Positions 1 to 64,000 of a stretch of DNA of 64,000 nt are shown piece after piece. The stretch's first letter is position 1. Every line of letters begins with the position of its first letter. The stretch lies in assembly GCF_007997305.1 (NCBI RefSeq), contig NZ_VORZ01000001.1, positions 620,001 to 684,000 of the forward strand, read 5' to 3'. Under the pieces are notes generated by a model. It saw only the letters and a list, made by a program, of their open reading frames with translations, was not told the DNA's origin and ran no database searches. The stretch comes from Psychrobacter frigidicola (GTDB lineage Bacteria; Pseudomonadota; Gammaproteobacteria; Pseudomonadales; Moraxellaceae). Position numbers and translations under genes: made by a program.

Positions 1-1557
1 ATTCTATCCTTTGCTCTATTAGGCTTATTCCCACTGATTGCCAAAGCTATTTTAAATAGTTTTAAAAAACGCCGTGTTTATGAAAAATATAATAAACCAA
101 AAAAATTCGACCGTAACATGATTGTTATCGGTGCTGGTGCTGGCGGCTTAGTCACCAGTTATATTGCCGCTGCTGTAAAAGCAAAAGTGACCCTGGTTGA
201 AGCTGGAGAGATGGGCGGCGACTGTTTAAACTATGGTTGCGTACCTAGCAAAACGGTGATTAAAAGTGCCAAAGTTGCTGAGCAGATTCGTAACGGCGAG
301 CTTTATGGCTTAGATAATATGACCCCGCAATTTTCATTTAAGAAAGTGATGGCACGCGTACAACAAGTGATTGACGACATTGCCCCACATGATAGCGTCG
401 AGCGTTATACTAATTTAGGGGTGGAAGTTTTAAAAGGCTACGCTAAATTAATCGACCCGTGGACAGTAGAGGTCAAACTTAACGAGGGCGGTACGCAAAC
501 ACTTACTACCCGTACCATCGTTATTGCCACTGGCGCACGTCCCTTTACCCCACCATTGCCCGGTATAGAAGAAACCGGTTATGTTACCAGCGATACCATA
601 TGGCGCAAGTTTGCTAAGTTGGATGCAGCCCCTAAAAAGCTGGTGGTACTTGGCGGCGGTCCGGTTGGGTGTGAGCTGGCACAAAGTTTTGCACGTTTAG
701 GCTCAAGCGTTACCCAAATCGAAAGGGGCGCTCGCCTGATGAAAAAAGAAGATATTGAGGTATCAAGCTTTGCTTATGAGGCATTGACAGCCAGCGGCGT
801 GAATGTTTTAACCGAGCATCAAGCCATCCGCTGCGAAGCTCGCGATGGCAAGAAATTCATTATAGTGGAACATCAAGAACAAGCGTTCGAGATTGAATAT
901 GACGAGCTGCTTTGTGCGGTTGGCCGTAGCGCTCGCCTTGAAGGTTATGGTCTTGAAGCTTTGGGTGTTGAAACCGATCGCACGATTGTGACCAACGGAT
1001 ACTTAGAGACTTTATATCCAAATATCTATGCCGCAGGTGATATCGTTGGTCCGTATCAATTTACTCATGTGGCCTCCCATCAAGCATGGTACGCTGCCGT
1101 AAACGGTCTCTTTGGTCATCTTAAAAATTTCAAAGTAGATTATCGAGTGATACCGTGGACGACCTTTATCGATCCAGAGGTCGCGCGTGTGGGCATCAAT
1201 GAGCAAGAAGCCATCGAAAAAGATATCGATTATGAAGTCACTCGTTTTGAGTTTAAAGAATTAGACCGCGCTATTACTGAAGGCGCAACTAAAGGTTTTA
1301 TCAAAGTTATAACACCCAAAGGCAAAGATAAAATACTTGGCGTCACGATAGTATCTGAACATGCTGGCGACTTAATGGCGGAATTTGTACTGGCCATGAA
1401 GCATAATTTAGGGCTTAACAAAATATTGGGCACCATTCATAGCTACCCTACTTGGGCTGAAGGCAACAAGTCGGTAGCCGGTGAATGGAAACGCGCTCAT
1501 GCGCCACAAACCGTATTAAAATGGGTAGAAAAATATCATACGTGGCGTCGAGGCTAG
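1..1557 (+). CDS. FAD-dependent pyridine nucleotide-disulfide oxidoreductase, MerA/LPD-like, membrane-anchored (partial, 5' end outside window)
   Basis: The reading frame is open from base 1 through 1557, so the ATG at 118 is internal and the gene starts before the window. The first ~39 codons read as the end of a hydrophobic segment followed by a basic linker (KKRRVYEKYNKPKKFDRN). This fits the known fusion of a TVP38/TMEM64 (VTT) membrane domain to a flavoprotein; the membrane domain itself is mostly unseen. The flavoprotein part has an FAD-binding GAGAGG, the redox-active pair GGDCLNYGCVPSK, an NAD(P)H-binding GGGPVGCE, the second FAD motif AAGDI and a dimerisation domain. The C-terminal motif is HSYPTWAE: the His of the HPT motif in lipoamide dehydrogenases is Tyr here, as in many mercuric-reductase-like proteins. 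It is probably a membrane-bound disulfide/quinone or metal reductase; the substrate cannot be told. Confidence 0.85.
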   Translation: MLSFALLGLFPLIAKAILNSFKKRRVYEKYNKPKKFDRNMIVIGAGAGGLVTSYIAAAVKAKVTLVEAGEMGGDCLNYGCVPSKTVIKSAKVAEQIRNGELYGLDNMTPQFSFKKVMARVQQVIDDIAPHDSVERYTNLGVEVLKGYAKLIDPWTVEVKLNEGGTQTLTTRTIVIATGARPFTPPLPGIEETGYVTSDTIWRKFAKLDAAPKKLVVLGGGPVGCELAQSFARLGSSVTQIERGARLMKKEDIEVSSFAYEALTASGVNVLTEHQAIRCEARDGKKFIIVEHQEQAFEIEYDELLCAVGRSARLEGYGLEALGVETDRTIVTNGYLETLYPNIYAAGDIVGPYQFTHVASHQAWYAAVNGLFGHLKNFKVDYRVIPWTTFIDPEVARVGINEQEAIEKDIDYEVTRFEFKELDRAITEGATKGFIKVITPKGKDKILGVTIVSEHAGDLMAEFVLAMKHNLGLNKILGTIHSYPTWAEGNKSVAGEWKRAHAPQTVLKWVEKYHTWRRG

Positions 1558-1688
1558 TTTTTTAGCAGGTTTTAAAATCACTTAACTTTTATGACTTAAT
1601 TTTGATAAGTTGACTTTGACTAACTTCCTTAGTAAATGAAGCGATTAACTTTAGACCACGCTAATCTTAGACAATAAGTAGACATTAA

Positions 1689-2993
1689 ATGCCCTCTATT
1701 AAGTCTTGGTCCACATTGACGCGCCACCGCCTTTATTGGGTGGCGCTTGGCGTTGTTCTGAGTATTTATGTGGGCATCTCTTCCAGCACGGCAGTGACTA
1801 ATAATAACGCCAGTACTGAAAAGCAATCCTACTGGCAGCAAATAGAAACACTAGGTAAAAATCAAGACGTTTACTTCTACGCATGGGGCGGTGATCCACA
1901 AATAAATGCCTACCTCCAATGGGTCGCCGCCCAAGTTAAGACTGATTACAACATCAACTTAGTGCATGTAAAACTCAGCGATACTAGCGAAGCCGTCAGC
2001 CGCGTGTTAGCTGAGAAATCAGCCAACAACAATAGCCAAGGCAGCGTTGATTTGGTTTGGATAAATGGGGCCAATTTTGCCACCATGAGCGAGCACTCAC
2101 TGCTCCTAAAGCAATGGGCAAATAAACTGCCTAACTTTGCGTTCACCGATCCGGCCAACAATCCTACCGTTAGCCTTGACTTTGGTATCCCTACTGAGGG
2201 CATGGAAGCGCCGTGGGGACAAGTGTCACTTACCTTTTATTATGACAGCTTAGCCATAGATGGCTCTGTAAATAATACACCACCCACTACTTTAAACGAG
2301 CTAGCGAGCTGGAGCGCTCAGCATCCTGGACGCTTTAGCTATCCCAAGCCGCCTGATTTTTTGGGTATGAGTTTTTTAAAGTATGCTTTGGTAATGTTAC
2401 ATGAGCTAAGCCCTGATAATGTAAAAGCACAACTAAACCAACCAGCGACTGAGCAAAATACAGCGCTAGTATTAGAACCGTTATGGAAGTTTTTGGATCA
2501 GCTGCACCCGAGTTTATGGCGCAGCGGTGAGTATTTTATGCAGAGTGGCGCACAAATGCAGCGCTTAGTGGATGATACTGAGCTAAGTTTAGCCTTTACC
2601 TTTTCAGCGCCTGCAATACCTGCAGCAGTACAACGCTACGACTTGCCAGCAAGTATTCGTAGCTATGCAATGGCTGACGGTAGTTTGAGTAACACCCATT
2701 TTGTCGCCATTCCTTATAACGCCAGCCATCAAACAAGCGCGCAATTGGTTGCTAACTTCTTACTCAGCCCCATCGCACAGGCGCACAAACAAAAACCTCA
2801 TATTTGGGGCGATAGCACTGTGCTGGTTCAATCCATGCTCAGCCCCGAGCAACAAGCACTATTTAAAGTAAGCACGCCACATCCTAGCGCCTTGCCTGTT
2901 AACAGTATCAAACGCGCAGTGAGTGAGCCACATCCAAGCTGGGTCGAGGCAATTATGCAAGGCTGGCAGATGCGTTATGGGGTCAGTCTATGA
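1689..2993 (+). CDS. ynjB: ABC transporter substrate-binding protein, YnjB-like
   Basis: This 434-residue protein starts with a short basic N-terminus and a hydrophobic signal segment (about residues 14-35), so it should be exported to the periplasm. The mature part opens with DVYFYAWGGDPQINAYLQW, typical of extracellular solute-binding proteins of the thiamine/iron/polyamine type, and ends with a VEAIMQGWQMRYG tail. Family and gene order match E. coli ynjB, whose ligand is not established. The stop overlaps the start of the permease gene by 4 bases (2990-2993), so the two are translationally coupled. The gene heads the operon 1689-6981, after a 131-base gap from the previous gene. Confidence 0.85.
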   Translation: MPSIKSWSTLTRHRLYWVALGVVLSIYVGISSSTAVTNNNASTEKQSYWQQIETLGKNQDVYFYAWGGDPQINAYLQWVAAQVKTDYNINLVHVKLSDTSEAVSRVLAEKSANNNSQGSVDLVWINGANFATMSEHSLLLKQWANKLPNFAFTDPANNPTVSLDFGIPTEGMEAPWGQVSLTFYYDSLAIDGSVNNTPPTTLNELASWSAQHPGRFSYPKPPDFLGMSFLKYALVMLHELSPDNVKAQLNQPATEQNTALVLEPLWKFLDQLHPSLWRSGEYFMQSGAQMQRLVDDTELSLAFTFSAPAIPAAVQRYDLPASIRSYAMADGSLSNTHFVAIPYNASHQTSAQLVANFLLSPIAQAHKQKPHIWGDSTVLVQSMLSPEQQALFKVSTPHPSALPVNSIKRAVSEPHPSWVEAIMQGWQMRYGVSL

Positions 2994-4780
2994 ATGCCGA
3001 GCCTAATAGAAAAGCAGACGACAAAGAATCTAAGAGAACTGCGAGTGAAGAAACCGATAGCGTACCAATAGCGCATTACAAGGTCGATAACTTTACAAGG
3101 CTTGTAAAATTGAGCCCGCGATTTTTACTGCTGCTACTTATATTGCCGGTACTCGGCGGTTTAATCAGTGTGCTATTACCGGCCTTTGGTTGGGCGCCAG
3201 CACTTGAACAAACAACATTTGGTCTGCAAGGTTTTAGGGCGCTTTGGCAAACGCCGGGGCTTGCGCAGATGATTGATTTAAGCATAGCAGCTGGCTTACT
3301 AAGTACCCTGCTCGCCTTTGTTATCACACTCATGATGCTGGCTACTTTTTTCAATAGTTTTTGGCTCAATCGTATTGAGCGTCTACTTAGTCCTATTTTA
3401 GTCATTCCACATGCAGCAGCTGCGATTGCCGTTGGCTTTTTAATTGCGCCATCTGGTATGTTCTCTCGGCTAATCTCACCGTGGTTAACTGGCTGGGAGC
3501 TGGCACCGCACGGTATATTCCCGCACGATGCCTATGGTATCAGTATTATTTTGGGCTTAACGCTAAAAGAGCTGCCCTTCTTATTGCTCATGGCGCTCGG
3601 CGCATTGGCGCAACCTGAATTTGGCAAAAAGTTACGCCAGCACTATAAAGTAGCGCTTACTTTAGGCTATTACCCGATGACTGCTTTCTTCAAAGTGGTA
3701 CTGCCTAATCTCTATCCGTTATTACGCTTGCCTATATTTGCGGTCCTTGCCTATGCTAGTGCCAGTGTCGAGATGCCATTGATATTAGGGCCGAACACCC
3801 CGCCAACACTAGCGGTCACCATCATGCAGTGGTTCAATGATGTTGATTTAAATCTACGTATCAAAGCCTCTGCCGGTGCAGTGTTGCAACTGGCTCTAAC
3901 GGGTGGCTTATTGGCTTTGTGGTTCACAGGCGAAAAAGTTATCAAAGCCTTATTTAGTGGCTCACTTACCAATGGTCGGCGTAAATATAATGACCCTATG
4001 TGGCAAAAAACCACCTTTGTGCTTACCATTCTGGTCATAGGGTTTTTATTACTCGCGCTGATTGGGCTGGTGATGTGGTCAGTTGCCGGATTTTGGCGCT
4101 TTCCAGCAGCGCTGCCAGAGCAGTTTGTGCTAACACATTTCCAAAGCGCCTTGATGCAAATAGGCAGCCCGCTATTTAATACCCTTACGATCGGTTTGAT
4201 AACCACCTTTTTTGCGGTGGTACTTACTCTACTCTGTTTAGAGTCTGAGCAGCTGACTGCCAAAGCCCTCTCCTCTTTTACCAGTTTAATCATTTATTTA
4301 CCATTACTAGTACCCAGCATTGCCTTTTTATTTGGCTTAGTATGGTTACAGCAGTTGGTCAATAACCAAACTGCATTTCTTAACGTGGCCTTTACCCATT
4401 TATTGTTTGTATTACCTTATGTATTTTTATCGCTGGCGAGCAGTTATCGGCGTTTAGATTCTCGCTTTGCCAATGTAGCAGCAAGCCTTGGGGCGACTCC
4501 TAGTAAAGTATTTTTTCAGGTTAAGTTACCGCAGTTATTTGCTCCTATTTTAATTGCGGTCGCATTAGGCTTGGCCATCAGTTTTGGGCAATATCTGCCG
4601 ACCTTGATAACAGGTGGCGGGCGCATAGCGACGATAACCACTGAAGCAGTTACCCTTGCCAATGGCGCAAGTAGGCGTACCAGTGCCGTTTATGCCATCA
4701 TACAAATGGCGCTACCGTTAATTGGTTTTACGCTAGCGTGGATACTACCTAAGTATTTCTTTAAGAGTGCGAAGCGTTAA
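2990..4780 (+). CDS. ynjC: ABC transporter permease, YnjC-like (two fused permease units)
   Basis: This 596-residue integral membrane protein has two homologous BPD_transp_1-type halves with about a dozen hydrophobic helices. Each half has an EAA-type cytoplasmic loop (for example KVALTLGYYPMTAFFKVVLPN in the first and ASLGATPSKVFFQVKLPQL in the second). This double-length design is shared with ThiP and FbpB and lets a single gene supply the whole channel. The first ~45 residues are a charged cytoplasmic leader. Its start overlaps the substrate-binding gene by 4 bases, and the ATPase gene follows 77 bases after the stop if the ATG at 4858 is used. Substrate unknown; assignment rests on family resemblance and operon order. 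Confidence 0.85.
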   Translation: MNAEPNRKADDKESKRTASEETDSVPIAHYKVDNFTRLVKLSPRFLLLLLILPVLGGLISVLLPAFGWAPALEQTTFGLQGFRALWQTPGLAQMIDLSIAAGLLSTLLAFVITLMMLATFFNSFWLNRIERLLSPILVIPHAAAAIAVGFLIAPSGMFSRLISPWLTGWELAPHGIFPHDAYGISIILGLTLKELPFLLLMALGALAQPEFGKKLRQHYKVALTLGYYPMTAFFKVVLPNLYPLLRLPIFAVLAYASASVEMPLILGPNTPPTLAVTIMQWFNDVDLNLRIKASAGAVLQLALTGGLLALWFTGEKVIKALFSGSLTNGRRKYNDPMWQKTTFVLTILVIGFLLLALIGLVMWSVAGFWRFPAALPEQFVLTHFQSALMQIGSPLFNTLTIGLITTFFAVVLTLLCLESEQLTAKALSSFTSLIIYLPLLVPSIAFLFGLVWLQQLVNNQTAFLNVAFTHLLFVLPYVFLSLASSYRRLDSRFANVAASLGATPSKVFFQVKLPQLFAPILIAVALGLAISFGQYLPTLITGGGRIATITTEAVTLANGASRRTSAVYAIIQMALPLIGFTLAWILPKYFFKSAKR

Positions 4781-4857
4781 AAGTACAAATGACGACTCGA
4801 AGATATACTATTCTCAAAGCTCATATTTTAAACATAAGTCACATTACAGGACTCTTG

Positions 4858-5514
4858 ATGCAATCCTCTTTACAGATAAAAAACTTACAGCTTTATCGTC
4901 AAGACCAACTACTGCTTAGCTTAAATGAGCAAGTTAATGGCGGCGACATACTCACTATCATGGGACCTTCGGGCAGTGGTAAATCAAGTCTACTGAACTG
5001 GCTAACGGGCACACTTGCCAGCAGTTTTAGCGCTACTGGTGAAGTCTGGCTTAACGGTCAAAACATCAGTAACCTACCGACACATTTACGACATATCGGA
5101 GTGCTGTATCAAGATGCATTATTGTTCTCGCACTTATCAGTTGCCGGCAATATTGCCTTTGCAATGCCTAAAGCTAATAAAGAAAGCAGTAAAAAAGGCA
5201 GTAAAAAACAAAGGCTGGAAAAAATAGAGGATGCACTTGCGCAAGTGGGCTTAGCGGGTATGGGTAACCGCCATCCTGATAGTCTATCTGGTGGACAGCA
5301 AGCCAGAGTGGCGTTACTACGACTACTTCTTAGCGAGCCGAAAGCCATTTTACTCGATGAGCCGTTTAGTAAACTGGACACCCAGCTGCGAGTAGATACA
5401 CGTCAATTGGTATTTGATCAAATTCGTAACCGTAACTTGCCTGCTATTATGGTCACCCACGACCATAGCGATGCTGAGGCGACTAGTGGCAAAGTGATTC
5501 ATTTAGCACCCTAG
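4858..5514 (+). CDS. ynjD: ABC transporter ATP-binding protein, YnjD-like
   Basis: An ABC ATPase of 218 residues from the ATG at 4858, which has an ACAGGA ribosome site upstream and puts the usual first beta strand (LQIKNLQLYR) at the N-terminus. An upstream in-frame ATG at 4789 would add 23 residues without family support. Walker A is MGPSGSGKSSL, the signature is LSGGQQAR, Walker B is AILLDEP, and the switch His is in MVTHDHSDA. A Lys/Ser-rich stretch (KANKESSKKGSKKQR) sits before the signature helix. It should energise the 2990-4780 permease at the inner membrane. Confidence 0.87.
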   Translation: MQSSLQIKNLQLYRQDQLLLSLNEQVNGGDILTIMGPSGSGKSSLLNWLTGTLASSFSATGEVWLNGQNISNLPTHLRHIGVLYQDALLFSHLSVAGNIAFAMPKANKESSKKGSKKQRLEKIEDALAQVGLAGMGNRHPDSLSGGQQARVALLRLLLSEPKAILLDEPFSKLDTQLRVDTRQLVFDQIRNRNLPAIMVTHDHSDAEATSGKVIHLAP

Positions 5515-5551
5515 TTTTAGAGTCAGTAGTTAAACCTAAAAGGCAACCAGC

Positions 5552-6193
5552 ATGCTAGATAAGTACCTAACTCCCGTGATAAAACCCATGTTAACGCCAG
5601 TAGTGATACTGCTGCATAAGCGTTCTATAACGGCTGATCAGCTGACGGTGGTAGGGTTTTTAATTGGGCTGTTAGCCGTACCGCTAATCGCCTTTGAGTA
5701 TTGGTATACGGCATTGGTTGCTATCATTTTGAACCGAGTTTTAGATGGGCTTGACGGCGCGCTGGCAAGATATGCCAAGCAAAGCTCAAGCGCTGGGGGT
5801 TACTTAGACATTACTCTCGACTTCTTATTTTATGCTGCTATTCCGTTTGGATTTATTCTGGCCAATCCTGAGCAAAACGCTATCGCTGGCGCATTATTAT
5901 TAGCAACATTTATTGGGACTGGCTCAAGCTTTTTAGCCTTTGCTATTGCAGCTGAAAAGTTTAAAATTGATAGACCACAGTTTAAATATAAAAGCTTTTA
6001 TTATTTAAATGGTCTCACCGAAGGTACGGAAACTATTGCGCTATTTATCGCTTTTTGTATTTGGCCACAGCATTTTGCCATATTCGCGACCCTCTTTGCC
6101 ATTGCCTGTACGATTACTATTTTTACCCGCATATATGGTGGCTACCATACCCTCAAACAGCAAGAAGCTAAAATAAAAGGAGCAAACCGATGA
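5552..6193 (+). CDS. ynjF: CDP-alcohol phosphatidyltransferase family protein, YnjF-like
   Basis: A 213-residue membrane enzyme with the full CDP-alcohol phosphotransferase signature, DGLDGALAR followed by G(3)D(3)D (GGYLDITLD), at about residues 66-92. These residues bind the metal and the CDP-linked donor, which transfers a phosphatidyl or phosphoalcohol group at the membrane. Roughly five to six hydrophobic helices surround it. It follows the YnjBCD transporter genes as ynjF does in E. coli, although ynjE (sulfurtransferase) is missing here. It overlaps the next gene by 4 bases (ATGA). The acceptor alcohol is unknown; the operon suggests it may be linked to what the importer brings in. Confidence 0.85.
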   Translation: MLDKYLTPVIKPMLTPVVILLHKRSITADQLTVVGFLIGLLAVPLIAFEYWYTALVAIILNRVLDGLDGALARYAKQSSSAGGYLDITLDFLFYAAIPFGFILANPEQNAIAGALLLATFIGTGSSFLAFAIAAEKFKIDRPQFKYKSFYYLNGLTEGTETIALFIAFCIWPQHFAIFATLFAIACTITIFTRIYGGYHTLKQQEAKIKGANR

Positions 6194-6981
6194 CACATGA
6201 AGTATGGTGGCGACTTGGCTTCTTTATGAGCATTTTAGTGATAATGATGCTCATTGAATGGCGAAAACCCGCACGCAAGTCACCCATTAAAAGTGGCACA
6301 CGTTGGTTCGCAAATTTTGGCTTGGTATTCGCCTCATCGCTTATTGCGCGCTTAGCAGTACCGATTGGTCTGACTGCTGTGGCACTTTATACTCAGGAAA
6401 ACGGTATTGGCTTATTTAATCTAATAGAGCTGCCAAGTATTGTCGTCATTGTGCTGAGTTTGATTTTGCTTGATATTTTAATCTATTGGCAACATCGACT
6501 GTTTCATCGTGTTCCTATCTTATGGCGATTGCACCGTGTCCACCATGCTGACGCACATATCGATACCAGTACTGGTCTTAGGTTTCACCCGCTTGAAATC
6601 GTACTCAGTATTCTGATCAAGCTGATTGCCGTCATTGTCTTGGGCGTGCCTGCGATAGCAGTACTCATATTTGAGATCGTGCTAAATGGTTTAGCATTGT
6701 TTAATCATGCCAATATTCGCCTGCCACCAGCCATTGAAAAACCAGCACGTCTTATATTAATGACCCAAATCTTGCACCGTATTCACCATAGCCAAGTGGT
6801 TTCTGAGACCAATTCAAACTATGGCTTTAGCGTTATTTGGTGGGATAAGTTGTTCGGTAGCTATAAAAGTGTCGCAAAAAAAACCGATGATCAACTTGAT
6901 ATCGGTTTGATTGAATACCCTACTGCCAAACAAAATGCTTCATTATGGCGCTTATTAATCATGCCATTTCAGAATAAATGA
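6190..6981 (+). CDS. Fatty acid hydroxylase superfamily (sterol desaturase-like) protein
   Basis: This 263-residue membrane protein carries the three His clusters of the di-iron hydroxylase/desaturase superfamily: HRLFH (about residue 102), HRVHH (about 117) and HRIHH (about 197), plus an RFHP motif. Known members insert oxygen into, or desaturate, lipid acyl or sterol chains at the membrane. Four hydrophobic spans are visible. It is coupled to the phosphatidyltransferase gene by an ATGA overlap and ends the operon that starts with the ABC importer, so a shared lipid-modification role is a reasonable inference. The real substrate cannot be read from sequence. Confidence 0.82.
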   Translation: MTHEVWWRLGFFMSILVIMMLIEWRKPARKSPIKSGTRWFANFGLVFASSLIARLAVPIGLTAVALYTQENGIGLFNLIELPSIVVIVLSLILLDILIYWQHRLFHRVPILWRLHRVHHADAHIDTSTGLRFHPLEIVLSILIKLIAVIVLGVPAIAVLIFEIVLNGLALFNHANIRLPPAIEKPARLILMTQILHRIHHSQVVSETNSNYGFSVIWWDKLFGSYKSVAKKTDDQLDIGLIEYPTAKQNASLWRLLIMPFQNK

Positions 6982-7034
6982 GTGGTCTAACATATTATTT
7001 AAGCAGGTTACCTAAGATTAGCACTTACTTACAC

Positions 7035-7457
7035 TTAGTCTTCTAATAGCTGAGCAAGCAGTTCATGTATTTCATTTTTAAGCTCTTTATCTTCGATTTT
7101 ATTAGAACTTATTTTTGCATTTTGCAGGTTGCTTATAGCAGCGTCATTTTGTCCGAGTTCAACTTGTAATACCGCCATCGAAAAGGCAATCGAGGACATA
7201 AAGTCTTTCGAGTTTATCGCAATTGCTTTTTCTAGCGCTTTTTCGTAGCCCACTATTGCCTCGTCTAATTCCTCTGTGAAATCCGCAAGTGTCTCCCATT
7301 GTACGGGATGATCATTATCGGTATTTTCATTATCGGTACATATCGCTTGCAGCTCTGCATAAAGCGCATCGAAAGCCTCTTGATTACCTCTGTTATTAGC
7401 CTCTAACAGCTCTTCAGCTAAGATATAAACGGCTTTATATATTTTAGTATTCATCAT
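7035..7457 (-). CDS. Hypothetical acidic TPR-like protein
   Basis: A 140-residue, strongly acidic protein with no signal peptide or membrane segment. The pattern of small residues and paired helices (LDEAIVGYEKALEKAIAIN, then MAVLQVELGQNDAAISNLQ) resembles tetratricopeptide repeats, so a protein-protein interaction role in the cytoplasm is likely. It is convergent with the hydroxylase operon on its left and has no operon partner. I do not recognise a named family beyond the TPR-like fold. Confidence 0.6.
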   Translation of the reverse strand: MMNTKIYKAVYILAEELLEANNRGNQEAFDALYAELQAICTDNENTDNDHPVQWETLADFTEELDEAIVGYEKALEKAIAINSKDFMSSIAFSMAVLQVELGQNDAAISNLQNAKISSNKIEDKELKNEIHELLAQLLED

Positions 7458-7832
7458 GACTCATCTTCCTTTCTCTACTGCAAATAAAATAATAATAAGC
7501 GGACTAATAATTCTACTTATTGTTTCCGTAAGAAAACTCTAGTCTGAATAGGTTTGTCGCGGTTGAGCTTAGATTTAGGCTTAGCACTGACTTTCTAGGT
7601 AAGAAAAATACCGCTCACTATAGCAGAGAGAATAGAAGTTAATACAAAAATTATTACTTTTCAGGCTGAAACTTCTAAAGTGAATGAATAATAGCTCATG
7701 GGTATCAATCAGAAACTCTAATACATTGACTACACAACATCAGACCCTAACTGTTTTAGATACAATCATTCAATAGATAGAAAGACTAAAACGATATTTA
7801 ATTGAGTATTTGTAGACATGGGATAAATAATA
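7458..7832. other. Intergenic region, 375 bases
   Basis: This is the space between two divergent genes (TPR-like protein and amidohydrolase), so it should hold both promoters. It is AT-rich. I see no open frame, hairpin or conserved regulatory motif that I can support. Confidence 0.5.
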
Positions 7833-9080
7833 ATGATTGACTTGATGATCAGAAATGCACGCTTAACCAACCATGAAGACTTGGTTAATATTAGTATAAA
7901 GGATACTTGTATTACAGGCATTGATAAAGCTGCTGATGTTGATGATAGTAGTAATGACGGGCTTTATGGCGGCACTGTTTATGATGCACAAGGCAACTTT
8001 GTCTGTGCTGGTTTTTACGAGAGTCATATCCATCTTGATAAAGCCTGCATACTAGACCGCTGTAGCTTAGAGGAAGGCGACTTAGAGGAAGCAGTTGAAG
8101 AAACGGGCAAGGCCAAAGAAGAGTTTACTGAAGAAGATGTGTTTGAGCGCGCATCAAAAGTCATAGAAATGGCTATTAAGAAAGGCACCGTAGGATTACG
8201 TACGTTTGTAGAAACTGACTCTAAAACTGAACTGCGTAGCTTTGAGGCTATAAAAAGAGCGCGAAAAAAGTATGCATTTGCGATTGATATAGAGATTTGT
8301 GCCTTTGCTCAAGACGGTCTGACTACTGAGCCAAGAACGTATGAGCTGCTGCAACAAGCATTATCACAAGGCGCGGATCTGGTAGGCGGTTGCCCGTACA
8401 AAGACGACCATCCAAATCAACATATTGAAATGATATTTGACTTAGCCGAACAGTTTAACGTCAATGTTGATTTTCATCTGGATTTTGATTTAGACCCTAC
8501 TGGCTCAACCATTCCAAGATTGGTAGAAGAGACCATCAAACGTAACTATCGAGGTCGTGTCTCTATCGGTCATGTCACCAAACTATCTGCTATGGACAAA
8601 ATGCAGCGAGGAGCAATGGCAGGATTACTAAAGTTTGCAGATATCACATTAACCGTATTGCCAGCAACTGACATCTACTTAAATGGCCGTGACTATGACG
8701 CTTTAATACCTAGAGGCATGGTCAACGCCAATGAATTAGCGGAACTGGGCATTAATACCACCATTGCTAGCAATAATATTTTGAATGCATTTACGCCTTA
8801 CGGTGATGCCTCACTCATGAGAATGGCGAATATGTATGCTAATATTGTACAACTATCGAAAGATACTGAAATAGCAGATGTGTTCGATATGGTCGGTAAA
8901 AATGCAGCGAAGTTATTTTCACATCAAGCTGAGATAGCAGTAGGTGCACAGGCTACTTTGGTTGTGCTAGAAGCAAAGGATGCTGTAACAGCGATTAGAA
9001 CCACTGCACAAGCTTTAGCAGGCTTCAAAAATGGCAGACAAACATTCTGCAATCATGCGGCGCATATTTGCTTTGAGTAA
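7833..9080 (+). CDS. Amidohydrolase family protein (cytosine deaminase/AtzC-like)
   Basis: A 415-residue metal-dependent hydrolase of the amidohydrolase superfamily. The first metal motif is SHIHLDKACIL (about residue 66); further ligands are in DFHLDFDLD, GHVTKLSAM and the C-terminal Asp region ASNNILNAF. The HxHLDK form is typical of cytosine deaminase and N-isopropylammelide amidohydrolase (AtzC) relatives, which hydrolyse amino or alkylamino groups on heterocycles. It is a single-gene unit with its own terminator at 9211-9238. The exact substrate is not determined. Confidence 0.8.
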   Translation: MIDLMIRNARLTNHEDLVNISIKDTCITGIDKAADVDDSSNDGLYGGTVYDAQGNFVCAGFYESHIHLDKACILDRCSLEEGDLEEAVEETGKAKEEFTEEDVFERASKVIEMAIKKGTVGLRTFVETDSKTELRSFEAIKRARKKYAFAIDIEICAFAQDGLTTEPRTYELLQQALSQGADLVGGCPYKDDHPNQHIEMIFDLAEQFNVNVDFHLDFDLDPTGSTIPRLVEETIKRNYRGRVSIGHVTKLSAMDKMQRGAMAGLLKFADITLTVLPATDIYLNGRDYDALIPRGMVNANELAELGINTTIASNNILNAFTPYGDASLMRMANMYANIVQLSKDTEIADVFDMVGKNAAKLFSHQAEIAVGAQATLVVLEAKDAVTAIRTTAQALAGFKNGRQTFCNHAAHICFE

Positions 9081-9454
9081 GCCTGATTGGAATATGAAAT
9101 ACTTCAAATTATGGCTTATAATAAGCATGAAAATAATCAATGGCTGAACATCGTAAATAATATGATAAAATTAGTATAGATAGCCTTATTATGTCTCACC
9201 GTTTTGAAATGCTCTAGTTTAATAACTAGAGCTTTTTTGTAGGCTTCTCAAAGTCTTATAAACTGCATAACAGGAATTGATCACTAAAAATTATAGAATT
9301 AAGTAGTATTATCTCTCAGATTGAATCTAAAATATTTTAAAAACTATTGTAAGTGACGACAGACAAACTAGATGTTAATTTTTCTATCGTATTTAAGATT
9401 TCTGCATTAAACTTGATATTTTATAAACTTATCTAACAGCGAGTATGACATTAA
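9081..9454. other. Intergenic region, 374 bases
   Basis: It contains the terminator at 9211-9238 and, to its right, the AT-rich promoter region of the TerC-family gene. No other open frame or structure is supported. Confidence 0.5.
9211..9238 (+). terminator. Intrinsic terminator of the amidohydrolase gene
   Basis: A perfect 9-bp stem (9211-9219 with 9224-9232) with a 4-base loop is followed by six T. It lies 131 bases after the amidohydrolase stop. Confidence 0.85.
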
Positions 9455-11014
9455 ATGATAGCGTTTTTAAGCGATCCAGCGATTTGGCTTGGCTTTTTTA
9501 CCTTGGTTAGTCTTGAGATTATTTTAGGTATTGATAATCTAGTATTTATTGCCATTCTTGCTAATAAGCTGCCGCCACATCAGCGTAATAAAGCTCGGAA
9601 TATCGGTCTGTCTCTCGCACTAGTGATGCGCTTAGGATTGCTATTTGTGATGTCATGGTTAGTAACACTGACCGATCCTGTAGTAACTTATGCTGGTTTT
9701 GCCTTATCTGTTAGAGATTTAATTTTAGTGGTTGGTGGCGTATTTTTACTATTTAAAGCCACGCTTGAGCTGCATGAAAGGTTGGAGGGCAAACCTGAAT
9801 CTAGCAATCAAAGCAGAGTTTATGCTGGCTTTACGGCCGTTGTTGTCCAAATTGTGGTCTTGGATGCGGTATTCTCCTTTGATGCAGTAATCACAGCAGT
9901 TGGGATGGTAGAACAGCTTGGCGTTATGATGGCTGCAGTCATTGTAGCAATGGCAGTGATGATTCTTGCCTCTAAAGCTTTAACGGACTTTGTCGGTAGG
10001 CATCCTACGGTAGTGATTTTATGCTTAAGCTTTTTGTTGATGATTGGCTTTAGTTTAATCGTTGAAGGCTTAGGTTTTCATATTCCTAAAGGATATTTAT
10101 ACGCAGCAATTGGCTTCTCTATTCTTATCGAAGCATTCAATCAGTTTTTACAACGAAACCGTACTAAGTATGAAGATCAAATTCCACTACGAGATCGAGC
10201 TGCTGATAATATCTTAAGATTAATGGGTGGAAAAAACCAAGAAAGCAATCACGAAGAAATGCTGGTAGAAGACAATATGCTTGCATCAACGCTACCTTTT
10301 GCGCAAGAAGAACGCTATATGATTAGCGGGGTACTGGCGTTAAGTGAGCGAGAGGTACAAACCATTATGACTCCGCGCTCGGAGGTATCTTGGGTAGATA
10401 TTACTGGCAGTTTAGAGTCGATTCGTCATCAAGTATTGGCAACGCCACATAGCTTACTGCCGGTTTGTGAAGGGAAACTAGATAAGGTATTGGGTGTGGT
10501 GCGTGCTAAAGATATTTTAGCGGCAGTAGATAGTAATCCAAGTGATATTCATGCGGCTTTAAAGCCTTTATTAACCAAGCAACAGCCAGTTTTTGTATCA
10601 GACACTATCGACAATTTGCGTCTCATTAACTTACTAAAGAATGCTAAAGGTAACTTAGCGGTAGTGATAGATGAGTACGGTCAATTAACAGGTTTGGTCA
10701 CGCCGTTAGACCTATTTGAGGCCATTGCGGGTGAGTTCCCCGATGAGGATGAAACCTTGGAGATTATCAAACACGAAGATCATTGGATCGCTGAAGGTAC
10801 CGTTAGCTTAAATCAATTACGTCTTGAATTACAGGAGTCTGATCTTTTGTGTGAAGTTGAGCAGCTGACTATCGGAGGCTATATAAACTCGCAATTAGAA
10901 GGTGCCGCTCAAGTTAATGACCACATTAATATTGATGGTCACATTTTTACCGTTTTAGAGACCTTATCATCGAGAATTTTATTATTAAAAATAGAAAAGA
11001 GAACTGGCTTGTAG
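9455..11014 (+). CDS. TerC family membrane protein with CBS pair and CorC/HlyC domain (YoaE/YegH type)
   Basis: A 519-residue protein in three parts. Residues ~1-230 form about seven hydrophobic helices of the TerC fold with the acidic membrane motifs [11 protein letters not shown] and DAVFSFDAV. Residues ~295-420 form a CBS pair, with [10 protein letters not shown] at its start. Residues ~430-519 form a CorC_HlyC transporter-associated domain. TerC relatives are linked to metal (Mn/Ca) export or loading of exported metalloenzymes. The length and order match E. coli YoaE and YegH. The stop codon lies within an 8-bp inverted repeat (10998-11005/11020-11027) and is followed at once by a 20-bp tandem duplication. 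Confidence 0.88.
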
Positions 11015-11026
11015 CAGCAAGTTCTC

Positions 11027-11066
11027 TCTGAACTACTAGCACAGATTCTGAACTACTAGCACAGAT
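11027..11066. repeat. Perfect 20-bp tandem duplication after the TerC-family gene
   Basis: The unit TCTGAACTACTAGCACAGAT occurs at 11027-11046 and again, identical, at 11047-11066. It starts 13 bases after the stop codon. It has no coding role that I can see and looks like a recent slippage or duplication event. Confidence 0.95.
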
Positions 11067-11119
11067 AAAGTATTGTAAATAATGCTGTATCGAAAGTTTA
11101 AACACTAAGCCTATTATAA

Positions 11120-11392
11120 TTAAGCCGTTTGATTATTTAGCTCTACTTTTAACTTTTTCGCACACTCAATAATCTTCCTTCTATCAGCAGCAATAGCCCC
11201 ATTTTCAATAGCGATTAGGCGCATCTGTACAGTGACATCGTAATGCGGATAGCTGGCATTACGATGGAATAAGCGCTTGTCTACTTCAATAAACTGCGCA
11301 AAATCGTGCAACTCCTGCAAGCTATCCGCTAACATATGGCACCATTTGTAGCCTTTGAATTCTATACACATAAAATCTACGTATACTGCCAT
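11120..11392 (-). CDS. DUF4031 domain-containing protein
   Basis: A 90-residue protein beginning MAVYVDFMCIEFKGYKWCHM and containing LQELHDFA, HYDVT and a Leu/Ile-Ala-rich GAIAADRR stretch. This is the pattern of the small DUF4031 family (W-C-H-x-x-AD, then HYD). The function of the family is unknown; it has no signal peptide or membrane segment. The gene is alone on the minus strand, convergent with the TerC-family gene. Confidence 0.75.
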   Translation of the reverse strand: MAVYVDFMCIEFKGYKWCHMLADSLQELHDFAQFIEVDKRLFHRNASYPHYDVTVQMRLIAIENGAIAADRRKIIECAKKLKVELNNQTA

Positions 11393-12218
11393 CTCGTTAT
11401 GTCCTTACAGTGATATGCGCCGTCATATAAAATCTCATTTTAAACAATTCATTTTACGTTATGTTGTCTAGAGACTAGCAGCCAGCAATCAGAACTTAAG
11501 TTTTAAAAGTAAATGTTTTAAAAGACAGCTTTAGCAAAAGTCTCTTTTAAACTTTTTGGTTCTTGGCGTTTAACGTTATTTAGCTTATGACGAGTCGCGG
11601 AAGCAACTTGATAAGCCTTTAAACGCGACTGTTGTAAATTACCAATCGGTCTATTTGCTTCTAAGCAGCGAAATGGGGTAAAAGAAAGTTTTTCCATGAT
11701 TTAAAAGTTGCCATCATCGAGGATATTTTGGCAAGGAATAGTTAAGCGTGCTACCGTCATAAATGGCGCATCTGATTCCATCTAGGGTTTAGTGCAAGTG
11801 TAAGAACCTTGGGCCGTAAAAAATAATAAGATGAGCTTGTTATACCATAGCCTCATTAACAACACTTCTCTGTAGTGACGATTTATTAACGATTGGCAAA
11901 CCAGCAGTGTCCTTTTTGGCATGGAGTCGAGAAAATGAAAGGGGTTGCAATGAGAGTTATAATGTAATGGAAATCTTAGACAGATTTATAAATAGGAATC
12001 GGGCGTACTATGAACAAAGGCTATAAGCCAAGCACCCCATCTATGACCAGCTCTGTTCAGCATTTCCTAGCAACACCGTTGATACCAACAGAAATAGTTT
12101 GGGAGAAGTTCCTCATTTAGATAACGCTTGGAATGTTAATGGTTAAGATAATCAAGATTAAGTCTCCTTTTATATATATAATCAAAGCACCATTAAAACG
12201 TAGAAAGTATAAAGCCCT
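11393..12218. other. Gene-poor region, 826 bases
   Basis: Apart from the interrupted minus-strand frame at 11518-11781, the only other short frame noted is a 36-codon plus-strand one at 12010-12120, without family or convincing ribosome site. The right end carries an AT-rich stretch (TATATATATA near 12170) just before the serpin gene that may be part of its promoter. Confidence 0.45.
11518..11781 (-). pseudogene. Small ORF pair interrupted by one in-frame stop (possible degraded gene)
   Basis: On the minus strand a 26-codon frame (ATG at 11781, stop TAA at 11703-11701) is followed, in the same frame after a single Ile codon, by ATG at 11697 and a 59-codon frame ending at 11518. Read through, it would give an 86-residue protein with a basic C-terminal half (QQSRLKAYQVASATRHKLNN). 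No family is recognised and neither start has a good ribosome site. It may be a gene with one nonsense mutation or chance open frames. Confidence 0.3.
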
Positions 12219-12273
12219 ATGAGCATCAATCATTCGTACTCTAGCCCTATGAGCATCAATCATTCGTACTCTA
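12214..12273 (+). repeat. Perfect 30-bp tandem duplication at the serpin start
   Basis: The 30 bases at 12214-12243 are repeated exactly at 12244-12273. The unit contains the start codon, so there are two ATGs (12219 and 12249) each opening the same peptide MSINHSYS. The duplication keeps frame and doubles the start region. Confidence 0.95.
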
Positions 12274-13639
12274 ACAGGAACATAGCGACCAAGCATATCG
12301 CTGTTGCTATTGCCCTCGGTGCTCTACTATCAATCCTTAGTGGTTGTAATAGCAGTCTTATCGACACTAAACCATCTCAAACAGCCTCTATTACTCCGTC
12401 AACTGCAGACGACGCGCTCGCTAAAAGCGAAGTTCAAAACAGCTCAGAGTTAAAACCTAATAACAATGATAACCACAGCCCTGCAGATGCGTTTGTATCG
12501 ACACCAGAGGGTATTGCTCAAGTCGTCACTGCCAATAACCAATTTGCCATTGATATGTATCAGCAGATAAATGGGCAGAGTAAGCAAGCAGAAAAAAACG
12601 TATTCTTCTCACCGTATAGCTTATCTACTGCTATGGCAATGCTGTATGCCGCCGCGGAAGGGGAAACTAAAGCACAAATACAGAGGACTTTTTACTATCC
12701 AGCACTGAACGTTCTAAATCCGAACAGTGCTGCATTACATGAACAGTTCAACAAACCAAATCCTAACTACCAACTGGCTACAGCCAACGATCTATGGATA
12801 CAACAAGGATTGCGCCCCAATCAAAACTACTTGGATACCGTACAACGTTATTACGGAGGTAAAGTCACCAACCTTGATTTTAAAAACAGCCCTGAACCTT
12901 CACGTCAGACCATTAATAAAACCATTGCCAAACATACTCAGCAGATGATTCCTGAAGTGCTGCCAGCAAGTAGTATCAATGCAGATACAGTCACTGTATT
13001 GACCAATGCAGTTTACTTTAAAGGGGATTGGAAAAATCCTTTTGCACCTAGTGAAAAACGCCCTTTAATAAATTTGATGGTTCTATCATCGATGTCGATA
13101 TGATGCATGAGCAAGCACCTTATGCCTATACAGAAGATGCGCAGGTTCAAGTTGTGCAGTTGCCTTACAAAGGTGATGAGCTGTCTATGTTAGTGGTATT
13201 ACCAAAAGTAAAAGATAAGATTGCTATGCATAGGTTAGTAGGTACGCTAAACGCCAAGCAGATTAGCCAGTGGAATAGTAATTTAGTCAATCAGGAGGTC
13301 ATACTCAATCTACCGAAATTTAGGCTAGAAGAAAACTACGCAATGGATAGCCTGTTAGCGAACATGGGTATGCCCAAAGCTTTTGGTAGCCAAGCGAACT
13401 TTGGTTTATTCAGTCAAGACCTAGCATTGTCTGTGGACGCTATCGCTCATAAAGCGGTGGTGGAAGTCGATGAAAAAGGTACTAAAGCGGCAGCAAGTAC
13501 AGGTATTACAATTGTGCCTATGTCACGGGGCTACTATGTGAATACCAGCACATTTACAGCCGATCATCCGTTTATTTTTATGATTAAAGACAATAAAACC
13601 GATGCAATATTGTTTTTGGGTCAGGTGAATAAACCGTAG
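12219..13639 (+). pseudogene. Serpin family lipoprotein, frameshifted
   Basis: Two frames (12219-13103 and 13100-13639) together make one serpin, a suicide inhibitor of serine proteases. The N-terminus has a lipoprotein signal, ALLSILSGC (Cys43 counted from the ATG at 12219), so it should be anchored in an envelope membrane. The first frame holds the serpin N-terminal motifs (NVFFSPYSLSTAMAML, LTNAVYFKGDWKNPF). The second holds DVDMMHEQ, VQLPYKGDELSMLVVLP, the hinge DEKGTKAAAST and DHPFIFMI. The break is at the A5 tract 13054-13058: with a sixth A the reading becomes ...PSEKTPFNKFDGSIIDVDMM without interruption. So a one-base deletion, a sequencing error or slippage separates the halves. Whether functional protein is made is uncertain. 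Confidence 0.85.
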
Positions 13640-13866
13640 CTATAGAAAATTGTGGATTTATTCCTGCGCCATGGTATTGAAGTCGATATGATAAAGAATA
13701 CTCTGTCACTACTGCTTTAAGTCTCTGAGGTATCGAAATAACAACTATATTGTCTCGCTTGCCCCATAGTAGAGCAGCAAGAAATCTCTTTTACAGTTAT
13801 AATAAAATTTAATAATTATCTATAAAAGATTAGACGTATTTCCGTCCTTATATAGGGGTACATATA

Positions 13867-15642
13867 TTACTCTTGATGTTTTAGTCCAATCGTTCTGAGT
13901 ACTCCTTTGCCATCAACTTCTTTAATAACCAATGACCACTCATCATTAATCGCCACGGTATCTCCTGAAACAGGCGCCGTTTCTAGACTTGAAATCACAT
14001 ATTCAGCGACGGTCTGTTGCCACATACTGGCTGACGGATCCTTAGTTTTAGACTTAAGCTTGGTGACCAGAGTTTCAGATTCCATAACGCCGGTAAAAAA
14101 TGGCAAATCACCCAACTTAACGCTTGGAGATAACAACCAATCACCATAAAAATCATCGATTGCTCGACGATCTAATTTTGTATCATTAAAAATTTGAGCG
14201 ATTTTACTGGCATGATTACCGCGCATGGCATACCAGACATTATCTCCAAATTTTAGCTGAGTGTCTTTATCAACAAGAATTAATTTCTGCCGACGCACTA
14301 ACGCAAATAGGCTAATCTCATCAGGACTGATACGAGTAGAGATGGCTTTTGGGTGTCGACCAGTCGCAAACGCTCCAGCCTTTACTTCAAACTCGTAGAG
14401 GGTAATACTTGCGTTATCTGATACCCAAACTTCATTCTCTTCTTTTGGTTCATCGTTAGCAGGAATACGCACTTTAAATAAAGTAGCCATGATAGGAATG
14501 GTGCTTCCTTGTAACACCAAGGACAACACCACCACTCCAAATGCAATATCAAATAGCATAAAGGCATCATCTACCAAGGCTATCACAGGCAAAATTGCAA
14601 GGGTAATCGGTACGGCCCCGCGCAGCCCTACCCACGAAATAAAACCAATTTCGCGATCTTTAAACTTAAATGGTTTGACGCTGGTATAAACGGCGATAGG
14701 ACGAGCAACCAAAATCATGAAGGCGGCAATCGCTACTGAATAGTACCAAACATTAATGACGTTAGACGGTGTGACAAGCAAGCCCAAAACGACGAAGAGT
14801 ACCGCTTGTGATAACCACGCAAAGCTGTCCATTACACGCAATACATGCTCAGTGGATCGCCCCTTACGGTTGCCAATGATAATGCCTGCTATATATACCG
14901 CTAAAAAACCACTACCGCCGATTAAGTTAGTAGCAGCAAATACTGACAGTCCCGCTGACAATATTAAAATGGCATACATGCCTTCTGCCAAATGTATCTT
15001 AGGTAATAATCTAGATAAGAAGTAGCCGGCAAGTAGACCCATTCCTAGGCCAAAGCTTAGTTGCTGTAACAATAAAATTAAGAAACCAAGTACGGTCTGC
15101 CCGGCAGGATTGACATTAAGTGCAATTAAGCCAGTCACTAACAGGATCGCTAAAGGGTCGTTGGCGCCAGATTCTAACTCAAGCGTGGCTTGGACGCGGT
15201 CGTTAAGCTTGACGCCACCGTTACGTAACAGAGAAAAAACCGCCGCCGCATCGGTAGAACCGACAATAGCTGCCATCAACAAGCCTACTCGCCAGTCTAC
15301 ATTCAACAGCCAAGTGACAAAGATACCTAATACCAAGACGGTACATAGTACACCCCAAGTCGCTAGTACGACCGCAGGCTTGAGACCAACTCGAAAAGAC
15401 TGGAAAGATGTGCGCAAACCACCGTCTAACAAAATACAGGCTAACGCGGCTTGCCCAATAAAATTTGCAATATTGTACTGTGAAAAGTGAATGCCCAAAA
15501 TACCATCTTCACCCGCTAACATCCCAACCACTAAAAACAGCAGCAATAAGGGTACGCCTAAACGCGCGGATAGAGTACTTGCCATGATACTAGCGAATAT
15601 TAATAATGCCCCTACTAAATATAGGATATTTAAGGTATCCAT
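13867..15642 (-). CDS. nhaP2: Potassium/proton antiporter, NhaP2/CvrA type
   Basis: A 591-residue CPA1 cation/proton antiporter. The first ~385 residues form about twelve membrane helices and include the motifs GEDGILGI, GSTDAAAVFSLL, ESGANDPLAILL and GLRGAVPI, which are hallmarks of NhaP-type exchangers. A soluble tail follows with a TrkA_C-like part (ITLYEFEVKAGAFATGRH, about 410-480) and a CorC_HlyC-like end (about 500-590). Length and domain order match E. coli CvrA (NhaP2), which exports K+ in exchange for H+ and helps volume and pH control. It is a single gene on the minus strand. Confidence 0.9.
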   Translation of the reverse strand: MDTLNILYLVGALLIFASIMASTLSARLGVPLLLLFLVVGMLAGEDGILGIHFSQYNIANFIGQAALACILLDGGLRTSFQSFRVGLKPAVVLATWGVLCTVLVLGIFVTWLLNVDWRVGLLMAAIVGSTDAAAVFSLLRNGGVKLNDRVQATLELESGANDPLAILLVTGLIALNVNPAGQTVLGFLILLLQQLSFGLGMGLLAGYFLSRLLPKIHLAEGMYAILILSAGLSVFAATNLIGGSGFLAVYIAGIIIGNRKGRSTEHVLRVMDSFAWLSQAVLFVVLGLLVTPSNVINVWYYSVAIAAFMILVARPIAVYTSVKPFKFKDREIGFISWVGLRGAVPITLAILPVIALVDDAFMLFDIAFGVVVLSLVLQGSTIPIMATLFKVRIPANDEPKEENEVWVSDNASITLYEFEVKAGAFATGRHPKAISTRISPDEISLFALVRRQKLILVDKDTQLKFGDNVWYAMRGNHASKIAQIFNDTKLDRRAIDDFYGDWLLSPSVKLGDLPFFTGVMESETLVTKLKSKTKDPSASMWQQTVAEYVISSLETAPVSGDTVAINDEWSLVIKEVDGKGVLRTIGLKHQE

Positions 15643-15847
15643 CTGCTTTAAACCCTATTATTTAATAATTATTACGATAACCGAAAGTCCCATGAATATG
15701 GATTTGACCGTGATGATGCCCTATAAGCGCTTATTCAGCCTTATAGTACTGCTATAGAAATACTGAAATGATAGCGGCTATTAATCCATCCTATCATACC
15801 CGACAATATTGTCTTGTAAATGAAAACTAAAATGAAATTATTAGATA

Positions 15848-16030
15848 TTAATGAATAGGTAATACAATTTCTACTACCAGACCTTGTATACCGTCTTGTC
15901 TATCCTGCCCATAAATCTAACTTTTACTTGCTATAACTACAGCATGGTCAATCGCCAAACCCAAACCATATCTACCCGTTTGTCGACGACGCGCCGTATC
16001 AAGCTGACATTTTATTTCAGCTATCTACAG
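15848..16030 (-). pseudogene. Decayed C-terminal tail of a histidine kinase
   Basis: Read on the minus strand, this segment gives QLDTARRRQTGRYGLGLAI, then DHAVVIASKS, a stop, and IYGQDRQDGIQGLVVEIVLP before the final stop at 15848-15850. It aligns over about 55 codons with the end of the intact kinase at 19850 (RLDSARHRQTGGYGLGLAI... RQDGIQGLVVQIILPSK). The ATPase G2 box is preserved apart from a Gly to Arg change, and there is an internal stop. No upstream kinase sequence is recognisable beyond about 16030. It is therefore a relic of a paralogous or duplicated sensor kinase. Confidence 0.85.
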
Positions 16031-16290
16031 CCTAAAAGTAACGTACGAAAACAATACTAGTGTTATTAAGACCCTTTTAATAGTAAGCCATCTAACAGAC
16101 TATATAAGTTTAAAAAACTTTACTCAGATAAAATCCTATTAACATCAATTTAAACTTGTTTATATTAAAAAACACCTAAAGCCTTCTACATCAGCAGCTT
16201 ATGATATTCCCAGTCATATCGATATGTTTGTCTTTTATATGTTACGACTACTGATACCGTATAGAAAAATTCAGATATAGTTAAGACTAT

Positions 16291-16341
16291 ATGAGCATCA
16301 ACCATCAATTTGAAAAACTTATAAACCTTTATCAACAATGA
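16291..16341 (+). other. Mini-ORF of 16 codons before an orphan terminator
   Basis: ATG at 16291 opens MSINHQFEKLINLYQQ and stops at 16339-16341, 25 bases before the hairpin at 16367. Its first five residues (MSINH) and about 15 bases match the start of the serpin at 12219. It may be the remnant of a gene start, a leader peptide, or chance. Confidence 0.25.
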
Positions 16342-16366
16342 TTTCAACTACTTAATTTCATCCATA

Positions 16367-16399
16367 AAAAAGGCAAAACATTGAATGTCTTGCCTTTTT
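16367..16399. terminator. Orphan bidirectional intrinsic terminator
   Basis: A 14-bp stem with one mismatch (16367-16380 with 16386-16399), a 5-base loop, an A-tract on the left and a T-tract on the right. No recognised gene ends here: the nearest plus-strand gene ends at 13639, and the minus-strand gene to the right has its own terminator at 16958-16987. Confidence 0.75.
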
Positions 16400-16957
16400 A
16401 CATTTTTATAGATATTTTAGTAGTCAAACTCAGCGTACAAACTTCACGTATTAAGCCCATGACATTGGCTGCTAATAAAGCTCTGTTACTTGTGATTCAT
16501 AACTGAATAGTTTTTCTGCGTAATCATCATCAAATGATAACTTTATGGCTGTAGGTTTTTATCTTATAGCTTTCATTACAAAATTGGAGGATAGAACCCC
16601 ACTCACACGCACAAAGGCCTTTTTTAAAAATGTAGTGTGTTAATCAGTCTATAAATATTTGATTAAATCGCACAGACAGTAATCCAAATAGCATCATTTT
16701 ATTTAACTATTTTACTCTCTTTGTGCCACACTTTATTTCAATTACAGAATATCAAATCATTGGAACCAATTGTCTATATCAACAACCCTTCTGATAACAT
16801 TCAGCATAACGCTAGAGCGTACTATTAAATAAATTATGATAATGAAGGTGAATGTTATTCCTATCTAATACTTGTAATACAATTCTCCCAAACTACAGTA
16901 ATGAGAATAGCAAGTGTAAGCACAATACTTAGTAAACTAAATAAATTTGTCAAAGTT

Positions 16958-16987
16958 AAAAAAAGCTGCTAATCAATAATTAGCAGC
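16958..16987 (-). terminator. Intrinsic terminator of the tpgA-like gene
   Basis: A perfect 9-bp stem (16965-16973 with 16979-16987) and 5-base loop. On the minus strand it is followed by seven T (16964-16958). It lies 40 bases after the stop of the OmpA lipoprotein gene. Confidence 0.85.
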
Positions 16988-17027
16988 TTCCTTATGTAGA
17001 AACTTTAGTTTTCAGCTCAATACTTGA

Positions 17028-18026
17028 CTAATTATTAAAATATGAGTCTAAGTCTGCGTCTAATTCTACGTAGGAGTCACCTTCGACGAGAACCTCCCGT
17101 CTAGTTTCAGTCACCTTATCGGAACCCTCACTTGCTACAACACCATTCACATTAACCGTAACACGGCGATTGGGCTGCAAACAGTCAATCTGTTGCTGAC
17201 GTGGCAAAGCAGTTGAACACTGTACAAGCGGTTGTGACTCTCCCATTCCTCCAGCTGATATATTACTAGCTTCAATACCTTGACTGATTAGATAATTAGC
17301 AACAGTATAAGCGCGTGATTCTGACAAACGCATATTATCGCCATCATTTCCTATACGGTCAGCATGGCCAGTGATAATAACTTTAATGTCACCACGCTGT
17401 TGATACTCTCTTAGTTCTTGAGATAGCCTATCAAGCTGAGCTCTACCTTGTGGAGACATATCATTAAGTTTTGCACTAGCAAACTTAAATAATGCATCGG
17501 CATCTAGAGTAACCTCTACTTCACCTTTTGCCTGCTCTATAGTTTTTTCGCGATCTATAATTTTGGTCAACTTGCTTGAACTTGAATTAATAGTTTGAGG
17601 TGGGCAAACAGTAGAGTTATCAGGTTTCCAATAAAACTCTTGACCCTTATACTCTTTATCAAAAATTATTTTGTACTGGCAGACCGTTACTGGCATATCC
17701 GGATTATTAGGCGTGTGGAATTTCATCATATAATCCCATTCGCGAGCATTAAACCCTTCTTGAAAGTGCGGCGTACCGATAAGCTTATAAAGCTCATCTT
17801 TATCAATACCTGGTTTTATTTTTGCAAGGTTCTCGCTGTTAGGGAACAGTCCATCCGGTTGCCAAGCCTTATTAAGCTCTGGAAAAACGATGTCTGCTTT
17901 CTGAACCTGACCTTCTTGAGTAATGCCTTTACTGAGATGTTGAGTACCCATACATCCTGTCATAGCTAATACTGCTAGGCTTAAAGCACCTAAACCAGTG
18001 GCTTTTTTCATATAATGGTTATTCAT
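17028..18026 (-). CDS. tpgA: OmpA-family lipoprotein with BamE/SmpA-like domain, TpgA-like
   Basis: A 332-residue lipoprotein: signal segment and lipobox LAMTGC give a modified Cys25. Residues ~60-140 resemble the SmpA/OmlA (BamE) fold (KIKPGIDKDELYKLIGTPH, then REWDYMMKFH). Residues ~175-295 are an OmpA C-terminal domain with the peptidoglycan-binding pattern TGHADRIGND...LSESRA. This two-domain design and its position right after a trimeric autotransporter match TpgA of Acinetobacter, which binds the autotransporter anchor and tethers it to peptidoglycan. The start at 18026 has an AGGAAG site 6-7 bases upstream. It lies 100 bases downstream of the adhesin gene, separated by a hairpin at 18071-18094. 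Confidence 0.85.
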   Translation of the reverse strand: MNNHYMKKATGLGALSLAVLAMTGCMGTQHLSKGITQEGQVQKADIVFPELNKAWQPDGLFPNSENLAKIKPGIDKDELYKLIGTPHFQEGFNAREWDYMMKFHTPNNPDMPVTVCQYKIIFDKEYKGQEFYWKPDNSTVCPPQTINSSSSKLTKIIDREKTIEQAKGEVEVTLDADALFKFASAKLNDMSPQGRAQLDRLSQELREYQQRGDIKVIITGHADRIGNDGDNMRLSESRAYTVANYLISQGIEASNISAGGMGESQPLVQCSTALPRQQQIDCLQPNRRVTVNVNGVVASEGSDKVTETRREVLVEGDSYVELDADLDSYFNN

Positions 18027-18070
18027 ATGACTTCCTTTTAAAAGTTAATCAAAGTATTGAAAGAAGATTG

Positions 18071-18094
18071 CACCTTGTTTTTATACAAGGTGCA
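18071..18094. promoter_or_regulatory. Intercistronic hairpin between adhesin and tpgA genes
   Basis: A perfect 9-bp inverted repeat (18071-18079 with 18086-18094) with a 6-base loop. On the coding (minus) strand the T-rich run lies before, not after, the stem, so it does not look like a normal terminator. It may protect or process the mRNA between the two genes. Confidence 0.55.
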
Positions 18095-18126
18095 AAAAAT
18101 ACAGCAGACCCTATTTAATACTAACT

Positions 18127-19356
18127 CTAGAAGTGGAAACCGCCGCCAACAGCTGCACCAAAGTTACCTTGAGTATCTGCTGAAGCGTTGCCTTTGATTA
18201 CCCAGCGACCATTATCAGTGACTTTTGAGACACCGATAGCTAACGCGCTTTCACCGTTATATGTTGCAATACCACCAGCAACCATTGATTTACCTGGAAT
18301 ATAAGATTGTGGTAGTGAAGACATCGCCATTGCTGCTGAAATACCAGCATTGGCATCATCTTCAACATCATCCATTCTATATCCTAAAGAGTTAATTCTA
18401 TCTGTATTTCTATTTACAGCTGAATTAGTCGCAAAGAGCTGACTGCCATTCACAGCATCTGTACTGGTAGCGCTTATTTGACCACCGGCAACATTTTTGA
18501 TCTGACGCTCAGATCCGATTGAGCCAACTGAAACTTGAGCACCTGTGCTTACATTTCCCTTATCATCTAAAACATTACCAGCAACAGTATAGTTATTACC
18601 ACCTACTGTCATGGTCTTTTCAGAAGTAGCATCGCTGTCTGTTACGGATCCAGCGCCTAGAGCGACTGAGCCATCTTTAGTTGCTGATGATGCGACACCA
18701 AAAGCTGAAGAGGCTGTTCCCGATGAGCTAGCGTGAGTACCAATTGCAGTAGAAAGAGCGCCTTCAGAGCTTGATTTTACCCCAATAGCAACAGAGGCTT
18801 CTCCAACTGCTTGAGTGTGTTCAAGGTATCTATCGGTTACGTCAGACCCACTTGTATCGACAAGATCGCGCTTAGCATAGGATCTGAACACTGTACTGAC
18901 CGTACCGCCATTAATCTCAGACTCAGAAGTACTGCCATCAATATTAGCTCTAGAAGCATAATCTAGATCATCACCGCCTATAGCAATAGAAGAATTTCCC
19001 TTAGCTCGCGTATTAGAACCAATAGCGATTGATTGCTCACCAATAGCCCTTGTATTGAGGCCATCCTTACCATCTTTACCTTTAAGACCACTACCAATAG
19101 CTACGCTTTGACTACCTAGAGCCTTCGAATTTGCACCTATAGCAATACCATCACTAGAGTTCGCTATGGCATCTGTTCCACATTTTACTGAGTTCTCACC
19201 GCCTGTACAGACTGCTGTCGCCTGCATACTTAATCCAGAAAGAACCAGACCTAGCCCTATGGCACTTAGGCGTAAGAACCCTGTAGATGAAATTTTAGAG
19301 TCTGTTGTGAAATTCCTTGAGGCTTCGTTACCGATAACTTTATAATTGTGATTCAT
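18127..19356 (-). CDS. Trimeric autotransporter adhesin, YadA-like (Ata-like, compact)
   Basis: A 409-residue type Vc secreted protein. The N-terminus MNHNYKVIGNEASRNF resembles the extended signal peptide region, followed by a hydrophobic signal and AVCTGGENSV. Residues ~65-240 form a YadA head built from repeats such as IAIGANSKALGSQSVAIGS. DAVNGSQLFATNSAV (about residue 300) is a YadA stalk/neck motif. The last ~75 residues (about 335-409) are the beta-barrel membrane anchor, ending in GGGFHF with a terminal Phe. Three copies build one outer-membrane pore. It is far shorter than Acinetobacter Ata or AtaA and has only one short head and stalk. The partner tpgA-like gene follows 100 bases downstream. 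Confidence 0.9.
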   Translation of the reverse strand: MNHNYKVIGNEASRNFTTDSKISSTGFLRLSAIGLGLVLSGLSMQATAVCTGGENSVKCGTDAIANSSDGIAIGANSKALGSQSVAIGSGLKGKDGKDGLNTRAIGEQSIAIGSNTRAKGNSSIAIGGDDLDYASRANIDGSTSESEINGGTVSTVFRSYAKRDLVDTSGSDVTDRYLEHTQAVGEASVAIGVKSSSEGALSTAIGTHASSSGTASSAFGVASSATKDGSVALGAGSVTDSDATSEKTMTVGGNNYTVAGNVLDDKGNVSTGAQVSVGSIGSERQIKNVAGGQISATSTDAVNGSQLFATNSAVNRNTDRINSLGYRMDDVEDDANAGISAAMAMSSLPQSYIPGKSMVAGGIATYNGESALAIGVSKVTDNGRWVIKGNASADTQGNFGAAVGGGFHF

Positions 19357-19849
19357 AATATATACTCCCCTATAAGCTTATTAGCTATTAAAAAATGACA
19401 GGCTATTTCCTAGAGAGTAGAAATAACAAAATAAAACCTGACTTATGGTTGGACAGGTAGAGATTTTGATACTTTTATAAATAAGGATATTCTCACTCGT
19501 AAGTTTAATGTTACTCTCTATACATTCATAGTACCGTATATACACAAAGTAACAATGTCATATAAGAGGTATTTAATACCGCTTATCCGATTTTGTCAAC
19601 AATAGTTAATAGAAACATAGTTTACTACTGTTTATTTTTCAATATGCAGATTAATAGCTTAAAAAGTTCTAATAAGTTTATATACGGATGTACGGTTGAT
19701 GCGTAAGTATTTTTTAGTAGATTTCAGATTTTGGAAACCCTTACGATTTAAGGAAACTACATCAGCTCCTATAACCCTTTATTTCACTACATGCTCAAAG
19801 CAATATAACTTTAAATAGCAAATGACAAAAAGATGAACTTATAATTAAA
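19357..19849. other. Intergenic region, 493 bases, upstream of the adhesin gene
   Basis: AT-rich space between the kinase stop and the adhesin start, both on the minus strand. It should hold the adhesin promoter. I see no frame or hairpin that I can support. Confidence 0.45.
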
Positions 19850-21514
19850 CTACTTACTGGGCAATATAATTTGTACCACTAAACCTTGAATACCGTCTTG
19901 TCTATTGTGCACATGCAGCTGACCTTTGTGCGCCATCACCACGGCGTGAACAATTGCTAGCCCTAGACCATAACCGCCCGTTTGTCGATGACGCGCTGAA
20001 TCAAGCCGAACAAAGGGTTGGAATATCCGTTCTAAATCCTTATCTGCCACCCCTCCGCCCTCATCGGTGATATTAATTTGAATACCTGCAGTTACTTTAT
20101 CTATCTGTACTTTGATGACTTCAGCGATAACCGTTGACTCTGGCGGCGTGTGCATAAAAGCATTACGAATGACATTTTCAAGCGCACTATGCAGCTGCTC
20201 TTGGTTGCCTAGTACCGTATGTGTTGAGCTTGGCGTCTGCCACAACCAGCGCACGTTCTTATGTTGGAACTCAAAACAAACGTCTTGCCCAATCTCACTG
20301 ATAATCTCAGCAATATTGACCGTCTCACTTTCCAAGTCATTGATAGTGTATTGCTGCATTTGTAATGACTGAATACGAATGATTTGTTCAATCAGCTCAT
20401 TCATGCGTGCCGACTCTTTATCAATACGGTCAAGATAACGACTGGTATTGGGCGCAAAGTCTCGAGTCAGCTCAGTGGCCACGTCAAGACGCGCCAGCGG
20501 TGAACGCAACTCGTGCGAGATATCACTCAGCATTTGCTTACGTGCCAGCTCACTATCAGCCAACCGTGTCGATAATTGCGCCACGTCTTTTGCCAGTAAG
20601 CCCAGCTCATCACGACCTAACTTCGATAAATCGGGACGGGCTTGGTAATCACCCACGAGCATCCGGTGGATGGTGTGCTGCACCCGCAGAATGCGCTTGG
20701 TCATGGTACGACTGAGCCAAAAACAGACTAAGAGACTAAATAGAATAATAAGCCCCAAACGTACGGTGAAATTACCCCGTTGTAACTCTAAAACGTCCTT
20801 GAACAGTAGATGCGGGCGCAGCTGGATAATGGCGGTTTGTCCATTCGGTCGCGCAACCACCACTTCCGCCAATTCGGGACGGCTGTCAACATCAGCGATG
20901 GCCTTATGCGGCGGCATTGGCTGTAGAATTTCATCAAGAATAGATTTATTACTTAAGTCTTGCTCTTTTGAGGCATAGTCACTTAAACCATAGCCACTTA
21001 AACCATAACTATCATAAGAGTTCCTGTTAGAACGCTTGCTATCAGAGCTTTTATCATCAGAGCTTTTGATATTAGAGTCACGGCTACCGGATAACGCCGA
21101 CTCTTGACCAGCCGGGGACTGGCCTTCCTCACCGCGTCCTTGCCGATAGCGATACCGAGGATAGATGATTGAGCCTTGCTCATCATACACTCTTATCTGA
21201 TTCATCAGGCGTCGGTCATCGCCATACATCTTCTTAACCGCATCCATATCACCCAATTGCAAAGCTGCAACCAACTGTTCGCGCTTGGCCAATAACTTCT
21301 CGATTTGGCTGTCCATACGCGTTGCCAGTTCTTGCTCATTAAGCCAGCGCTCCACCACAATCGATAAGGTAGAGGTAATCAGAATCATAAACAGCAAACT
21401 TAAAAACAATCGCCAAAATAAGGTCAAGTGTATTTTAAAGCGTGGTTTTTTTATGGATGAACCAGTCATCTTAGTTTTGCCAGCCATATCAGTCATATCA
21501 GTCATGTCTGTCAT
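19850..21514 (-). CDS. Sensor histidine kinase, CpxA-like
   Basis: A 554-residue membrane kinase. Residues ~34-54 and ~252-268 are membrane helices around a periplasmic sensor. A HAMP region follows (about 268-322). The H box SDISHELRSPL has the phosphorylated His334, and the ATPase has N (NVIRNAFMHTP), G1 (DEGGGV) and G2 (GGYGLGLAI) boxes. The H box is very close to that of CpxA. The sensor contains a Ser/Asp/Lys-rich low-complexity stretch (about residues 124-190), absent from typical CpxA. The N-terminus repeats MTD three times, encoded by 9-base repeats. The start overlaps the regulator stop by one base (TAATG). Confidence 0.9.
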   Translation of the reverse strand: MTDMTDMTDMAGKTKMTGSSIKKPRFKIHLTLFWRLFLSLLFMILITSTLSIVVERWLNEQELATRMDSQIEKLLAKREQLVAALQLGDMDAVKKMYGDDRRLMNQIRVYDEQGSIIYPRYRYRQGRGEEGQSPAGQESALSGSRDSNIKSSDDKSSDSKRSNRNSYDSYGLSGYGLSDYASKEQDLSNKSILDEILQPMPPHKAIADVDSRPELAEVVVARPNGQTAIIQLRPHLLFKDVLELQRGNFTVRLGLIILFSLLVCFWLSRTMTKRILRVQHTIHRMLVGDYQARPDLSKLGRDELGLLAKDVAQLSTRLADSELARKQMLSDISHELRSPLARLDVATELTRDFAPNTSRYLDRIDKESARMNELIEQIIRIQSLQMQQYTINDLESETVNIAEIISEIGQDVCFEFQHKNVRWLWQTPSSTHTVLGNQEQLHSALENVIRNAFMHTPPESTVIAEVIKVQIDKVTAGIQINITDEGGGVADKDLERIFQPFVRLDSARHRQTGGYGLGLAIVHAVVMAHKGQLHVHNRQDGIQGLVVQIILPSK

Positions 21515-22191
21515 TACAGTACCAGCTGATAGCCCTTACCACGAATCGCCTTGATGGGCTCATCATGGAAAGGTTGCAGTTTTTTACGCAGGCGCGACAC
21601 ATGTACATCAAGGCTGCGGTCGAACGGTTGCAGCTCACGTTGCAAAACATGTTGTGATAGCCACGCTTTACTGACTACTTCCCCTTTTTGCCTTAATAAA
21701 GCCACCAATAGGTCAAACTCGGTGCCAGTGACTTGTAGCGCGACATTATCTATCTGGCAAATGCGCTGAGTTTGGTCAAGATGCAAGCGGCTCTCTGGTA
21801 ACGGGGTATGCTCTGAGGATGCGGCAGTGGTGCGTTTAATCACGGCATTGATACGCGCCAGTAGCTCGCGTGGATTACAAGGTTTGGTAATATAGTCATC
21901 AGCGCCCAGCTCTAGGCCAATAATACGGTCAATCTCATCGCCTTTTGCCGTCAACATAATCACTGGAATATCACTAATGGCGGGCAACTGGCGCAAGACA
22001 CTTAAACCATCCATCTTTGGCATCATGATATCAAGTACCAGTAAATCATAAGCAGAGGCATGCTCTTTAAGCCGTTGCATCACGGCCTCGCCATCGTGTA
22101 CGCAGTCGCACCTGATACCATGATTGTGCAGATACTCTTGTAATAACTGGGTTAGTTCCTCGTCATCATCACCTAGCAAAATATTGGGCAT
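21514..22191 (-). CDS. Response regulator, OmpR/CpxR family
   Basis: From the ATG at 22191, which has an AGGAG site 7 bases upstream, this is a 225-residue regulator. An in-frame ATG at 22269 would add 26 residues made of a repeated ALNNK peptide and is unlikely. The receiver domain (about 1-118) has the acidic triad DDD, phosphorylated Asp54 in LVLDIMMPKMDG, and TAK and KP motifs. The OmpR-type winged helix follows (about 128-225), ending in RGKGYQLVL. The receiver strongly resembles CpxR. It should control envelope stress genes together with the kinase at 19850; the divergent spy-like gene is an obvious target. Confidence 0.9.
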   Translation of the reverse strand: MPNILLGDDDEELTQLLQEYLHNHGIRCDCVHDGEAVMQRLKEHASAYDLLVLDIMMPKMDGLSVLRQLPAISDIPVIMLTAKGDEIDRIIGLELGADDYITKPCNPRELLARINAVIKRTTAASSEHTPLPESRLHLDQTQRICQIDNVALQVTGTEFDLLVALLRQKGEVVSKAWLSQHVLQRELQPFDRSLDVHVSRLRKKLQPFHDEPIKAIRGKGYQLVL

Positions 22192-22201
22192 CTTAGACTC
22201 C

Positions 22202-22231
22202 TTATTATTAAGTGCTTTATTATTAAGTGCT
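22202..22231. repeat. 15-bp perfect tandem duplication upstream of the response regulator
   Basis: The unit TTATTATTAAGTGCT occurs at 22202-22216 and 22217-22231, with a degraded third copy to the right. It lies just upstream of the response-regulator start and ribosome site, in its presumed leader. Confidence 0.95.
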
Positions 22232-22304
22232 TTATTGTTCAACAGCTTATAAGCCATATTATCAGGCAACTAGCGGACGATGCGCCACAAACGTTACCTT
22301 TCTT

Positions 22305-22324
22305 AATGTTTCATAAATGTTTGT
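22305..22324. promoter_or_regulatory. Candidate response-regulator binding site (direct repeat)
   Basis: TGTTT at 22307-22311 and 22318-22322 form a direct repeat with 11-base periodicity (AATGTTTCAT/AAATGTTTGT), the spacing typical of OmpR-family dimers. It lies between the divergent regulator and spy-like genes. It differs from the E. coli CpxR box (GTAAA-N5-GTAAA), so this is a guess from spacing and location. Confidence 0.35.
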
Positions 22325-22462
22325 AACCTCGGTCTGTCCTATTATGGGTTCTATCGACAGCGGCTATTCACATTAGCAACTCACCATAACGGCTCTTATT
22401 ATGGTCAAAATATAGCGCTGATAAGATAACCATTAACCCTTAATAAAATACAACAAGGAAAC

Positions 22463-22954
22463 ATGATGAAAAAACTATTGATGACTACCGTATTGGCCGC
22501 CTCTACTCTGTTTGTTGTTACCACTGGTGCGAACGCCAGTCCAATGACTCATAGCGCAGCGTCCAGTAGCATGCAACATAAAAGCGGTATGAAAAGTCAC
22601 TTCTCACAGCTGAATTTGACCGCTGACCAAGAAGCAAAAATCAAAGCCATTATGCAAGAAAAATATGGCGCCCAACAAGGCAAGCGCGGAGACTATAAAG
22701 CAGAGCGCGCGCAAATGCAGCAGCAGATGCAAACGTTAACCGATAGTAAGACCTTGAATACGGCTACCGTTAACCGTTTGGCAGATCAGCAAGCGGCTAA
22801 AACCAAGCAGCGCTTTATCGACCGTGTACAAACCCAACATGCCATCTCGCAAGTACTGACCACTGAACAACGTGCAAAAATGGCACAACTAAAGACTGAA
22901 AGACAGGCTAAAGGTCGTCAGCATTGGGAAAGTCGTAAAACAAATGCTAAGTAA
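22463..22954 (+). CDS. Spy/CpxP family periplasmic chaperone
   Basis: A 163-residue exported protein with a signal peptide ending near GANAS (about residue 25). The mature part is helical, Gln- and Lys-rich, and has the two LTxxQ motifs of the family (LTADQEAKI at about 51 and LTTEQRAKM at about 132). Spy and CpxP are ATP-independent periplasmic chaperones; CpxP also damps the CpxA sensor. Divergent placement beside a CpxRA-like system supports a feedback or target role. The gene ends 33 bases before a strong terminator. Confidence 0.85.
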   Translation: MMKKLLMTTVLAASTLFVVTTGANASPMTHSAASSSMQHKSGMKSHFSQLNLTADQEAKIKAIMQEKYGAQQGKRGDYKAERAQMQQQMQTLTDSKTLNTATVNRLADQQAAKTKQRFIDRVQTQHAISQVLTTEQRAKMAQLKTERQAKGRQHWESRKTNAK

Positions 22955-22987
22955 TAAGTAGTGTTACGATTATTATAAATAGGGTAT

Positions 22988-23021
22988 AAAAAAAGCGCAT
23001 CTTAATTGGTGCGCTTTTTTT
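22988..23021. terminator. Intrinsic terminator after the spy-like gene
   Basis: A 12-bp perfect stem including the A and T tracts (22988-22999 with 23010-23021), a GC core GCGCA and a 10-base loop, followed by T-rich sequence. Confidence 0.88.
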
Positions 23022-23207
23022 GTTGTGTTGATTGATATTTTTTTATAAAAAAACTTACCGCAACTATTAGAACATTCCCATCACTTACAACGAAAGTTGA
23101 TAAACACCTTCCTGCTAGCTACTAATTTCGTTACTATTGACTTGTGACCTATTTTTTTATACCGCCAAAAGCTTGGCTTATCTTTTACTCGTAAAAAGGA
23201 TTTTGCG

Positions 23208-25166
23208 ATGCAAAACTTAATATCAAAGACTGAGCAAGAGTCTCAGTGTCTGAATTTTCAAAATAAAACAGCCATTAAAGCTGCTATTTTACTTGTTAGT
23301 AGTACCTTTTTAGTATCCATATCCGCCCATGCGCTTGAGCCGATCAACAGTAATACAACCAATACGACTGACATTAATACTAGCGCCATTAACCTCGCTA
23401 TCATGTCTCAAGCACCAACGGTGTTGTCCGAAACTCAGCGTATTACAGTTGCGGCGCCTAATAGTCTAAAAAAAGCCCCTAGCACGACGATAGCCACACC
23501 TACCGCTAAAACTGACCAAGCTATCTTCTCAAATGATGCTATCCAGCATCCGCTATGGGCTAAGAACGGTATGGTTGCCAGCCAAGAAGCGATTGCTTCG
23601 GATATTGGACTACAAATTCTGAAACAAGGCGGTAATGCCGTTGATGCTAGTGTTGCGGTTGGTTTTGCACTGGCAGTGACCTTACCGCGCGCAGGTAATA
23701 TTGGCGGTGGCGGCTTTATGATGATTTATGATGCCAAACAAGGCAAAACGGTCGCGCTCGATTACCGTGAAAAAGCACCGAGCAGCGCCTCGCGTGATAT
23801 GTATCTTGATGCGGATGGCAATGCAGTTAGTGACTTATCCCGCTATCATGGTTTGGCTATCAGCGTTCCGGGCACAGTGGCAGGGCTACTAAAAGCACTA
23901 GAAGACCATGGCACGATGAGCCGCGGGCAAGTGATGGCACCAGCGATTGCATTAGCTGAGAAAGGGTTTGTAGTAACGCCAGGTTTGACGGAGTCGCTAG
24001 AAGCATTAAGCGAGCGTATGCAAAAATGGCCAAGTACCAAAAAAATATTCTTTAAACCCGATGGCAGTGCCTATCAACCCGGTGAACGCTTAAAACAACC
24101 GGAGCTTGCCCAATCCCTTAAGCTGATTGCGGCACAAGGAAAAGACGGATTTTATAAAGGCGAGACTGCCCGTAAAATAGTCAAGGCAGTGAATGAGGCT
24201 GGCGGTAGTATGAGCTTGCAAGATCTAGCCAATTATCAAGCCATCGCGCGTAAACCAGTCAAAGGTAATTATCGCGGTTATGAGATTGTCTCTATGCCAC
24301 CGCCCTCCTCTGGCGGTATCCATATCGTGCAGATTTTAAATATTCTAGAGGGCTACCCGCTAAAAGATTATGGCCAAAATAGCGCCCAAACGATTCACTT
24401 AATGAGTGAGGCAATGCAGCTCGCCTATGCTGATCGTGCGGAATATTTGGGAGATTCAGACTTTATTGACGTTCCTGTCAGCGGTCTGACTGCGCGCCCT
24501 TATGCGGACAAGCTGCGTAATTTAATTAATCCTAATAAAGCCACACCTGCTGCGACTGTTAAAGCTAATAACCCTCTACCGTATGAGAGCGACCAAACCA
24601 CGCATTTCTCTATTGTTGATAAAGACGGTAACGCGGTGGCGAATACTTATACCTTAAACTTCTCTTATGGCACTGGAATGGTCGCTGAAGGTACTGGGAT
24701 TTTATTGAATAATGAGATGGATGATTTTTCAGCTAAGCCGGGTGTGCCAAATGGTTATGGATTACTTGGTGGTGAAGCCAACGCCGTTGAAGCGGATAAA
24801 CGCCCTTTATCTTCTATGAGTCCAACCTTGGTATTTAAAGACAACAAGCCTTTTATTGTTACAGGTAGTCCAGGTGGTAGCCGTATTATCACGACGGTTA
24901 CTCAAATTATCTCTAACGTCATCGACCATGATATGAACATCGCTGAGGCGACTCATGCACCGCGTATTCATGACCAATGGCTGCCGGATGAGATACGCGT
25001 CGAAAAAGCACTCAATATTGACACCATTAAAAAGCTAGAATCAATGGGACATAAAGTTAGTCCACAAGAAGCAATGGGCTCAACACAATCTATTATGATT
25101 ACGCCAACGGGTATATACGGTGCATCAGACCCGCGTATTGTAGATGCGGCAGTGGTTGGGTATTAA
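23208..25166 (+). CDS. ggt: Gamma-glutamyltransferase (glutathione hydrolase) precursor
   Basis: A 652-residue periplasmic enzyme that splits the gamma-glutamyl bond of glutathione and transfers the glutamyl group. A signal peptide is seen at about residues 22-43. The catalytic site is at the start of the small subunit, TTHFSIVDKDGNAVANTY, where Thr464 would become the N-terminal nucleophile after self-cleavage. GSPGGSRIITTV and PLSSMSPT are conserved small-subunit motifs. The N-terminus carries an extra Thr/Asn-rich stretch of about 70 residues between the signal and the conserved core (HPLWAKNGMVASQ). It is a single gene, with no terminator seen after it. Confidence 0.95.
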   Translation: MQNLISKTEQESQCLNFQNKTAIKAAILLVSSTFLVSISAHALEPINSNTTNTTDINTSAINLAIMSQAPTVLSETQRITVAAPNSLKKAPSTTIATPTAKTDQAIFSNDAIQHPLWAKNGMVASQEAIASDIGLQILKQGGNAVDASVAVGFALAVTLPRAGNIGGGGFMMIYDAKQGKTVALDYREKAPSSASRDMYLDADGNAVSDLSRYHGLAISVPGTVAGLLKALEDHGTMSRGQVMAPAIALAEKGFVVTPGLTESLEALSERMQKWPSTKKIFFKPDGSAYQPGERLKQPELAQSLKLIAAQGKDGFYKGETARKIVKAVNEAGGSMSLQDLANYQAIARKPVKGNYRGYEIVSMPPPSSGGIHIVQILNILEGYPLKDYGQNSAQTIHLMSEAMQLAYADRAEYLGDSDFIDVPVSGLTARPYADKLRNLINPNKATPAATVKANNPLPYESDQTTHFSIVDKDGNAVANTYTLNFSYGTGMVAEGTGILLNNEMDDFSAKPGVPNGYGLLGGEANAVEADKRPLSSMSPTLVFKDNKPFIVTGSPGGSRIITTVTQIISNVIDHDMNIAEATHAPRIHDQWLPDEIRVEKALNIDTIKKLESMGHKVSPQEAMGSTQSIMITPTGIYGASDPRIVDAAVVGY

Positions 25167-25423
25167 TTTAGCTTGCTCCTTATAAATGAGAGCCACTAAA
25201 TTGCGTGTATAGCATTCTTATAAACGGTTTGAAATAACGGATAGAAAGACATTACTTTTCAATTTAATTTTGAATTGAGATCGGTCAGTACATTTTTATC
25301 CGTTTTCTTTATACGCCTTTTTTTATTAATGATAGATTCTGAATCATTATTGTTGGACTCTACACATCAAAGATGTCATTATTTTCGTATTGACAATAAA
25401 TACGAGCTAGGGAGAGCAGCGTT

Positions 25424-26905
25424 ATGAATCAGATTAAAAGCCCCGATAAAGCCGCATTAGTGCAGATGTTTCGTGCCTTTATTGAGCCTGAGTATGTGAT
25501 CAGTGATGAAGAAACTCAGCGGCCTTTTGAGTGTGATGGCTTGTCTGTGTATTGCGATATGCCGCTGATAGTGGTGCTACCAGATACCGTTGAGCAAGTT
25601 CAAGAAGTAATGCGGATTTGCTATCGCTATCAGATTCCTGTGGTAGCCCGTGGTGCCGGCACTGGTCTTTGTGCAGGGGCTATGCCCAATCCTGATGGTG
25701 TATTGTTAGTATTATCGCGTTTTAAGTATATTCTTGATATTGACCCTTTAGCCCGTAGCGCACGTTTACAACCAGGCGTCCGTAACTTAGCCATTAGTGA
25801 AGCGGCGAGTATTTATGGCTTGTATTACGGTCCAGATCCCTCCTCGCAGATTGCGTGTACCATAGGCGGCAATGTCGCAGAAAACTCTGGGGGCGTGCAC
25901 TGCCTTAAATATGGATTAACGGTACATAACTTATTGAAAGTAGAAATGGTGACCGTTGAAGGCGATTTGATTAGCATAGGCAGCGAAGGATTGGATAGTA
26001 ACGGCTTTGATCTAATGGCCTTGATTACTGGTTCTGAAGGGTTGCTAGGCATAGTTACTGAGGTGACAGTCAAACTTTTACCTAGCCCTGAAAAAGCACA
26101 GGTAATTATGGCTGCTTTTGATAACGTACAAACGGCAGGTGACGCAGTAGGTGACGTGATTGCCAAAGGGATTATTCCTGCTGGGCTTGAGATGATGGAC
26201 AGCCTAGCTATTATAGCTGCCGAGGCTTTTGTTCATGCCGGCTATCCTACCGATGCTAAGGCACTGCTGTTATGCGAACTGGATGGTAGCGCAGCTGAGG
26301 TTCAAGAACAGATTGCGGAAGTCGAGCAACTTTTCATTCAGCTGGGTGCCACCTCAACTCGAGTATCTCAGAGCGAGGCGGAACGTGCTTTATTATGGAA
26401 AGGCCGTAAGTCAGCGTTTCCAGCCGTAGGTAGGATATCAGCGGACTACTATTGTATGGATGGCACCATTCCTCGTAGCCAACTTGCTCATGTACTGACT
26501 GAAATGGAAAAAATGTCAGAACACTACGGTTTACGAGTTGCCAATGTGTTTCATGCCGGTGATGGTAATTTGCATCCGTTAATCTTATTTGATGCCAATG
26601 TGGCTGGTGATTTTGAAAAAACCGAAGAGTTTGGCGGTCGTATCTTAGAGCTATGTGTGGAAGTAGGCGGTTGTATCACCGGTGAACATGGCGTCGGCAT
26701 AGAAAAGATTCGGCAAATGAGGGTGCAGTTTAACGAGCAAGAATTAATCCAGTTTCACGCTATTAAACATGCATTCGACCCTATTGGCACACTGAATCCG
26801 GGTAAAGGCATTCCTGTGCTTAAAAACTGTCAAGAATATCGTGCACTCGATAGGAGTAAAGTCGAGTCAGCGCATCAGCATCAATCACAGGGAGAGCTAG
26901 CATGA
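25424..26905 (+). CDS. glcD: Glycolate oxidase subunit GlcD (FAD-linked)
   Basis: A 493-residue flavoprotein with an FAD_binding_4 domain (VVARGAGTGLCAG, then SSQIACTIGGNVAENSGG) and the FAD-oxidase C-terminal domain (VANVFHAGDGNLHPLI; CITGEHGVGIEKI). GlcD oxidises glycolate (and D-lactate) to glyoxylate together with GlcE and GlcF, feeding electrons to the respiratory chain. The start has a GGGAGAG ribosome site. The stop overlaps glcE by 4 bases (26902-26905). No GlcC-type regulator is adjacent. Confidence 0.95.
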   Translation: MNQIKSPDKAALVQMFRAFIEPEYVISDEETQRPFECDGLSVYCDMPLIVVLPDTVEQVQEVMRICYRYQIPVVARGAGTGLCAGAMPNPDGVLLVLSRFKYILDIDPLARSARLQPGVRNLAISEAASIYGLYYGPDPSSQIACTIGGNVAENSGGVHCLKYGLTVHNLLKVEMVTVEGDLISIGSEGLDSNGFDLMALITGSEGLLGIVTEVTVKLLPSPEKAQVIMAAFDNVQTAGDAVGDVIAKGIIPAGLEMMDSLAIIAAEAFVHAGYPTDAKALLLCELDGSAAEVQEQIAEVEQLFIQLGATSTRVSQSEAERALLWKGRKSAFPAVGRISADYYCMDGTIPRSQLAHVLTEMEKMSEHYGLRVANVFHAGDGNLHPLILFDANVAGDFEKTEEFGGRILELCVEVGGCITGEHGVGIEKIRQMRVQFNEQELIQFHAIKHAFDPIGTLNPGKGIPVLKNCQEYRALDRSKVESAHQHQSQGELA

Positions 26906-27969
26906 GTGATACCGATATAAGTCATGAGCTGATCGAACAAGTTAAACAGGCCAGCGCTTATGGCAAAAAATTAAAAATAGTTGGTGGTGGTAGTAAGGAT
27001 TTTATGGGTCGGCAGTCTGAAGGTGAACCCATTAGTATTGCCAAGCATAGCGGTATTGTCAGCTATGAGCCGATTGAACTGGTGCTTACTGCTCGAGCAG
27101 GTACACCGTTAATTGAGATCAACGCCGCTTTAGCTGAACACCATCAAAGATTGGCGTTTGAGCCGCCACTATTTGATGGACGCGCAACTTTGGGTGGTAC
27201 TTTAGCAAGCCATTTATCGGGACCAGGTCGACCGTGGAATGGTTCGATAAGAGATCACGTCCTAGGTATTCGCTTGATTAATGGCCGCGCAGAAGAGCTA
27301 CGCTTTGGCGGTCAAGTGATGAAAAACGTGGCAGGATATGATGTATCACGCATGCAGGCTGGCGCGATGGGTACCCTGGGTATCATTAGCGAGGTCAGTC
27401 TAAAAATAATGCCCAAACCTGCTGCAACCATAACGCTTAAGCAAGAAATGAATGCGGCACAAGCCATTGCAGAGATGAATCGTTTGGCTGGACAAGCTAA
27501 GCCCTTAACCGCTGCTTGTTGGTTTGATAATCATCTTTATTTGCGATTAGAAGGTGCGCGTAGTGCGGTAGACAGTACAGTTACCCAGTGGCAAGGCACG
27601 GTATTAAAAGATGGCGATGATTTATGGGCACAGTTACGTGAGCAACAATTGGATTACTTTGCTGACAAGAACGCCCCTTTATGGCGGTTTTCAGTCAATA
27701 GTAATGCTGGACATTTATTACCAGAAGAGAGTTGGCTCATTGACTGGGGTGGTAGCCAACGTTGGCTACGCGGTGACTTTGCAACTGATGAATTAGAAGC
27801 CTTGGCTGAGAGCGCAGGTGGACAAGTAAGCCTTTATCGTGGTGGCGATCGACTACAAGACGTTTTTCACACACAGCCTGATGCGCTGCGTAAACTTCAT
27901 CAGCGGCTCAAGCAGGCATTCGATCCAAGCGGAGTTTTTAACCCCGGTCGTCTTTATAGCTGGATGTAA
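26902..27969 (+). CDS. glcE: Glycolate oxidase subunit GlcE (FAD-binding)
   Basis: A 355-residue FAD_binding_4 protein with KIVGGGSKDFMGR at the N-terminus, ATLGGTLASHLSGPGRPWNG and GAMGTLGIISEVSLKI, and a C-terminal half that is shorter than that of GlcD, as usual for GlcE. It ends in FDPSGVFNPGRLY. It acts as a partner flavosubunit of the glycolate oxidase complex. It is translationally coupled to glcD and followed by glcF after 38 bases. Confidence 0.93.
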   Translation: MSDTDISHELIEQVKQASAYGKKLKIVGGGSKDFMGRQSEGEPISIAKHSGIVSYEPIELVLTARAGTPLIEINAALAEHHQRLAFEPPLFDGRATLGGTLASHLSGPGRPWNGSIRDHVLGIRLINGRAEELRFGGQVMKNVAGYDVSRMQAGAMGTLGIISEVSLKIMPKPAATITLKQEMNAAQAIAEMNRLAGQAKPLTAACWFDNHLYLRLEGARSAVDSTVTQWQGTVLKDGDDLWAQLREQQLDYFADKNAPLWRFSVNSNAGHLLPEESWLIDWGGSQRWLRGDFATDELEALAESAGGQVSLYRGGDRLQDVFHTQPDALRKLHQRLKQAFDPSGVFNPGRLYSWM

Positions 27970-28007
27970 TCGCTAGATTTAATAGCCGAATGGAATAGGA
28001 AGACATC

Positions 28008-29219
28008 ATGCGTACCCAAATTAATGTGAAATATCTAGAGCATCCAGAAATTGAAGAAGCCGATTCTATTTTGCGTAGCTGTGTACACTGTGGATTTTGT
28101 AATGCGACTTGTCCCACTTATCAAGAGCTGGGTGATGAACGCGATGGTCCACGCGGACGTATTTATTTAATTAAGCAAATGTTAGAAACTGGGGATGTCA
28201 GTGAAAAAACTCAGACTCATTTAGACCGTTGTCTGACCTGTCGTAGCTGCGAGACCACTTGTCCATCTGGAGTACAGTATGGCCGCTTGGCTGAAATCGG
28301 CCGCGGCATTATGGAAGTTCAGCTAGAACGCCCTTTTCAGCAAAAGCTACTACGATGGTTGATACGTAAAGTCTTACCTTACTCACGCCGCTTCGGAGCG
28401 TTGTTACGTTTAGGGCAGTCAGTGCGACCAGTATTGCCTGGCAGTCTAAAAGCTGTGGTGCCCATTAAACAGGTCAAACTCGCTATGCCAGCTCAACAGC
28501 ATACGCGTCGGATGTTGGTACTAGCAGGCTGTGCCCAACCTGCCGCCACTCCGAACACCAATATTGTAGCAGCGCGCGTGCTTGATAAATTAGGCATTAG
28601 CTTGTTCACAGCGCCTGAAGCAGGATGCTGCGGCGCTGTAAGTTATCATCTTTCTGCACATGAGGAAGGGCTAGAATTTATGCGCCGTAATATCGATGCG
28701 TGGTGGCCTCATATTGAAGCAGGAGTAGAAGCTATTGTTATTAGTGCCTCTGGTTGTGGCTCAATGGTCAAAGATTATGGTGAAAAACTCAGTAAAGATA
28801 CTGCTTATGCCGCCAAAGCAAAACGGGTTAGTGAGCTTGCAAAGGATATTGGTGAGGTATTATTTAAAGAAGACTTAAGCCAGCTACAGCTGCAAGGATT
28901 GGGTCGCAAAACAGCGGTACACTGCCCGTGTTCCTTGCAACATGCTCAGCAATTGGGTGGTCTAGTTGAACAACTTCTGCAGCAAGCTGGTGTTGAGCTG
29001 ACCCGCACGCAGAATGGACACTTATGTTGTGGCTCTGCTGGAACCTACTCAATACTCCAGCCAGAGATGAGCCAGCAATTACTCACTAATAAGTTAGCGG
29101 ACTTAACCGTTGGTAATCCAGAACAAATAGTAACCGCTAATGTTGGTTGCCAGATGCACTTAGGCAGCAAATCACCAGTACCAGTGAAGCATTGGATTGA
29201 ATTGTTAGATCCACAGTAA
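28008..29219 (+). CDS. glcF: Glycolate oxidase iron-sulfur subunit GlcF
   Basis: A 403-residue subunit with two 4Fe-4S cluster motifs (CVHCGFCNATCP at about residue 25 and CLTCRSCETTCP at about 75) and two CCG (cysteine-rich) domains, CCGAVSYH and CCGSAGTY. It carries electrons from the GlcDE flavins towards the quinone pool at the inner membrane. It is the last gene of the glcDEF unit; a 15-bp hairpin lies ~100 bases after the stop. Confidence 0.95.
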   Translation: MRTQINVKYLEHPEIEEADSILRSCVHCGFCNATCPTYQELGDERDGPRGRIYLIKQMLETGDVSEKTQTHLDRCLTCRSCETTCPSGVQYGRLAEIGRGIMEVQLERPFQQKLLRWLIRKVLPYSRRFGALLRLGQSVRPVLPGSLKAVVPIKQVKLAMPAQQHTRRMLVLAGCAQPAATPNTNIVAARVLDKLGISLFTAPEAGCCGAVSYHLSAHEEGLEFMRRNIDAWWPHIEAGVEAIVISASGCGSMVKDYGEKLSKDTAYAAKAKRVSELAKDIGEVLFKEDLSQLQLQGLGRKTAVHCPCSLQHAQQLGGLVEQLLQQAGVELTRTQNGHLCCGSAGTYSILQPEMSQQLLTNKLADLTVGNPEQIVTANVGCQMHLGSKSPVPVKHWIELLDPQ

Positions 29220-29317
29220 TGTGAGTTGTGAGTGCATAATTACAGATACATAATGGTAGGTGCACTGCTAAGCCATACTCGGTAAATAATGTGTTACTGC
29301 AATTATAGCGTCTAGCT

Positions 29318-29357
29318 AACTAAGCCCTCGTTACCTTAATAGAACGAGGGCTTAGTT
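29318..29357. terminator. Strong hairpin between glcF and the acetyltransferase gene
   Basis: A perfect 15-bp stem (29318-29332 with 29343-29357) with a 10-base loop between convergent genes. Neither side has a good T-tract right after the stem, so it may end transcription weakly or mainly stabilise the 3' ends. Confidence 0.65.
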
Positions 29358-29368
29358 ATGGAGAGTTT

Positions 29369-29926
29369 TTATGAACAGTACTTTTTTATAGTATCAATAC
29401 TTCTTGTCATCTTAATATCTACTATTTTAATCTCCTCATATAACTCTTCACTACTCTCTCCGCTAGCTATAAAACCGTGCTTTTTATAAAAGTTAATAGC
29501 GGAGATATTATCTTTTAGTACCCATAAGCATAGGCTAGGATTATGAGTACTTTTCAATATAGTAGTCAAAGCTTGCCTCATCAACTGAGTACCGATACCT
29601 AAGTTATGACACTCAGGAAGCACATATAAGGTAGTAATTTCATAATCATTACCCTTACTAAAATACCCAATAAACCCTACGTAATTTTGCTTATTATTGT
29701 CATCATCATTATCACTACTATCGCAGGCCATCCACACACTGACATTAGGATGAGCTATCACCTCCTGCCACACCTCCTTTCTCTTAGCCAAACTATTTTC
29801 TTTATTGATATATGACTTAGGTAAAAGCGCCAAATAAGCAGCATTCCAACTAATGAAGTGAATGTTAGCAATATCTATATAATCTTCTTGCCTTGCTTCA
29901 CGAATAAGAAACATACCTTGCTCCAA
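29369..29926 (-). CDS. GNAT family N-acetyltransferase
   Basis: A 185-residue cytoplasmic protein with the GNAT fold: an N-terminal FLIREARQEDYIDIANIH strand and helix, the acetyl-CoA loop LYVLPECHNLGIGTQLM (about residues 101-117), and the C-terminal AINFYKKHGFIASGE. It should transfer an acetyl group from acetyl-CoA to an amine, possibly a protein N-terminus or small molecule; the substrate is not known. The likely start is Met1 or Met5. An Asp/Asn-rich loop (DSSDNDDDNNKQ) interrupts the central sheet. Confidence 0.85.
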   Translation of the reverse strand: MEQGMFLIREARQEDYIDIANIHFISWNAAYLALLPKSYINKENSLAKRKEVWQEVIAHPNVSVWMACDSSDNDDDNNKQNYVGFIGYFSKGNDYEITTLYVLPECHNLGIGTQLMRQALTTILKSTHNPSLCLWVLKDNISAINFYKKHGFIASGESSEELYEEIKIVDIKMTRSIDTIKKYCS

Positions 29927-30185
29927 ACATTAAACTTCAAAACTCTTTAGATTTTAGTAAATATAAAAAACCATAGCATTTAATCAAAATCAATCAAAAA
30001 ACCGTCTCGGCTATTAAATAATTTTTATTATCTATCCATATGCCTATCTAACAACCCATGTATCCAAAGAATATCAAAAACAATATTCGAGGGTTGCAAA
30101 GCAATAGCCCAAGGCTATACTGCATATGATTAAGTAACAATACGAAGAATAAAAATATCCAACCTTGAATAGGTGAAAAACAGAC

Positions 30186-30632
30186 ATGAGCTTTCGATTT
30201 AGAAAAAGTATCAAGCTTGCACCCGGTGTACGTATTAATCTGACCAAAAAAGGGGTTTCCAGCCTCTCAGTAGGCAAACGCGGCGCCACTGTCAACGTCG
30301 GCAAAAAAGGTACGCGCGGAACCGTTGGCATTCCTGGTAGTGGACTGTCTTATTCTTCTTATAAATCACATAGTGAGTCAAAGCGCCAACCACCACAAGC
30401 GCTTTCCCAAAACAAGCATCCGACTCGACCGCCTCCTCCCTCAACATACAATATCGATACTAATTCTAATTCTGCTACTGAACAAAGGCAAGTCAGCATT
30501 CTGCTAGGTATTGGCATTTTTTTAGTACCTCTTATTTTTGCATGGTTCACCCTTAGACAAGGCTACTCAACGGCTAGCCGCGCTATTAGTATGGTGTGGA
30601 TGATTCTTGTCATTGTGGCGATGCGCTCATAA
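30186..30632 (+). CDS. DUF4236 domain-containing membrane protein
   Basis: A 148-residue protein. Residues 1-58 form the DUF4236 domain, seen in the pattern MSFRFRKSIKLAPGVRINL and KKGVSSLSVGKRGATVNVGK, a Gly/Lys-rich beta-type domain often found at the N-terminus of small membrane proteins. A Ser/Pro/Asn-rich linker follows, then two hydrophobic helices (about 101-121 and 131-147). Function of the family is unknown; an envelope location is inferred from the membrane helices. Confidence 0.8.
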   Translation: MSFRFRKSIKLAPGVRINLTKKGVSSLSVGKRGATVNVGKKGTRGTVGIPGSGLSYSSYKSHSESKRQPPQALSQNKHPTRPPPPSTYNIDTNSNSATEQRQVSILLGIGIFLVPLIFAWFTLRQGYSTASRAISMVWMILVIVAMRS

Positions 30633-30921
30633 TAAGGCTGATAATAACTGCAGTTTTATACGATTTTTGACTCTATTATTTATACTGGTTGTAAGTATAC
30701 GCCGCTGAATCAGTGGCTGTTAAGATGAAATAATGCTATTATTACTGGCTGAGATAAAGAGTGCGATCTAGGGCTGTTAATGCCTTATTTTTGTTTACAT
30801 ACTATTATAGGTTATTGATTTATAATATTTTATTTAAATTTTAATAACTATAAATCTTTCCTTTTATTTAAAAAAACTATCAGCGTATTCTCCTTTTTGC
30901 TTGCATCAGTAAGAGTCTTTT

Positions 30922-33900
30922 ATGGCATTTGTACACCTTGGCATTCACAGCGAATATTCGATTACCGATTCTATCGTACGTATCAAGCCGTTAGTCAAAG
31001 CGGCAGCGGCTGACAATCAGCGCGCTTTAGCTTTGACCGATTTATCTAATCTATACGCCACGGTTAAGTTTTATCGTGCCTGCCTAGGTGCGGGCATTAA
31101 GCCGATTATTGGCAGTGAAGTCATCATGGATAATGAAGACTCGCGCTTAGTGCTACTGGCCATGAATAATGAGGGCTATCAAAACATCACCCGTATCGTG
31201 TCACTGGGGTTTACCGAAGGGCGCGCAGAGGTTGCCAATCATGGCGTCCCTATCGTTAAGCGTAGCCACATTCTTGAGCATGCCGCTGGCGTTATTGTGC
31301 TGTTTACCGAAAAGTCAGATGTGGGTCAAGCTCTGGTTAGCTCGATGCCAGAAAAGGCGGATGAGCTACTTCTCGAATGGCAGGGACAGTTTGATGACCG
31401 CTTATATTTTGCGATTAAACGTACCAATCGTGCCGGTGAAGATGCCTTTATCAAAACGGCTATTCATGCGGGTGCTAAATACAATATTCCTATTATTGCT
31501 CATAATGATGTGCGATTTTTAGAGCAAGACGACTTCGATGCCCATGAAGCACGCGTCTGTATTGCTGGCTCGTATGTTCTTGCTGACCTCAATCGCCCGC
31601 AAAATTACTCTGATGAGCAGTATCTAAAAACCCAGACGCAGATGCAGCAGTTATTTGCGGATATCCCTCAAGTCATTGACAACACCATACGGCTGGCTAC
31701 CCGCTGTAATGTGACCTTGACTCTGGGTATTAATGTGTTGCCTGAGTTTCCAGTGCCTGAAGGCGAGACAACCGAATCATTCTTTCGCTTAGAATCGCAG
31801 CGCGGGCTTGAACATCGTCTAGAAAAACTCTTCCCAGTTGAGGCACGCAGTAATAATTGGAACGATATCCGTCGAAGATACGATGAGCGTTTGGAGTATG
31901 AACTAAAAGTTATTTTATCAATGGGTTTCCCTGGTTACTTTTTAATTGTGATGGACTTTATTCGCTGGGCAAAAGCCAATGGCGTACCAGTCGGTCCCGG
32001 TCGTGGTTCCGGTGCTGGCTCCCTCGTCGCTTATGCGCTGAATATTACGGATCTTGATCCTATTCATTATGATTTATTATTTGAGCGCTTTTTGAATCCT
32101 GAGCGGGTATCCATGCCCGATTTTGATATTGACTTCTGTATTGACGGTCGTGACCGCGTTATTGACTATGTCGCCCAAACATATGGTCGTGAAGCGGTAT
32201 CACAAATTATTACCTTTGGTACGATGGCAGCAAAAGCCGTTGTGCGTGATGTGGCGCGAGCACAAAGTAAATCATATTTTCTTGCCAGCAAAATGTCGAA
32301 GCTGATACCCAAGACTCCAGGAATGACACTCAATCAAGCACTTGAGCAAGAACCGCAGCTTAAAGACTTAATCTCTAATCCTGATAATATGGATTATGAG
32401 GATGCCATTGAGATTTGGGAGATGGCGATTAAGCTTGAAGGTATTTGCCGTAACGTCGGTAAACATGCCGGCGGCGTACTGATTGCTCCGCATAAAATCA
32501 CGGATTTTAGTGCTATTTATTGTGATGATGATGGCCATCGGGTGAGCCAGTTTGATAAGGATGACGTCGAAGCAGTTGGGCTGGTGAAGTTTGACTTTTT
32601 GGGTCTACGTAACTTAACGGTGATTAATGCAGCTGTCGAAAATATTAATAAGCGCCGAGCTAAAGAAGGCGTAGCGGAACTGATATTAGAAGATTTGCCG
32701 CTTGATGATGCTAAAGCTTATAAACTATTACAAGATGCCAAAACCACTGCCGTTTTTCAGCTGGAAAGTTCGGGCATGAAAAAATACTTGGCTAAGTTGC
32801 AGCCCACTAACATTGAAGACGTCATCGCCATGTGCGCGCTGTATCGACCCGGTCCGCTTGATGCTGGCATGGTTGAGATGTACATTGACCGTAAGCATGG
32901 GCGCGAGGAAGTTATCTATGACCACCCTAATCTTGAGCCGATTTTAGAAAATACTAACGGCGTTATCGTCTATCAAGAACAGGTGATGCAGATATCACAG
33001 GTCATGGCCGGCTATAGCTTGGGCGGCGCTGACATGCTCCGCCGTGCGATGGGTAAAAAGAAACCGGAGGAAATGGCCAAACAGCGTGATATTTTCGTTA
33101 CTGGTGCTACGACGCAAGGTATTGATGAGGTCACTTCAGGCGGCGTGTTTGACTTGATGGAAAAGTTTGCCGGTTATGGTTTTAACCGCTCGCATTCTGC
33201 TGCTTATGGGGTACTGGCTTATCAAACGGCTTATTTGAAACAATATTATCCTGCTGAATTTATGGCAGCCGTATTAACGTCTGATATGAACAACACCGAT
33301 AACGTGGTGTTCTTTATCAATGACTGCCGTGAAAACTTTGACTTAACCGTAGTCAATCCTTCCGTTAACCGTAGTGAGTGGCACTTCGTCGCAGATACCC
33401 CAACTAACATCATCTATGGCTTAGGCGCGATTAAAGGCGTTGGTGAGAGTGCGGTCGAATCTATTGTTGAGGCGCGTCGACGCGATGGCTATTTCTTGGA
33501 CTTATATGACTTTTGTCGCCGTGTCGATATTAAAAAAGTCAATAAACGGGCGCTTGAAGCATTAGTAAGTGCGGGCTGTTTTGATGACTTCGCCGCGACC
33601 TTGCGGCCTGACTTGCCAAGCGACGAAGCATACGAGATTCGTGGCGCGCTAATGAGTCAGTTGCCAAGCGCAGTGCAAGCGGCCGAGCAAGACCGCCAGA
33701 ATAAAGAGATTGGTATGATGGATTTGTTCGGCGAGATGGATGGTGCGGTTGCCGCGCCGCCACTTGTTATGACTCCCGAGCTGATTTGGGGTGACAAACA
33801 TCGCTTAAAAGCTGAGAAAAACACCTTAGGCTTATACTTAACCGGACATCCTATCAATGAATACTTAGATGAGCTAAAGCATTATACTTCAGGCGCGCGA

Positions 33901-34626
33901 CTCAACAAATTGGTCGATACTGGTTATAATGGCAGCTGCTACTTTGCAGGCTTAATCATCGATATGGCAAATTTTGGCAATCGTAACGTGATTACCTTAG
34001 ATGATGGCACGTCAAGGTTAGAAGTCAGCTGTTATGCGGAGCGCTTTAATCGGGTTAAAGAGCAATTAAAAGTCGATGAAGTAGTGATTATCAAGGGCAG
34101 TATTCGTGAGCGCGACGGTCGACTATTTGCGCGCCTTGATAATGCTTTGAGTATGGTCGATGCACGTCTGCGTTGGTTAAAGAAAATTAGCATTAAAGTT
34201 CATGGTAGTGACATCAACCTATTAACACGGCTGCAACCCCTGCTAAAATCAGCACAAGCCAGTATTATTCCTGCACCGCGTCTCTCGTATGACAATGATC
34301 AGAACGAGCAGAATAGTGGCAGCGCTCATGATAATTATAATAACAATGCTATAAATAATGGCGGCGGTAGCTTATATGATGAAGAGGGTAATGACTTACT
34401 AGCGTTAGAGCAGAATATGGATACAGACTATGCTGATCAAGCCCTTAGCAATACCGATGCCTCAATTAATGACAATTGTACACCGCTAGGTCTGAGCATT
34501 TATGAAGAGTATGGCATCGCTAACGTTGCCTTATCCGAGCACTGGCGCGTCTATCCTAATGACGATAACCTACAACAGATGAAGAATTTAATTAGCGAAG
34601 ATAACTTACACTTTCATTACAGCTAA
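30922..34626 (+). CDS. dnaE: DNA polymerase III subunit alpha
   Basis: A 1234-residue replicative polymerase. The N-terminal PHP domain starts HLGIHSEYSITDSIVRI. The catalytic palm has PDFDIDFC with Asp400 and Asp402, the metal ligands, and GPGRGSGAGSLVAYAL. The finger domain (KKPEEMAKQRD), helix-hairpin-helix (YGLGAIKGVGESAVESI) and OB-fold (CYFAGLIIDM) follow. It is about 75 residues longer than E. coli DnaE because of an Asn/Asp-rich stretch at about 1122-1195 just before the end. It stands alone, with a small membrane-protein gene 54 bases downstream. Confidence 0.97.
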   Translation: MAFVHLGIHSEYSITDSIVRIKPLVKAAAADNQRALALTDLSNLYATVKFYRACLGAGIKPIIGSEVIMDNEDSRLVLLAMNNEGYQNITRIVSLGFTEGRAEVANHGVPIVKRSHILEHAAGVIVLFTEKSDVGQALVSSMPEKADELLLEWQGQFDDRLYFAIKRTNRAGEDAFIKTAIHAGAKYNIPIIAHNDVRFLEQDDFDAHEARVCIAGSYVLADLNRPQNYSDEQYLKTQTQMQQLFADIPQVIDNTIRLATRCNVTLTLGINVLPEFPVPEGETTESFFRLESQRGLEHRLEKLFPVEARSNNWNDIRRRYDERLEYELKVILSMGFPGYFLIVMDFIRWAKANGVPVGPGRGSGAGSLVAYALNITDLDPIHYDLLFERFLNPERVSMPDFDIDFCIDGRDRVIDYVAQTYGREAVSQIITFGTMAAKAVVRDVARAQSKSYFLASKMSKLIPKTPGMTLNQALEQEPQLKDLISNPDNMDYEDAIEIWEMAIKLEGICRNVGKHAGGVLIAPHKITDFSAIYCDDDGHRVSQFDKDDVEAVGLVKFDFLGLRNLTVINAAVENINKRRAKEGVAELILEDLPLDDAKAYKLLQDAKTTAVFQLESSGMKKYLAKLQPTNIEDVIAMCALYRPGPLDAGMVEMYIDRKHGREEVIYDHPNLEPILENTNGVIVYQEQVMQISQVMAGYSLGGADMLRRAMGKKKPEEMAKQRDIFVTGATTQGIDEVTSGGVFDLMEKFAGYGFNRSHSAAYGVLAYQTAYLKQYYPAEFMAAVLTSDMNNTDNVVFFINDCRENFDLTVVNPSVNRSEWHFVADTPTNIIYGLGAIKGVGESAVESIVEARRRDGYFLDLYDFCRRVDIKKVNKRALEALVSAGCFDDFAATLRPDLPSDEAYEIRGALMSQLPSAVQAAEQDRQNKEIGMMDLFGEMDGAVAAPPLVMTPELIWGDKHRLKAEKNTLGLYLTGHPINEYLDELKHYTSGARLNKLVDTGYNGSCYFAGLIIDMANFGNRNVITLDDGTSRLEVSCYAERFNRVKEQLKVDEVVIIKGSIRERDGRLFARLDNALSMVDARLRWLKKISIKVHGSDINLLTRLQPLLKSAQASIIPAPRLSYDNDQNEQNSGSAHDNYNNNAINNGGGSLYDEEGNDLLALEQNMDTDYADQALSNTDASINDNCTPLGLSIYEEYGIANVALSEHWRVYPNDDNLQQMKNLISEDNLHFHYS

Positions 34627-34680
34627 CATTTTCATTAGCGCCAACGTTTTCTTTATAGGGTATAGTTTAGGAGCATTATT

Positions 34681-34938
34681 TTGAGGACTGTGTATGTTAA
34701 GTTGCTACAAGTTGTTTGGGTTTTAAGTATTGTTATTGTTTTGGTCTCAGTTTTTCATATTGGCGAAGTCTACCAAAACAATATTTTTTATGAGAAAGTG
34801 GAAATCTATCAAAGATTAGCAAACATTGCCGGCGTTTGGTGTGCGATTCTGTTAGTTGTGCAATATTTAACGTTTGCTAGCTGGAACCCCTTTGATTTGT
34901 TTAATAACGCTCTAATTGAAAAAGATACTTCAAAATAG
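34681..34938 (+). CDS. Small two-helix membrane protein, TTG start
   Basis: An 85-residue protein with two hydrophobic helices (about residues 9-28 and 50-67) and a polar, charged C-terminus. The TTG at 34681 is preceded by AGGAG (34669-34673) at a 7-base spacing, better support than for the GTG at 34690. It lies between dnaE and the Hpt gene, 43 bases before the latter's likely start, so it may be cotranscribed with them. No family recognised. Confidence 0.6.
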   Translation: MRTVYVKLLQVVWVLSIVIVLVSVFHIGEVYQNNIFYEKVEIYQRLANIAGVWCAILLVVQYLTFASWNPFDLFNNALIEKDTSK

Positions 34939-34981
34939 ACTGTGCCCCTACCACATCTTTTACTCGACGGAATACTCAATC

Positions 34982-35356
34982 ATGACCGACGCTTATTTCA
35001 CCAAAAATAATATTGATGACGAAATCATCGATAACGAACAGTTTGAAGACATGCGCGACTTGCTAGAAGAGGATTTTTCCGACTTGATACAGACTTATAT
35101 TATCGACAGTCAACAGCGAATCGATACGCTACGCATGGCTTTAGCTGATAATGACAATGCTAACGGTTTTGAGGCCGCACATGCCTTAAAAGGTGCCAGT
35201 GCTAATTTAGGCGCAACGCAATTGGTCCGCCTTGGCGATCAATTACAAGAGGCCTGCCGCGAGCATCAAATCAGCCAACAAGCCGATATTATTGAACAAA
35301 CAGCTACCGCTTTACAGCGCGTCAAACAAGAAATTACTTTACGCTTGGAACCATAA
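34982..35356 (+). CDS. Hpt domain-containing phosphotransfer protein
   Basis: A 124-residue helical protein with the phosphotransfer motif AAHALKGASANLG; His67 is the likely phosphorylated residue. Hpt domains pass phosphate between the receiver of a hybrid kinase and a response regulator. The ATG at 34982 fits the family better than the longer frame from 34916. No hybrid kinase lies in this window, so its partner is elsewhere. The stop overlaps the trmJ start by one base (TAATG). Confidence 0.85.
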   Translation: MTDAYFTKNNIDDEIIDNEQFEDMRDLLEEDFSDLIQTYIIDSQQRIDTLRMALADNDNANGFEAAHALKGASANLGATQLVRLGDQLQEACREHQISQQADIIEQTATALQRVKQEITLRLEP

Positions 35357-36330
35357 TGAGCCGCGACTTTTTATCAACTACGCCTGCAATACAAACCGAA
35401 GATATGAGCTGCTCTACCGCCACTGTCACTGATTACTTATCCTGCCTACAAGTGGTCATGGTCAATACCACCTTGCCGGCCAATATTGGCTCAGCAGCGC
35501 GGGCGATGCATACTATGGGCTTATCGCGTTTAACCGTGGTGAATCCAAAGCATCCGATTGATGAGACCAGTATTGCCCATGCCGCAGGTGGTAGTGAGCT
35601 ATTGTCAGCAGCGCTCATTGCACCTACGTTAGAGGCAGCGATTGCAGACTGCCAGCTGGTATTTGCCGCCAGTAGTCGCAGCCGTCATTTGCCGCGTCCG
35701 GTGGTGACACCCACACAAGCGGCTAAAATCATGCTTGATTTTATTGATGGTCAGTTAGCAATCAGTCAAGAGGCAGCATCTAATACACAAACGCTTGATG
35801 ACAATAGACCCCCTACTAATATTGCTATTTTATTTGGCCGCGAAGATCGTGGTCTGACCAATGAAGAATTGGCCTATGCCGATTATCATATTCAGATTGA
35901 CGCCAATCCGGCTTATCCCGTGCTTAATGTTGCTTCAGCGGTACAGGTGATTGGCAGCTTTATTTTTGCTTATGCACAAAATCATCATAATGCAGTCAAC
36001 AACAAAAATGATGAGGATAAAAAAGCTATTGATAAGTTGAATGATACTGATGAATCGACTGGTATAGCCTCGGCATTAACAACCTCAGCAGCACCACATC
36101 TATTAGATACCTACTTGCGCCAACAGTGGGACGAGCCTGCAATTACCCAGCAGCAGTTACAGCAGCTCATCCAGCGTACCACTGATTTAATGATTCAGCG
36201 CAGCTTAGCCGATAGTACACAGCTAAAATCACTGCCATCGCGGTTGTCTCGTTTAGGCTCACGACTTCAGCTTGACCAAAAAGAGTATCAACTGCTAAGT
36301 GCCCTAATAGCTAAAATCTTAAAGGACTAG
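35356..36330 (+). CDS. trmJ: tRNA/rRNA 2'-O-methyltransferase TrmJ (SPOUT family)
   Basis: A 324-residue SPOUT methyltransferase. The N-terminal domain begins VVMVNTTLPANIGSAARAM and includes LVFAASSRSRHLPRPV, FGREDRGLTNEEL and PVLNVASAVQVI, the three conserved knot motifs for binding SAM. TrmJ methylates the 2'-O of nucleotide 32 in tRNA. A low-complexity insert (HHNAVNNKNDEDKKAIDKLN) separates this domain from the helical C-terminal part. The final codons are partly duplicated downstream (36311-36350). Confidence 0.93.
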   Translation: MSRDFLSTTPAIQTEDMSCSTATVTDYLSCLQVVMVNTTLPANIGSAARAMHTMGLSRLTVVNPKHPIDETSIAHAAGGSELLSAALIAPTLEAAIADCQLVFAASSRSRHLPRPVVTPTQAAKIMLDFIDGQLAISQEAASNTQTLDDNRPPTNIAILFGREDRGLTNEELAYADYHIQIDANPAYPVLNVASAVQVIGSFIFAYAQNHHNAVNNKNDEDKKAIDKLNDTDESTGIASALTTSAAPHLLDTYLRQQWDEPAITQQQLQQLIQRTTDLMIQRSLADSTQLKSLPSRLSRLGSRLQLDQKEYQLLSALIAKILKD

Positions 36331-36350
36331 ATAAAATATTAAAGGACTGG
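36311..36350 (+). repeat. 20-bp imperfect tandem duplication across the trmJ stop
   Basis: 36311-36330 (CTAAAATCTTAAAGGACTAG, the last codons and stop) and 36331-36350 (ATAAAATATTAAAGGACTGG) match at 17 of 20 positions. The copy has lost the stop and lies outside the gene. Confidence 0.85.
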
Positions 36351-36543
36351 CTAAACTTTTAAAAGGCTAAAGCCTACCTACAACGTACAGCGCGCAGGCC
36401 TTTTTGTATCATTGACAGCGGGCTGATATACTACAGCACGCTACACTTACTTATTTGATCGCTATTATTTTTTATAACTTAATTATCATAAGCAATGGGC
36501 AGCTAATAATTGCATACCATTTAATACTAAAACGGAGTTAACT

Positions 36544-36987
36544 ATGAATTGGACGGTCTATTTATCTGGAGAAATTCACAGCGACTGGCGCCAGAAAATT
36601 ATGCAAGGTGCTAAAGAGCATAATCTTCCTATTGAATTCACCTCAGCAGTGACTGAACATGACGCCAGTGACGCGGCCGGTGATGTGCTGGGTAAAGATG
36701 AGAATGCATTCTGGCGCGACCATAAGTCATCAAAGGTCAATTCGATTCGTACCAAAAATCTAATACAGAAATGTGACATCGCCATCATTCGTTTTGGTGA
36801 TAAATACAAGCAGTGGAATGCGGCATTCGACGCCGGCTATTGCGCAGCCCTCGGTAAGCCATATATCACCTTACATGCCGATGACATCATTCATCCCTTA
36901 AAAGAAGTTGACGCGGCGGCCATGGCTTGGGCGCAAACGCCTGAGCAAGTGGTCGAGCTGCTGAAATATACTACCAGCGGCAGCTAG
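36544..36987 (+). CDS. YtoQ family protein
   Basis: A 147-residue protein beginning MNWTVYLSGEIHSDWRQKI and containing HDASDAAGDVLG, SSKVNSIRTKNLIQKCD, IRFGDKYKQWNAAFDAGYC and KPYITLHADDIIHPLKEVD. These are the marks of the YtoQ family, which resembles nucleoside 2-deoxyribosyltransferase-like folds. The function is not established. It is a single-gene unit on the plus strand with a start in the context GGAGTTAACTATG. Confidence 0.85.
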   Translation: MNWTVYLSGEIHSDWRQKIMQGAKEHNLPIEFTSAVTEHDASDAAGDVLGKDENAFWRDHKSSKVNSIRTKNLIQKCDIAIIRFGDKYKQWNAAFDAGYCAALGKPYITLHADDIIHPLKEVDAAAMAWAQTPEQVVELLKYTTSGS

Positions 36988-37163
36988 ACGTTGCAGTGAT
37001 AGTAGAATATATCTAGCAATATGGCGGGCAGACATGACCAATTTTAAATAAAAAGCTACTCTTAATCTCCAAGCTATTTTTATTTATAACTTATAGCTAT
37101 ATTTTATGAGGCAAAGCTGCTATAACTGAAAAGACTGTAATAAAAAATACGATAGGACGCTTT

Positions 37164-38108
37164 ATGTCATTGCCAACCGCCTTGTTCAAATCGCTTAGCC
37201 GCATCAAAACAGACTTAAAAGAAGACATTGATGCGGTATTTACCCGTGATCCTGCTGCGCGCAATAGTATGGAGGTCCTACTCACCTACCCTGGTATTCA
37301 TGCGCTTATCTTACACCGTAGTGCCCATTTTTTATGGCAACATGACCATAAGTTGGCGGCTCGAGTCATATCTTATGGCTCACGCATCATTACCAGCATT
37401 GAGATTCACCCTGCTGCCAAAATCGGTAGACGCTTTTTTATTGACCACGGTGTCGGGGTGGTCATCGGCGAGACAGCTGAGATTGGCAATGACGTCACTT
37501 TATATCATGGCGTGACTCTTGGCGGTGTGTCATGGAATAATGGCAAACGTCATCCAACCCTAGAGGATGGCGTTATTGTCGGTGCTGGCGCAAAAGTCTT
37601 AGGGCCATTTACCGTCGGTAAAGGCGCTAAAATTGGCTCCAATGCCGTGGTGGTAAAGCCGGTACCAGCAGGCGCAACCATGATTGGTAGTGCTGCACGC
37701 ATGATATCCGACCACCATGATGAAAAAGGCAATCCTATTACTACTGAAGTAAAGGATGCTAAGCAGCAAGAAGAACTGGTGCAAGCCGCGATTAAAAGCC
37801 CTGAAGATCAAGGTAATCAACAAGACACCTTTAAAAACGATAGCAAAGTAACTGCTAAAGGCTCCGCCCGTGAAACTGCATTTCAGGCCTATGGCATTGA
37901 TCAATCCTCACAAGATCCGGTTGCTGAAGCTTTTGCTAAAATGCTGGAACATATCCAACAGTCTGAGAATCGCCTCGATCAGTTACAAGAAGCTATGTGC
38001 AAAATAGACCCAAATTTTTGCAAAAAGGAATACGACAAGCTGTGTCTAGAAGATTTAGATGTGATTGGTCAGAGTGATATGAGTAAGGCAGGCGCTGAGC
38101 TGAAATAA
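37164..38108 (+). CDS. cysE: Serine O-acetyltransferase with C-terminal extension
   Basis: A 314-residue protein whose first ~180 residues match serine acetyltransferase of the short EpsC/SrpH type: a helical start, then a left-handed beta-helix of hexapeptide repeats with [22 protein letters not shown] and [16 protein letters not shown], carrying the catalytic Asp-His pair. It makes O-acetylserine for cysteine synthesis. Residues ~185-314 are an extra Gln/Lys/Glu-rich region with a Cys-containing end ([17 protein letters not shown]). Two hairpins follow, the second a terminator at 38159-38188. Confidence 0.9.
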
Positions 38109-38158
38109 CAATATGCTATAGAAAAAAGAACCAGCTTACTGTCTTTAGAGTAAGCTTA

Positions 38159-38188
38159 AAAAAGAAGCTGCTGTCAGCTTCTTTTTTA
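38159..38188 (+). terminator. Intrinsic terminator of cysE
   Basis: A perfect 13-bp stem (38159-38171 with 38176-38188), 4-base loop and a T-tract. A second smaller 6-bp hairpin (38135-38140 with 38151-38156) lies just before it. It also lies just beyond the end of the decayed DUF924 gene and could end minus-strand transcription. Confidence 0.88.
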
Positions 38189-38209
38189 ATATTGTCATAA
38201 TACGTTTAT

Positions 38210-38747
38210 TAAAACGATGAACTGGATTTCTTCAAATACTCTATTTCTTCGATAGTCGAAACCTGGCCCAAAACATCATTACGGTGTGGATAACGGCTAA
38301 AATGATCTACGTTGACTTTATGCTTAATCTCAGACCGATGTATTTCGGTACTAGTATATTGTCTAAATAACTGTCCAGCTTATTGATGAATTAATTTTGG
38401 TTTGCTATACATATAAGATATTAGAAAAAACTTGCGTTCCTCTAAAATTTTTAATTCTGCTAACATACCCACTACCACCGCCTCTTACGCTAAGGCTAAT
38501 ACCATGGCGTTTTGTGAAAAAACGTCTGACTTAACGCGGTAAATATTATGTGAGAGTTGATATAATATAATAATTTCAGCTAAGCGCCCCTGAATGCTGA
38601 AGCGCCAAATATAAAACTCTGCGGCGCGACCTGCGTAATAACATCAGTAAAACGCTCTCTAAGCAGTTTGTCCAAGCCCAAATATTTCTTAAACCATTGT
38701 TAGCTGCCCGCTTCTTTGAAACAAAACTCCAATATTTTTTCGTACAT
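38210..38747 (-). pseudogene. Decayed DUF924 family protein gene
   Basis: On the minus strand from an ATG at 38747 the frame reads MYEKILEFCFKEAGS, stop, QWFKKYLGLDKLLRERFTDV, then shifts frame into RLAEIIILYQLSHNIYRVKS and VFSQNAMVLALA, a further stop, EAVVVGMLAELKILEERKFF, and after another break KHKVNVDHFSRYPHRNDVLG ending at the stop 38212-38210. The pieces follow the order of DUF924 proteins (ILDFWF.., DQFPRNIYRG, H-R-RFPHRN-LG). At least two stops and two frame changes show that it is not functional. Confidence 0.85.
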
Positions 38748-38784
38748 GAAAGGCGCCTTTGAGAAAGCTATGGGTAATTATATA

Positions 38785-38804
38785 TAAGCAAGATATCTTG
38801 CTTA
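38785..38804. repeat. Perfect 20-bp palindrome after folK
   Basis: TAAGCAAGATATCTTGCTTA at 38785-38804 is a perfect palindrome with no loop. It lies just downstream of the folK stop on the minus strand, between folK and the decayed DUF924 gene. It could fold in RNA as a hairpin or serve as a symmetric protein site. Confidence 0.9.
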
Positions 38805-38813
38805 GCGTATCCT

Positions 38814-39293
38814 TTAAAAATCAACTCCACTTCCCGCCGCTAACTCCATTATCCCAGCGCTCTCATGCGCTTTAAAAGGATAGCGATTTGCCATTACTAT
38901 CCATTCATCAATATAAGCTAACTTTATCAATAAAATATCAATATCCATTGTCACTTGTCGTATTGCTGTTGGCGGCGTTTGACGACATCTATGACAGTCA
39001 CTTTCAAACGATTCAAAAGACTGTTGCAACTGCTGTAAAGTCATTACTGAGTTTAAGTTTAGATAAACACATTGATTGGTATAATCAGGCTTTGAGGTTT
39101 CTACTGTCGCCGTAAAATCTGGATTTTTAAAAGCAGTAGACAGCTGTACTTTACCAAGCTCTTGTAGGTCTTCACGCACACGTGATAAATAATATTCAGC
39201 TTGATAGTTACTACCCAAAGCTAATAATACCGCCAACACTGGTTGCTGTTGCAATCTTTCAGGAGCAATTTTTCTTAACGTTTCGAGATTCAT
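38814..39293 (-). CDS. folK: HPPK family protein (2-amino-4-hydroxy-6-hydroxymethyldihydropteridine diphosphokinase)
   Basis: From the ATG at 39293 the protein is 159 residues, the usual length for HPPK. It shows LLALGSNYQAEYYL at the N-terminus, NQCVYLNLN in the middle, and the metal-binding TMDIDILLI near the C-terminus, where the two Asp hold Mg-ATP. The basic stretch CRQTPPTAIRQV stands where the catalytic loop of HPPK lies. It pyrophosphorylates the pterin made by FolB in folate synthesis. A longer start at 39341 overlaps folB by 35 bases and is less likely. It is downstream of folB on the same strand. Confidence 0.8.
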   Translation of the reverse strand: MNLETLRKIAPERLQQQPVLAVLLALGSNYQAEYYLSRVREDLQELGKVQLSTAFKNPDFTATVETSKPDYTNQCVYLNLNSVMTLQQLQQSFESFESDCHRCRQTPPTAIRQVTMDIDILLIKLAYIDEWIVMANRYPFKAHESAGIMELAAGSGVDF

Positions 39294-39306
39294 ATTGAGT
39301 GAACCT

Positions 39307-39735
39307 TTATGCATCAGTCGACTTACTATCAACTGGCTCATTATCCGTTATCTTTTTCTCAGCAGCTTTAGCATGACGGGTAATTTGTACCCCAACCACA
39401 TCAGCCTGTTGAATAGCAGTTGGTTTTGCGACACTTAACGTTACTTTTTGACAAGCATAATTAGCTAACAATCCATCCGCAATTTGCCCCGCTAAATGCT
39501 CAAGCAGCTCAGCTTTAATTTCTTTACACCAAGCACTAACATCATCGCAAACAGCTTTATAGTTCAGCGCATCATTCACAGCATCTGATGCAGCAGCTTT
39601 ACTAATATCAGTTTCAAGCGCGATATCAATCAGTAACGGTTGGGTAATCGCGCGCTCCCACTCATAAACACCAATCACTGCCTCTACTTTCAAACCTTTT
39701 ACAAACACTACATCAGACTCAGTATGTAACATCAT
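39307..39735 (-). CDS. folB: Dihydroneopterin aldolase
   Basis: About 141 residues from the ATG at 39735 (or 140 from 39732), which follow the AAGGA site; the upstream ATG at 39762 has no ribosome site. The FolB pattern is seen in VFVKGLKVEAVIGVYEWER, LNYKAVCDDVSAW and LLEHLAGQIADGLLANY. It splits dihydroneopterin to the pterin used by FolK. The tail after KAAEKKITD is a polar extension of ~20 residues. It forms a two-gene folate unit with folK; rarD precedes it on the same strand by ~50 bases. Confidence 0.88.
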   Translation of the reverse strand: MMLHTESDVVFVKGLKVEAVIGVYEWERAITQPLLIDIALETDISKAAASDAVNDALNYKAVCDDVSAWCKEIKAELLEHLAGQIADGLLANYACQKVTLSVAKPTAIQQADVVGVQITRHAKAAEKKITDNEPVDSKSTDA

Positions 39736-39783
39736 CTCATCCTTGGTAATTATTTTTTTCATTAAATTTTATGACTGTATTTT

Positions 39784-40734
39784 TTATAATGCTTCATCAC
39801 GCAGGCGCGCCGCTTTTAGCTGTTTGCTAGGACGGTGACGCCATAAGTCAATGCTAAATAATAGCAGACCAAACCAAATCAGGCCAAATACCGCCAAGCG
39901 ATGTAAGTCAAATGGCTCGTTATAATAAAATACGGCTAAGAAGAAAATAAAGGTCGGCGTCAGATAATTCATAAAGCTCAAAATACTATAAGCAACCAAC
40001 TTAGTAGACTTATTAAACATCAATAGCGGTATTAAAGTAATAGGACCCGCGAGCATTAACAGCCAAATATTTGGAGTGAACCAAAAGCTAATCTGACTGC
40101 TCACAACATCGGATTGCCAGAACCACCATACAAAAATAGGCACCAACATCGCAGTTTCAACAAACATTGCATCGACGGCAGTCAATGGCGTTTGCCGTTG
40201 AATAGTACCATAAGTACTAAAACTAAACGCCAGTATCAAGGATATCCACGGCAAGCTACCGAGCATCACTACTTGGATAACGACTGATAATAATGCAAAG
40301 CCGATAGCCACCCATTGCAAAGTACGTAAGCGCTCTTTGAATAAAATCATCGAAAGTGCAACGCCTACTAGCGGCCCGATAAAATATCCTAAGCTTGCCT
40401 CTAAGATTTGATCGTGATTCACCGCCCACACATAAGTGAGCCAGTTGGTTGCAATGATTATCCCTGATATAAAGGTTAATGCTATCCATCTTGGGTTTTG
40501 TTTAAGGATTTCAATCCACTGCCAACGCTTCGTGACGACCACCACCACCAATAGACACAAAAATGTCCAAATGATACGGTGGCCAATGATTTCGGTCGCA
40601 TTATAAGCAGCAAGTTGTTTGAAATACAGCGGGAACGTGCCCCAGATAGAAAAAGCGATTAGCGAGGTAACGATACCACGTCTAGTGGTTTTGATGGGTG
40701 TCACTGACTTTTTGACGACGTTTTGAGTGGCCAT
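39784..40734 (-). CDS. rarD: EamA family transporter RarD
   Basis: About 316 residues from the ATG at 40734; the alternative TTG at 40788 adds 18 residues that do not fit the family. Ten hydrophobic helices are visible, with GIVTSLIAFSIWGTFPLYFK at the N-terminus, the NWLTYVWAVNHDQILEASLG stretch and YFIGPLVGVALSMILFKERL, all typical of RarD. RarD proteins are inner-membrane DMT transporters of unknown substrate. The gene has a basic cytoplasmic C-terminus (WRHRPSKQLKAARLRDEAL). Confidence 0.88.
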   Translation of the reverse strand: MATQNVVKKSVTPIKTTRRGIVTSLIAFSIWGTFPLYFKQLAAYNATEIIGHRIIWTFLCLLVVVVVTKRWQWIEILKQNPRWIALTFISGIIIATNWLTYVWAVNHDQILEASLGYFIGPLVGVALSMILFKERLRTLQWVAIGFALLSVVIQVVMLGSLPWISLILAFSFSTYGTIQRQTPLTAVDAMFVETAMLVPIFVWWFWQSDVVSSQISFWFTPNIWLLMLAGPITLIPLLMFNKSTKLVAYSILSFMNYLTPTFIFFLAVFYYNEPFDLHRLAVFGLIWFGLLLFSIDLWRHRPSKQLKAARLRDEAL

Positions 40735-40850
40735 AAGATAAAACAACTTTTTGGAGCAAAATACACCCTTACCATTTTTACTCAACAATAAAAAATAGCA
40801 AGGGTGTTAAGTTCACTAGGTGAAAAGATTAAGTGAAATTAAAATAGAAA

Positions 40851-40890
40851 AGCAATGTATCAATGCCAACAGCGACACTCATACATTGCT
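40851..40890 (-). terminator. Probable terminator of the tyrA-aroA gene
   Basis: A perfect 10-bp stem (40851-40860 with 40881-40890) and a 20-base loop. On the minus strand it is followed by T-rich sequence (TTTCTATTTT). It lies 61 bases after the tyrA-aroA stop. Confidence 0.6.
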
Positions 40891-40951
40891 AAAAACGATT
40901 TCAAAAACAAATTTAAAGTAAGGGCTTATTATAACCCCTCTTTAGTAAAAA

Positions 40952-43345
40952 CTAAGCATTATCGATACTATTATCAATACCACTATCAACTTGGACCGCC
41001 ATACCAATTTGATTGGCAAGCTCCGCGAAACCTGGGAAACTGGTGTTGACGGTTTCAACCCCTTCGATAGTAATTTGCTGCGATGCACGTAGACTAGCAA
41101 CGGTAAAGCTCATGGCGATACGGTGGTCATGGTGCGAGACAATGTGACCGCCACCAAATATGGGCTGGCTATTATTTATTTCAGTACCGTTGCCTTCAAT
41201 ACCCTTGCCTTCAATGATAAGACCATCTTCAGTGACGGTACAATCAATGCCAAGCGTTTGTAACCCTTCCGCCATTACCACAATACGGTCCGACTCTTTA
41301 ACGCGTAGCTCTTTGGCGCCAGTCAAGACCGTACGGCCTTGCGCACAGCTGGCTGCGATAAATAATACTGGGAATTCGTCAATCGCTAGCGGCACTAAGG
41401 ATTCTGGTATCTCAATACCCATCAAGTTAGAGCTGCGAATAGTGATATCAGCAACAGGCTCACCGCCAACATGCGTCTCATTACTTAAGCTAATATCTGC
41501 ATTCATAAGCTTAAGAATATCAATAATACCCGTACGCGTCGGGTTAACACCCACTTGCGTTAAAGTCAGCTCGCTGCCTTTACTAATAGCCGCCGCGACC
41601 ATAAAGAATGCTGCAGAGGAGATATCGGCAGGCACCGCAATATCACCGCCTGTTAGCTTGCCGCCACCTTCAACACTGATACGATTACCATCAACGGTCA
41701 CCTCATAACCAAAGGCTGATAACATACGCTCAGTATGATCACGGCTGACTTCTGGTTGTGTGACGGTCGTTGTGCCGTCAGCCCATAACCCTGCTAATAA
41801 CAGACAAGACTTAATCTGTGCTGACGCTACTGGCATATCATAATTGATACCCTGTAGCAGTTTGCCAACATTATCACGACCCGTAATACTTAAGGGTGAT
41901 GTGCCGCTAGTACCCGTACTTTGAATGACGGCACCCATTTGACGCAAAGGCGCAGCAACGCGTTCCATAGGGCGTTTATTAAGACTGGTATCACCCGTTA
42001 ACACGCTATCAAATGCTTGTGCCGCTAAAATACCAGACAACAGACGCATACTAGTGCCTGAGTTACCCATATATAGCGGCGTTTTGCTTGGTTTTAGACC
42101 ATTCATACCAACGCCATGAATAGTAAGACGACCTTTATTAGGTCCCTCAATAGTCACGCCCATATCACGAAAGGCTTGTAGGGTTGCTAAAGCATCTTCC
42201 CCTTCCAAAAACCCAGTGACGTGAGTGACACCCTCTGCAAGGCTGCCGAGCATAATGCTGCGGTGCGAGATAGATTTGTCACCAGGAATGGCGATGGTGC
42301 CAGTAACGGTAGTGCTTGGTGAGATAACATAAGAAGCTGACATGGCAGAAATATCCGTATAAGGGGTGCTGGCTAACATATGGCCAAAATGTCGCCGTGC
42401 AGCTTGCGCACGGCCCAAAAGTCCCATCAGGGCGGTCGAATCTTTATCAATAATGAGCTGGCGCATCGTTTGTAGACAAACACTGTACTCATCAAGAGCA
42501 CTTACAATCGCGCTTTGGTTGGCAAAAAATATATCATGCCACATTTTTGGATCACTGGCAGCGATACGGCTAAAGTCCCGAAACCCGCCAGCAGCGTAAC
42601 GAAACATATCTAAATTATCATCATGACTGGCCAGTTGCTCCACCAGATTAAAAGCAAGCAGATGCGGTAGATGACTGGTATGCGCTAATATCGAATCGTG
42701 ATGCTCGGCATCCATTGCCATCACTGTCGCGCCTACTGCTTCCCATAACTGACGCAGCTTGATAATCGACATATAGTTAGTGGTGGGCAGCTTACAAATG
42801 ATGACGCTGTGATTGACGAATAGCTCTGCGCGCCGAGCATGATAACCGGAGTTTTCAGCACCAGCAATCGGATGCGCAGGCACTAAACCAATAGGCAAAG
42901 TAGTAAACACAGCTTTGGCTGCAGCAATGATATTACCTTTGGTACTACAAACATCGGTAATAATGCAATCACTAGCAAGCTGACCGCTGTTCATAACCCC
43001 TTTGATATCAACAAATACTGCCTCTACTGCTTGCACCGGAACGGCAATGACGATTAAATCGCTGCCAGTGATTACTTCGCTCAGCGTTAGACCGCCAGCA
43101 TCTAATAAGCCTTGCTCAATGCCCGCTTCTAAACTTGGGGCATACCTATCTACCGCGACCAAACGTTTACTCAGGCCATTGTCTTTAATTGCTTGCGCTA
43201 AGCTGGCACCAATTAATCCTAAACCAATAATACAGACCTGCTGAAACAATGGTTGTGCCTTGATTAAGGGTTGAGCTTGGTATACCTGCGCTTGGCTATT
43301 GGACGTTTTATTTATTTTTTGCATATTATTCTGATTAAGTGGCAT
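40952..43345 (-). CDS. tyrA-aroA: Bifunctional prephenate dehydrogenase / 3-phosphoshikimate 1-carboxyvinyltransferase (TyrA-AroA fusion)
   Basis: A 797-residue two-enzyme protein. Residues ~36-320 are a prephenate dehydrogenase: NAD-binding GLGLIGAS (41-48), HPIAGAE (158-164) and HLPHLLAFNL. Residues ~340-797 are EPSP synthase: PGDKSISHR (354-362), LYMGNSGTSMRLL and RDHTERML, with the DHRIAM motif near the C-terminus. One enzyme makes 4-hydroxyphenylpyruvate for tyrosine; the other joins shikimate-3-P to PEP earlier in the same pathway. The fusion is characteristic of Moraxellaceae. It follows pheA and hisC on the same strand, 71 bases after hisC. Confidence 0.95.
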   Translation of the reverse strand: MPLNQNNMQKINKTSNSQAQVYQAQPLIKAQPLFQQVCIIGLGLIGASLAQAIKDNGLSKRLVAVDRYAPSLEAGIEQGLLDAGGLTLSEVITGSDLIVIAVPVQAVEAVFVDIKGVMNSGQLASDCIITDVCSTKGNIIAAAKAVFTTLPIGLVPAHPIAGAENSGYHARRAELFVNHSVIICKLPTTNYMSIIKLRQLWEAVGATVMAMDAEHHDSILAHTSHLPHLLAFNLVEQLASHDDNLDMFRYAAGGFRDFSRIAASDPKMWHDIFFANQSAIVSALDEYSVCLQTMRQLIIDKDSTALMGLLGRAQAARRHFGHMLASTPYTDISAMSASYVISPSTTVTGTIAIPGDKSISHRSIMLGSLAEGVTHVTGFLEGEDALATLQAFRDMGVTIEGPNKGRLTIHGVGMNGLKPSKTPLYMGNSGTSMRLLSGILAAQAFDSVLTGDTSLNKRPMERVAAPLRQMGAVIQSTGTSGTSPLSITGRDNVGKLLQGINYDMPVASAQIKSCLLLAGLWADGTTTVTQPEVSRDHTERMLSAFGYEVTVDGNRISVEGGGKLTGGDIAVPADISSAAFFMVAAAISKGSELTLTQVGVNPTRTGIIDILKLMNADISLSNETHVGGEPVADITIRSSNLMGIEIPESLVPLAIDEFPVLFIAASCAQGRTVLTGAKELRVKESDRIVVMAEGLQTLGIDCTVTEDGLIIEGKGIEGNGTEINNSQPIFGGGHIVSHHDHRIAMSFTVASLRASQQITIEGVETVNTSFPGFAELANQIGMAVQVDSGIDNSIDNA

Positions 43346-43416
43346 TCTGATTTATCATTTAGCTGAACAGATTTTGCTGCTGACGCTTGTGTAACTTATC
43401 TAGCATAAGAATAGGT

Positions 43417-44547
43417 TCAGTCATCAGTCAATATAGAGCGCAGGGTATCAATCAGGCGCATATTTTCTTCAGCCACACCAACCGTAATCCGCAACCAATC
43501 GGGCAAACCATAGCCTACGAGAGGACGTACAATAACACCTTGTTCAAGCAGTGCCTGATTAATGGCCGCTGTATCTTCATCATCGATTTCAACCATGATA
43601 AAGTTGGCATGTGACTTAATAAATCCAAGCCCAAGAGTATCAAATTGCTTTTCTAACCACTGCATTTGTTCTCGATTGGTTTGGCACACCGTTTCAATAA
43701 AGTCTTGGTCAGCAAGGGCAGCGGCGGCGGCAGCCAGTCCAATACGACTGACATTAAACGGTTGACGAACGCGGTTTAACAGACCAGCTATTGGTGCTGA
43801 GCTGAGTGCATAACCAATACGCAATCCCGCCAGACCATAAGCTTTAGAAAAGGTGCGCACAATCACCACGTTATCGAACTCATCTAATAACGCCCGATTA
43901 TTACTCTCTGGGCTATATTCGGTATAAGCTTCATCTAATACCACTAATACTGAGCTTGGCAAACTGGCCACAAACTGACGCAATTCTGCGCGTTCAAGCT
44001 GAGTACCCGTTGGATTATTAGGGTTGGCGATAAAGACAATCTTGGTATTAGCATTATCTTCGACTGCCTGACGCATGGCATCGAGGTCATGACCAAAACG
44101 CTGCGCCGGTACTTCGATACCCGTCGCCCCTTGCATCTTCGCTAGCATTGAATAAACTACAAATGCATATTGGCTATAGACTATCGCGTCATCCGTACCC
44201 ACAAAGGTACGCGCCAAGATATCAAGCAAATCGTTAGAGCCATTACCAAGAGTAATACCATCCAACTTTATACCCGTAAATTCAGCAATACCTTGCTTGA
44301 GATAATAACCATTGCCATCCGGATAACGGGATAACTGTCCTAACTGCTCAGTAATCGCTAAGGTCACAGCAGGTGAGCAGCCGATTGGATTCTCATTACT
44401 CGCCAGCTTAACCACATCAGAGACGCCATATTCACGGGTCAGCTCTTCAACTGGCTTACCCGTTTGATATGGTGCTAAATCTAAGATACTGTCATAAGCA
44501 ACCGTTGGCTGTGCTGAGCTTAAGTCTGTCGATTCAGAGGAATGCAT
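43417..44547 (-). CDS. hisC: Histidinol-phosphate/aromatic aminotransferase
   Basis: A 376-residue PLP-dependent class I/II aminotransferase of the HisC branch: KLASNENPIGCSP, YPDGNGYYLKQ, GNGSNDLLDILARTF, ANPNNPTGTQL, and the PLP Lys in VRTFSKAYGLAGLR. HisC-type enzymes act on histidinol phosphate and often on phenylpyruvate or 4-hydroxyphenylpyruvate. The position between pheA and tyrA-aroA makes a role in the last step of Phe/Tyr synthesis likely. The gene lies 69 bases after pheA. Confidence 0.92.
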   Translation of the reverse strand: MHSSESTDLSSAQPTVAYDSILDLAPYQTGKPVEELTREYGVSDVVKLASNENPIGCSPAVTLAITEQLGQLSRYPDGNGYYLKQGIAEFTGIKLDGITLGNGSNDLLDILARTFVGTDDAIVYSQYAFVVYSMLAKMQGATGIEVPAQRFGHDLDAMRQAVEDNANTKIVFIANPNNPTGTQLERAELRQFVASLPSSVLVVLDEAYTEYSPESNNRALLDEFDNVVIVRTFSKAYGLAGLRIGYALSSAPIAGLLNRVRQPFNVSRIGLAAAAAALADQDFIETVCQTNREQMQWLEKQFDTLGLGFIKSHANFIMVEIDDEDTAAINQALLEQGVIVRPLVGYGLPDWLRITVGVAEENMRLIDTLRSILTDD

Positions 44548-44616
44548 GGTTTATCCTTAGATGTAACTACTCATCTATTATTGGTATTTATCATTATTGT
44601 GGTTAATTTTCTCTAA

Positions 44617-45798
44617 CTATAGTACCGCTTTAGGGTATGAGCCTAGTACCCGCACATCTTTAACCAAAGGGCGGATATCAGCAATTGCCGCGCTGACGTT
44701 TGGATCTTGAATGTGACCGTCCATATCAATAAAGAACACATACGCCCATTTATTAGGACGCTCAGGACGGGTCTCAATACTGGTCATAGACACGCCATGA
44801 TATGATAACGGCTTTAGAATTTCGATAAGCGCACCCGCTTTATCATGCGCTGACACCACGATAGAGGTCTTATCTTGACCTGATGGCGCGATTGCTTCGT
44901 GACCGATAATAAGGAAGCGTGTGGTATTACTAGGATTGTCTTCGATGTTGGAATAGAGCTTGTGCAAATCATATTCAGCAGCTGCCACATCCCCAGCGAT
45001 AGCTGCTGAATGCCATTCGTTTTTCAGACGACGGGCGGCTTCCCCATTACTTGATACCGCAACGCGTTCAATATTAGGGAAATTAACATCGAGCCAATGA
45101 CGGCACTGTGCTAATGACTGTTGATGTGAATAAATACGGCTGAGGCCATCAAGCTTAGTATGCTCTGCCACTAAAAAGTTTTGATGAATAGGCAGCTCAA
45201 CTTCGCCAATAATTTTCAAGGTTGAAGATAAGAATCCGTCAAGAGTGTGATTAACCACACCTTCAGAGGAGTTTTCTACTGGCACCACACCATACATTGC
45301 AGTACCTGCCTCTACTTCACGGAACACATCAGTGATGGTCGTTAGCGGCAAGGTATCGGCAGCTTTACCAAAATGCTTAAGTGCAGCCGCATGAGTGAAA
45401 GTACCCAAAGGCCCTAAAAAGGCTATCCGTTGTGGCGCTTCTAAATCTAGGCACACTGACATAATTTCACGGAACAGACGCGCCATTTTTTCATCAGCGA
45501 TTGGCCCCGTATTACGGGCCATTACTGCTTTTAATACTTGCGCTTCACGTTCAGGACGATAAAAAATAGGATTAGAATGTACTCTATTATCGCTATCAGC
45601 AACATGGTTCTTTTTGACTATCGCTACTTCCTGCGCTAATTTTGCACGATTATTAATCAGCGTTTGAATTTCACAATCTACCGTATCTATATTTTGGCGC
45701 AGTTTATTCAGTAACTCTTGATCGGTAGTGGTATCGCCTATTGCGTCAGTCGTTTGGCTTAAGTTGTCACTGTTTTGTTCTGATGATTGCTCACTCAT
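44617..45798 (-). CDS. pheA: Bifunctional chorismate mutase / prephenate dehydratase
   Basis: A 393-residue P-protein: chorismate mutase helix bundle at about 25-115 (LRQNIDTVDCEIQTLINNRA, with RPEREAQVL), prephenate dehydratase from about 118 (RIAFLGPLGTFTHAAA; VPVENSSEGVV; STTRFLI-like SNTTRFLII), and a C-terminal ACT domain (KAGALIEILKP, SIETRPERP) that would bind phenylalanine for feedback control. It makes phenylpyruvate. First gene of the pheA-hisC-tyrA-aroA cluster, divergent from transaldolase. Confidence 0.95.
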   Translation of the reverse strand: MSEQSSEQNSDNLSQTTDAIGDTTTDQELLNKLRQNIDTVDCEIQTLINNRAKLAQEVAIVKKNHVADSDNRVHSNPIFYRPEREAQVLKAVMARNTGPIADEKMARLFREIMSVCLDLEAPQRIAFLGPLGTFTHAAALKHFGKAADTLPLTTITDVFREVEAGTAMYGVVPVENSSEGVVNHTLDGFLSSTLKIIGEVELPIHQNFLVAEHTKLDGLSRIYSHQQSLAQCRHWLDVNFPNIERVAVSSNGEAARRLKNEWHSAAIAGDVAAAEYDLHKLYSNIEDNPSNTTRFLIIGHEAIAPSGQDKTSIVVSAHDKAGALIEILKPLSYHGVSMTSIETRPERPNKWAYVFFIDMDGHIQDPNVSAAIADIRPLVKDVRVLGSYPKAVL

Positions 45799-46180
45799 AC
45801 CGCCTATCCTTTTTTTAGAACTTATTATTTATTAATATAGTGTTGTATTATTATAATGATTATTAAGCCGATTATTATTCTAATAGACTATCCCATTGCA
45901 GTATGGTGTATTGTTAGTTATATGCCACTACTGTCTTATATCTATTAGTAAAGCTTACGGGATAGTATGGCAACCAATCACACAACCGCTCTACTATAGC
46001 AAAAACTACGCAAAGTGCCCATGCGTAAATCGGCTAAATAGCGTATTTAAGAAAAATTATTATAATGACGCAAAGGGAATAAAACTAGAAGTAAATCCAT
46101 AGGCGAAACTATGTTAAAGTTTCATGTTAAATTTGAACTATTTATAAGCACTACCGTTAATTGACTAAAAAGGATATAAG
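45799..46180. other. Divergent intergenic region, 382 bases
   Basis: It should hold the promoters of pheA (minus) and tal (plus). A 68-codon open frame at 45896-46102 has no family match or proper start and is not called. No attenuator-like leader for pheA was recognised. Confidence 0.45.
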
Positions 46181-47122
46181 ATGAGCGCATTACAGCAGCT
46201 TCGCACTATGACTACTATTGTCGCCGATACCGGTGACCTTGCCGCCATTGCGCGCCTAAAACCTATTGATGCGACCACTAATCCCAGCCTGATTACCAAA
46301 GCGCTTATTCATCCTGACAATCAAGCCATGCTCTCAGACACTATGAATCACCATCAAGGTGATGTCGATGCGGTGATTGATGCCTTAACGATTCAGATAG
46401 GTTGCAATATTCTAGGCTTAATTGAAGGACGGGTATCTACTGAGGTCGATGCGCGCTTGTCTTATGATACCCAAGCGACGATTGATAAAGCGTTAGAATT
46501 TATGGCCGCTTATGCAAGAGCGGGCGTTGATTCCGAACGGGTACTGATTAAAATGGCGGCGACATGGCAAGGTATTGAAGCGGCGCGCTATCTTGAAACC
46601 CAAGGTATTCATTGTAATTTGACCCTATTATTTGGCCAGCATCAAGCAGTTGCTTGTGCCGATGCTGGTGTGACTTTAATATCACCTTTCGTTGGTCGCA
46701 TTTTAGACTGGCAAAAACGCCAACAGAACCGCCAAAACGTGCCTGCGTCTGATGATATGGGTGTTCAATCGGTCAAACTTATTTATCAATATTATAAACA
46801 GCATGGTTATAAAACTCAGGTAATGGGTGCAAGCTTTCGCTCGACTGAGCAGATATTGGCGCTGGCTGGCTGTGATTTATTAACTATCGCTCCCAATCTG
46901 ATTGACGAATTAGCAGCGATGGATTGCACCGTTACTCGCCAGATGTCTCCTGAGATGTCAATGGAGATGGACAGTATGAAACGCGTGAGCCTAACTCATG
47001 ACGAGTTCAGCCAAGCCTATCAGCAAGATAAAGTGACACAGGATTTATTACCAAAGGGTATTGATGGCTTTATTGGAGCGCGTGATGAGCTGGCTCTGAC
47101 ATTAGCTGCTATGCGGAATTAA
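46181..47122 (+). CDS. tal: Transaldolase
   Basis: A 313-residue transaldolase with the conserved DATTNPSLITKA near the N-terminus, the Schiff-base Lys in RVLIKMAATWQGI, and NLTLLFGQHQAVACADAG and ISPFVGRILDW. It moves dihydroxyacetone units between sugar phosphates in the non-oxidative pentose phosphate pathway. The start has an AAAGGATAT site. A very strong terminator follows. Confidence 0.95.
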   Translation: MSALQQLRTMTTIVADTGDLAAIARLKPIDATTNPSLITKALIHPDNQAMLSDTMNHHQGDVDAVIDALTIQIGCNILGLIEGRVSTEVDARLSYDTQATIDKALEFMAAYARAGVDSERVLIKMAATWQGIEAARYLETQGIHCNLTLLFGQHQAVACADAGVTLISPFVGRILDWQKRQQNRQNVPASDDMGVQSVKLIYQYYKQHGYKTQVMGASFRSTEQILALAGCDLLTIAPNLIDELAAMDCTVTRQMSPEMSMEMDSMKRVSLTHDEFSQAYQQDKVTQDLLPKGIDGFIGARDELALTLAAMRN

Positions 47123-47129
47123 GGTTTAA

Positions 47130-47180
47130 TAGAGTAAAAAAAGGCATACTCCTGAACTGAGTATGCCTTTTTTTACTCTA
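47130..47180. terminator. Strong bidirectional terminator after tal
   Basis: A perfect 22-bp stem (47130-47151 with 47159-47180) with a 7-base loop. The stem contains A7 and T7 tracts, so it can act on both tal and the convergent lipoprotein gene. Confidence 0.92.
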
Positions 47181-47231
47181 TCTTTTGATGACAAGCAATA
47201 ATATACCGTTCAACGAAAGATTTTTAGCAGA

Positions 47232-47534
47232 TTAATTGTCAAGGTAAATACCATTTGGATTTAATTCAGATTTTGTTTTTTCATATTGTTTTCTTTCAGA
47301 GTCTGTTTTGAAGGAATAACCTTCAGACTTCATACAATAAGCAATCACTCTCTCTGCTTGCTCATCCGGAAGATTCTCAGCGTCCACATCTTTTCTGCAA
47401 TAACCCAGCTGGTCGGTCATGGATTGTTTGCTTGCCCCTTCTTTATACCAAGACGCTTCTGGAACGTATGAAGTACAAGCTGTGACTACTCCTATTGCTA
47501 GGGTTAAAATGGTCGTTTTAAATAAAATATTCAT
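47232..47534 (-). CDS. Small lipoprotein, function unknown
   Basis: A 100-residue protein with a clear lipoprotein signal (LAIGVVTAC, Cys20). The mature part has two further Cys and a Lys/Glu-rich region (GYSFKTDSERKQYEKTKSEL). No family recognised. It is a lone gene on the minus strand, convergent with tal. Confidence 0.75.
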   Translation of the reverse strand: MNILFKTTILTLAIGVVTACTSYVPEASWYKEGASKQSMTDQLGYCRKDVDAENLPDEQAERVIAYCMKSEGYSFKTDSERKQYEKTKSELNPNGIYLDN

Positions 47535-47615
47535 AATAATTACTCACTCCTAAGGCAGACGTTTCTGAATTTTACACATTAATTGTAACAAAGCAACTTA
47601 AATAACAGGGTTTTT

Positions 47616-48185
47616 TTAAGCCTTCAGCACCGTATAAATGGGCACTGGAAACTTGCCATGCAAATCAACTAAATCAAGCAATACCAACGCTCCCACTACA
47701 GTATGCGAAGCTGACTTGCACAGCTCATAAGCAGTGGTCAGCGTGCCACCCGTTGCCAATATATCATCTACCAAGAGTACGCGCTCAGGTGGTAAGTTAT
47801 TTTGCATCTCAAGAGTGTCTTTACCATATTCTAGCGCATAAGTCTTGTTAGCAACAGGCGGTGGTAATTTTCCCGGTTTACGCAGCAAAATTATGCCTTT
47901 ACCCAAACGCCCTGCTATCAAACTTGCAAACACAAAGCCCCGTGCTTCAACCGCTCCTAAGCAGTCTACCTCATCTAGCAATCCAGCAGGCAATACTGCC
48001 AGCAGGGCATCAACGACTTCATTAATATGACTGCGCAGTAACGGCGTGATGTCATAAAAATCAATACCAACTTTGGGGAAATCAGGAACCGTACGAATGA
48101 CTTGCCAAAATGGATGGTCAGTATTGAGTATATCAGAAGATTCTGATGACATATCAGCTGGCGTATTGGCAGCGGTAGCGCTCAT
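47616..48185 (-). CDS. apt: Adenine phosphoribosyltransferase
   Basis: From the ATG at 48185 (an AAGGG site lies upstream) the protein is 189 residues. It has the family core VPDFPKVGIDFYDITPLL, the GAVEARGFVFAS loop, and the PRPP-binding motif VLLVDDILATGGT. The enzyme salvages adenine to AMP. The longer frame from 48269 adds 28 residues without support. A 15-20 residue polar N-terminal extension precedes the core. Confidence 0.93.
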   Translation of the reverse strand: MSATAANTPADMSSESSDILNTDHPFWQVIRTVPDFPKVGIDFYDITPLLRSHINEVVDALLAVLPAGLLDEVDCLGAVEARGFVFASLIAGRLGKGIILLRKPGKLPPPVANKTYALEYGKDTLEMQNNLPPERVLLVDDILATGGTLTTAYELCKSASHTVVGALVLLDLVDLHGKFPVPIYTVLKA

Positions 48186-48494
48186 AACAACCCTTAGTAT
48201 AGGTAACTTGAATGATAATTTAACTGCGATAAATACCGTATCAATAGCATTAATACCGCACGCTATCATAACATAATTGATTCTGGGGTTATCACTGAAC
48301 GAGCGAAAAGACCGCTATATTAATAGAATAAATAATAAATATCGACTTGATAAGTGCTTATTTATCTCAATATACAAGTGTAAACTTAAACACGTAAAAT
48401 AGTGATATATGCTACACTACGTGCACTTTTGTGGTGTGTCCCGATTACAAATTGGCAGACTGTGGAATTGATAATTATTGATAGGATTATATAT

Positions 48495-48659
48495 ATGAAC
48501 CGTTATGAATGTATTGTCTGTGGCTGGATATATGATGAAGCGCTTGGCTGTCCTGAAGAGGGTATTGCCCCTGGTACTAAGTGGGATGACATCCCTGACG
48601 ACTGGACATGCCCTGAGTGCGGTGTGGGTAAGTTAGATTTTGAAATGGTAGAAATCTAA
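48495..48659 (+). CDS. Rubredoxin
   Basis: A 54-residue electron carrier with the four iron-binding Cys in CIVC (6 and 9) and CPEC (39 and 42), plus the usual WIYDEALG and [10 protein letters not shown]. It starts at the ATG 48495; the longer open frame from 48402 has no family support. It may donate electrons to alkane hydroxylase or other oxygenases, but none lies nearby. The alpha/beta hydrolase gene follows after 12 bases. Confidence 0.95.
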
Positions 48660-48671
48660 GTAGGAGCGCTC

Positions 48672-49694
48672 ATGACGAACTCAAATTATCCTAACGAGAT
48701 CGACGCGCCTGAAAAGGCCGTAAACTATCCAACGCCCGCATGGCAGAAATTTGGCGCACATGATTGGCGCGTCTCTGATCTTAGTGACCATCTGTATCAG
48801 GATATGCTGGACATCGGTGATGGTATTAAGCTGTGCGTTGAGGCTGGCGGCAATCCTGATAACCCGCCCTTGCTGATGGTCATGGGGCTAGGTTCACAAA
48901 TGGTATTTTGGCCAGATGGCTTTATCAAGCGCCTGATTGATGCTGGATTTTTTGTGATTCGCTTTGATAACCGGGATATTGGTCTGTCGTCTAAAGTACA
49001 GATTGAAGGTCTGCCGCGTGTCAGTCAGCTCAAGATGATGCTCCGGCTGCAAACAGGGTTGTCTAATAAAGGTCAGCAAGTTGCCTATAATCTAACTGAT
49101 ATGGCTGAAGATACAGTGCGCCTTATTAAGGCGTTACATCTGAGTAGCACTCATTTACTAGGCGCTTCTATGGGGGGTATGATCGCCCAAATCGTTGCGG
49201 CCCGCTATCCAAGCTTAGTCAAGCGTATGGCATTGATGTTTACCACTACCAATCGCGCATTTTTGCGCCCGCCAAAAGCCAAACAGCTATACACCTTAAT
49301 CAATCGGCCTGAAAGTCATTCGGAACGTGATATTGTACGCCATAGTGTTTGGTTTATGAAAACCGTCGGTACACCGGGGCATGTGAATGTGCGCACTGTA
49401 CGTGAGATTGCTAAGTTACGCTACCAACGCAATTTTCATCCCTTAGGCTCAGTACAACAATTGAATGCTATTTTATCGTCAGGCTCTATTAGTCGCTTTA
49501 GTAAGCAAGTGAAAGCACCGACCATTGTCATTCATGGTAGTGCCGATGGTCTACTACCGGCATCCCAAGGGCGAGTGGTGGCCAAGACCATTCCCAACGC
49601 GTCATTTTATTTAATCGAAGGCATGGCGCATGATATTCCAGCCTATTATCAACCGTATTTGGTCGATTTAATTCGCAATCATTTATTAGAATAA
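48672..49694 (+). CDS. Alpha/beta hydrolase
   Basis: A 340-residue hydrolase. The nucleophile elbow is GASMGG (Ser166), the oxyanion region is MVMGLGSQM, and the catalytic Asp and His are in HGSADGLLPA and GMAHDIPAY. It resembles esterases or aclacinomycin methylesterase-type (RdmC-like) hydrolases; the substrate is not known. It lies 12 bases after the rubredoxin gene, so the two are probably cotranscribed. Confidence 0.87.
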   Translation: MTNSNYPNEIDAPEKAVNYPTPAWQKFGAHDWRVSDLSDHLYQDMLDIGDGIKLCVEAGGNPDNPPLLMVMGLGSQMVFWPDGFIKRLIDAGFFVIRFDNRDIGLSSKVQIEGLPRVSQLKMMLRLQTGLSNKGQQVAYNLTDMAEDTVRLIKALHLSSTHLLGASMGGMIAQIVAARYPSLVKRMALMFTTTNRAFLRPPKAKQLYTLINRPESHSERDIVRHSVWFMKTVGTPGHVNVRTVREIAKLRYQRNFHPLGSVQQLNAILSSGSISRFSKQVKAPTIVIHGSADGLLPASQGRVVAKTIPNASFYLIEGMAHDIPAYYQPYLVDLIRNHLLE

Positions 49695-49743
49695 CCAGTT
49701 TTAGATAGTTTACTGGTTCAAACGTTATAATTTAAACAATGCG

Positions 49744-49798
49744 AATGAAAAAAGAGGTTGTAGCATAAATAGTTTATGCTGCAACCTCTTTTTTCATT
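49744..49798. terminator. Bidirectional terminator between convergent genes
   Basis: A 26-bp stem with one G-U pair (49744-49769 with 49773-49798), a 3-base loop and A- and T-rich arms. It serves the hydrolase gene and the convergent WG-repeat gene. Confidence 0.9.
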
Positions 49799-49858
49799 TG
49801 CCATTCTAATCGAAATGGCTACTCTGCCTTAAATTACTACTTTATCCTAACAGTTACT

Positions 49859-51007
49859 TTATATGCAGCTGGCATAGTCACCTTTTATATCAATACAAAT
49901 TTTGGCCCCATTATCAAGATTACTAACCCAAGCTTTCCCATTTTTGAAGACAAACGCTGGCATCTCTTTGTCGTTGTCAGTGGTGATTATACTGCTATCC
50001 TCGAAAGTGAAAGGTATGACCAACTCGCCACCTAAATTCAAAAATCCCCACTTATCATCAACGCGCACGCCAGCCACCCCTTCAGAAAACGGACGAACCT
50101 CGTCAAATGAATAAGTAATCATAATCACATTATCCTCATCAATAAATCCCCATCTACCATCTTGTTGATGCGGCTGCAGAGTACTAAACTCTGCTAAACG
50201 TCTTGGTGCTTCTGGTGCTATTTCCGAAACATTGTTTCTAACGTCAACCTCATTCGTGGTCTTATTAGTGGGGACTGAACGAGCACTGATATCACGCTCG
50301 TTGCGATTATCGCTACGAGTGTCATTACGGCTGCTGACTTTAGCATTAGGATCAGTAGTAGCCTTACCATTTTTATCTACCCAGCTGACCGCCTTATTCT
50401 TACGTACCCGCGCCACGCCGCCGCGGTAATTATCAATATCACTAATCGCTGATGAGAAAGGCACAATCGTGTCATTACCGGTACTGATGACACCATACTG
50501 ACTTGATTTTTTGACCACAATTCGCCCATCAGATACTGGTCGCGCCCAACCTTGTCCGCCACTTAATATATCATAATTAGGAGGAATGACTTCCTGACCT
50601 TGCATGTTGATATAACCAACACGGCCATTGCGCAGCACAGGAAATAAACCGCCAGCCATCTTATTGACATCAACCTTTTGATAGCGTGATAAATCAACTG
50701 CTACTTTGCCCCTACTATCAATTAATGCCACAGGCGCACCGAAATCTTTTATTGCTAAGAAATAGCCACTAGCTGGCGTACAAGAAACATTCTTATAGTA
50801 ACTTTTGGGCAACTTGCAGCTAGCTGCCTGTGCAGTTGGCATCGCAAATATTGCGCTTAATAAAACACTAATACCAAGCATTAGACGCGGTGTTTTGTTT
50901 AGTAAAGACTTGTTTACCAGCGTCGTACTTAGTGGTTCTGATTTTTTTAACGCTGAACCCAAAGAGCTTTGAGACACAGAGTATTGAAATATAGAGCGTT
51001 GATCCAT
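49859..51007 (-). CDS. WG repeat-containing exported protein
   Basis: A 382-residue protein with a long basic N-terminus and a signal segment (about 42-61, ending MPTAQAA). The rest is built of WG-type repeats such as GRWGFIDEDNVIMITYSFDE and DKWGFLNLGGELVIPFTF, plus a divergent set in the N-terminal half (RVGYINMQGQEVIPPNYD). WG repeats form a beta structure of unknown role, often surface linked. An Asn/Arg/Asp-rich linker (~residues 228-260) joins the two halves. The start at 51007 is far upstream of the signal, so a later Met (for example Met43) is also possible. Confidence 0.82.
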   Translation of the reverse strand: MDQRSIFQYSVSQSSLGSALKKSEPLSTTLVNKSLLNKTPRLMLGISVLLSAIFAMPTAQAASCKLPKSYYKNVSCTPASGYFLAIKDFGAPVALIDSRGKVAVDLSRYQKVDVNKMAGGLFPVLRNGRVGYINMQGQEVIPPNYDILSGGQGWARPVSDGRIVVKKSSQYGVISTGNDTIVPFSSAISDIDNYRGGVARVRKNKAVSWVDKNGKATTDPNAKVSSRNDTRSDNRNERDISARSVPTNKTTNEVDVRNNVSEIAPEAPRRLAEFSTLQPHQQDGRWGFIDEDNVIMITYSFDEVRPFSEGVAGVRVDDKWGFLNLGGELVIPFTFEDSSIITTDNDKEMPAFVFKNGKAWVSNLDNGAKICIDIKGDYASCI

Positions 51008-51279
51008 AATGAAACCTAAGTTAAAAGTTTATATCATGCATTAAAAAATAAAATAACGACAAAATTAGGTGCCATCGTAAACTACTAGGCTAACAAATAG
51101 TAAAGTGAACACCAACCTCAGTCCTGTAAGAATGTCACTACACTCTATAAACCTTGTCAGCAATTTGTTATAGCAATTGTTAGATAATAGCATTTCTGTT
51201 TGAGCTTAAAACGTTTACACTTAAGCTTTTTTTAAATTGCTGGTTGTACTGTGGCATTGTGCACTAACAAGGACAAAAT

Positions 51280-52173
51280 ATGACAGTTGCTTCCACACGT
51301 TCGGCATCTATCGGTCTAATTATTGGTTGTATCATTTTTGGATTAGGCAGCCTGATTGTTGCTCATGTCGCTATCGGTGGTTGGGCGATGGCGTTTTGGC
51401 GGCTCGCAATTTCAGGAATTATATTTGCGCTACTGGCGAAATTCACAGGACAACGTCTGCCACGCTCAAGACGGGCAATTGTCTTTGGTCTATTATCTGG
51501 AGTATTTTTAGGCTTAGACTTAGCGCTTTGGCATGAGAGTATCCATGCGGTTGGTCCTGGTATCTCTACCCTACTCAATAGCTTACAGATTTTCTTTCTG
51601 GCTGCTATTGGGTTTTTATATTTTAATGAGCGTCAGTCGATTTTGCAGCTGGGAAGTTTGTGTTTAGCAATGTTAGGGGTGGCGATGATAGGCAGCCCTG
51701 AGTTTGCACAGAATACCAATGCAACATGGGGCTTCATCACGGGTATCGTTTCAGGAGCAATGCTGGCCGCATCAATGACCTTTATTCGTAAGACTCACGA
51801 TACCGAACCGACACCGATATTTGTGCTCATGCAGCTAATCAGTATTGGCGGGGTATTAGCAATGATAGTACCGATGTTGTTTTTTGATAGGGGTCATATA
51901 TTACCCAATACATGGGCTGAGGTTGGTTGGATATTGATATATGGCGCTGTGATGCAATGTATCGCTTGGGGGTTAATTGCTTATTCTATTCCTAAGCTGT
52001 CTTTGACATTAACTGGTCTATTACTGTTAACTGAGCCAATTGCCGCCTTAGTAATTGATTATAGCTGGCTGGACAAGCCTATCAACACCTTACAAGGGAG
52101 TGGCGCACTGCTGACTATGTTTGCTATTTACTTGGGATCGCTGAAACCTAAACCCCATGCCCTACGCCGATAG
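51280..52173 (+). CDS. DMT/EamA family transporter
   Basis: A 297-residue membrane protein of about ten helices, in two similar EamA halves, with GWAMAFWRLAISGIIFALLA in the first and ALLTMFAIYLGSLKPK at the end. It belongs to the drug/metabolite transporter superfamily; the substrate cannot be told. It is a single gene convergent with the permease gene at 52331. Confidence 0.85.
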   Translation: MTVASTRSASIGLIIGCIIFGLGSLIVAHVAIGGWAMAFWRLAISGIIFALLAKFTGQRLPRSRRAIVFGLLSGVFLGLDLALWHESIHAVGPGISTLLNSLQIFFLAAIGFLYFNERQSILQLGSLCLAMLGVAMIGSPEFAQNTNATWGFITGIVSGAMLAASMTFIRKTHDTEPTPIFVLMQLISIGGVLAMIVPMLFFDRGHILPNTWAEVGWILIYGAVMQCIAWGLIAYSIPKLSLTLTGLLLLTEPIAALVIDYSWLDKPINTLQGSGALLTMFAIYLGSLKPKPHALRR

Positions 52174-52259
52174 CGCTTCTTTGCACGGTTTTATAAGCAG
52201 AAATATAAATAAAGGTTTATAAAAGCAAACTATAAAACGGATAGTAAAAGTAGGCAACA

Positions 52260-52297
52260 AAAATGGCAAGTTATATATAGATATAATCTGCCATTTT
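52260..52297. terminator. Probable bidirectional terminator
   Basis: A 9-bp stem (52260-52268 with 52289-52297) around a 20-base AT-rich loop, with A- and T-tracts flanking. It sits between the convergent transporter and permease genes. Confidence 0.65.
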
Positions 52298-52330
52298 ATA
52301 ATTTACTATTATGAGCAGTTTTTTTAGTTA

Positions 52331-53731
52331 TTAATTCTTCTGCCTATTGAACAATGCATTAAGCACAATTGCTGTTAAAGTAGCCGTACCAATACCACCC
52401 AAATCAAAGCCGCCCAAGTGTAAGCTAAAGTTACCCGTTCCCATAATCACCGTGACCGCTGCAATGATTAAATTGCTGTTTTTACTAAAGTCGATATGAC
52501 TGTCTATCCAAATTTTCGCGCCAGCGATGGCAATGAGACCAAACACCACAATAGAAGCACCCCCTAATAATGCGGGTGGAATCGTTTGGATAATCGCGCC
52601 AAACTTTGGCGATAGACCTAGCAAAACGGCGACAACCCCTGCCATTACAAAAATCGTGGTGCTATAAACCTTTGTTACTGCCATGACACCGATATTCTCA
52701 GCATAAGTGGTCACCCCTGTACCGCCGAAACCCGCTGAAAAAGTAGTTGCCAAACCGTCAGCAAAGAAAGCGCGACCCATATATGGTGTGACGCGAGACT
52801 TAGTCATGCCTTCTACCGCTTTAAAATGTCCAAGGTTTTCGGCAATCAGAATAAAAGCAACGGGTGCAATTAGAATAATAGCGCTCATCTCAAAACGCGG
52901 TGCATGAATACCAGGTAACCCAAACCAAGAGGCAGCAGAGATGCCGCTAAAGTCAATCGCTACCCCAAAGCCCAGCACATTGGTCATAATAAAATAGGCT
53001 AAATAAGACAGTATCAAACCGACCAATAACAGCAGACGCCTAAGCATACCGCGAGTAAATACTGCCACGCCACTAATAAGGAGTACGGTTAGCGCTGCCA
53101 TCCACGCATCGAACTGATTGGCAGATACCCCCTGAATGGTCACCGGCGCTAAATTAAGACCAATGATCATCACGATTGCACCAGTCACGATAGGTGGCAT
53201 TAAACGCTCAATCCAGCCAGTTCCCGTCTTGATAACCAATAATCCCACTAAAGCATAAATAATCCCGCATACCATGATGCCGCCTAAGGCGACATTTAGA
53301 TTACTATTAAAGCCTACACCAGCATAAGCGGTGACGGCGATAACAGGGCCAATAAAAGCGAAGCTTGAGCCCAAATAGCTGGGCATACGCCCACCAGTAA
53401 TCATAAAAAACATGATGGTACAAATACCGGACATCAAAATCGCTAGATTGGGATCAAAACCCATTAATAGCGGCGCAAGCACTGTTGAACCAAACATCGC
53501 AAAAGTATGCTGCACGCCGAGCAATACGCTTTTTGTAGGCGGTAAATACTCATTAATGCCGACAGGATTACGGTCTAGATCACCCTGAAAAGGTCGCCAT
53601 GTTGGGAACCAACGACCATTTTCAAAATCGGGGTTATATGGTAAGCTCATTACCGCTGTATTATTATCAGTGGTATTCAGTTCTGAGGAGTCTGGTTCTG
53701 CTTGGGAGGAATGCTCCGAGGGAGAGGTCAT
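52331..53731 (-). CDS. NCS2 nucleobase permease (uracil/pyrimidine, RutG/UraA-like)
   Basis: A 466-residue membrane protein of about 14 helices. Conserved parts include GVQHTFAMFGSTVLAPLLMG, ITGGRMPSYLGSSFAFIGP, ERLMPPIVTGAIVMIIGLNLAP and GTGVTTYAENIGVMAVTKVY, which are close to the pyrimidine permease RutG and relatives in the nucleobase:cation symporter-2 family. It probably imports uracil or related pyrimidines with H+. The ~50-residue polar N-terminus is longer than usual. No rut genes are adjacent. Confidence 0.9.
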   Translation of the reverse strand: MTSPSEHSSQAEPDSSELNTTDNNTAVMSLPYNPDFENGRWFPTWRPFQGDLDRNPVGINEYLPPTKSVLLGVQHTFAMFGSTVLAPLLMGFDPNLAILMSGICTIMFFMITGGRMPSYLGSSFAFIGPVIAVTAYAGVGFNSNLNVALGGIMVCGIIYALVGLLVIKTGTGWIERLMPPIVTGAIVMIIGLNLAPVTIQGVSANQFDAWMAALTVLLISGVAVFTRGMLRRLLLLVGLILSYLAYFIMTNVLGFGVAIDFSGISAASWFGLPGIHAPRFEMSAIILIAPVAFILIAENLGHFKAVEGMTKSRVTPYMGRAFFADGLATTFSAGFGGTGVTTYAENIGVMAVTKVYSTTIFVMAGVVAVLLGLSPKFGAIIQTIPPALLGGASIVVFGLIAIAGAKIWIDSHIDFSKNSNLIIAAVTVIMGTGNFSLHLGGFDLGGIGTATLTAIVLNALFNRQKN

Positions 53732-54365
53732 GCGCGCTGTTCCTGATTCATCTAAACTAATAATAATGAGGTCTTAAATAATAAGATTATAATAGCTAGA
53801 ACATGTAGTTAAAAATAGTGATCGGGTAAACAAATAAAAGCACTACAACGCTCGTATCGTCCTATTTTGCCTAATACATCATGACCAACCGCTGCTCTAA
53901 ACCTATATTCCTTTAAGCTATATTATGACGATATTTCGTCTTCATGAGAGCTTATGATCAAAAAAATGACCAAAGTACGCCTGTTTTTATAGAGTTTCTA
54001 CATTTTGCTAGATGTATGCGGCTGGATATGTTCTACTAAATGCACCGCTTCGGCTGCTCTAATTATATTCTACAGCGACAGAAAAATTACAGGATGTTAC
54101 ACAAGCGTTGACGCATAGCATCATAACGGAAATTCATAATAAACAACAGCTATTATTTACTCGTCATCTGGACTGCCACGTTTAAAAAATGTCATAGCTA
54201 CTTTCATAGACTTAACGTCTAACTATACTTACTACTTATTGTTGTCTACCGTTTCCCTATGTGAGTGCCGTATTTTTTATGCGGTCACAGTAAGCTATAC
54301 TTATAGCTATGTATATAACCTAACAGTCGTATTCACTCTGTTTCACTTTTTTTCGGTGTATTAGT
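53732..54365. other. Divergent intergenic region, 634 bases
   Basis: Space between the divergent permease and sdaA genes, AT-rich. No frame with a family match was found. It should hold both promoters. Confidence 0.45.
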
Positions 54366-55799
54366 ATGATTAGTGTATTTGATTTATTTAAAATCGGCAT
54401 TGGCCCATCAAGTTCTCATACCGTAGGCCCGATGGTAGCCGCTAACTTATTCTTAGCGTCCTTACTTAAGCAAGCCAAGTTAGCGGATATCAGTGGGCTG
54501 GAGATTGAGCTATATGGCTCATTAGCCGCAACTGGCAAAGGGCATGCGACTGATACTGCTATCTTACTAGGTTTGCTGGGGCATCAGCCAAGCACAATCG
54601 ATACACGGCTGACCAGTCAATATATGTCTCAAATTTTTTCTGACAAACAACTGAATATTGCAGGCGAGCATAACATTGCTTTTGATACCGAGCGCGATAT
54701 CCACTGGTATGGTGAAACCGTCCTTCCCTACCACCCAAACGCCATGACTATCAGTGTACTATTAACAGACGGTAGCCGTTATCAGCAAACTTATTATTCA
54801 GTAGGGGGCGGTTTTGTCATCAATGATGAAGACGCCAACAATCCAGATGAAGACCATGGCACCCCGACTATTGATGTCATCCCTTACCCATTTAATACCG
54901 CAGCCGAGCTTCTTGAGCAATGCCGAAAAAACAACTTGAGTATCAGTGAATTGGTCTTGGCTAACGAGCTGCATTATCGTAGCCAAGAAGACGTGTTTGG
55001 CTATTTAGATTCTATCTGGACCTCGATGCAAGACTGCGTGATCCGTGGTTGTCAAAACAGTGGCATATTACCAGGCGGTTTGGATGTTAAACGCCGTGCT
55101 CAAGCTTTACATTTACAGTTGTGCGCTGAAAAAGACCAGCCTAGTAGCAAAGAAGATAAGCTCGTGGCAATGGATTGGATCAACTTATATGCGCTAGCTG
55201 TCAATGAGGAAAATGCCAATGGCGGTAACGTGGTGACAGCCCCAACCAATGGCGCAGCTGGTATTATTCCAGCAGTTATGCATTATTACCGTGATTTTTT
55301 AGCGGATTATAGTATCGATGGTGCGCGCAAATACCTGCTAAATGCGACCGCTATTGGCAGTTTAATTAAGCAAAATGCTTCTATATCTGGCGCTGAAGTA
55401 GGTTGTCAAGGCGAAGTTGGCTCCGCTTGCGCAATGGCAGCTTCTGCTTTAGCTGAAATTTTAGGCGGTGACCCTGCTAAATGTTTGAATGCGGCTGAGA
55501 TAGGTATTGAGCACAATTTGGGCCTGACTTGTGACCCGGTTGGCGGCTTGGTACAAGTGCCTTGTATCGAACGCAATGCAATGGGCGCTGTGAAAGCCGT
55601 TAATGCCGCACGCCTTGCCTGCCGTGGTAATGGTCAACACTTTGTATCTTTTGATAAAGTCGTTGAGACAATGAAACAAACAGGGGCTGATATGATGGAT
55701 ATTTATAAAGAAACATCACGTGGCGGACTTGCCATTTATGCTGATAACCGCATACCGACTGCCAGCCAAGGCGTCAGTGTGAAATACAGTCAGTGCTAA
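54366..55799 (+). CDS. sdaA: L-serine ammonia-lyase (iron-sulfur type)
   Basis: A 477-residue L-serine dehydratase. The N-terminal domain ([20 protein letters not shown]) and the catalytic domain ([54 protein letters not shown]) are joined in one chain, as in E. coli SdaA. Conserved Cys in the last two motifs and near the C-terminus hold the 4Fe-4S cluster. It turns L-serine into pyruvate and ammonia. Confidence 0.95.
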
Positions 55800-55838
55800 T
55801 CAACCTGTCTGATAGTTAATTCAGATAAATCAGCTTGC

Positions 55839-55873
55839 AAAAAAAGCCCCTAATAAATTAGAGGCTTTTTTTA
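55839..55873. terminator. Terminator after sdaA
   Basis: An inverted repeat AAAAAAAGCC...GGCTTTTTTT with one mismatch in the inner arm (55839-55851 with 55859-55872) and a T-tract. It lies between sdaA and the convergent lipoprotein gene. Confidence 0.85.
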
Positions 55874-55898
55874 TTAATGTCATTACTTAAATTAAGAA

Positions 55899-56297
55899 CT
55901 ATTCAGCTGTTTTTGATATTATTTTGTTTAAAGACCAAGCAGGATTAACCATACCTGTTTCTGTATTAGCAACCGCTTCTTGGCGTACGTCTAATACATA
56001 GCGATAATTTGGCTCATAAGTGAACCCTTGAATATCACCATTTAGCGTATTATAGTTTTTCTGATACGTCTGACGATATTGCAAGCACTCAGTTTCAACC
56101 ACAGTACCACTAGTATTCGGAAGCTCACAAATAGCTTTACGCGGCGCAATTTCTACTTTAAAGCTTGGGATATTAACGACTTTAACACTGACCGCTTCAC
56201 CTTCAACGACCATAGCGCGTTCATCAGCCAACTTCATAGTAGAACAACCTGATACTGCAAAAGTTGTCATTAATGCTGCAATTGCTAACTTTTTCAT
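55899..56297 (-). CDS. DUF4377 family lipoprotein
   Basis: A 132-residue lipoprotein with signal and lipobox FAVSGC (Cys18). The C-terminal half (ECLQYRQ, IQGFTYEPNYRYVLDVRQE, and a LNKIISKT end) is the DUF4377 pattern, a domain often found beside META/HslJ domains in envelope proteins. Its function is unknown. The start is preceded by GAGGGTTAAAC. Confidence 0.8.
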   Translation of the reverse strand: MKKLAIAALMTTFAVSGCSTMKLADERAMVVEGEAVSVKVVNIPSFKVEIAPRKAICELPNTSGTVVETECLQYRQTYQKNYNTLNGDIQGFTYEPNYRYVLDVRQEAVANTETGMVNPAWSLNKIISKTAE

Positions 56298-56585
56298 TGT
56301 TTAACCCTCAGTTAATTACTATTAAACTATCAGTGTGTTAGATGGGTTTTCTAAGATGAAAGCTCAATATCACTAATAATTATGAATATCAAAACTTATT
56401 AATACAGATGCTTTATAATTATAAAGTCTCTTATTGTTTTGCTGCATTGATTATAAGCTGCATAAAACCTTATGCTCTATAACCGCTTTGTAAGTTAACG
56501 TCAGTTTTTGCAACCGATGTTATACAGTAGTCATTATTAATAGTAGCTATTAGGGGTGAGGAGTCATATTTTTCAGACATAAAAA

Positions 56586-57809
56586 TCAACTACGATAGTC
56601 GGCATTAATTTTGACATACTCATAGGATAAGTCACAGGTATAGACGGTGTCACTTGCCGTACCGCGTGCTAAATCAATATGAATAGTAATCTCAGGACGG
56701 CTCATAACTTCATTGCCAGCAGCTTCGGTATAGTCGCTAGCCACAGTACCGTTTTGGCAAATCATCACTTCATTTAACGACACGCTCACCTGTTCAGTAT
56801 CCAAATCTTCAATGCCAGCGTAACCAACCGCTGCTAAAATTCGACCCCAATTGGCATCACTAGCAAAAAACGCCGTTTTGACCAACGGCGAATGCGCAAC
56901 CGCGTAAGCCACATCGCAACACTCTTGACTGGTCTTACCGCCAGTGACTTTTACGGTCATAAATTTGGTCGCGCCCTCTCCGTCGCGCACAATTAACTGT
57001 GCCAAACGTACAAAAACCTCAGTCAAAGCGATAAACAGTGGCTGATAATGTGGGTGTTCAGGACTATCAATCACTTGCGAGCTGACTTTACCAGTGGCAA
57101 TCAACACGCAGCAATCATTGGTTGAGGTATCACCGTCGACGGTAATGCGGTTAAATGACTGCTCATTGACGGCGGCAAGCATTTCTTGTAATAAGTCAGC
57201 CGCAATATTGGCATCAGTTGCGACATAACCCAGCATAGTCGCCATATTAGGACGAATCATTCCTGAACCTTTTGAGATACCAGTAATGTGGTAACTTGTA
57301 CCATCAAGCGTAACTTTTTGGCTAGCAACCTTTGGGATAGTGTCCGTAGTCAGAATACCATTAGCGGCTGCCAACCAATTATCAGCATCTAGATTGGCTA
57401 ATGCGGTATCCAATCCTGCTATTATCGCATCGCTATTTAACGGCTCACCGATAACGCCAGTGGAAAACGGCAATACCGAATTGCTATCTACCTCTGCTCT
57501 CGATGCTAATGCTGCACAAATATCTTCGGCGCGACGTTTTCCATCCGCACCGGTACCCGCATTGGCGTTGCCAGTATTAGTAATTAAATAACGCGGGCTG
57601 GTTTTTGCAAAATGCTCACGCAAGACACGTACGGGCGCGGCACAAAAAGCACTCTTGGTGGTAACCACTGCCGTTGCTGCCGAATCAGCAATCTCTATAA
57701 CGACTAAATCATCACGGTCTTTATAGCGCACGCCTGCAGCAGTGGCGCTAAGTTTGATGCCATCAATAGCATAAATAATTTCAGGTACAGCAACATTGCC
57801 GACAGCCAT
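56586..57809 (-). CDS. argJ: Bifunctional glutamate N-acetyltransferase / amino-acid N-acetyltransferase
   Basis: A 407-residue ArgJ. It cleaves itself before the nucleophile Thr191 in PNMATMLGYVATDA; other marks are LITNTGNANAGTG, KGSGMI and TVDGDTSTND. The enzyme moves the acetyl group from N-acetylornithine to glutamate (and may use acetyl-CoA), recycling acetyl in arginine synthesis. It is a lone gene on the minus strand with an exonuclease III gene upstream on the same strand. Confidence 0.95.
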   Translation of the reverse strand: MAVGNVAVPEIIYAIDGIKLSATAAGVRYKDRDDLVVIEIADSAATAVVTTKSAFCAAPVRVLREHFAKTSPRYLITNTGNANAGTGADGKRRAEDICAALASRAEVDSNSVLPFSTGVIGEPLNSDAIIAGLDTALANLDADNWLAAANGILTTDTIPKVASQKVTLDGTSYHITGISKGSGMIRPNMATMLGYVATDANIAADLLQEMLAAVNEQSFNRITVDGDTSTNDCCVLIATGKVSSQVIDSPEHPHYQPLFIALTEVFVRLAQLIVRDGEGATKFMTVKVTGGKTSQECCDVAYAVAHSPLVKTAFFASDANWGRILAAVGYAGIEDLDTEQVSVSLNEVMICQNGTVASDYTEAAGNEVMSRPEITIHIDLARGTASDTVYTCDLSYEYVKINADYRS

Positions 57810-57911
57810 CTTAGAATCCTTATTTATTAGTTTTTTATAAGATACATTATAAGTAAAGTCATTAAAATTTAAGCGTGAGAGTTTTTAAGTATGTAAATAT
57901 GATAGTTAAGG

Positions 57912-58730
57912 CTAACTGAAATCAAATGCTGACCATATTGGGGCGTGGTCAGATGGCTTTTCCATCGCTCGTAACTCATAACTGATACCAGCATCTGTAC
58001 ATTTATCTTTCAAATCCGGAGTACATAAAATGTGGTCAATACGCATACCGCGTTTGGGCTCATCATTGAAGCCGCGACTGCGATAATCAAACCAACTATA
58101 TAGCTCAGTGCTGGTAGGGTAATGCAGTCGATAAGTGTCGGTCAACTCACGTGACATCAACGCCTCATACCATTCGCGCTCTTCAGGTAAGAATGAGGTC
58201 TTTCTATTTTTAAGCCAGCGCTTGGCATTGACCTCACCGATACCAACATCGATATCTTCTGGCGCAATATTCATATCACCCATTATAATCAACGAGCGCC
58301 CTTCCGCTTTTAGGGTATCAATATAAACCATTAAATCAGCATAATAAGCACGTTTCATCGGATACTTAGTCGGATGGTCTTGGCTCTCACCTTGTGGAAA
58401 ATAACCATTAAGGACATCAATCTCACGCCCTTGCAACTCATAACGGGCATGGATAAAGCGCTTTTGTGCCTCATCGTCTTCACCCGGAAAACCTTTTTGC
58501 ACAAAAATAGGCGCAACTTTCGATAATAGTGCGACACCATAATGCGCCTTTTGGCCAAAATATTCGACGTGATAGCCTAGACTCTCAACATTTTCGAGCG
58601 GAAACTGCTCGTCATGCACTTTAGTTTCTTGCAGACCCATCACATCAGGATCGATTATGTCACGTACTGCCTCTAACTGATGCTGACGAGCACGGATACC
58701 ATTGATATTAAAACAAACAAAGCGGGTCAT
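57912..58730 (-). CDS. xthA: Exodeoxyribonuclease III (AP endonuclease)
   Basis: A 272-residue EEP-fold nuclease of the ExoIII family: FNINGIRAR, GLQETKV (metal-binding Glu), NGYFPQGES, MGDMNIAPEDIDVG (catalytic Asp/Asn), FDYRSRGFNDEPKRGMRIDH and PSDHAPIW (catalytic Asp-His). It repairs abasic DNA sites and acts as a 3' exonuclease. Confidence 0.94.
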   Translation of the reverse strand: MTRFVCFNINGIRARQHQLEAVRDIIDPDVMGLQETKVHDEQFPLENVESLGYHVEYFGQKAHYGVALLSKVAPIFVQKGFPGEDDEAQKRFIHARYELQGREIDVLNGYFPQGESQDHPTKYPMKRAYYADLMVYIDTLKAEGRSLIIMGDMNIAPEDIDVGIGEVNAKRWLKNRKTSFLPEEREWYEALMSRELTDTYRLHYPTSTELYSWFDYRSRGFNDEPKRGMRIDHILCTPDLKDKCTDAGISYELRAMEKPSDHAPIWSAFDFS

Positions 58731-58929
58731 GCGTTATCCTATTCTTATGAATTTATGATTGATTTTTTAATAAACTAATTCGTTGACTGGTTAATGTCAT
58801 TTAATTAAAGCGAGGGTTTATTTTGCTATAGCTTATCAGCAAGCTATACTAATGCGGTAACCACTATTTTATGGTCAAAACTATATAACCCTTATTATTA
58901 TAAACTTAAGCATTTTATCGAGTTATTTT

Positions 58930-59568
58930 ATGTCTATTATTATAAGCACCACTACCAGCACAAAAAAAGCGGCTATTGCAAAGACAGCTACTAAGCCCTT
59001 ATTCGCAGTCGATTATCACGTCTATATTAACCATACAGACGCCGGCGGTATAGTCTACCATGCCAATCATTTGGTATTTTTTGAAAACTGCCGCCGTGAT
59101 TGGTTTACCACCTTGGGATTGAATACTTACTTTTTACAGGCTGACAATGGTCAAATTCAACATTTTGTGGTCAGTCAGGCAGAACTAAAATATCAAAAAG
59201 CCATTTTTTTAGATGAAGAAATCAGCGTACGTATTGATAAGGTAGAACTGAAACCCGCCAGCATTATATTCTACCAAAGTATTCATCGCCATTTGCCTGA
59301 AAGGCTTGATAGTAATGACAACCTAGATAACAATGTAAGTAACGCTAATAACAAGCCAGCCGGCACCTTGTTAAGCAATGCCAAAATTGTCATAGCCTGT
59401 GTCCAAAACCAAACCAAACCTACTACAGAAGCAGATCTTAGGGATAGTAACACAGGCAATAAAGCGGCTACTGTGCCGAGCGCCGCACCTATTCGTCCGA
59501 TTCGAGTACCAAAGCAGCTCCATGATAGCATCCAACAAGCTATCTCACAGCAGACTACTGGACAATAA
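58930..59568 (+). CDS. Acyl-CoA thioesterase, 4-HBT/YbgC-like hotdog fold
   Basis: A 212-residue protein with a hotdog-fold thioesterase core. The active-site segment is INHTDAGGIVYHANHLVFFE (Asp37). Such enzymes hydrolyse acyl-CoA. There is a ~25-residue N-terminal extension and a C-terminal extension with an Asn/Asp-rich stretch inserted before the last strand (SNDNLDNNVSNANNKPAG). It lies just upstream of an ABC gene. Confidence 0.82.
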   Translation: MSIIISTTTSTKKAAIAKTATKPLFAVDYHVYINHTDAGGIVYHANHLVFFENCRRDWFTTLGLNTYFLQADNGQIQHFVVSQAELKYQKAIFLDEEISVRIDKVELKPASIIFYQSIHRHLPERLDSNDNLDNNVSNANNKPAGTLLSNAKIVIACVQNQTKPTTEADLRDSNTGNKAATVPSAAPIRPIRVPKQLHDSIQQAISQQTTGQ

Positions 59569-59571
59569 ACC

Positions 59572-60441
59572 TTGCTAACTTCTGACTCTAGCAATGATAA
59601 CGCGCTATTAGTATTTGATGATGTGTGGGTGCATAGCAATCGCCCAACAACCATACATGTTAATCATACTGACGATAATATTTTTAAAGATGCGTCTAAA
59701 ACAACTGTTAATAGTGCGTCTAAAAACTTGTTTAGCAATGCCTCTCACAGCATTTTTAATAAGCTTACTCGTAAAACAGCTGATCGTACCCATAATCAGC
59801 AAGTGACAGATGAGCAAGTCTTAATTAAAGCTGCGAGTGGGCAGCTCGCACAAGGACAACTGACCGTGCTCACAGGAGCTTCAGGTAGCGGCAAGTCAGT
59901 ATTATTACGAGTGCTAGCAGGGTTATCACCGTTAGCGACAGGCAATATTTGGCTTAACGTGGATAAGAATCAGCAGCAGAATATCCATGAGACATCTGCT
60001 ATTGAATGGCGTACGCAAGTGGCATTACTGGCGCAGCATCCACAGCTCATAGAAGGTAGTGTCCTCGATAACTTACAACTGCCTTATAGTTTGCACGCAA
60101 ATCAGCACAGCTCATTTAATATCGATTGGCATATTAAGCAGTTAGGTTTTTTACAGCGTAGCCAAGCATTTTTGCAGCAGTCTGCCGCTCATCTATCTGG
60201 AGGCGAACGACAATTGGTTAATACCTTACGGCTATTACAGCTACAACCACAAGTGTTGCTGTTAGACGAACCCACTGCCGCGCTTGATGCCGAGACTGCT
60301 AACAACCTTATACAATTGCTGATGCACTGGCTACAAGCTGAACCGCATCGCGCTATGCTATGGGTTACGCATGACACTCAAACTATCCTGCCGTTCGCTA
60401 ATGAGCACTGGAATATGCAGGCGGGAACATTAAATGGGTGA
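59572..60441 (+). CDS. ABC transporter ATP-binding protein, FetA/YbbL-like
   Basis: A 289-residue ATPase with Walker A GASGSGKSVLL, signature LSGGERQ, Walker B VLLLDEPTAALD, and the switch His in VTHDTQ. It reads from a TTG at 59572, three bases after the thioesterase stop; no better start is seen before the core. Between DDVWVHSN (about residue 20) and LIKAASGQL (about 84) lies a Thr/Asn/Lys-rich stretch of ~60 residues not usual in the family. With the next gene it forms a FetAB (YbbLM)-type system, linked in E. coli to iron export. Confidence 0.82.
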   Translation: MLTSDSSNDNALLVFDDVWVHSNRPTTIHVNHTDDNIFKDASKTTVNSASKNLFSNASHSIFNKLTRKTADRTHNQQVTDEQVLIKAASGQLAQGQLTVLTGASGSGKSVLLRVLAGLSPLATGNIWLNVDKNQQQNIHETSAIEWRTQVALLAQHPQLIEGSVLDNLQLPYSLHANQHSSFNIDWHIKQLGFLQRSQAFLQQSAAHLSGGERQLVNTLRLLQLQPQVLLLDEPTAALDAETANNLIQLLMHWLQAEPHRAMLWVTHDTQTILPFANEHWNMQAGTLNG

Positions 60442-61300
60442 GCCTGTTGTTTATATGCAGACTATGAATAAGACTGCTGTCGATGTTTATACAGCTATGC
60501 CTAATGCTACCAGCACTGAAAATCTGCAAATTCTGCTGACTTACGGCGATGTGGCACTTGCCAGCAGTTTGATATTATTAGTGATATTTATATCATGGCG
60601 ATTGCGATTACGGCTGACCTCTACGCTATTAATGGCAGCAGCTCGTACCGTAATACAGCTAAGTTTTATTGGACTCATATTGGCATGGATATTTGCACGC
60701 GAACAATGGTACGAAGTGCTCATCATCTTAACCATGATGACTTTAATTGCGTCAGGTGCTGCTAAAAATCGAGTCAAACGAGCTTATAAAGGCTTATTAA
60801 CAGATACTTTTATTGCCGTAAGTATTTCAGCCGTACTGGTCACTATCATCGCTATTGCCTTGATTTTACGGGTACAACCTTGGTATACCCCGCAGTTTAT
60901 TATCCCGATATTAGGGCTGATATTAGGCAACTCATTGACTGCCATCTCATTAACCAGTAACCAGCTTGTTAATGCTTTTCATGAGCAGCAGGGCCGTATT
61001 GAGATGATGTTGTCCTTGTCAGCAACACCATTTGAAGCAGTACATGCGCCCATTCGTGCGGCTATTATTAATGGGATGACACCAACGCTAAACTCTATGC
61101 TGGTGGTCGGTATAGTCAGCTTACCGGGCATGATGACCGGACAAATACTTGCTGGCGCTGACCCGACGCAAGCAGTACGCTATCAGATTGTTACCATGTT
61201 TTTGATATGCGTCAGTAGCATCCTTGGCTGCACTTTAAGTGCCCTACTTATTTATCGACGCTTTTTTAATGATCGGCAGCAGCTTATCCTACCTAACTGA
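60434..61300 (+). CDS. fetB: ABC transporter permease, FetB/YbbM (UPF0014) family
   Basis: A 288-residue membrane protein of about six to seven helices. The UPF0014 pattern is clear in AARTVIQLSFIGLIL, GLILGNSLTAISLTSNQL and PIRAAIINGMTPTLNSM, GIVSLPGMMTGQILAG. In E. coli FetAB helps in iron export under oxidative stress. Its start overlaps the ATPase gene by 8 bases; a start at the in-frame Met codons 60455 or 60464 is also possible. Confidence 0.87.
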   Translation: MGEPVVYMQTMNKTAVDVYTAMPNATSTENLQILLTYGDVALASSLILLVIFISWRLRLRLTSTLLMAAARTVIQLSFIGLILAWIFAREQWYEVLIILTMMTLIASGAAKNRVKRAYKGLLTDTFIAVSISAVLVTIIAIALILRVQPWYTPQFIIPILGLILGNSLTAISLTSNQLVNAFHEQQGRIEMMLSLSATPFEAVHAPIRAAIINGMTPTLNSMLVVGIVSLPGMMTGQILAGADPTQAVRYQIVTMFLICVSSILGCTLSALLIYRRFFNDRQQLILPN

Positions 61301-61327
61301 CTATTATTGAGGCATAAAGCTCCATTT

Positions 61328-61365
61328 AAAAAGCCCTCAATACTAAAATATAGAGGGCTTTTTTA
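61328..61365. terminator. Bidirectional terminator after the fetAB-like genes
   Basis: A perfect 11-bp stem (61328-61338 with 61353-61363), 14-base loop, A-tract and T-tract. Confidence 0.88.
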
Positions 61366-61401
61366 TTTAGTCAATAAACTATTTAAGTATAGAAAATATG
61401 A

Positions 61402-62271
61402 TTAGCTAATTTTATTGACCATGGCCAGAGGTAAATGCTTCATTGCTTGTCCTACTATTGACCAAGGCAGGCTGGGCACACAGGCTTGTTCGGCACCAGA
61501 CTCAATTGCTGCTACCATCGCTTTTGTACCCGTTTCTGCATCGACTTGGAACGGTAGCGGCTTGGCATTGGTATTGATTTCAGTACGAATATAACCGGGG
61601 AAAATAGTCGATACTTTAATAGGTAAATTGGTCAGCAACATATCAGCACGAATACCTTCCGCTAAATAAGCCAAACCCGCCTTACTGGCTCCATAAGTGG
61701 TCATATGCGCTGGTAGACCGCGCATTGCAGACATGCTCGATATCACTACTAAGTGCCCACTATTTTGGGCACGAAATATAGTCATAGCCGCTTCGCATTG
61801 TGCCAGTGCTGAGACAAAGTTAATCTCTGCCGTACGGCGGTTGGTCTCAAAGCGACCCTTACCGATACGGCGACTCTCACCCACCCCAGCATTAACCACT
61901 ACCCGATTGATATGGCCAAAATCAGTCGCAAAAGCATCGAATACTGTAAATATAGCTTTATAATCGCTCACATCTAGCACGCGATATTCAACACGAATAT
62001 CAGGATAGCTTTTTAGTAGCTCAGCTTTTAGTTGTTCTAAGCGCTCGCTGCGCCGGGCACAAATTGCTAAATTGTAACCTAGTTTAGCGAACAGCCGCGC
62101 CATACCTTCACCCAAACCCGAGCTCGCACCAGTAATTAACACCGTTTTTCCGCGGCCTACTTGCTGCTTATTTAAACCTTTAAGATAACGTGATGGCTGA
62201 ATGGCACTAAAAGCTTGATCTTTACTTTGCTTGGCGGTCTTGGTTACTAGGCTTATTAACTTATGTTGCAT
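61402..62271 (-). CDS. Short-chain dehydrogenase/reductase (SDR) family oxidoreductase
   Basis: A 289-residue SDR with NAD(P)-binding TGASSGLG (about residues 48-55), NAGVG, the catalytic Ser in VISSMSAM and YGASK (Tyr-x-x-x-Lys). RR after the second strand (ICARRSERL) suggests NADP use. The ~40-residue basic N-terminus before the core is longer than in classical SDRs. Substrate unknown. The lone gene is convergent with the fetAB-like unit. Confidence 0.87.
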   Translation of the reverse strand: MQHKLISLVTKTAKQSKDQAFSAIQPSRYLKGLNKQQVGRGKTVLITGASSGLGEGMARLFAKLGYNLAICARRSERLEQLKAELLKSYPDIRVEYRVLDVSDYKAIFTVFDAFATDFGHINRVVVNAGVGESRRIGKGRFETNRRTAEINFVSALAQCEAAMTIFRAQNSGHLVVISSMSAMRGLPAHMTTYGASKAGLAYLAEGIRADMLLTNLPIKVSTIFPGYIRTEINTNAKPLPFQVDAETGTKAMVAAIESGAEQACVPSLPWSIVGQAMKHLPLAMVNKIS

Positions 62272-62442
62272 GGGCAGTCCCTTGTAGGTATCTATGTCGC
62301 TATAAAAAGTCTAAAAATGCCAGATATATACCGGCTAAATATAAGTTTGAAAGCGATTTATTATAATAGGTATGTTTTGGTAGCTGAGCGACAGTTATTT
62401 ATATAGTTTATGAATATCGCTTGTTTATAAGTAGCCGCCAAC

Positions 62443-63195
62443 TTAATGCTTAGTCACAAAGCGTTTACCTTGCGCAAATAAATGGCTGTATTCATTATAC
62501 GATAATAGCTGCGGGGTTGGGTTTTGTAAACCAATAGCGGTGACGCCAGTATTAACCGAGCTTTTGGTCAGCTGGTAAGCGGTCTGACTGCCTTGTTGTA
62601 ACAAATGAGCGGTAATCGCCGCAATCACTCCACCTGATGTGAATACTAGCACGGTACTATCGTCATCTAAATGGCTGTGCTGCGCGACTTGCTTACCTAC
62701 TTGCTCTAAGGCTTGTTGAGCGCGGGTACTGAACTGTGACCAGCTCTCAATATAATCATCATCATGGTCACCGGCGTGCCAGCGCTCCATCGCAAGATGA
62801 AATAACTCGCCTAACCGAGTTAACGGCCTATTTTCTTTGTTCAGCTCCGCCGCTATCATTGCTTGAGTGGCAAAGTTGGGGCTAGACTTCATAAACACGT
62901 CTTCGTGATTAAACTCGTCAAATAATGGCAACACATAACTTTCAGGGGTTTCAATATTGAGTATAGGTACATTACTATTCGCCAATACTGATGGCTGATA
63001 AGCGTCCCAAAAATGTTGTGCTGAGTCACGTTGACGTACTAGACTACCGCTAAAGATGGCATCAATACGGCGTTGGCCAGTAGCGTAATGTTGACCGAGC
63101 AAGCGTGCCTGCATACTGCCAAGCTCTGATAACTGGTCATAGTTTTCTTGTCCAAACGAGGCTTGGCCATGGCGCGCCAGAAGGATAGTGGTCAT
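62443..63195 (-). CDS. Histidine phosphatase family protein
   Basis: A 250-residue protein of the phosphoglycerate mutase-like superfamily, with the catalytic LLARHGQASFG (Arg8, His9), FSGSLVRQRDSA and, near the C-terminus, VFTSGGVIAAITAHLL, where the second catalytic His is normally found in a GHG-like site. It may hydrolyse phosphomonoesters; substrate unknown. It lies 160 bases downstream of the phosphotransferase gene on the same strand. Confidence 0.85.
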   Translation of the reverse strand: MTTILLARHGQASFGQENYDQLSELGSMQARLLGQHYATGQRRIDAIFSGSLVRQRDSAQHFWDAYQPSVLANSNVPILNIETPESYVLPLFDEFNHEDVFMKSSPNFATQAMIAAELNKENRPLTRLGELFHLAMERWHAGDHDDDYIESWSQFSTRAQQALEQVGKQVAQHSHLDDDSTVLVFTSGGVIAAITAHLLQQGSQTAYQLTKSSVNTGVTAIGLQNPTPQLLSYNEYSHLFAQGKRFVTKH

Positions 63196-63354
63196 ATGGG
63201 AGTTACCTATTTTTATTTTATTAAGGAGTAATTTTTAAAGGTTTTTGTTAAAAATCAATGTAAAAACATCATTTAAGCTCAGCTCATAGCCTTACGTAAT
63301 ATCATTTTTAAATAGTTTGATCTAGATAACTTAATCTTTAGACGGTTTAGCGTC

Positions 63355-64000
63355 TTACTCTTTGGCTTGCTTAGCACCGTCCTCAAAATAGCCGGTCGGC
63401 AATATCCCTTTAATAACGGCTTGTACAGGACTTGGTAACTTATCAATCATAGCCGCATCGACACCCACATCTTGCAAGTGCGGCTGTACGTGAGTCATAA
63501 ACAAGGCTTCGCCTTCATACTTAGCAATCAGTTTAAGACACTTGGCATGTAAAACGTGCACAATAATCCAAAAGTTTTTAAAGGCAGGATTGGTCGTCTG
63601 CTTATGATAGTAGCGATAATAAATCTGCTGCACAATACCCGCTAAGCGAAATAGACCAAACACTTCATAAAAGGTCCAGTTATTAATCTCTAAACCTGTC
63701 TTTTCAAGGTAATAGGCAACCACTTCATCACGGGTCATCATACCTTCTAAATGGGTTGGCTGCCGGCGCGATTGTTGCATAATGATATTATCATCGGCCT
63801 CAATCCAATAAGCCAAGGCGCTGCCTAAATCCATTAAAGGATCGCCAAGCGTTGCCATCTCCCAGTCGAGCACGCCTATAACCTTAGTAGGGTTCTCAGC
63901 ATCTAAGATAATATTATCAAAACGCCAGTCATTATGAATGATACAGGTGCTACTGTCCGCTGGCGTATGCTTGCCAAGCCATTGGCGTACTAGCGCAAAA
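63355..64000 (-). CDS. APH-family phosphotransferase (partial, 5' end outside window)
   Basis: The frame is open through the right edge, so only the C-terminal ~215 residues are seen; the internal GTG at 63873 is not the start. Key motifs are HNDWRFDN (the catalytic HxD...N loop of aminoglycoside phosphotransferase-like kinases) and VLDWEMATLGDPLMDLG (the metal-binding DxD-like motif). The length and sequence match the phosphotransferase family often found near acyl-CoA dehydrogenases. The substrate is not known. Confidence 0.85.
   Translation of the reverse strand, partial: FALVRQWLGKHTPADSSTCIIHNDWRFDNIILDAENPTKVIGVLDWEMATLGDPLMDLGSALAYWIEADDNIIMQQSRRQPTHLEGMMTRDEVVAYYLEKTGLEINNWTFYEVFGLFRLAGIVQQIYYRYYHKQTTNPAFKNFWIIVHVLHAKCLKLIAKYEGEALFMTHVQPHLQDVGVDAAMIDKLPSPVQAVIKGILPTGYFEDGAKQAKE

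What the first reader, a model, noticed from the sequence alone, without database searches (positions are those of the whole stretch)
13466..13560. Bacterial serpin with an alpha-1-antitrypsin-like reactive centre
Counting from the hinge Gly (P15) in DEKGTKAAAST, the predicted P2-P1-P1' residues are Pro-Met-Ser, with Ile-Val before them (IVPMS). Human alpha-1-antitrypsin has AIPMS at the same positions. The hinge has small residues, as in inhibitory serpins. This predicts inhibition of elastase-like proteases and, with the lipobox, a surface or periplasmic location.
Basis: partly seen in the sequence, partly recalled or inferred. Interest (0 to 1): 0.65.

Follow-up and report, generated by a model that had tools for sequence, protein, structure and literature searches.

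The report
Frameshifted Psychrobacter lipoprotein serpin, methionine P1
The spot is the bait loop of a bacterial protease-trapping inhibitor (a serpin) whose gene is broken by a frameshift; it is one of six related copies in this genome that share a scaffold but carry very different bait loops, so the likeness to human alpha-1-antitrypsin is three letters wide and probably coincidence.

Summary
Confirmed: 12219-13639 encodes a lipoprotein serpin split by a frameshift (Pfam Serpin 2e-51 and 8e-52). Counting from hinge Gly P15 (13478) puts P1 Met at 13520-13522; four of five displayed alignments to solved serpins agree without gaps. It recurs in two intact Psychrobacter serpins 61% identical over this half. 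Published siropins were cut at P3-P2 and P6-P5, so counting is no proof. Larger result: this genome holds five more intact serpins; 24 of 105 held genomes of the genus carry any. Between paralogues the loop is the most variable segment of the serpin domain, while hinge and C-terminal strands barely change. P1 is V/T/I/A/M in 33 of 37, never basic or aromatic. One serpin is a clear mosaic that carries another lineage's loop-bearing half. Best reading: membrane-anchored suicide inhibitors of elastase-like, probably foreign proteases, diversified partly by loop exchange; the window copy is a disrupted member. Inhibition is untested.

The parts
12213..12272 (+). perfect 30-bp tandem duplication that doubles the start codon and first ten codons
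   Evidence: the repeat finder (D1, 100%)
12219..13103 (+). N-terminal serpin half, 294 aa, ends at a premature stop in the original frame
   Evidence: Pfam Serpin 2e-51, profile 2-176
12219..12347 (+). signal peptide ending in lipobox L-S-G-C; Cys43 at 12345-12347, Asn at +2
   Evidence: translation; lipobox pattern also in intact relatives
13055..13103 (+). overlap of the two frames, where the frameshift lies; holds two X_XXY_YYZ heptamers (13061, 13070)
   Evidence: no significant downstream RNA fold
13055..13639 (+). C-terminal serpin half, open frame to the natural stop; carries the reactive centre loop
   Evidence: Pfam Serpin 8.3e-52, profile 192-370 of 370
13472..13501 (+). hinge P17-P8 (E-K-G-T-K-A-A-A-S-T)
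   Evidence: alignment with relatives
13502..13552 (+). variable reactive centre loop, P7 to P10'
   Evidence: most variable segment of the serpin domain in the family
13520..13525 (+). predicted scissile bond P1 Met - P1' Ser
   Evidence: counting from P15 (13478); alignments
13553..13636 (+). C-terminal strands (FTADHPF...LGQVNKP), near-identical among paralogues
   Evidence: 78-93% identity over 27 columns among the paralogues of this genome

Best explanation
The feature is the reactive centre loop of a lipid-anchored bacterial serpin, one of six serpin genes in this Psychrobacter genome. An intact member would present the loop as bait. A target serine protease cleaves the P1-P1' bond, the hinge inserts into sheet A, and the acyl-enzyme is dragged and distorted (suicide inhibition). 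Across the family the scaffold is nearly constant and the loop differs, so each paralogue should trap a different protease, mostly elastase-like (small aliphatic or beta-branched P1). The likeliest targets are exogenous proteases met at the cell envelope. The window copy (P1 Met) has lost its reading frame recently, or by a sequencing error, and most likely makes no inhibitor. Shown: serpin homology, frame break, P1 by counting and alignment, paralogue set, loop hypervariability, one clear mosaic (in one assembly). Inferred: inhibition, protease class, exogenous target, location, recency of the break.
For: Two Pfam Serpin halves. P1 by counting and in four of five displayed PDB alignments. Window halves keep 48 of 49 and 40 of 41 residues invariant in 37 intact relatives; the one C-side miss is an alignment gap beside the shift site. 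Five intact paralogues in the same genome. Among these and the window C-half, hinge identity is 70-100%, C-terminal block 78-93%, loop P7-P4' 9-36%. The four most variable of 355 eleven-column windows in the domain lie in the loop. Body dN/dS (corrected) averages 0.06-0.15 per bin against pooled loop pN/pS (uncorrected) of 0.35-1.16. P1 is V16 T7 I5 E3 A3 M2 Q1 in 37 unique Psychrobacter-type serpins. The AlphaFold model of an intact PMS relative (pLDDT 87.5) has a strand from P15 to P2, and its best PDB match is a cleaved leucocyte elastase inhibitor. This genome has no Peptidase_S8, and 1 of 7 S8-bearing genomes also has a serpin, which speaks against a self-made subtilisin as target.
Against: No biochemical data. 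P1 of bacterial serpins is not always where counting puts it: siropins were cut at P3-P2 and P6-P5 (PMC5127057, passages). Loop variability could reflect relaxed constraint: pooled loop pN/pS exceeds 1 in one of five bins only, at 1.16. Over the whole protein the signal/tether region is more variable still; the P7-P4' window ranks 29 of 425 there and 7 of 355 within the domain. The frameshift may be an assembly error; no second strain of this species was available. Proteases other than S8 were not searched.
Confidence: 0.7

Rival explanations
1. Functional mimic of alpha-1-antitrypsin: the PMS reactive centre was selected to block neutrophil elastase of an animal host.
For: P2-P1-P1' Pro-Met-Ser; the same triplet in two intact Psychrobacter serpins, 61% identical over this half; other bacterial serpins inhibit neutrophil elastase (PMC5127057, PMC8233489, passages).
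Against: Only three residues match; Ser at P1' occurs in 23 of 37 and Pro at P2 in 6 of 37. The records of the two PMS relatives are titled P. urativorans ACAM534 and Psychrobacter sp. TAE2020 and name no animal source. The window copy is frameshifted.
Confidence: 0.12
2. The frame break is bridged by programmed -1 ribosomal frameshifting, so some full-length serpin is made.
For: Two in-frame X_XXY_YYZ heptamers (13061, 13070; a third, 12593, lies outside the overlap) sit where a -1 slip would give the downstream frame; a small hairpin starts 6 nt after the first; conserved residues are intact.
Against: Downstream folding is no better than shuffles (z -0.64, 52 of 200 as good; z -1.04 and -0.77, 33 and 37 of 200). 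Such heptamers arise automatically where the downstream frame has two homopolymeric codons in a row. No comparable shift was seen in relatives, although the 37 compared were chosen for being single open frames.
Confidence: 0.05
3. The serpins regulate an endogenous envelope protease (DegP/HtrA type), whose recalled P1 preference for V/I/T/A matches the family's P1 set.
For: P1 is V/T/I/A in 31 of 37; lipid anchors, 21 of 37 with Asp at +2, which by the E. coli rule (recalled) keeps a lipoprotein in the inner membrane facing the periplasm.
Against: Serpins occur in 24 of 105 genomes of the genus while DegP is near-universal (recalled, not searched); rapid loop turnover does not fit a conserved partner. 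The window copy has Asn at +2.
Confidence: 0.1
4. The frame break is a sequencing or assembly error and the gene is intact in the living strain.
For: One disruption only; 88 of 90 family-invariant residues kept; no other stop in either half.
Against: The assembly is listed as 99.96% complete in 8 contigs; a recent real mutation would look the same. Partial and stop-bearing serpin copies occur in other genomes, so real loss happens in this family.
Confidence: 0.3

Closest known systems
Siropins 1 and 2 of Eubacterium siraeum (PMC5127057, passages)
   Same: two bacterial serpins in one genome whose loops (48% identical) differ more than the proteins without signal (63%); inhibit neutrophil elastase and proteinase 3
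   Different: two copies instead of six; no lipid anchor or PMS loop mentioned in the passages read
Miropin of Tannerella forsythia (5ncu; role per PMC8233489)
   Same: bacterial inhibitory serpin; fold match to the model of an intact relative
   Different: uses several bonds in its loop (title of a cited paper); reported to inhibit plasmin
Chloropin (8gxv, PMC10090351)
   Same: best PDB sequence match of the window C-half (1.5e-35)
   Different: P1 Arg; prefers thrombin and KLK7 (passages)
Human alpha-1-antitrypsin
   Same: Pro-Met-Ser at P2-P1-P1' (as the finding states) and inhibitory-type hinge
   Different: secreted plasma protein with a shorter primed side (recalled); not among the 60 best of 206 PDB matches shown
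Conserpin (5cdx)
   Same: its EIVPRS loop lines up gapless with TIVPMS of the window
   Different: P1 Arg; a synthetic consensus protein (recalled)

Membership tests
Serpin superfamily (Pfam PF00079) | serpin domain by profile | tested here: met
   both halves over the cut-off, profile 2-176 and 192-370 of 370
Serpin superfamily (Pfam PF00079) | serpin fold | tested here: met
   AlphaFold model of an intact relative (L047), pLDDT 87.5; 415 PDB matches with E <= 0.001, the 50 listed being serpins as I read their titles. Not done on the window protein itself
Serpin superfamily (Pfam PF00079) | one continuous open frame | tested here: not met
   the window copy is split at 13055-13103
Inhibitory serpins | hinge consensus P17-P9 ExGTEAAAA (as given in PMC8233489) | tested here: met
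   EKGTKAAAS: departs at P13 (Lys) and P9 (Ser), small residues kept from P12 to P8
Inhibitory serpins | covalent, SDS-stable complex with a protease | not testable with these tools
   needs purified protein
Alpha-1-antitrypsin-like elastase inhibitors | P1 Met | tested here: met
   by counting, by family alignment and in four of five PDB alignments shown
Alpha-1-antitrypsin-like elastase inhibitors | special kinship to the animal protein or its loop | tested here: inconclusive
   not among the 60 best of 206 PDB matches shown; the triplet is shared with two Psychrobacter relatives; no direct alignment was made
Alpha-1-antitrypsin-like elastase inhibitors | inhibition of elastase | not testable with these tools
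   needs an assay
Bacterial lipoproteins | signal peptide with lipobox and Cys | tested here: met
   sequence, Cys43; a lipobox pattern is found near the N-terminus in 37 of 37 intact relatives

The most novel reading that the evidence does not exclude
Psychrobacter keeps a multigene arsenal of membrane-anchored serpins in which recombination swaps the C-terminal half carrying the reactive centre loop between scaffolds and species, a bacterial counterpart of the hypervariable serpin loops of animals, driven by a changing set of foreign elastase-like proteases. The window gene is a disrupted member with a Met P1.
Probability: 0.35. Interest if true: 0.62.

Novelty: new member of a known kind. 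Interest (0 to 1): 0.38.

Why it matters
What bacterial serpins are for is open; a phylogenetic study of the superfamily calls their role in many prokaryotes enigmatic (PMC8233489, section read). A genus with up to six paralogues on one scaffold that differ most in the bait loop is a natural panel: specificity can be read by testing paralogues side by side, and the mosaic shows one way loops can move. The window copy alone matters little because it is broken.

Tried and rejected
Direct orthologue of the window gene: none found. In 105 held genomes of the genus the highest identity to the C-half outside this genome is 63%, and the two best-scoring matches are 61%. Beside the antiporter (window 13867-15642) no serpin was found in 7 of 7 relatives whose stretch I fetched, out of 104 genomes with an antiporter match; only the antiporter side aligned.

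Window gene as a recombinant of two lineages: the N-half groups weakly with one clade (bootstrap 49) and the C-half with the two PMS serpins (38). AU tests reject none of the three groupings tried (p 0.49, 0.12, 0.63). Left open.

Programmed frameshift: examined, weak.

Own subtilisin-type protease as target: none in this genome; 7 of 105 genomes have Peptidase_S8 and one of them (G025) has a serpin. Other protease families were not searched.

Literature: the listings of 'Psychrobacter + serpin' (12 of 12 shown) and 'Psychrobacter + serine protease inhibitor + bacterial' (10 of 10), and (18 of 18; 10 of 27; 10 of 22; 1 of 1; 10 of 12), show no title on Psychrobacter serpins or on loop exchange in bacterial serpins. 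PMC8233489 does not contain the words Psychrobacter, recombination or gene conversion. The library is open-access only, so this is no proof of absence from print.

Confidence in the best explanation went from 0.72 to 0.70 for the first of these.

Full report
Observation. The window piece 13055-13639 reads as the C-terminal half of a serpin and 12219-13103 as the N-terminal half, in different frames. Pfam Serpin matches both (2e-51 and 8.3e-52), at profile positions 2-176 and 192-370. The hinge D-E-K-G-T-K-A-A-A-S-T starts at 13469. With P15 Gly at 13478, P1 is Met at 13520-13522 and P1' is Ser at 13523-13525. Of five displayed PDB alignments, four run without gaps from hinge to P1, with Tyr (tick serpin-2) or Arg (9j91, conserpin and its variant) facing the Met. 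The best match, chloropin, carries one gap in the loop. A lipobox ends the signal peptide (Cys43), and a perfect 30-bp tandem duplication doubles the start.

State of the gene. The frames overlap at 13055-13103. The halves keep 48 of 49 and 40 of 41 residues invariant in 37 intact relatives; the one C-side miss is a gap beside the shift site. So the break is recent or an error (inference). Two slippery-type heptamers lie in the overlap, but downstream folding is ordinary (z -0.64, 52 of 200 shuffles as good; z -1.04 and -0.77). I do not favour programmed frameshifting.

Family. The genome holds five further intact serpins besides these two halves: three within 10 kb (C1:197-207 kb) and two elsewhere. 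The Pfam search found serpins in 22 of 100 genomes of the genus and in 25 of 299 of the bacterial family, in 2 of 16 genera. The C-half protein search found 22 of 105. The union over these calls is 24 of 105 in the genus, among them partial and broken copies. No genome in these three calls shows more serpin genes than this one. Records of the closest sequences are titled Psychrobacter, apart from one titled Acinetobacter (L051) and one titled Streptomyces (L064) (identities).

Loop. In 37 unique full-length Psychrobacter-type serpins P1 is V16 T7 I5 E3 A3 M2 Q1 and P1' is Ser in 23. None is basic or aromatic. Dropped before this count: four more divergent Psychrobacter serpins (L022, L023, L024, L043), partial genes, the window copy, and L064, which went with the others. 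Of 61 serpins from other loci of the genome scan, 57 could be counted by a hinge pattern, and 16 of these had Lys, Arg or Tyr at P1. The rows are related, so these are not independent trials. Among the paralogues of this genome, with the window C-half, the loop P7-P4' is 9-36% identical, the hinge 70-100%, the C-terminal block 78-93% and the body 54-81%. The four most variable of 355 eleven-column windows in the domain lie in the loop, and the P7-P4' window itself is seventh. Over the whole protein it is 29th of 425, behind windows of the signal and tether. Body dN/dS (corrected) averages 0.06-0.15 per bin; pooled loop pN/pS (uncorrected) is 0.38, 0.35, 0.71, 1.16 and 0.81 with rising body dS, over 467 of 666 pairs (199 saturated). 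This shows fast loop change relative to the body but does not prove positive selection.

Loop exchange. The serpin of P. pasteurii (L016, same as L052) is 97-100% identical in DNA to that of P. okhotskensis (L017, L058) over nine blocks of 30 codons, then 61-94%. Against the FME13/FME6 serpin (L012) it is 80-100% over the first nine blocks, 100% over the next six, and 89% in the last. By halves, the L016/L017 pair is 98.6% and 79.2%; L009 (P. piscatorii), L012 and L016 share 98-99% of the C-half but 85-89% of the N-half. Over all 666 pairs N minus C averages +8.1 points (sd 4.8), so +19.4 for L016/L017 and -13.6 for L009/L012 are the extremes. Trees place L016 with L017 in the N-half (bootstrap 100) and with L009 and L012 in the C-half (100). 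The N-half rejects L016 with L012 (p-AU 0.001); the reverse test on the C-half did not run. P1 differs accordingly: Thr in L017, Glu in L016 and L012. L016 comes from one assembly; the L009/L012 contrast is independent of it.

The PMS loop. Two intact serpins (L035 = P. urativorans ACAM534; L039 = Psychrobacter sp. TAE2020) carry IVPMSLGY. They are 93% identical to each other and 61% to the window C-half, and the genes beside them in the flanks fetched differ from those of the window. Trees do not settle whether the window gene is their sister. A partial gene (L025) has Met at P1 in a different loop (VDMS), so Met probably arose more than once. A model of L047 (same protein as L035) has pLDDT 87.5, a strand from P15 (Gly370) to P2 and a disordered stretch at 386-393. 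Its best PDB match is a cleaved leucocyte elastase inhibitor. The model thus appears to show the loop inserted, which fits a hinge able to insert (inference).

Function. Val, Thr, Ile, Ala and Met at P1 suit elastase-like enzymes (general knowledge; HNE and PR3 favour Val or Ala per PMC5127057, passage). In the window loop the only Val is followed by Pro, which disfavours the alternative cut seen in siropins, so Met-Ser is the best candidate bond (inference). Siropins show that counting can mislead. Lipid anchoring suggests protection of the envelope. Peptidase_S8 does not track serpins. Exogenous targets are thus more likely, but this is inference.

Papers. PMC8233489: passages and one section. 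PMC5127057 and PMC10090351: passages. PMC12282271: passages, not relevant. Others by listing only.

Verdict. The alpha-1-antitrypsin likeness is probably coincidence within a hypervariable loop. The copy is a disrupted member of a known kind. The family-level loop variation and exchange is the part worth following.

Noticed in passing
L036 (G000:C1:194500-210500) 4022-6391, 8009-9284, 10655-11104: A family of divergent 149-185 aa lipoproteins (anchor Cys, two further invariant Cys, one Gly) with no Pfam match over its cut-off lies between the serpins; seven were aligned. Found in 47 of 105 genomes of the genus, by my count in 17 of 24 serpin genomes and 30 of 81 others, uncorrected for kinship.
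   Followed up: partly
L016 / L052, serpin of P. pasteurii: Sharp mosaic: N-half as in one lineage, loop-bearing C-half as in another. One assembly only.
   Followed up: partly
L064 (record titled Streptomyces cinereus JCM 3040): A Psychrobacter-like serpin (44%); contig number, end position and frame length agree with G143:C33, a genome placed in the same bacterial family as the window, so the record name looks wrong.
   Followed up: no
L051 (record titled Acinetobacter sp. Ac_5812): Carries a Psychrobacter-type serpin with P1 Gln in an otherwise shared loop.
   Followed up: no
window 12213-12272: Perfect 30-bp tandem duplication over the serpin start codon.
   Followed up: no
G046:C60:6807-7085, G042:C2:264984-265247, G103:C1:146514-146783: Truncated or stop-bearing serpin pieces in other genomes, signs of gene loss in the family.
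   Followed up: no
L036, L038, L042 and L152, next to the VDIS-type serpin: A conserved protein of about 360 aa, 76-78% identical to the one in L036 and without a Pfam match over its cut-off, sits in each of these serpin islands.
   Followed up: no
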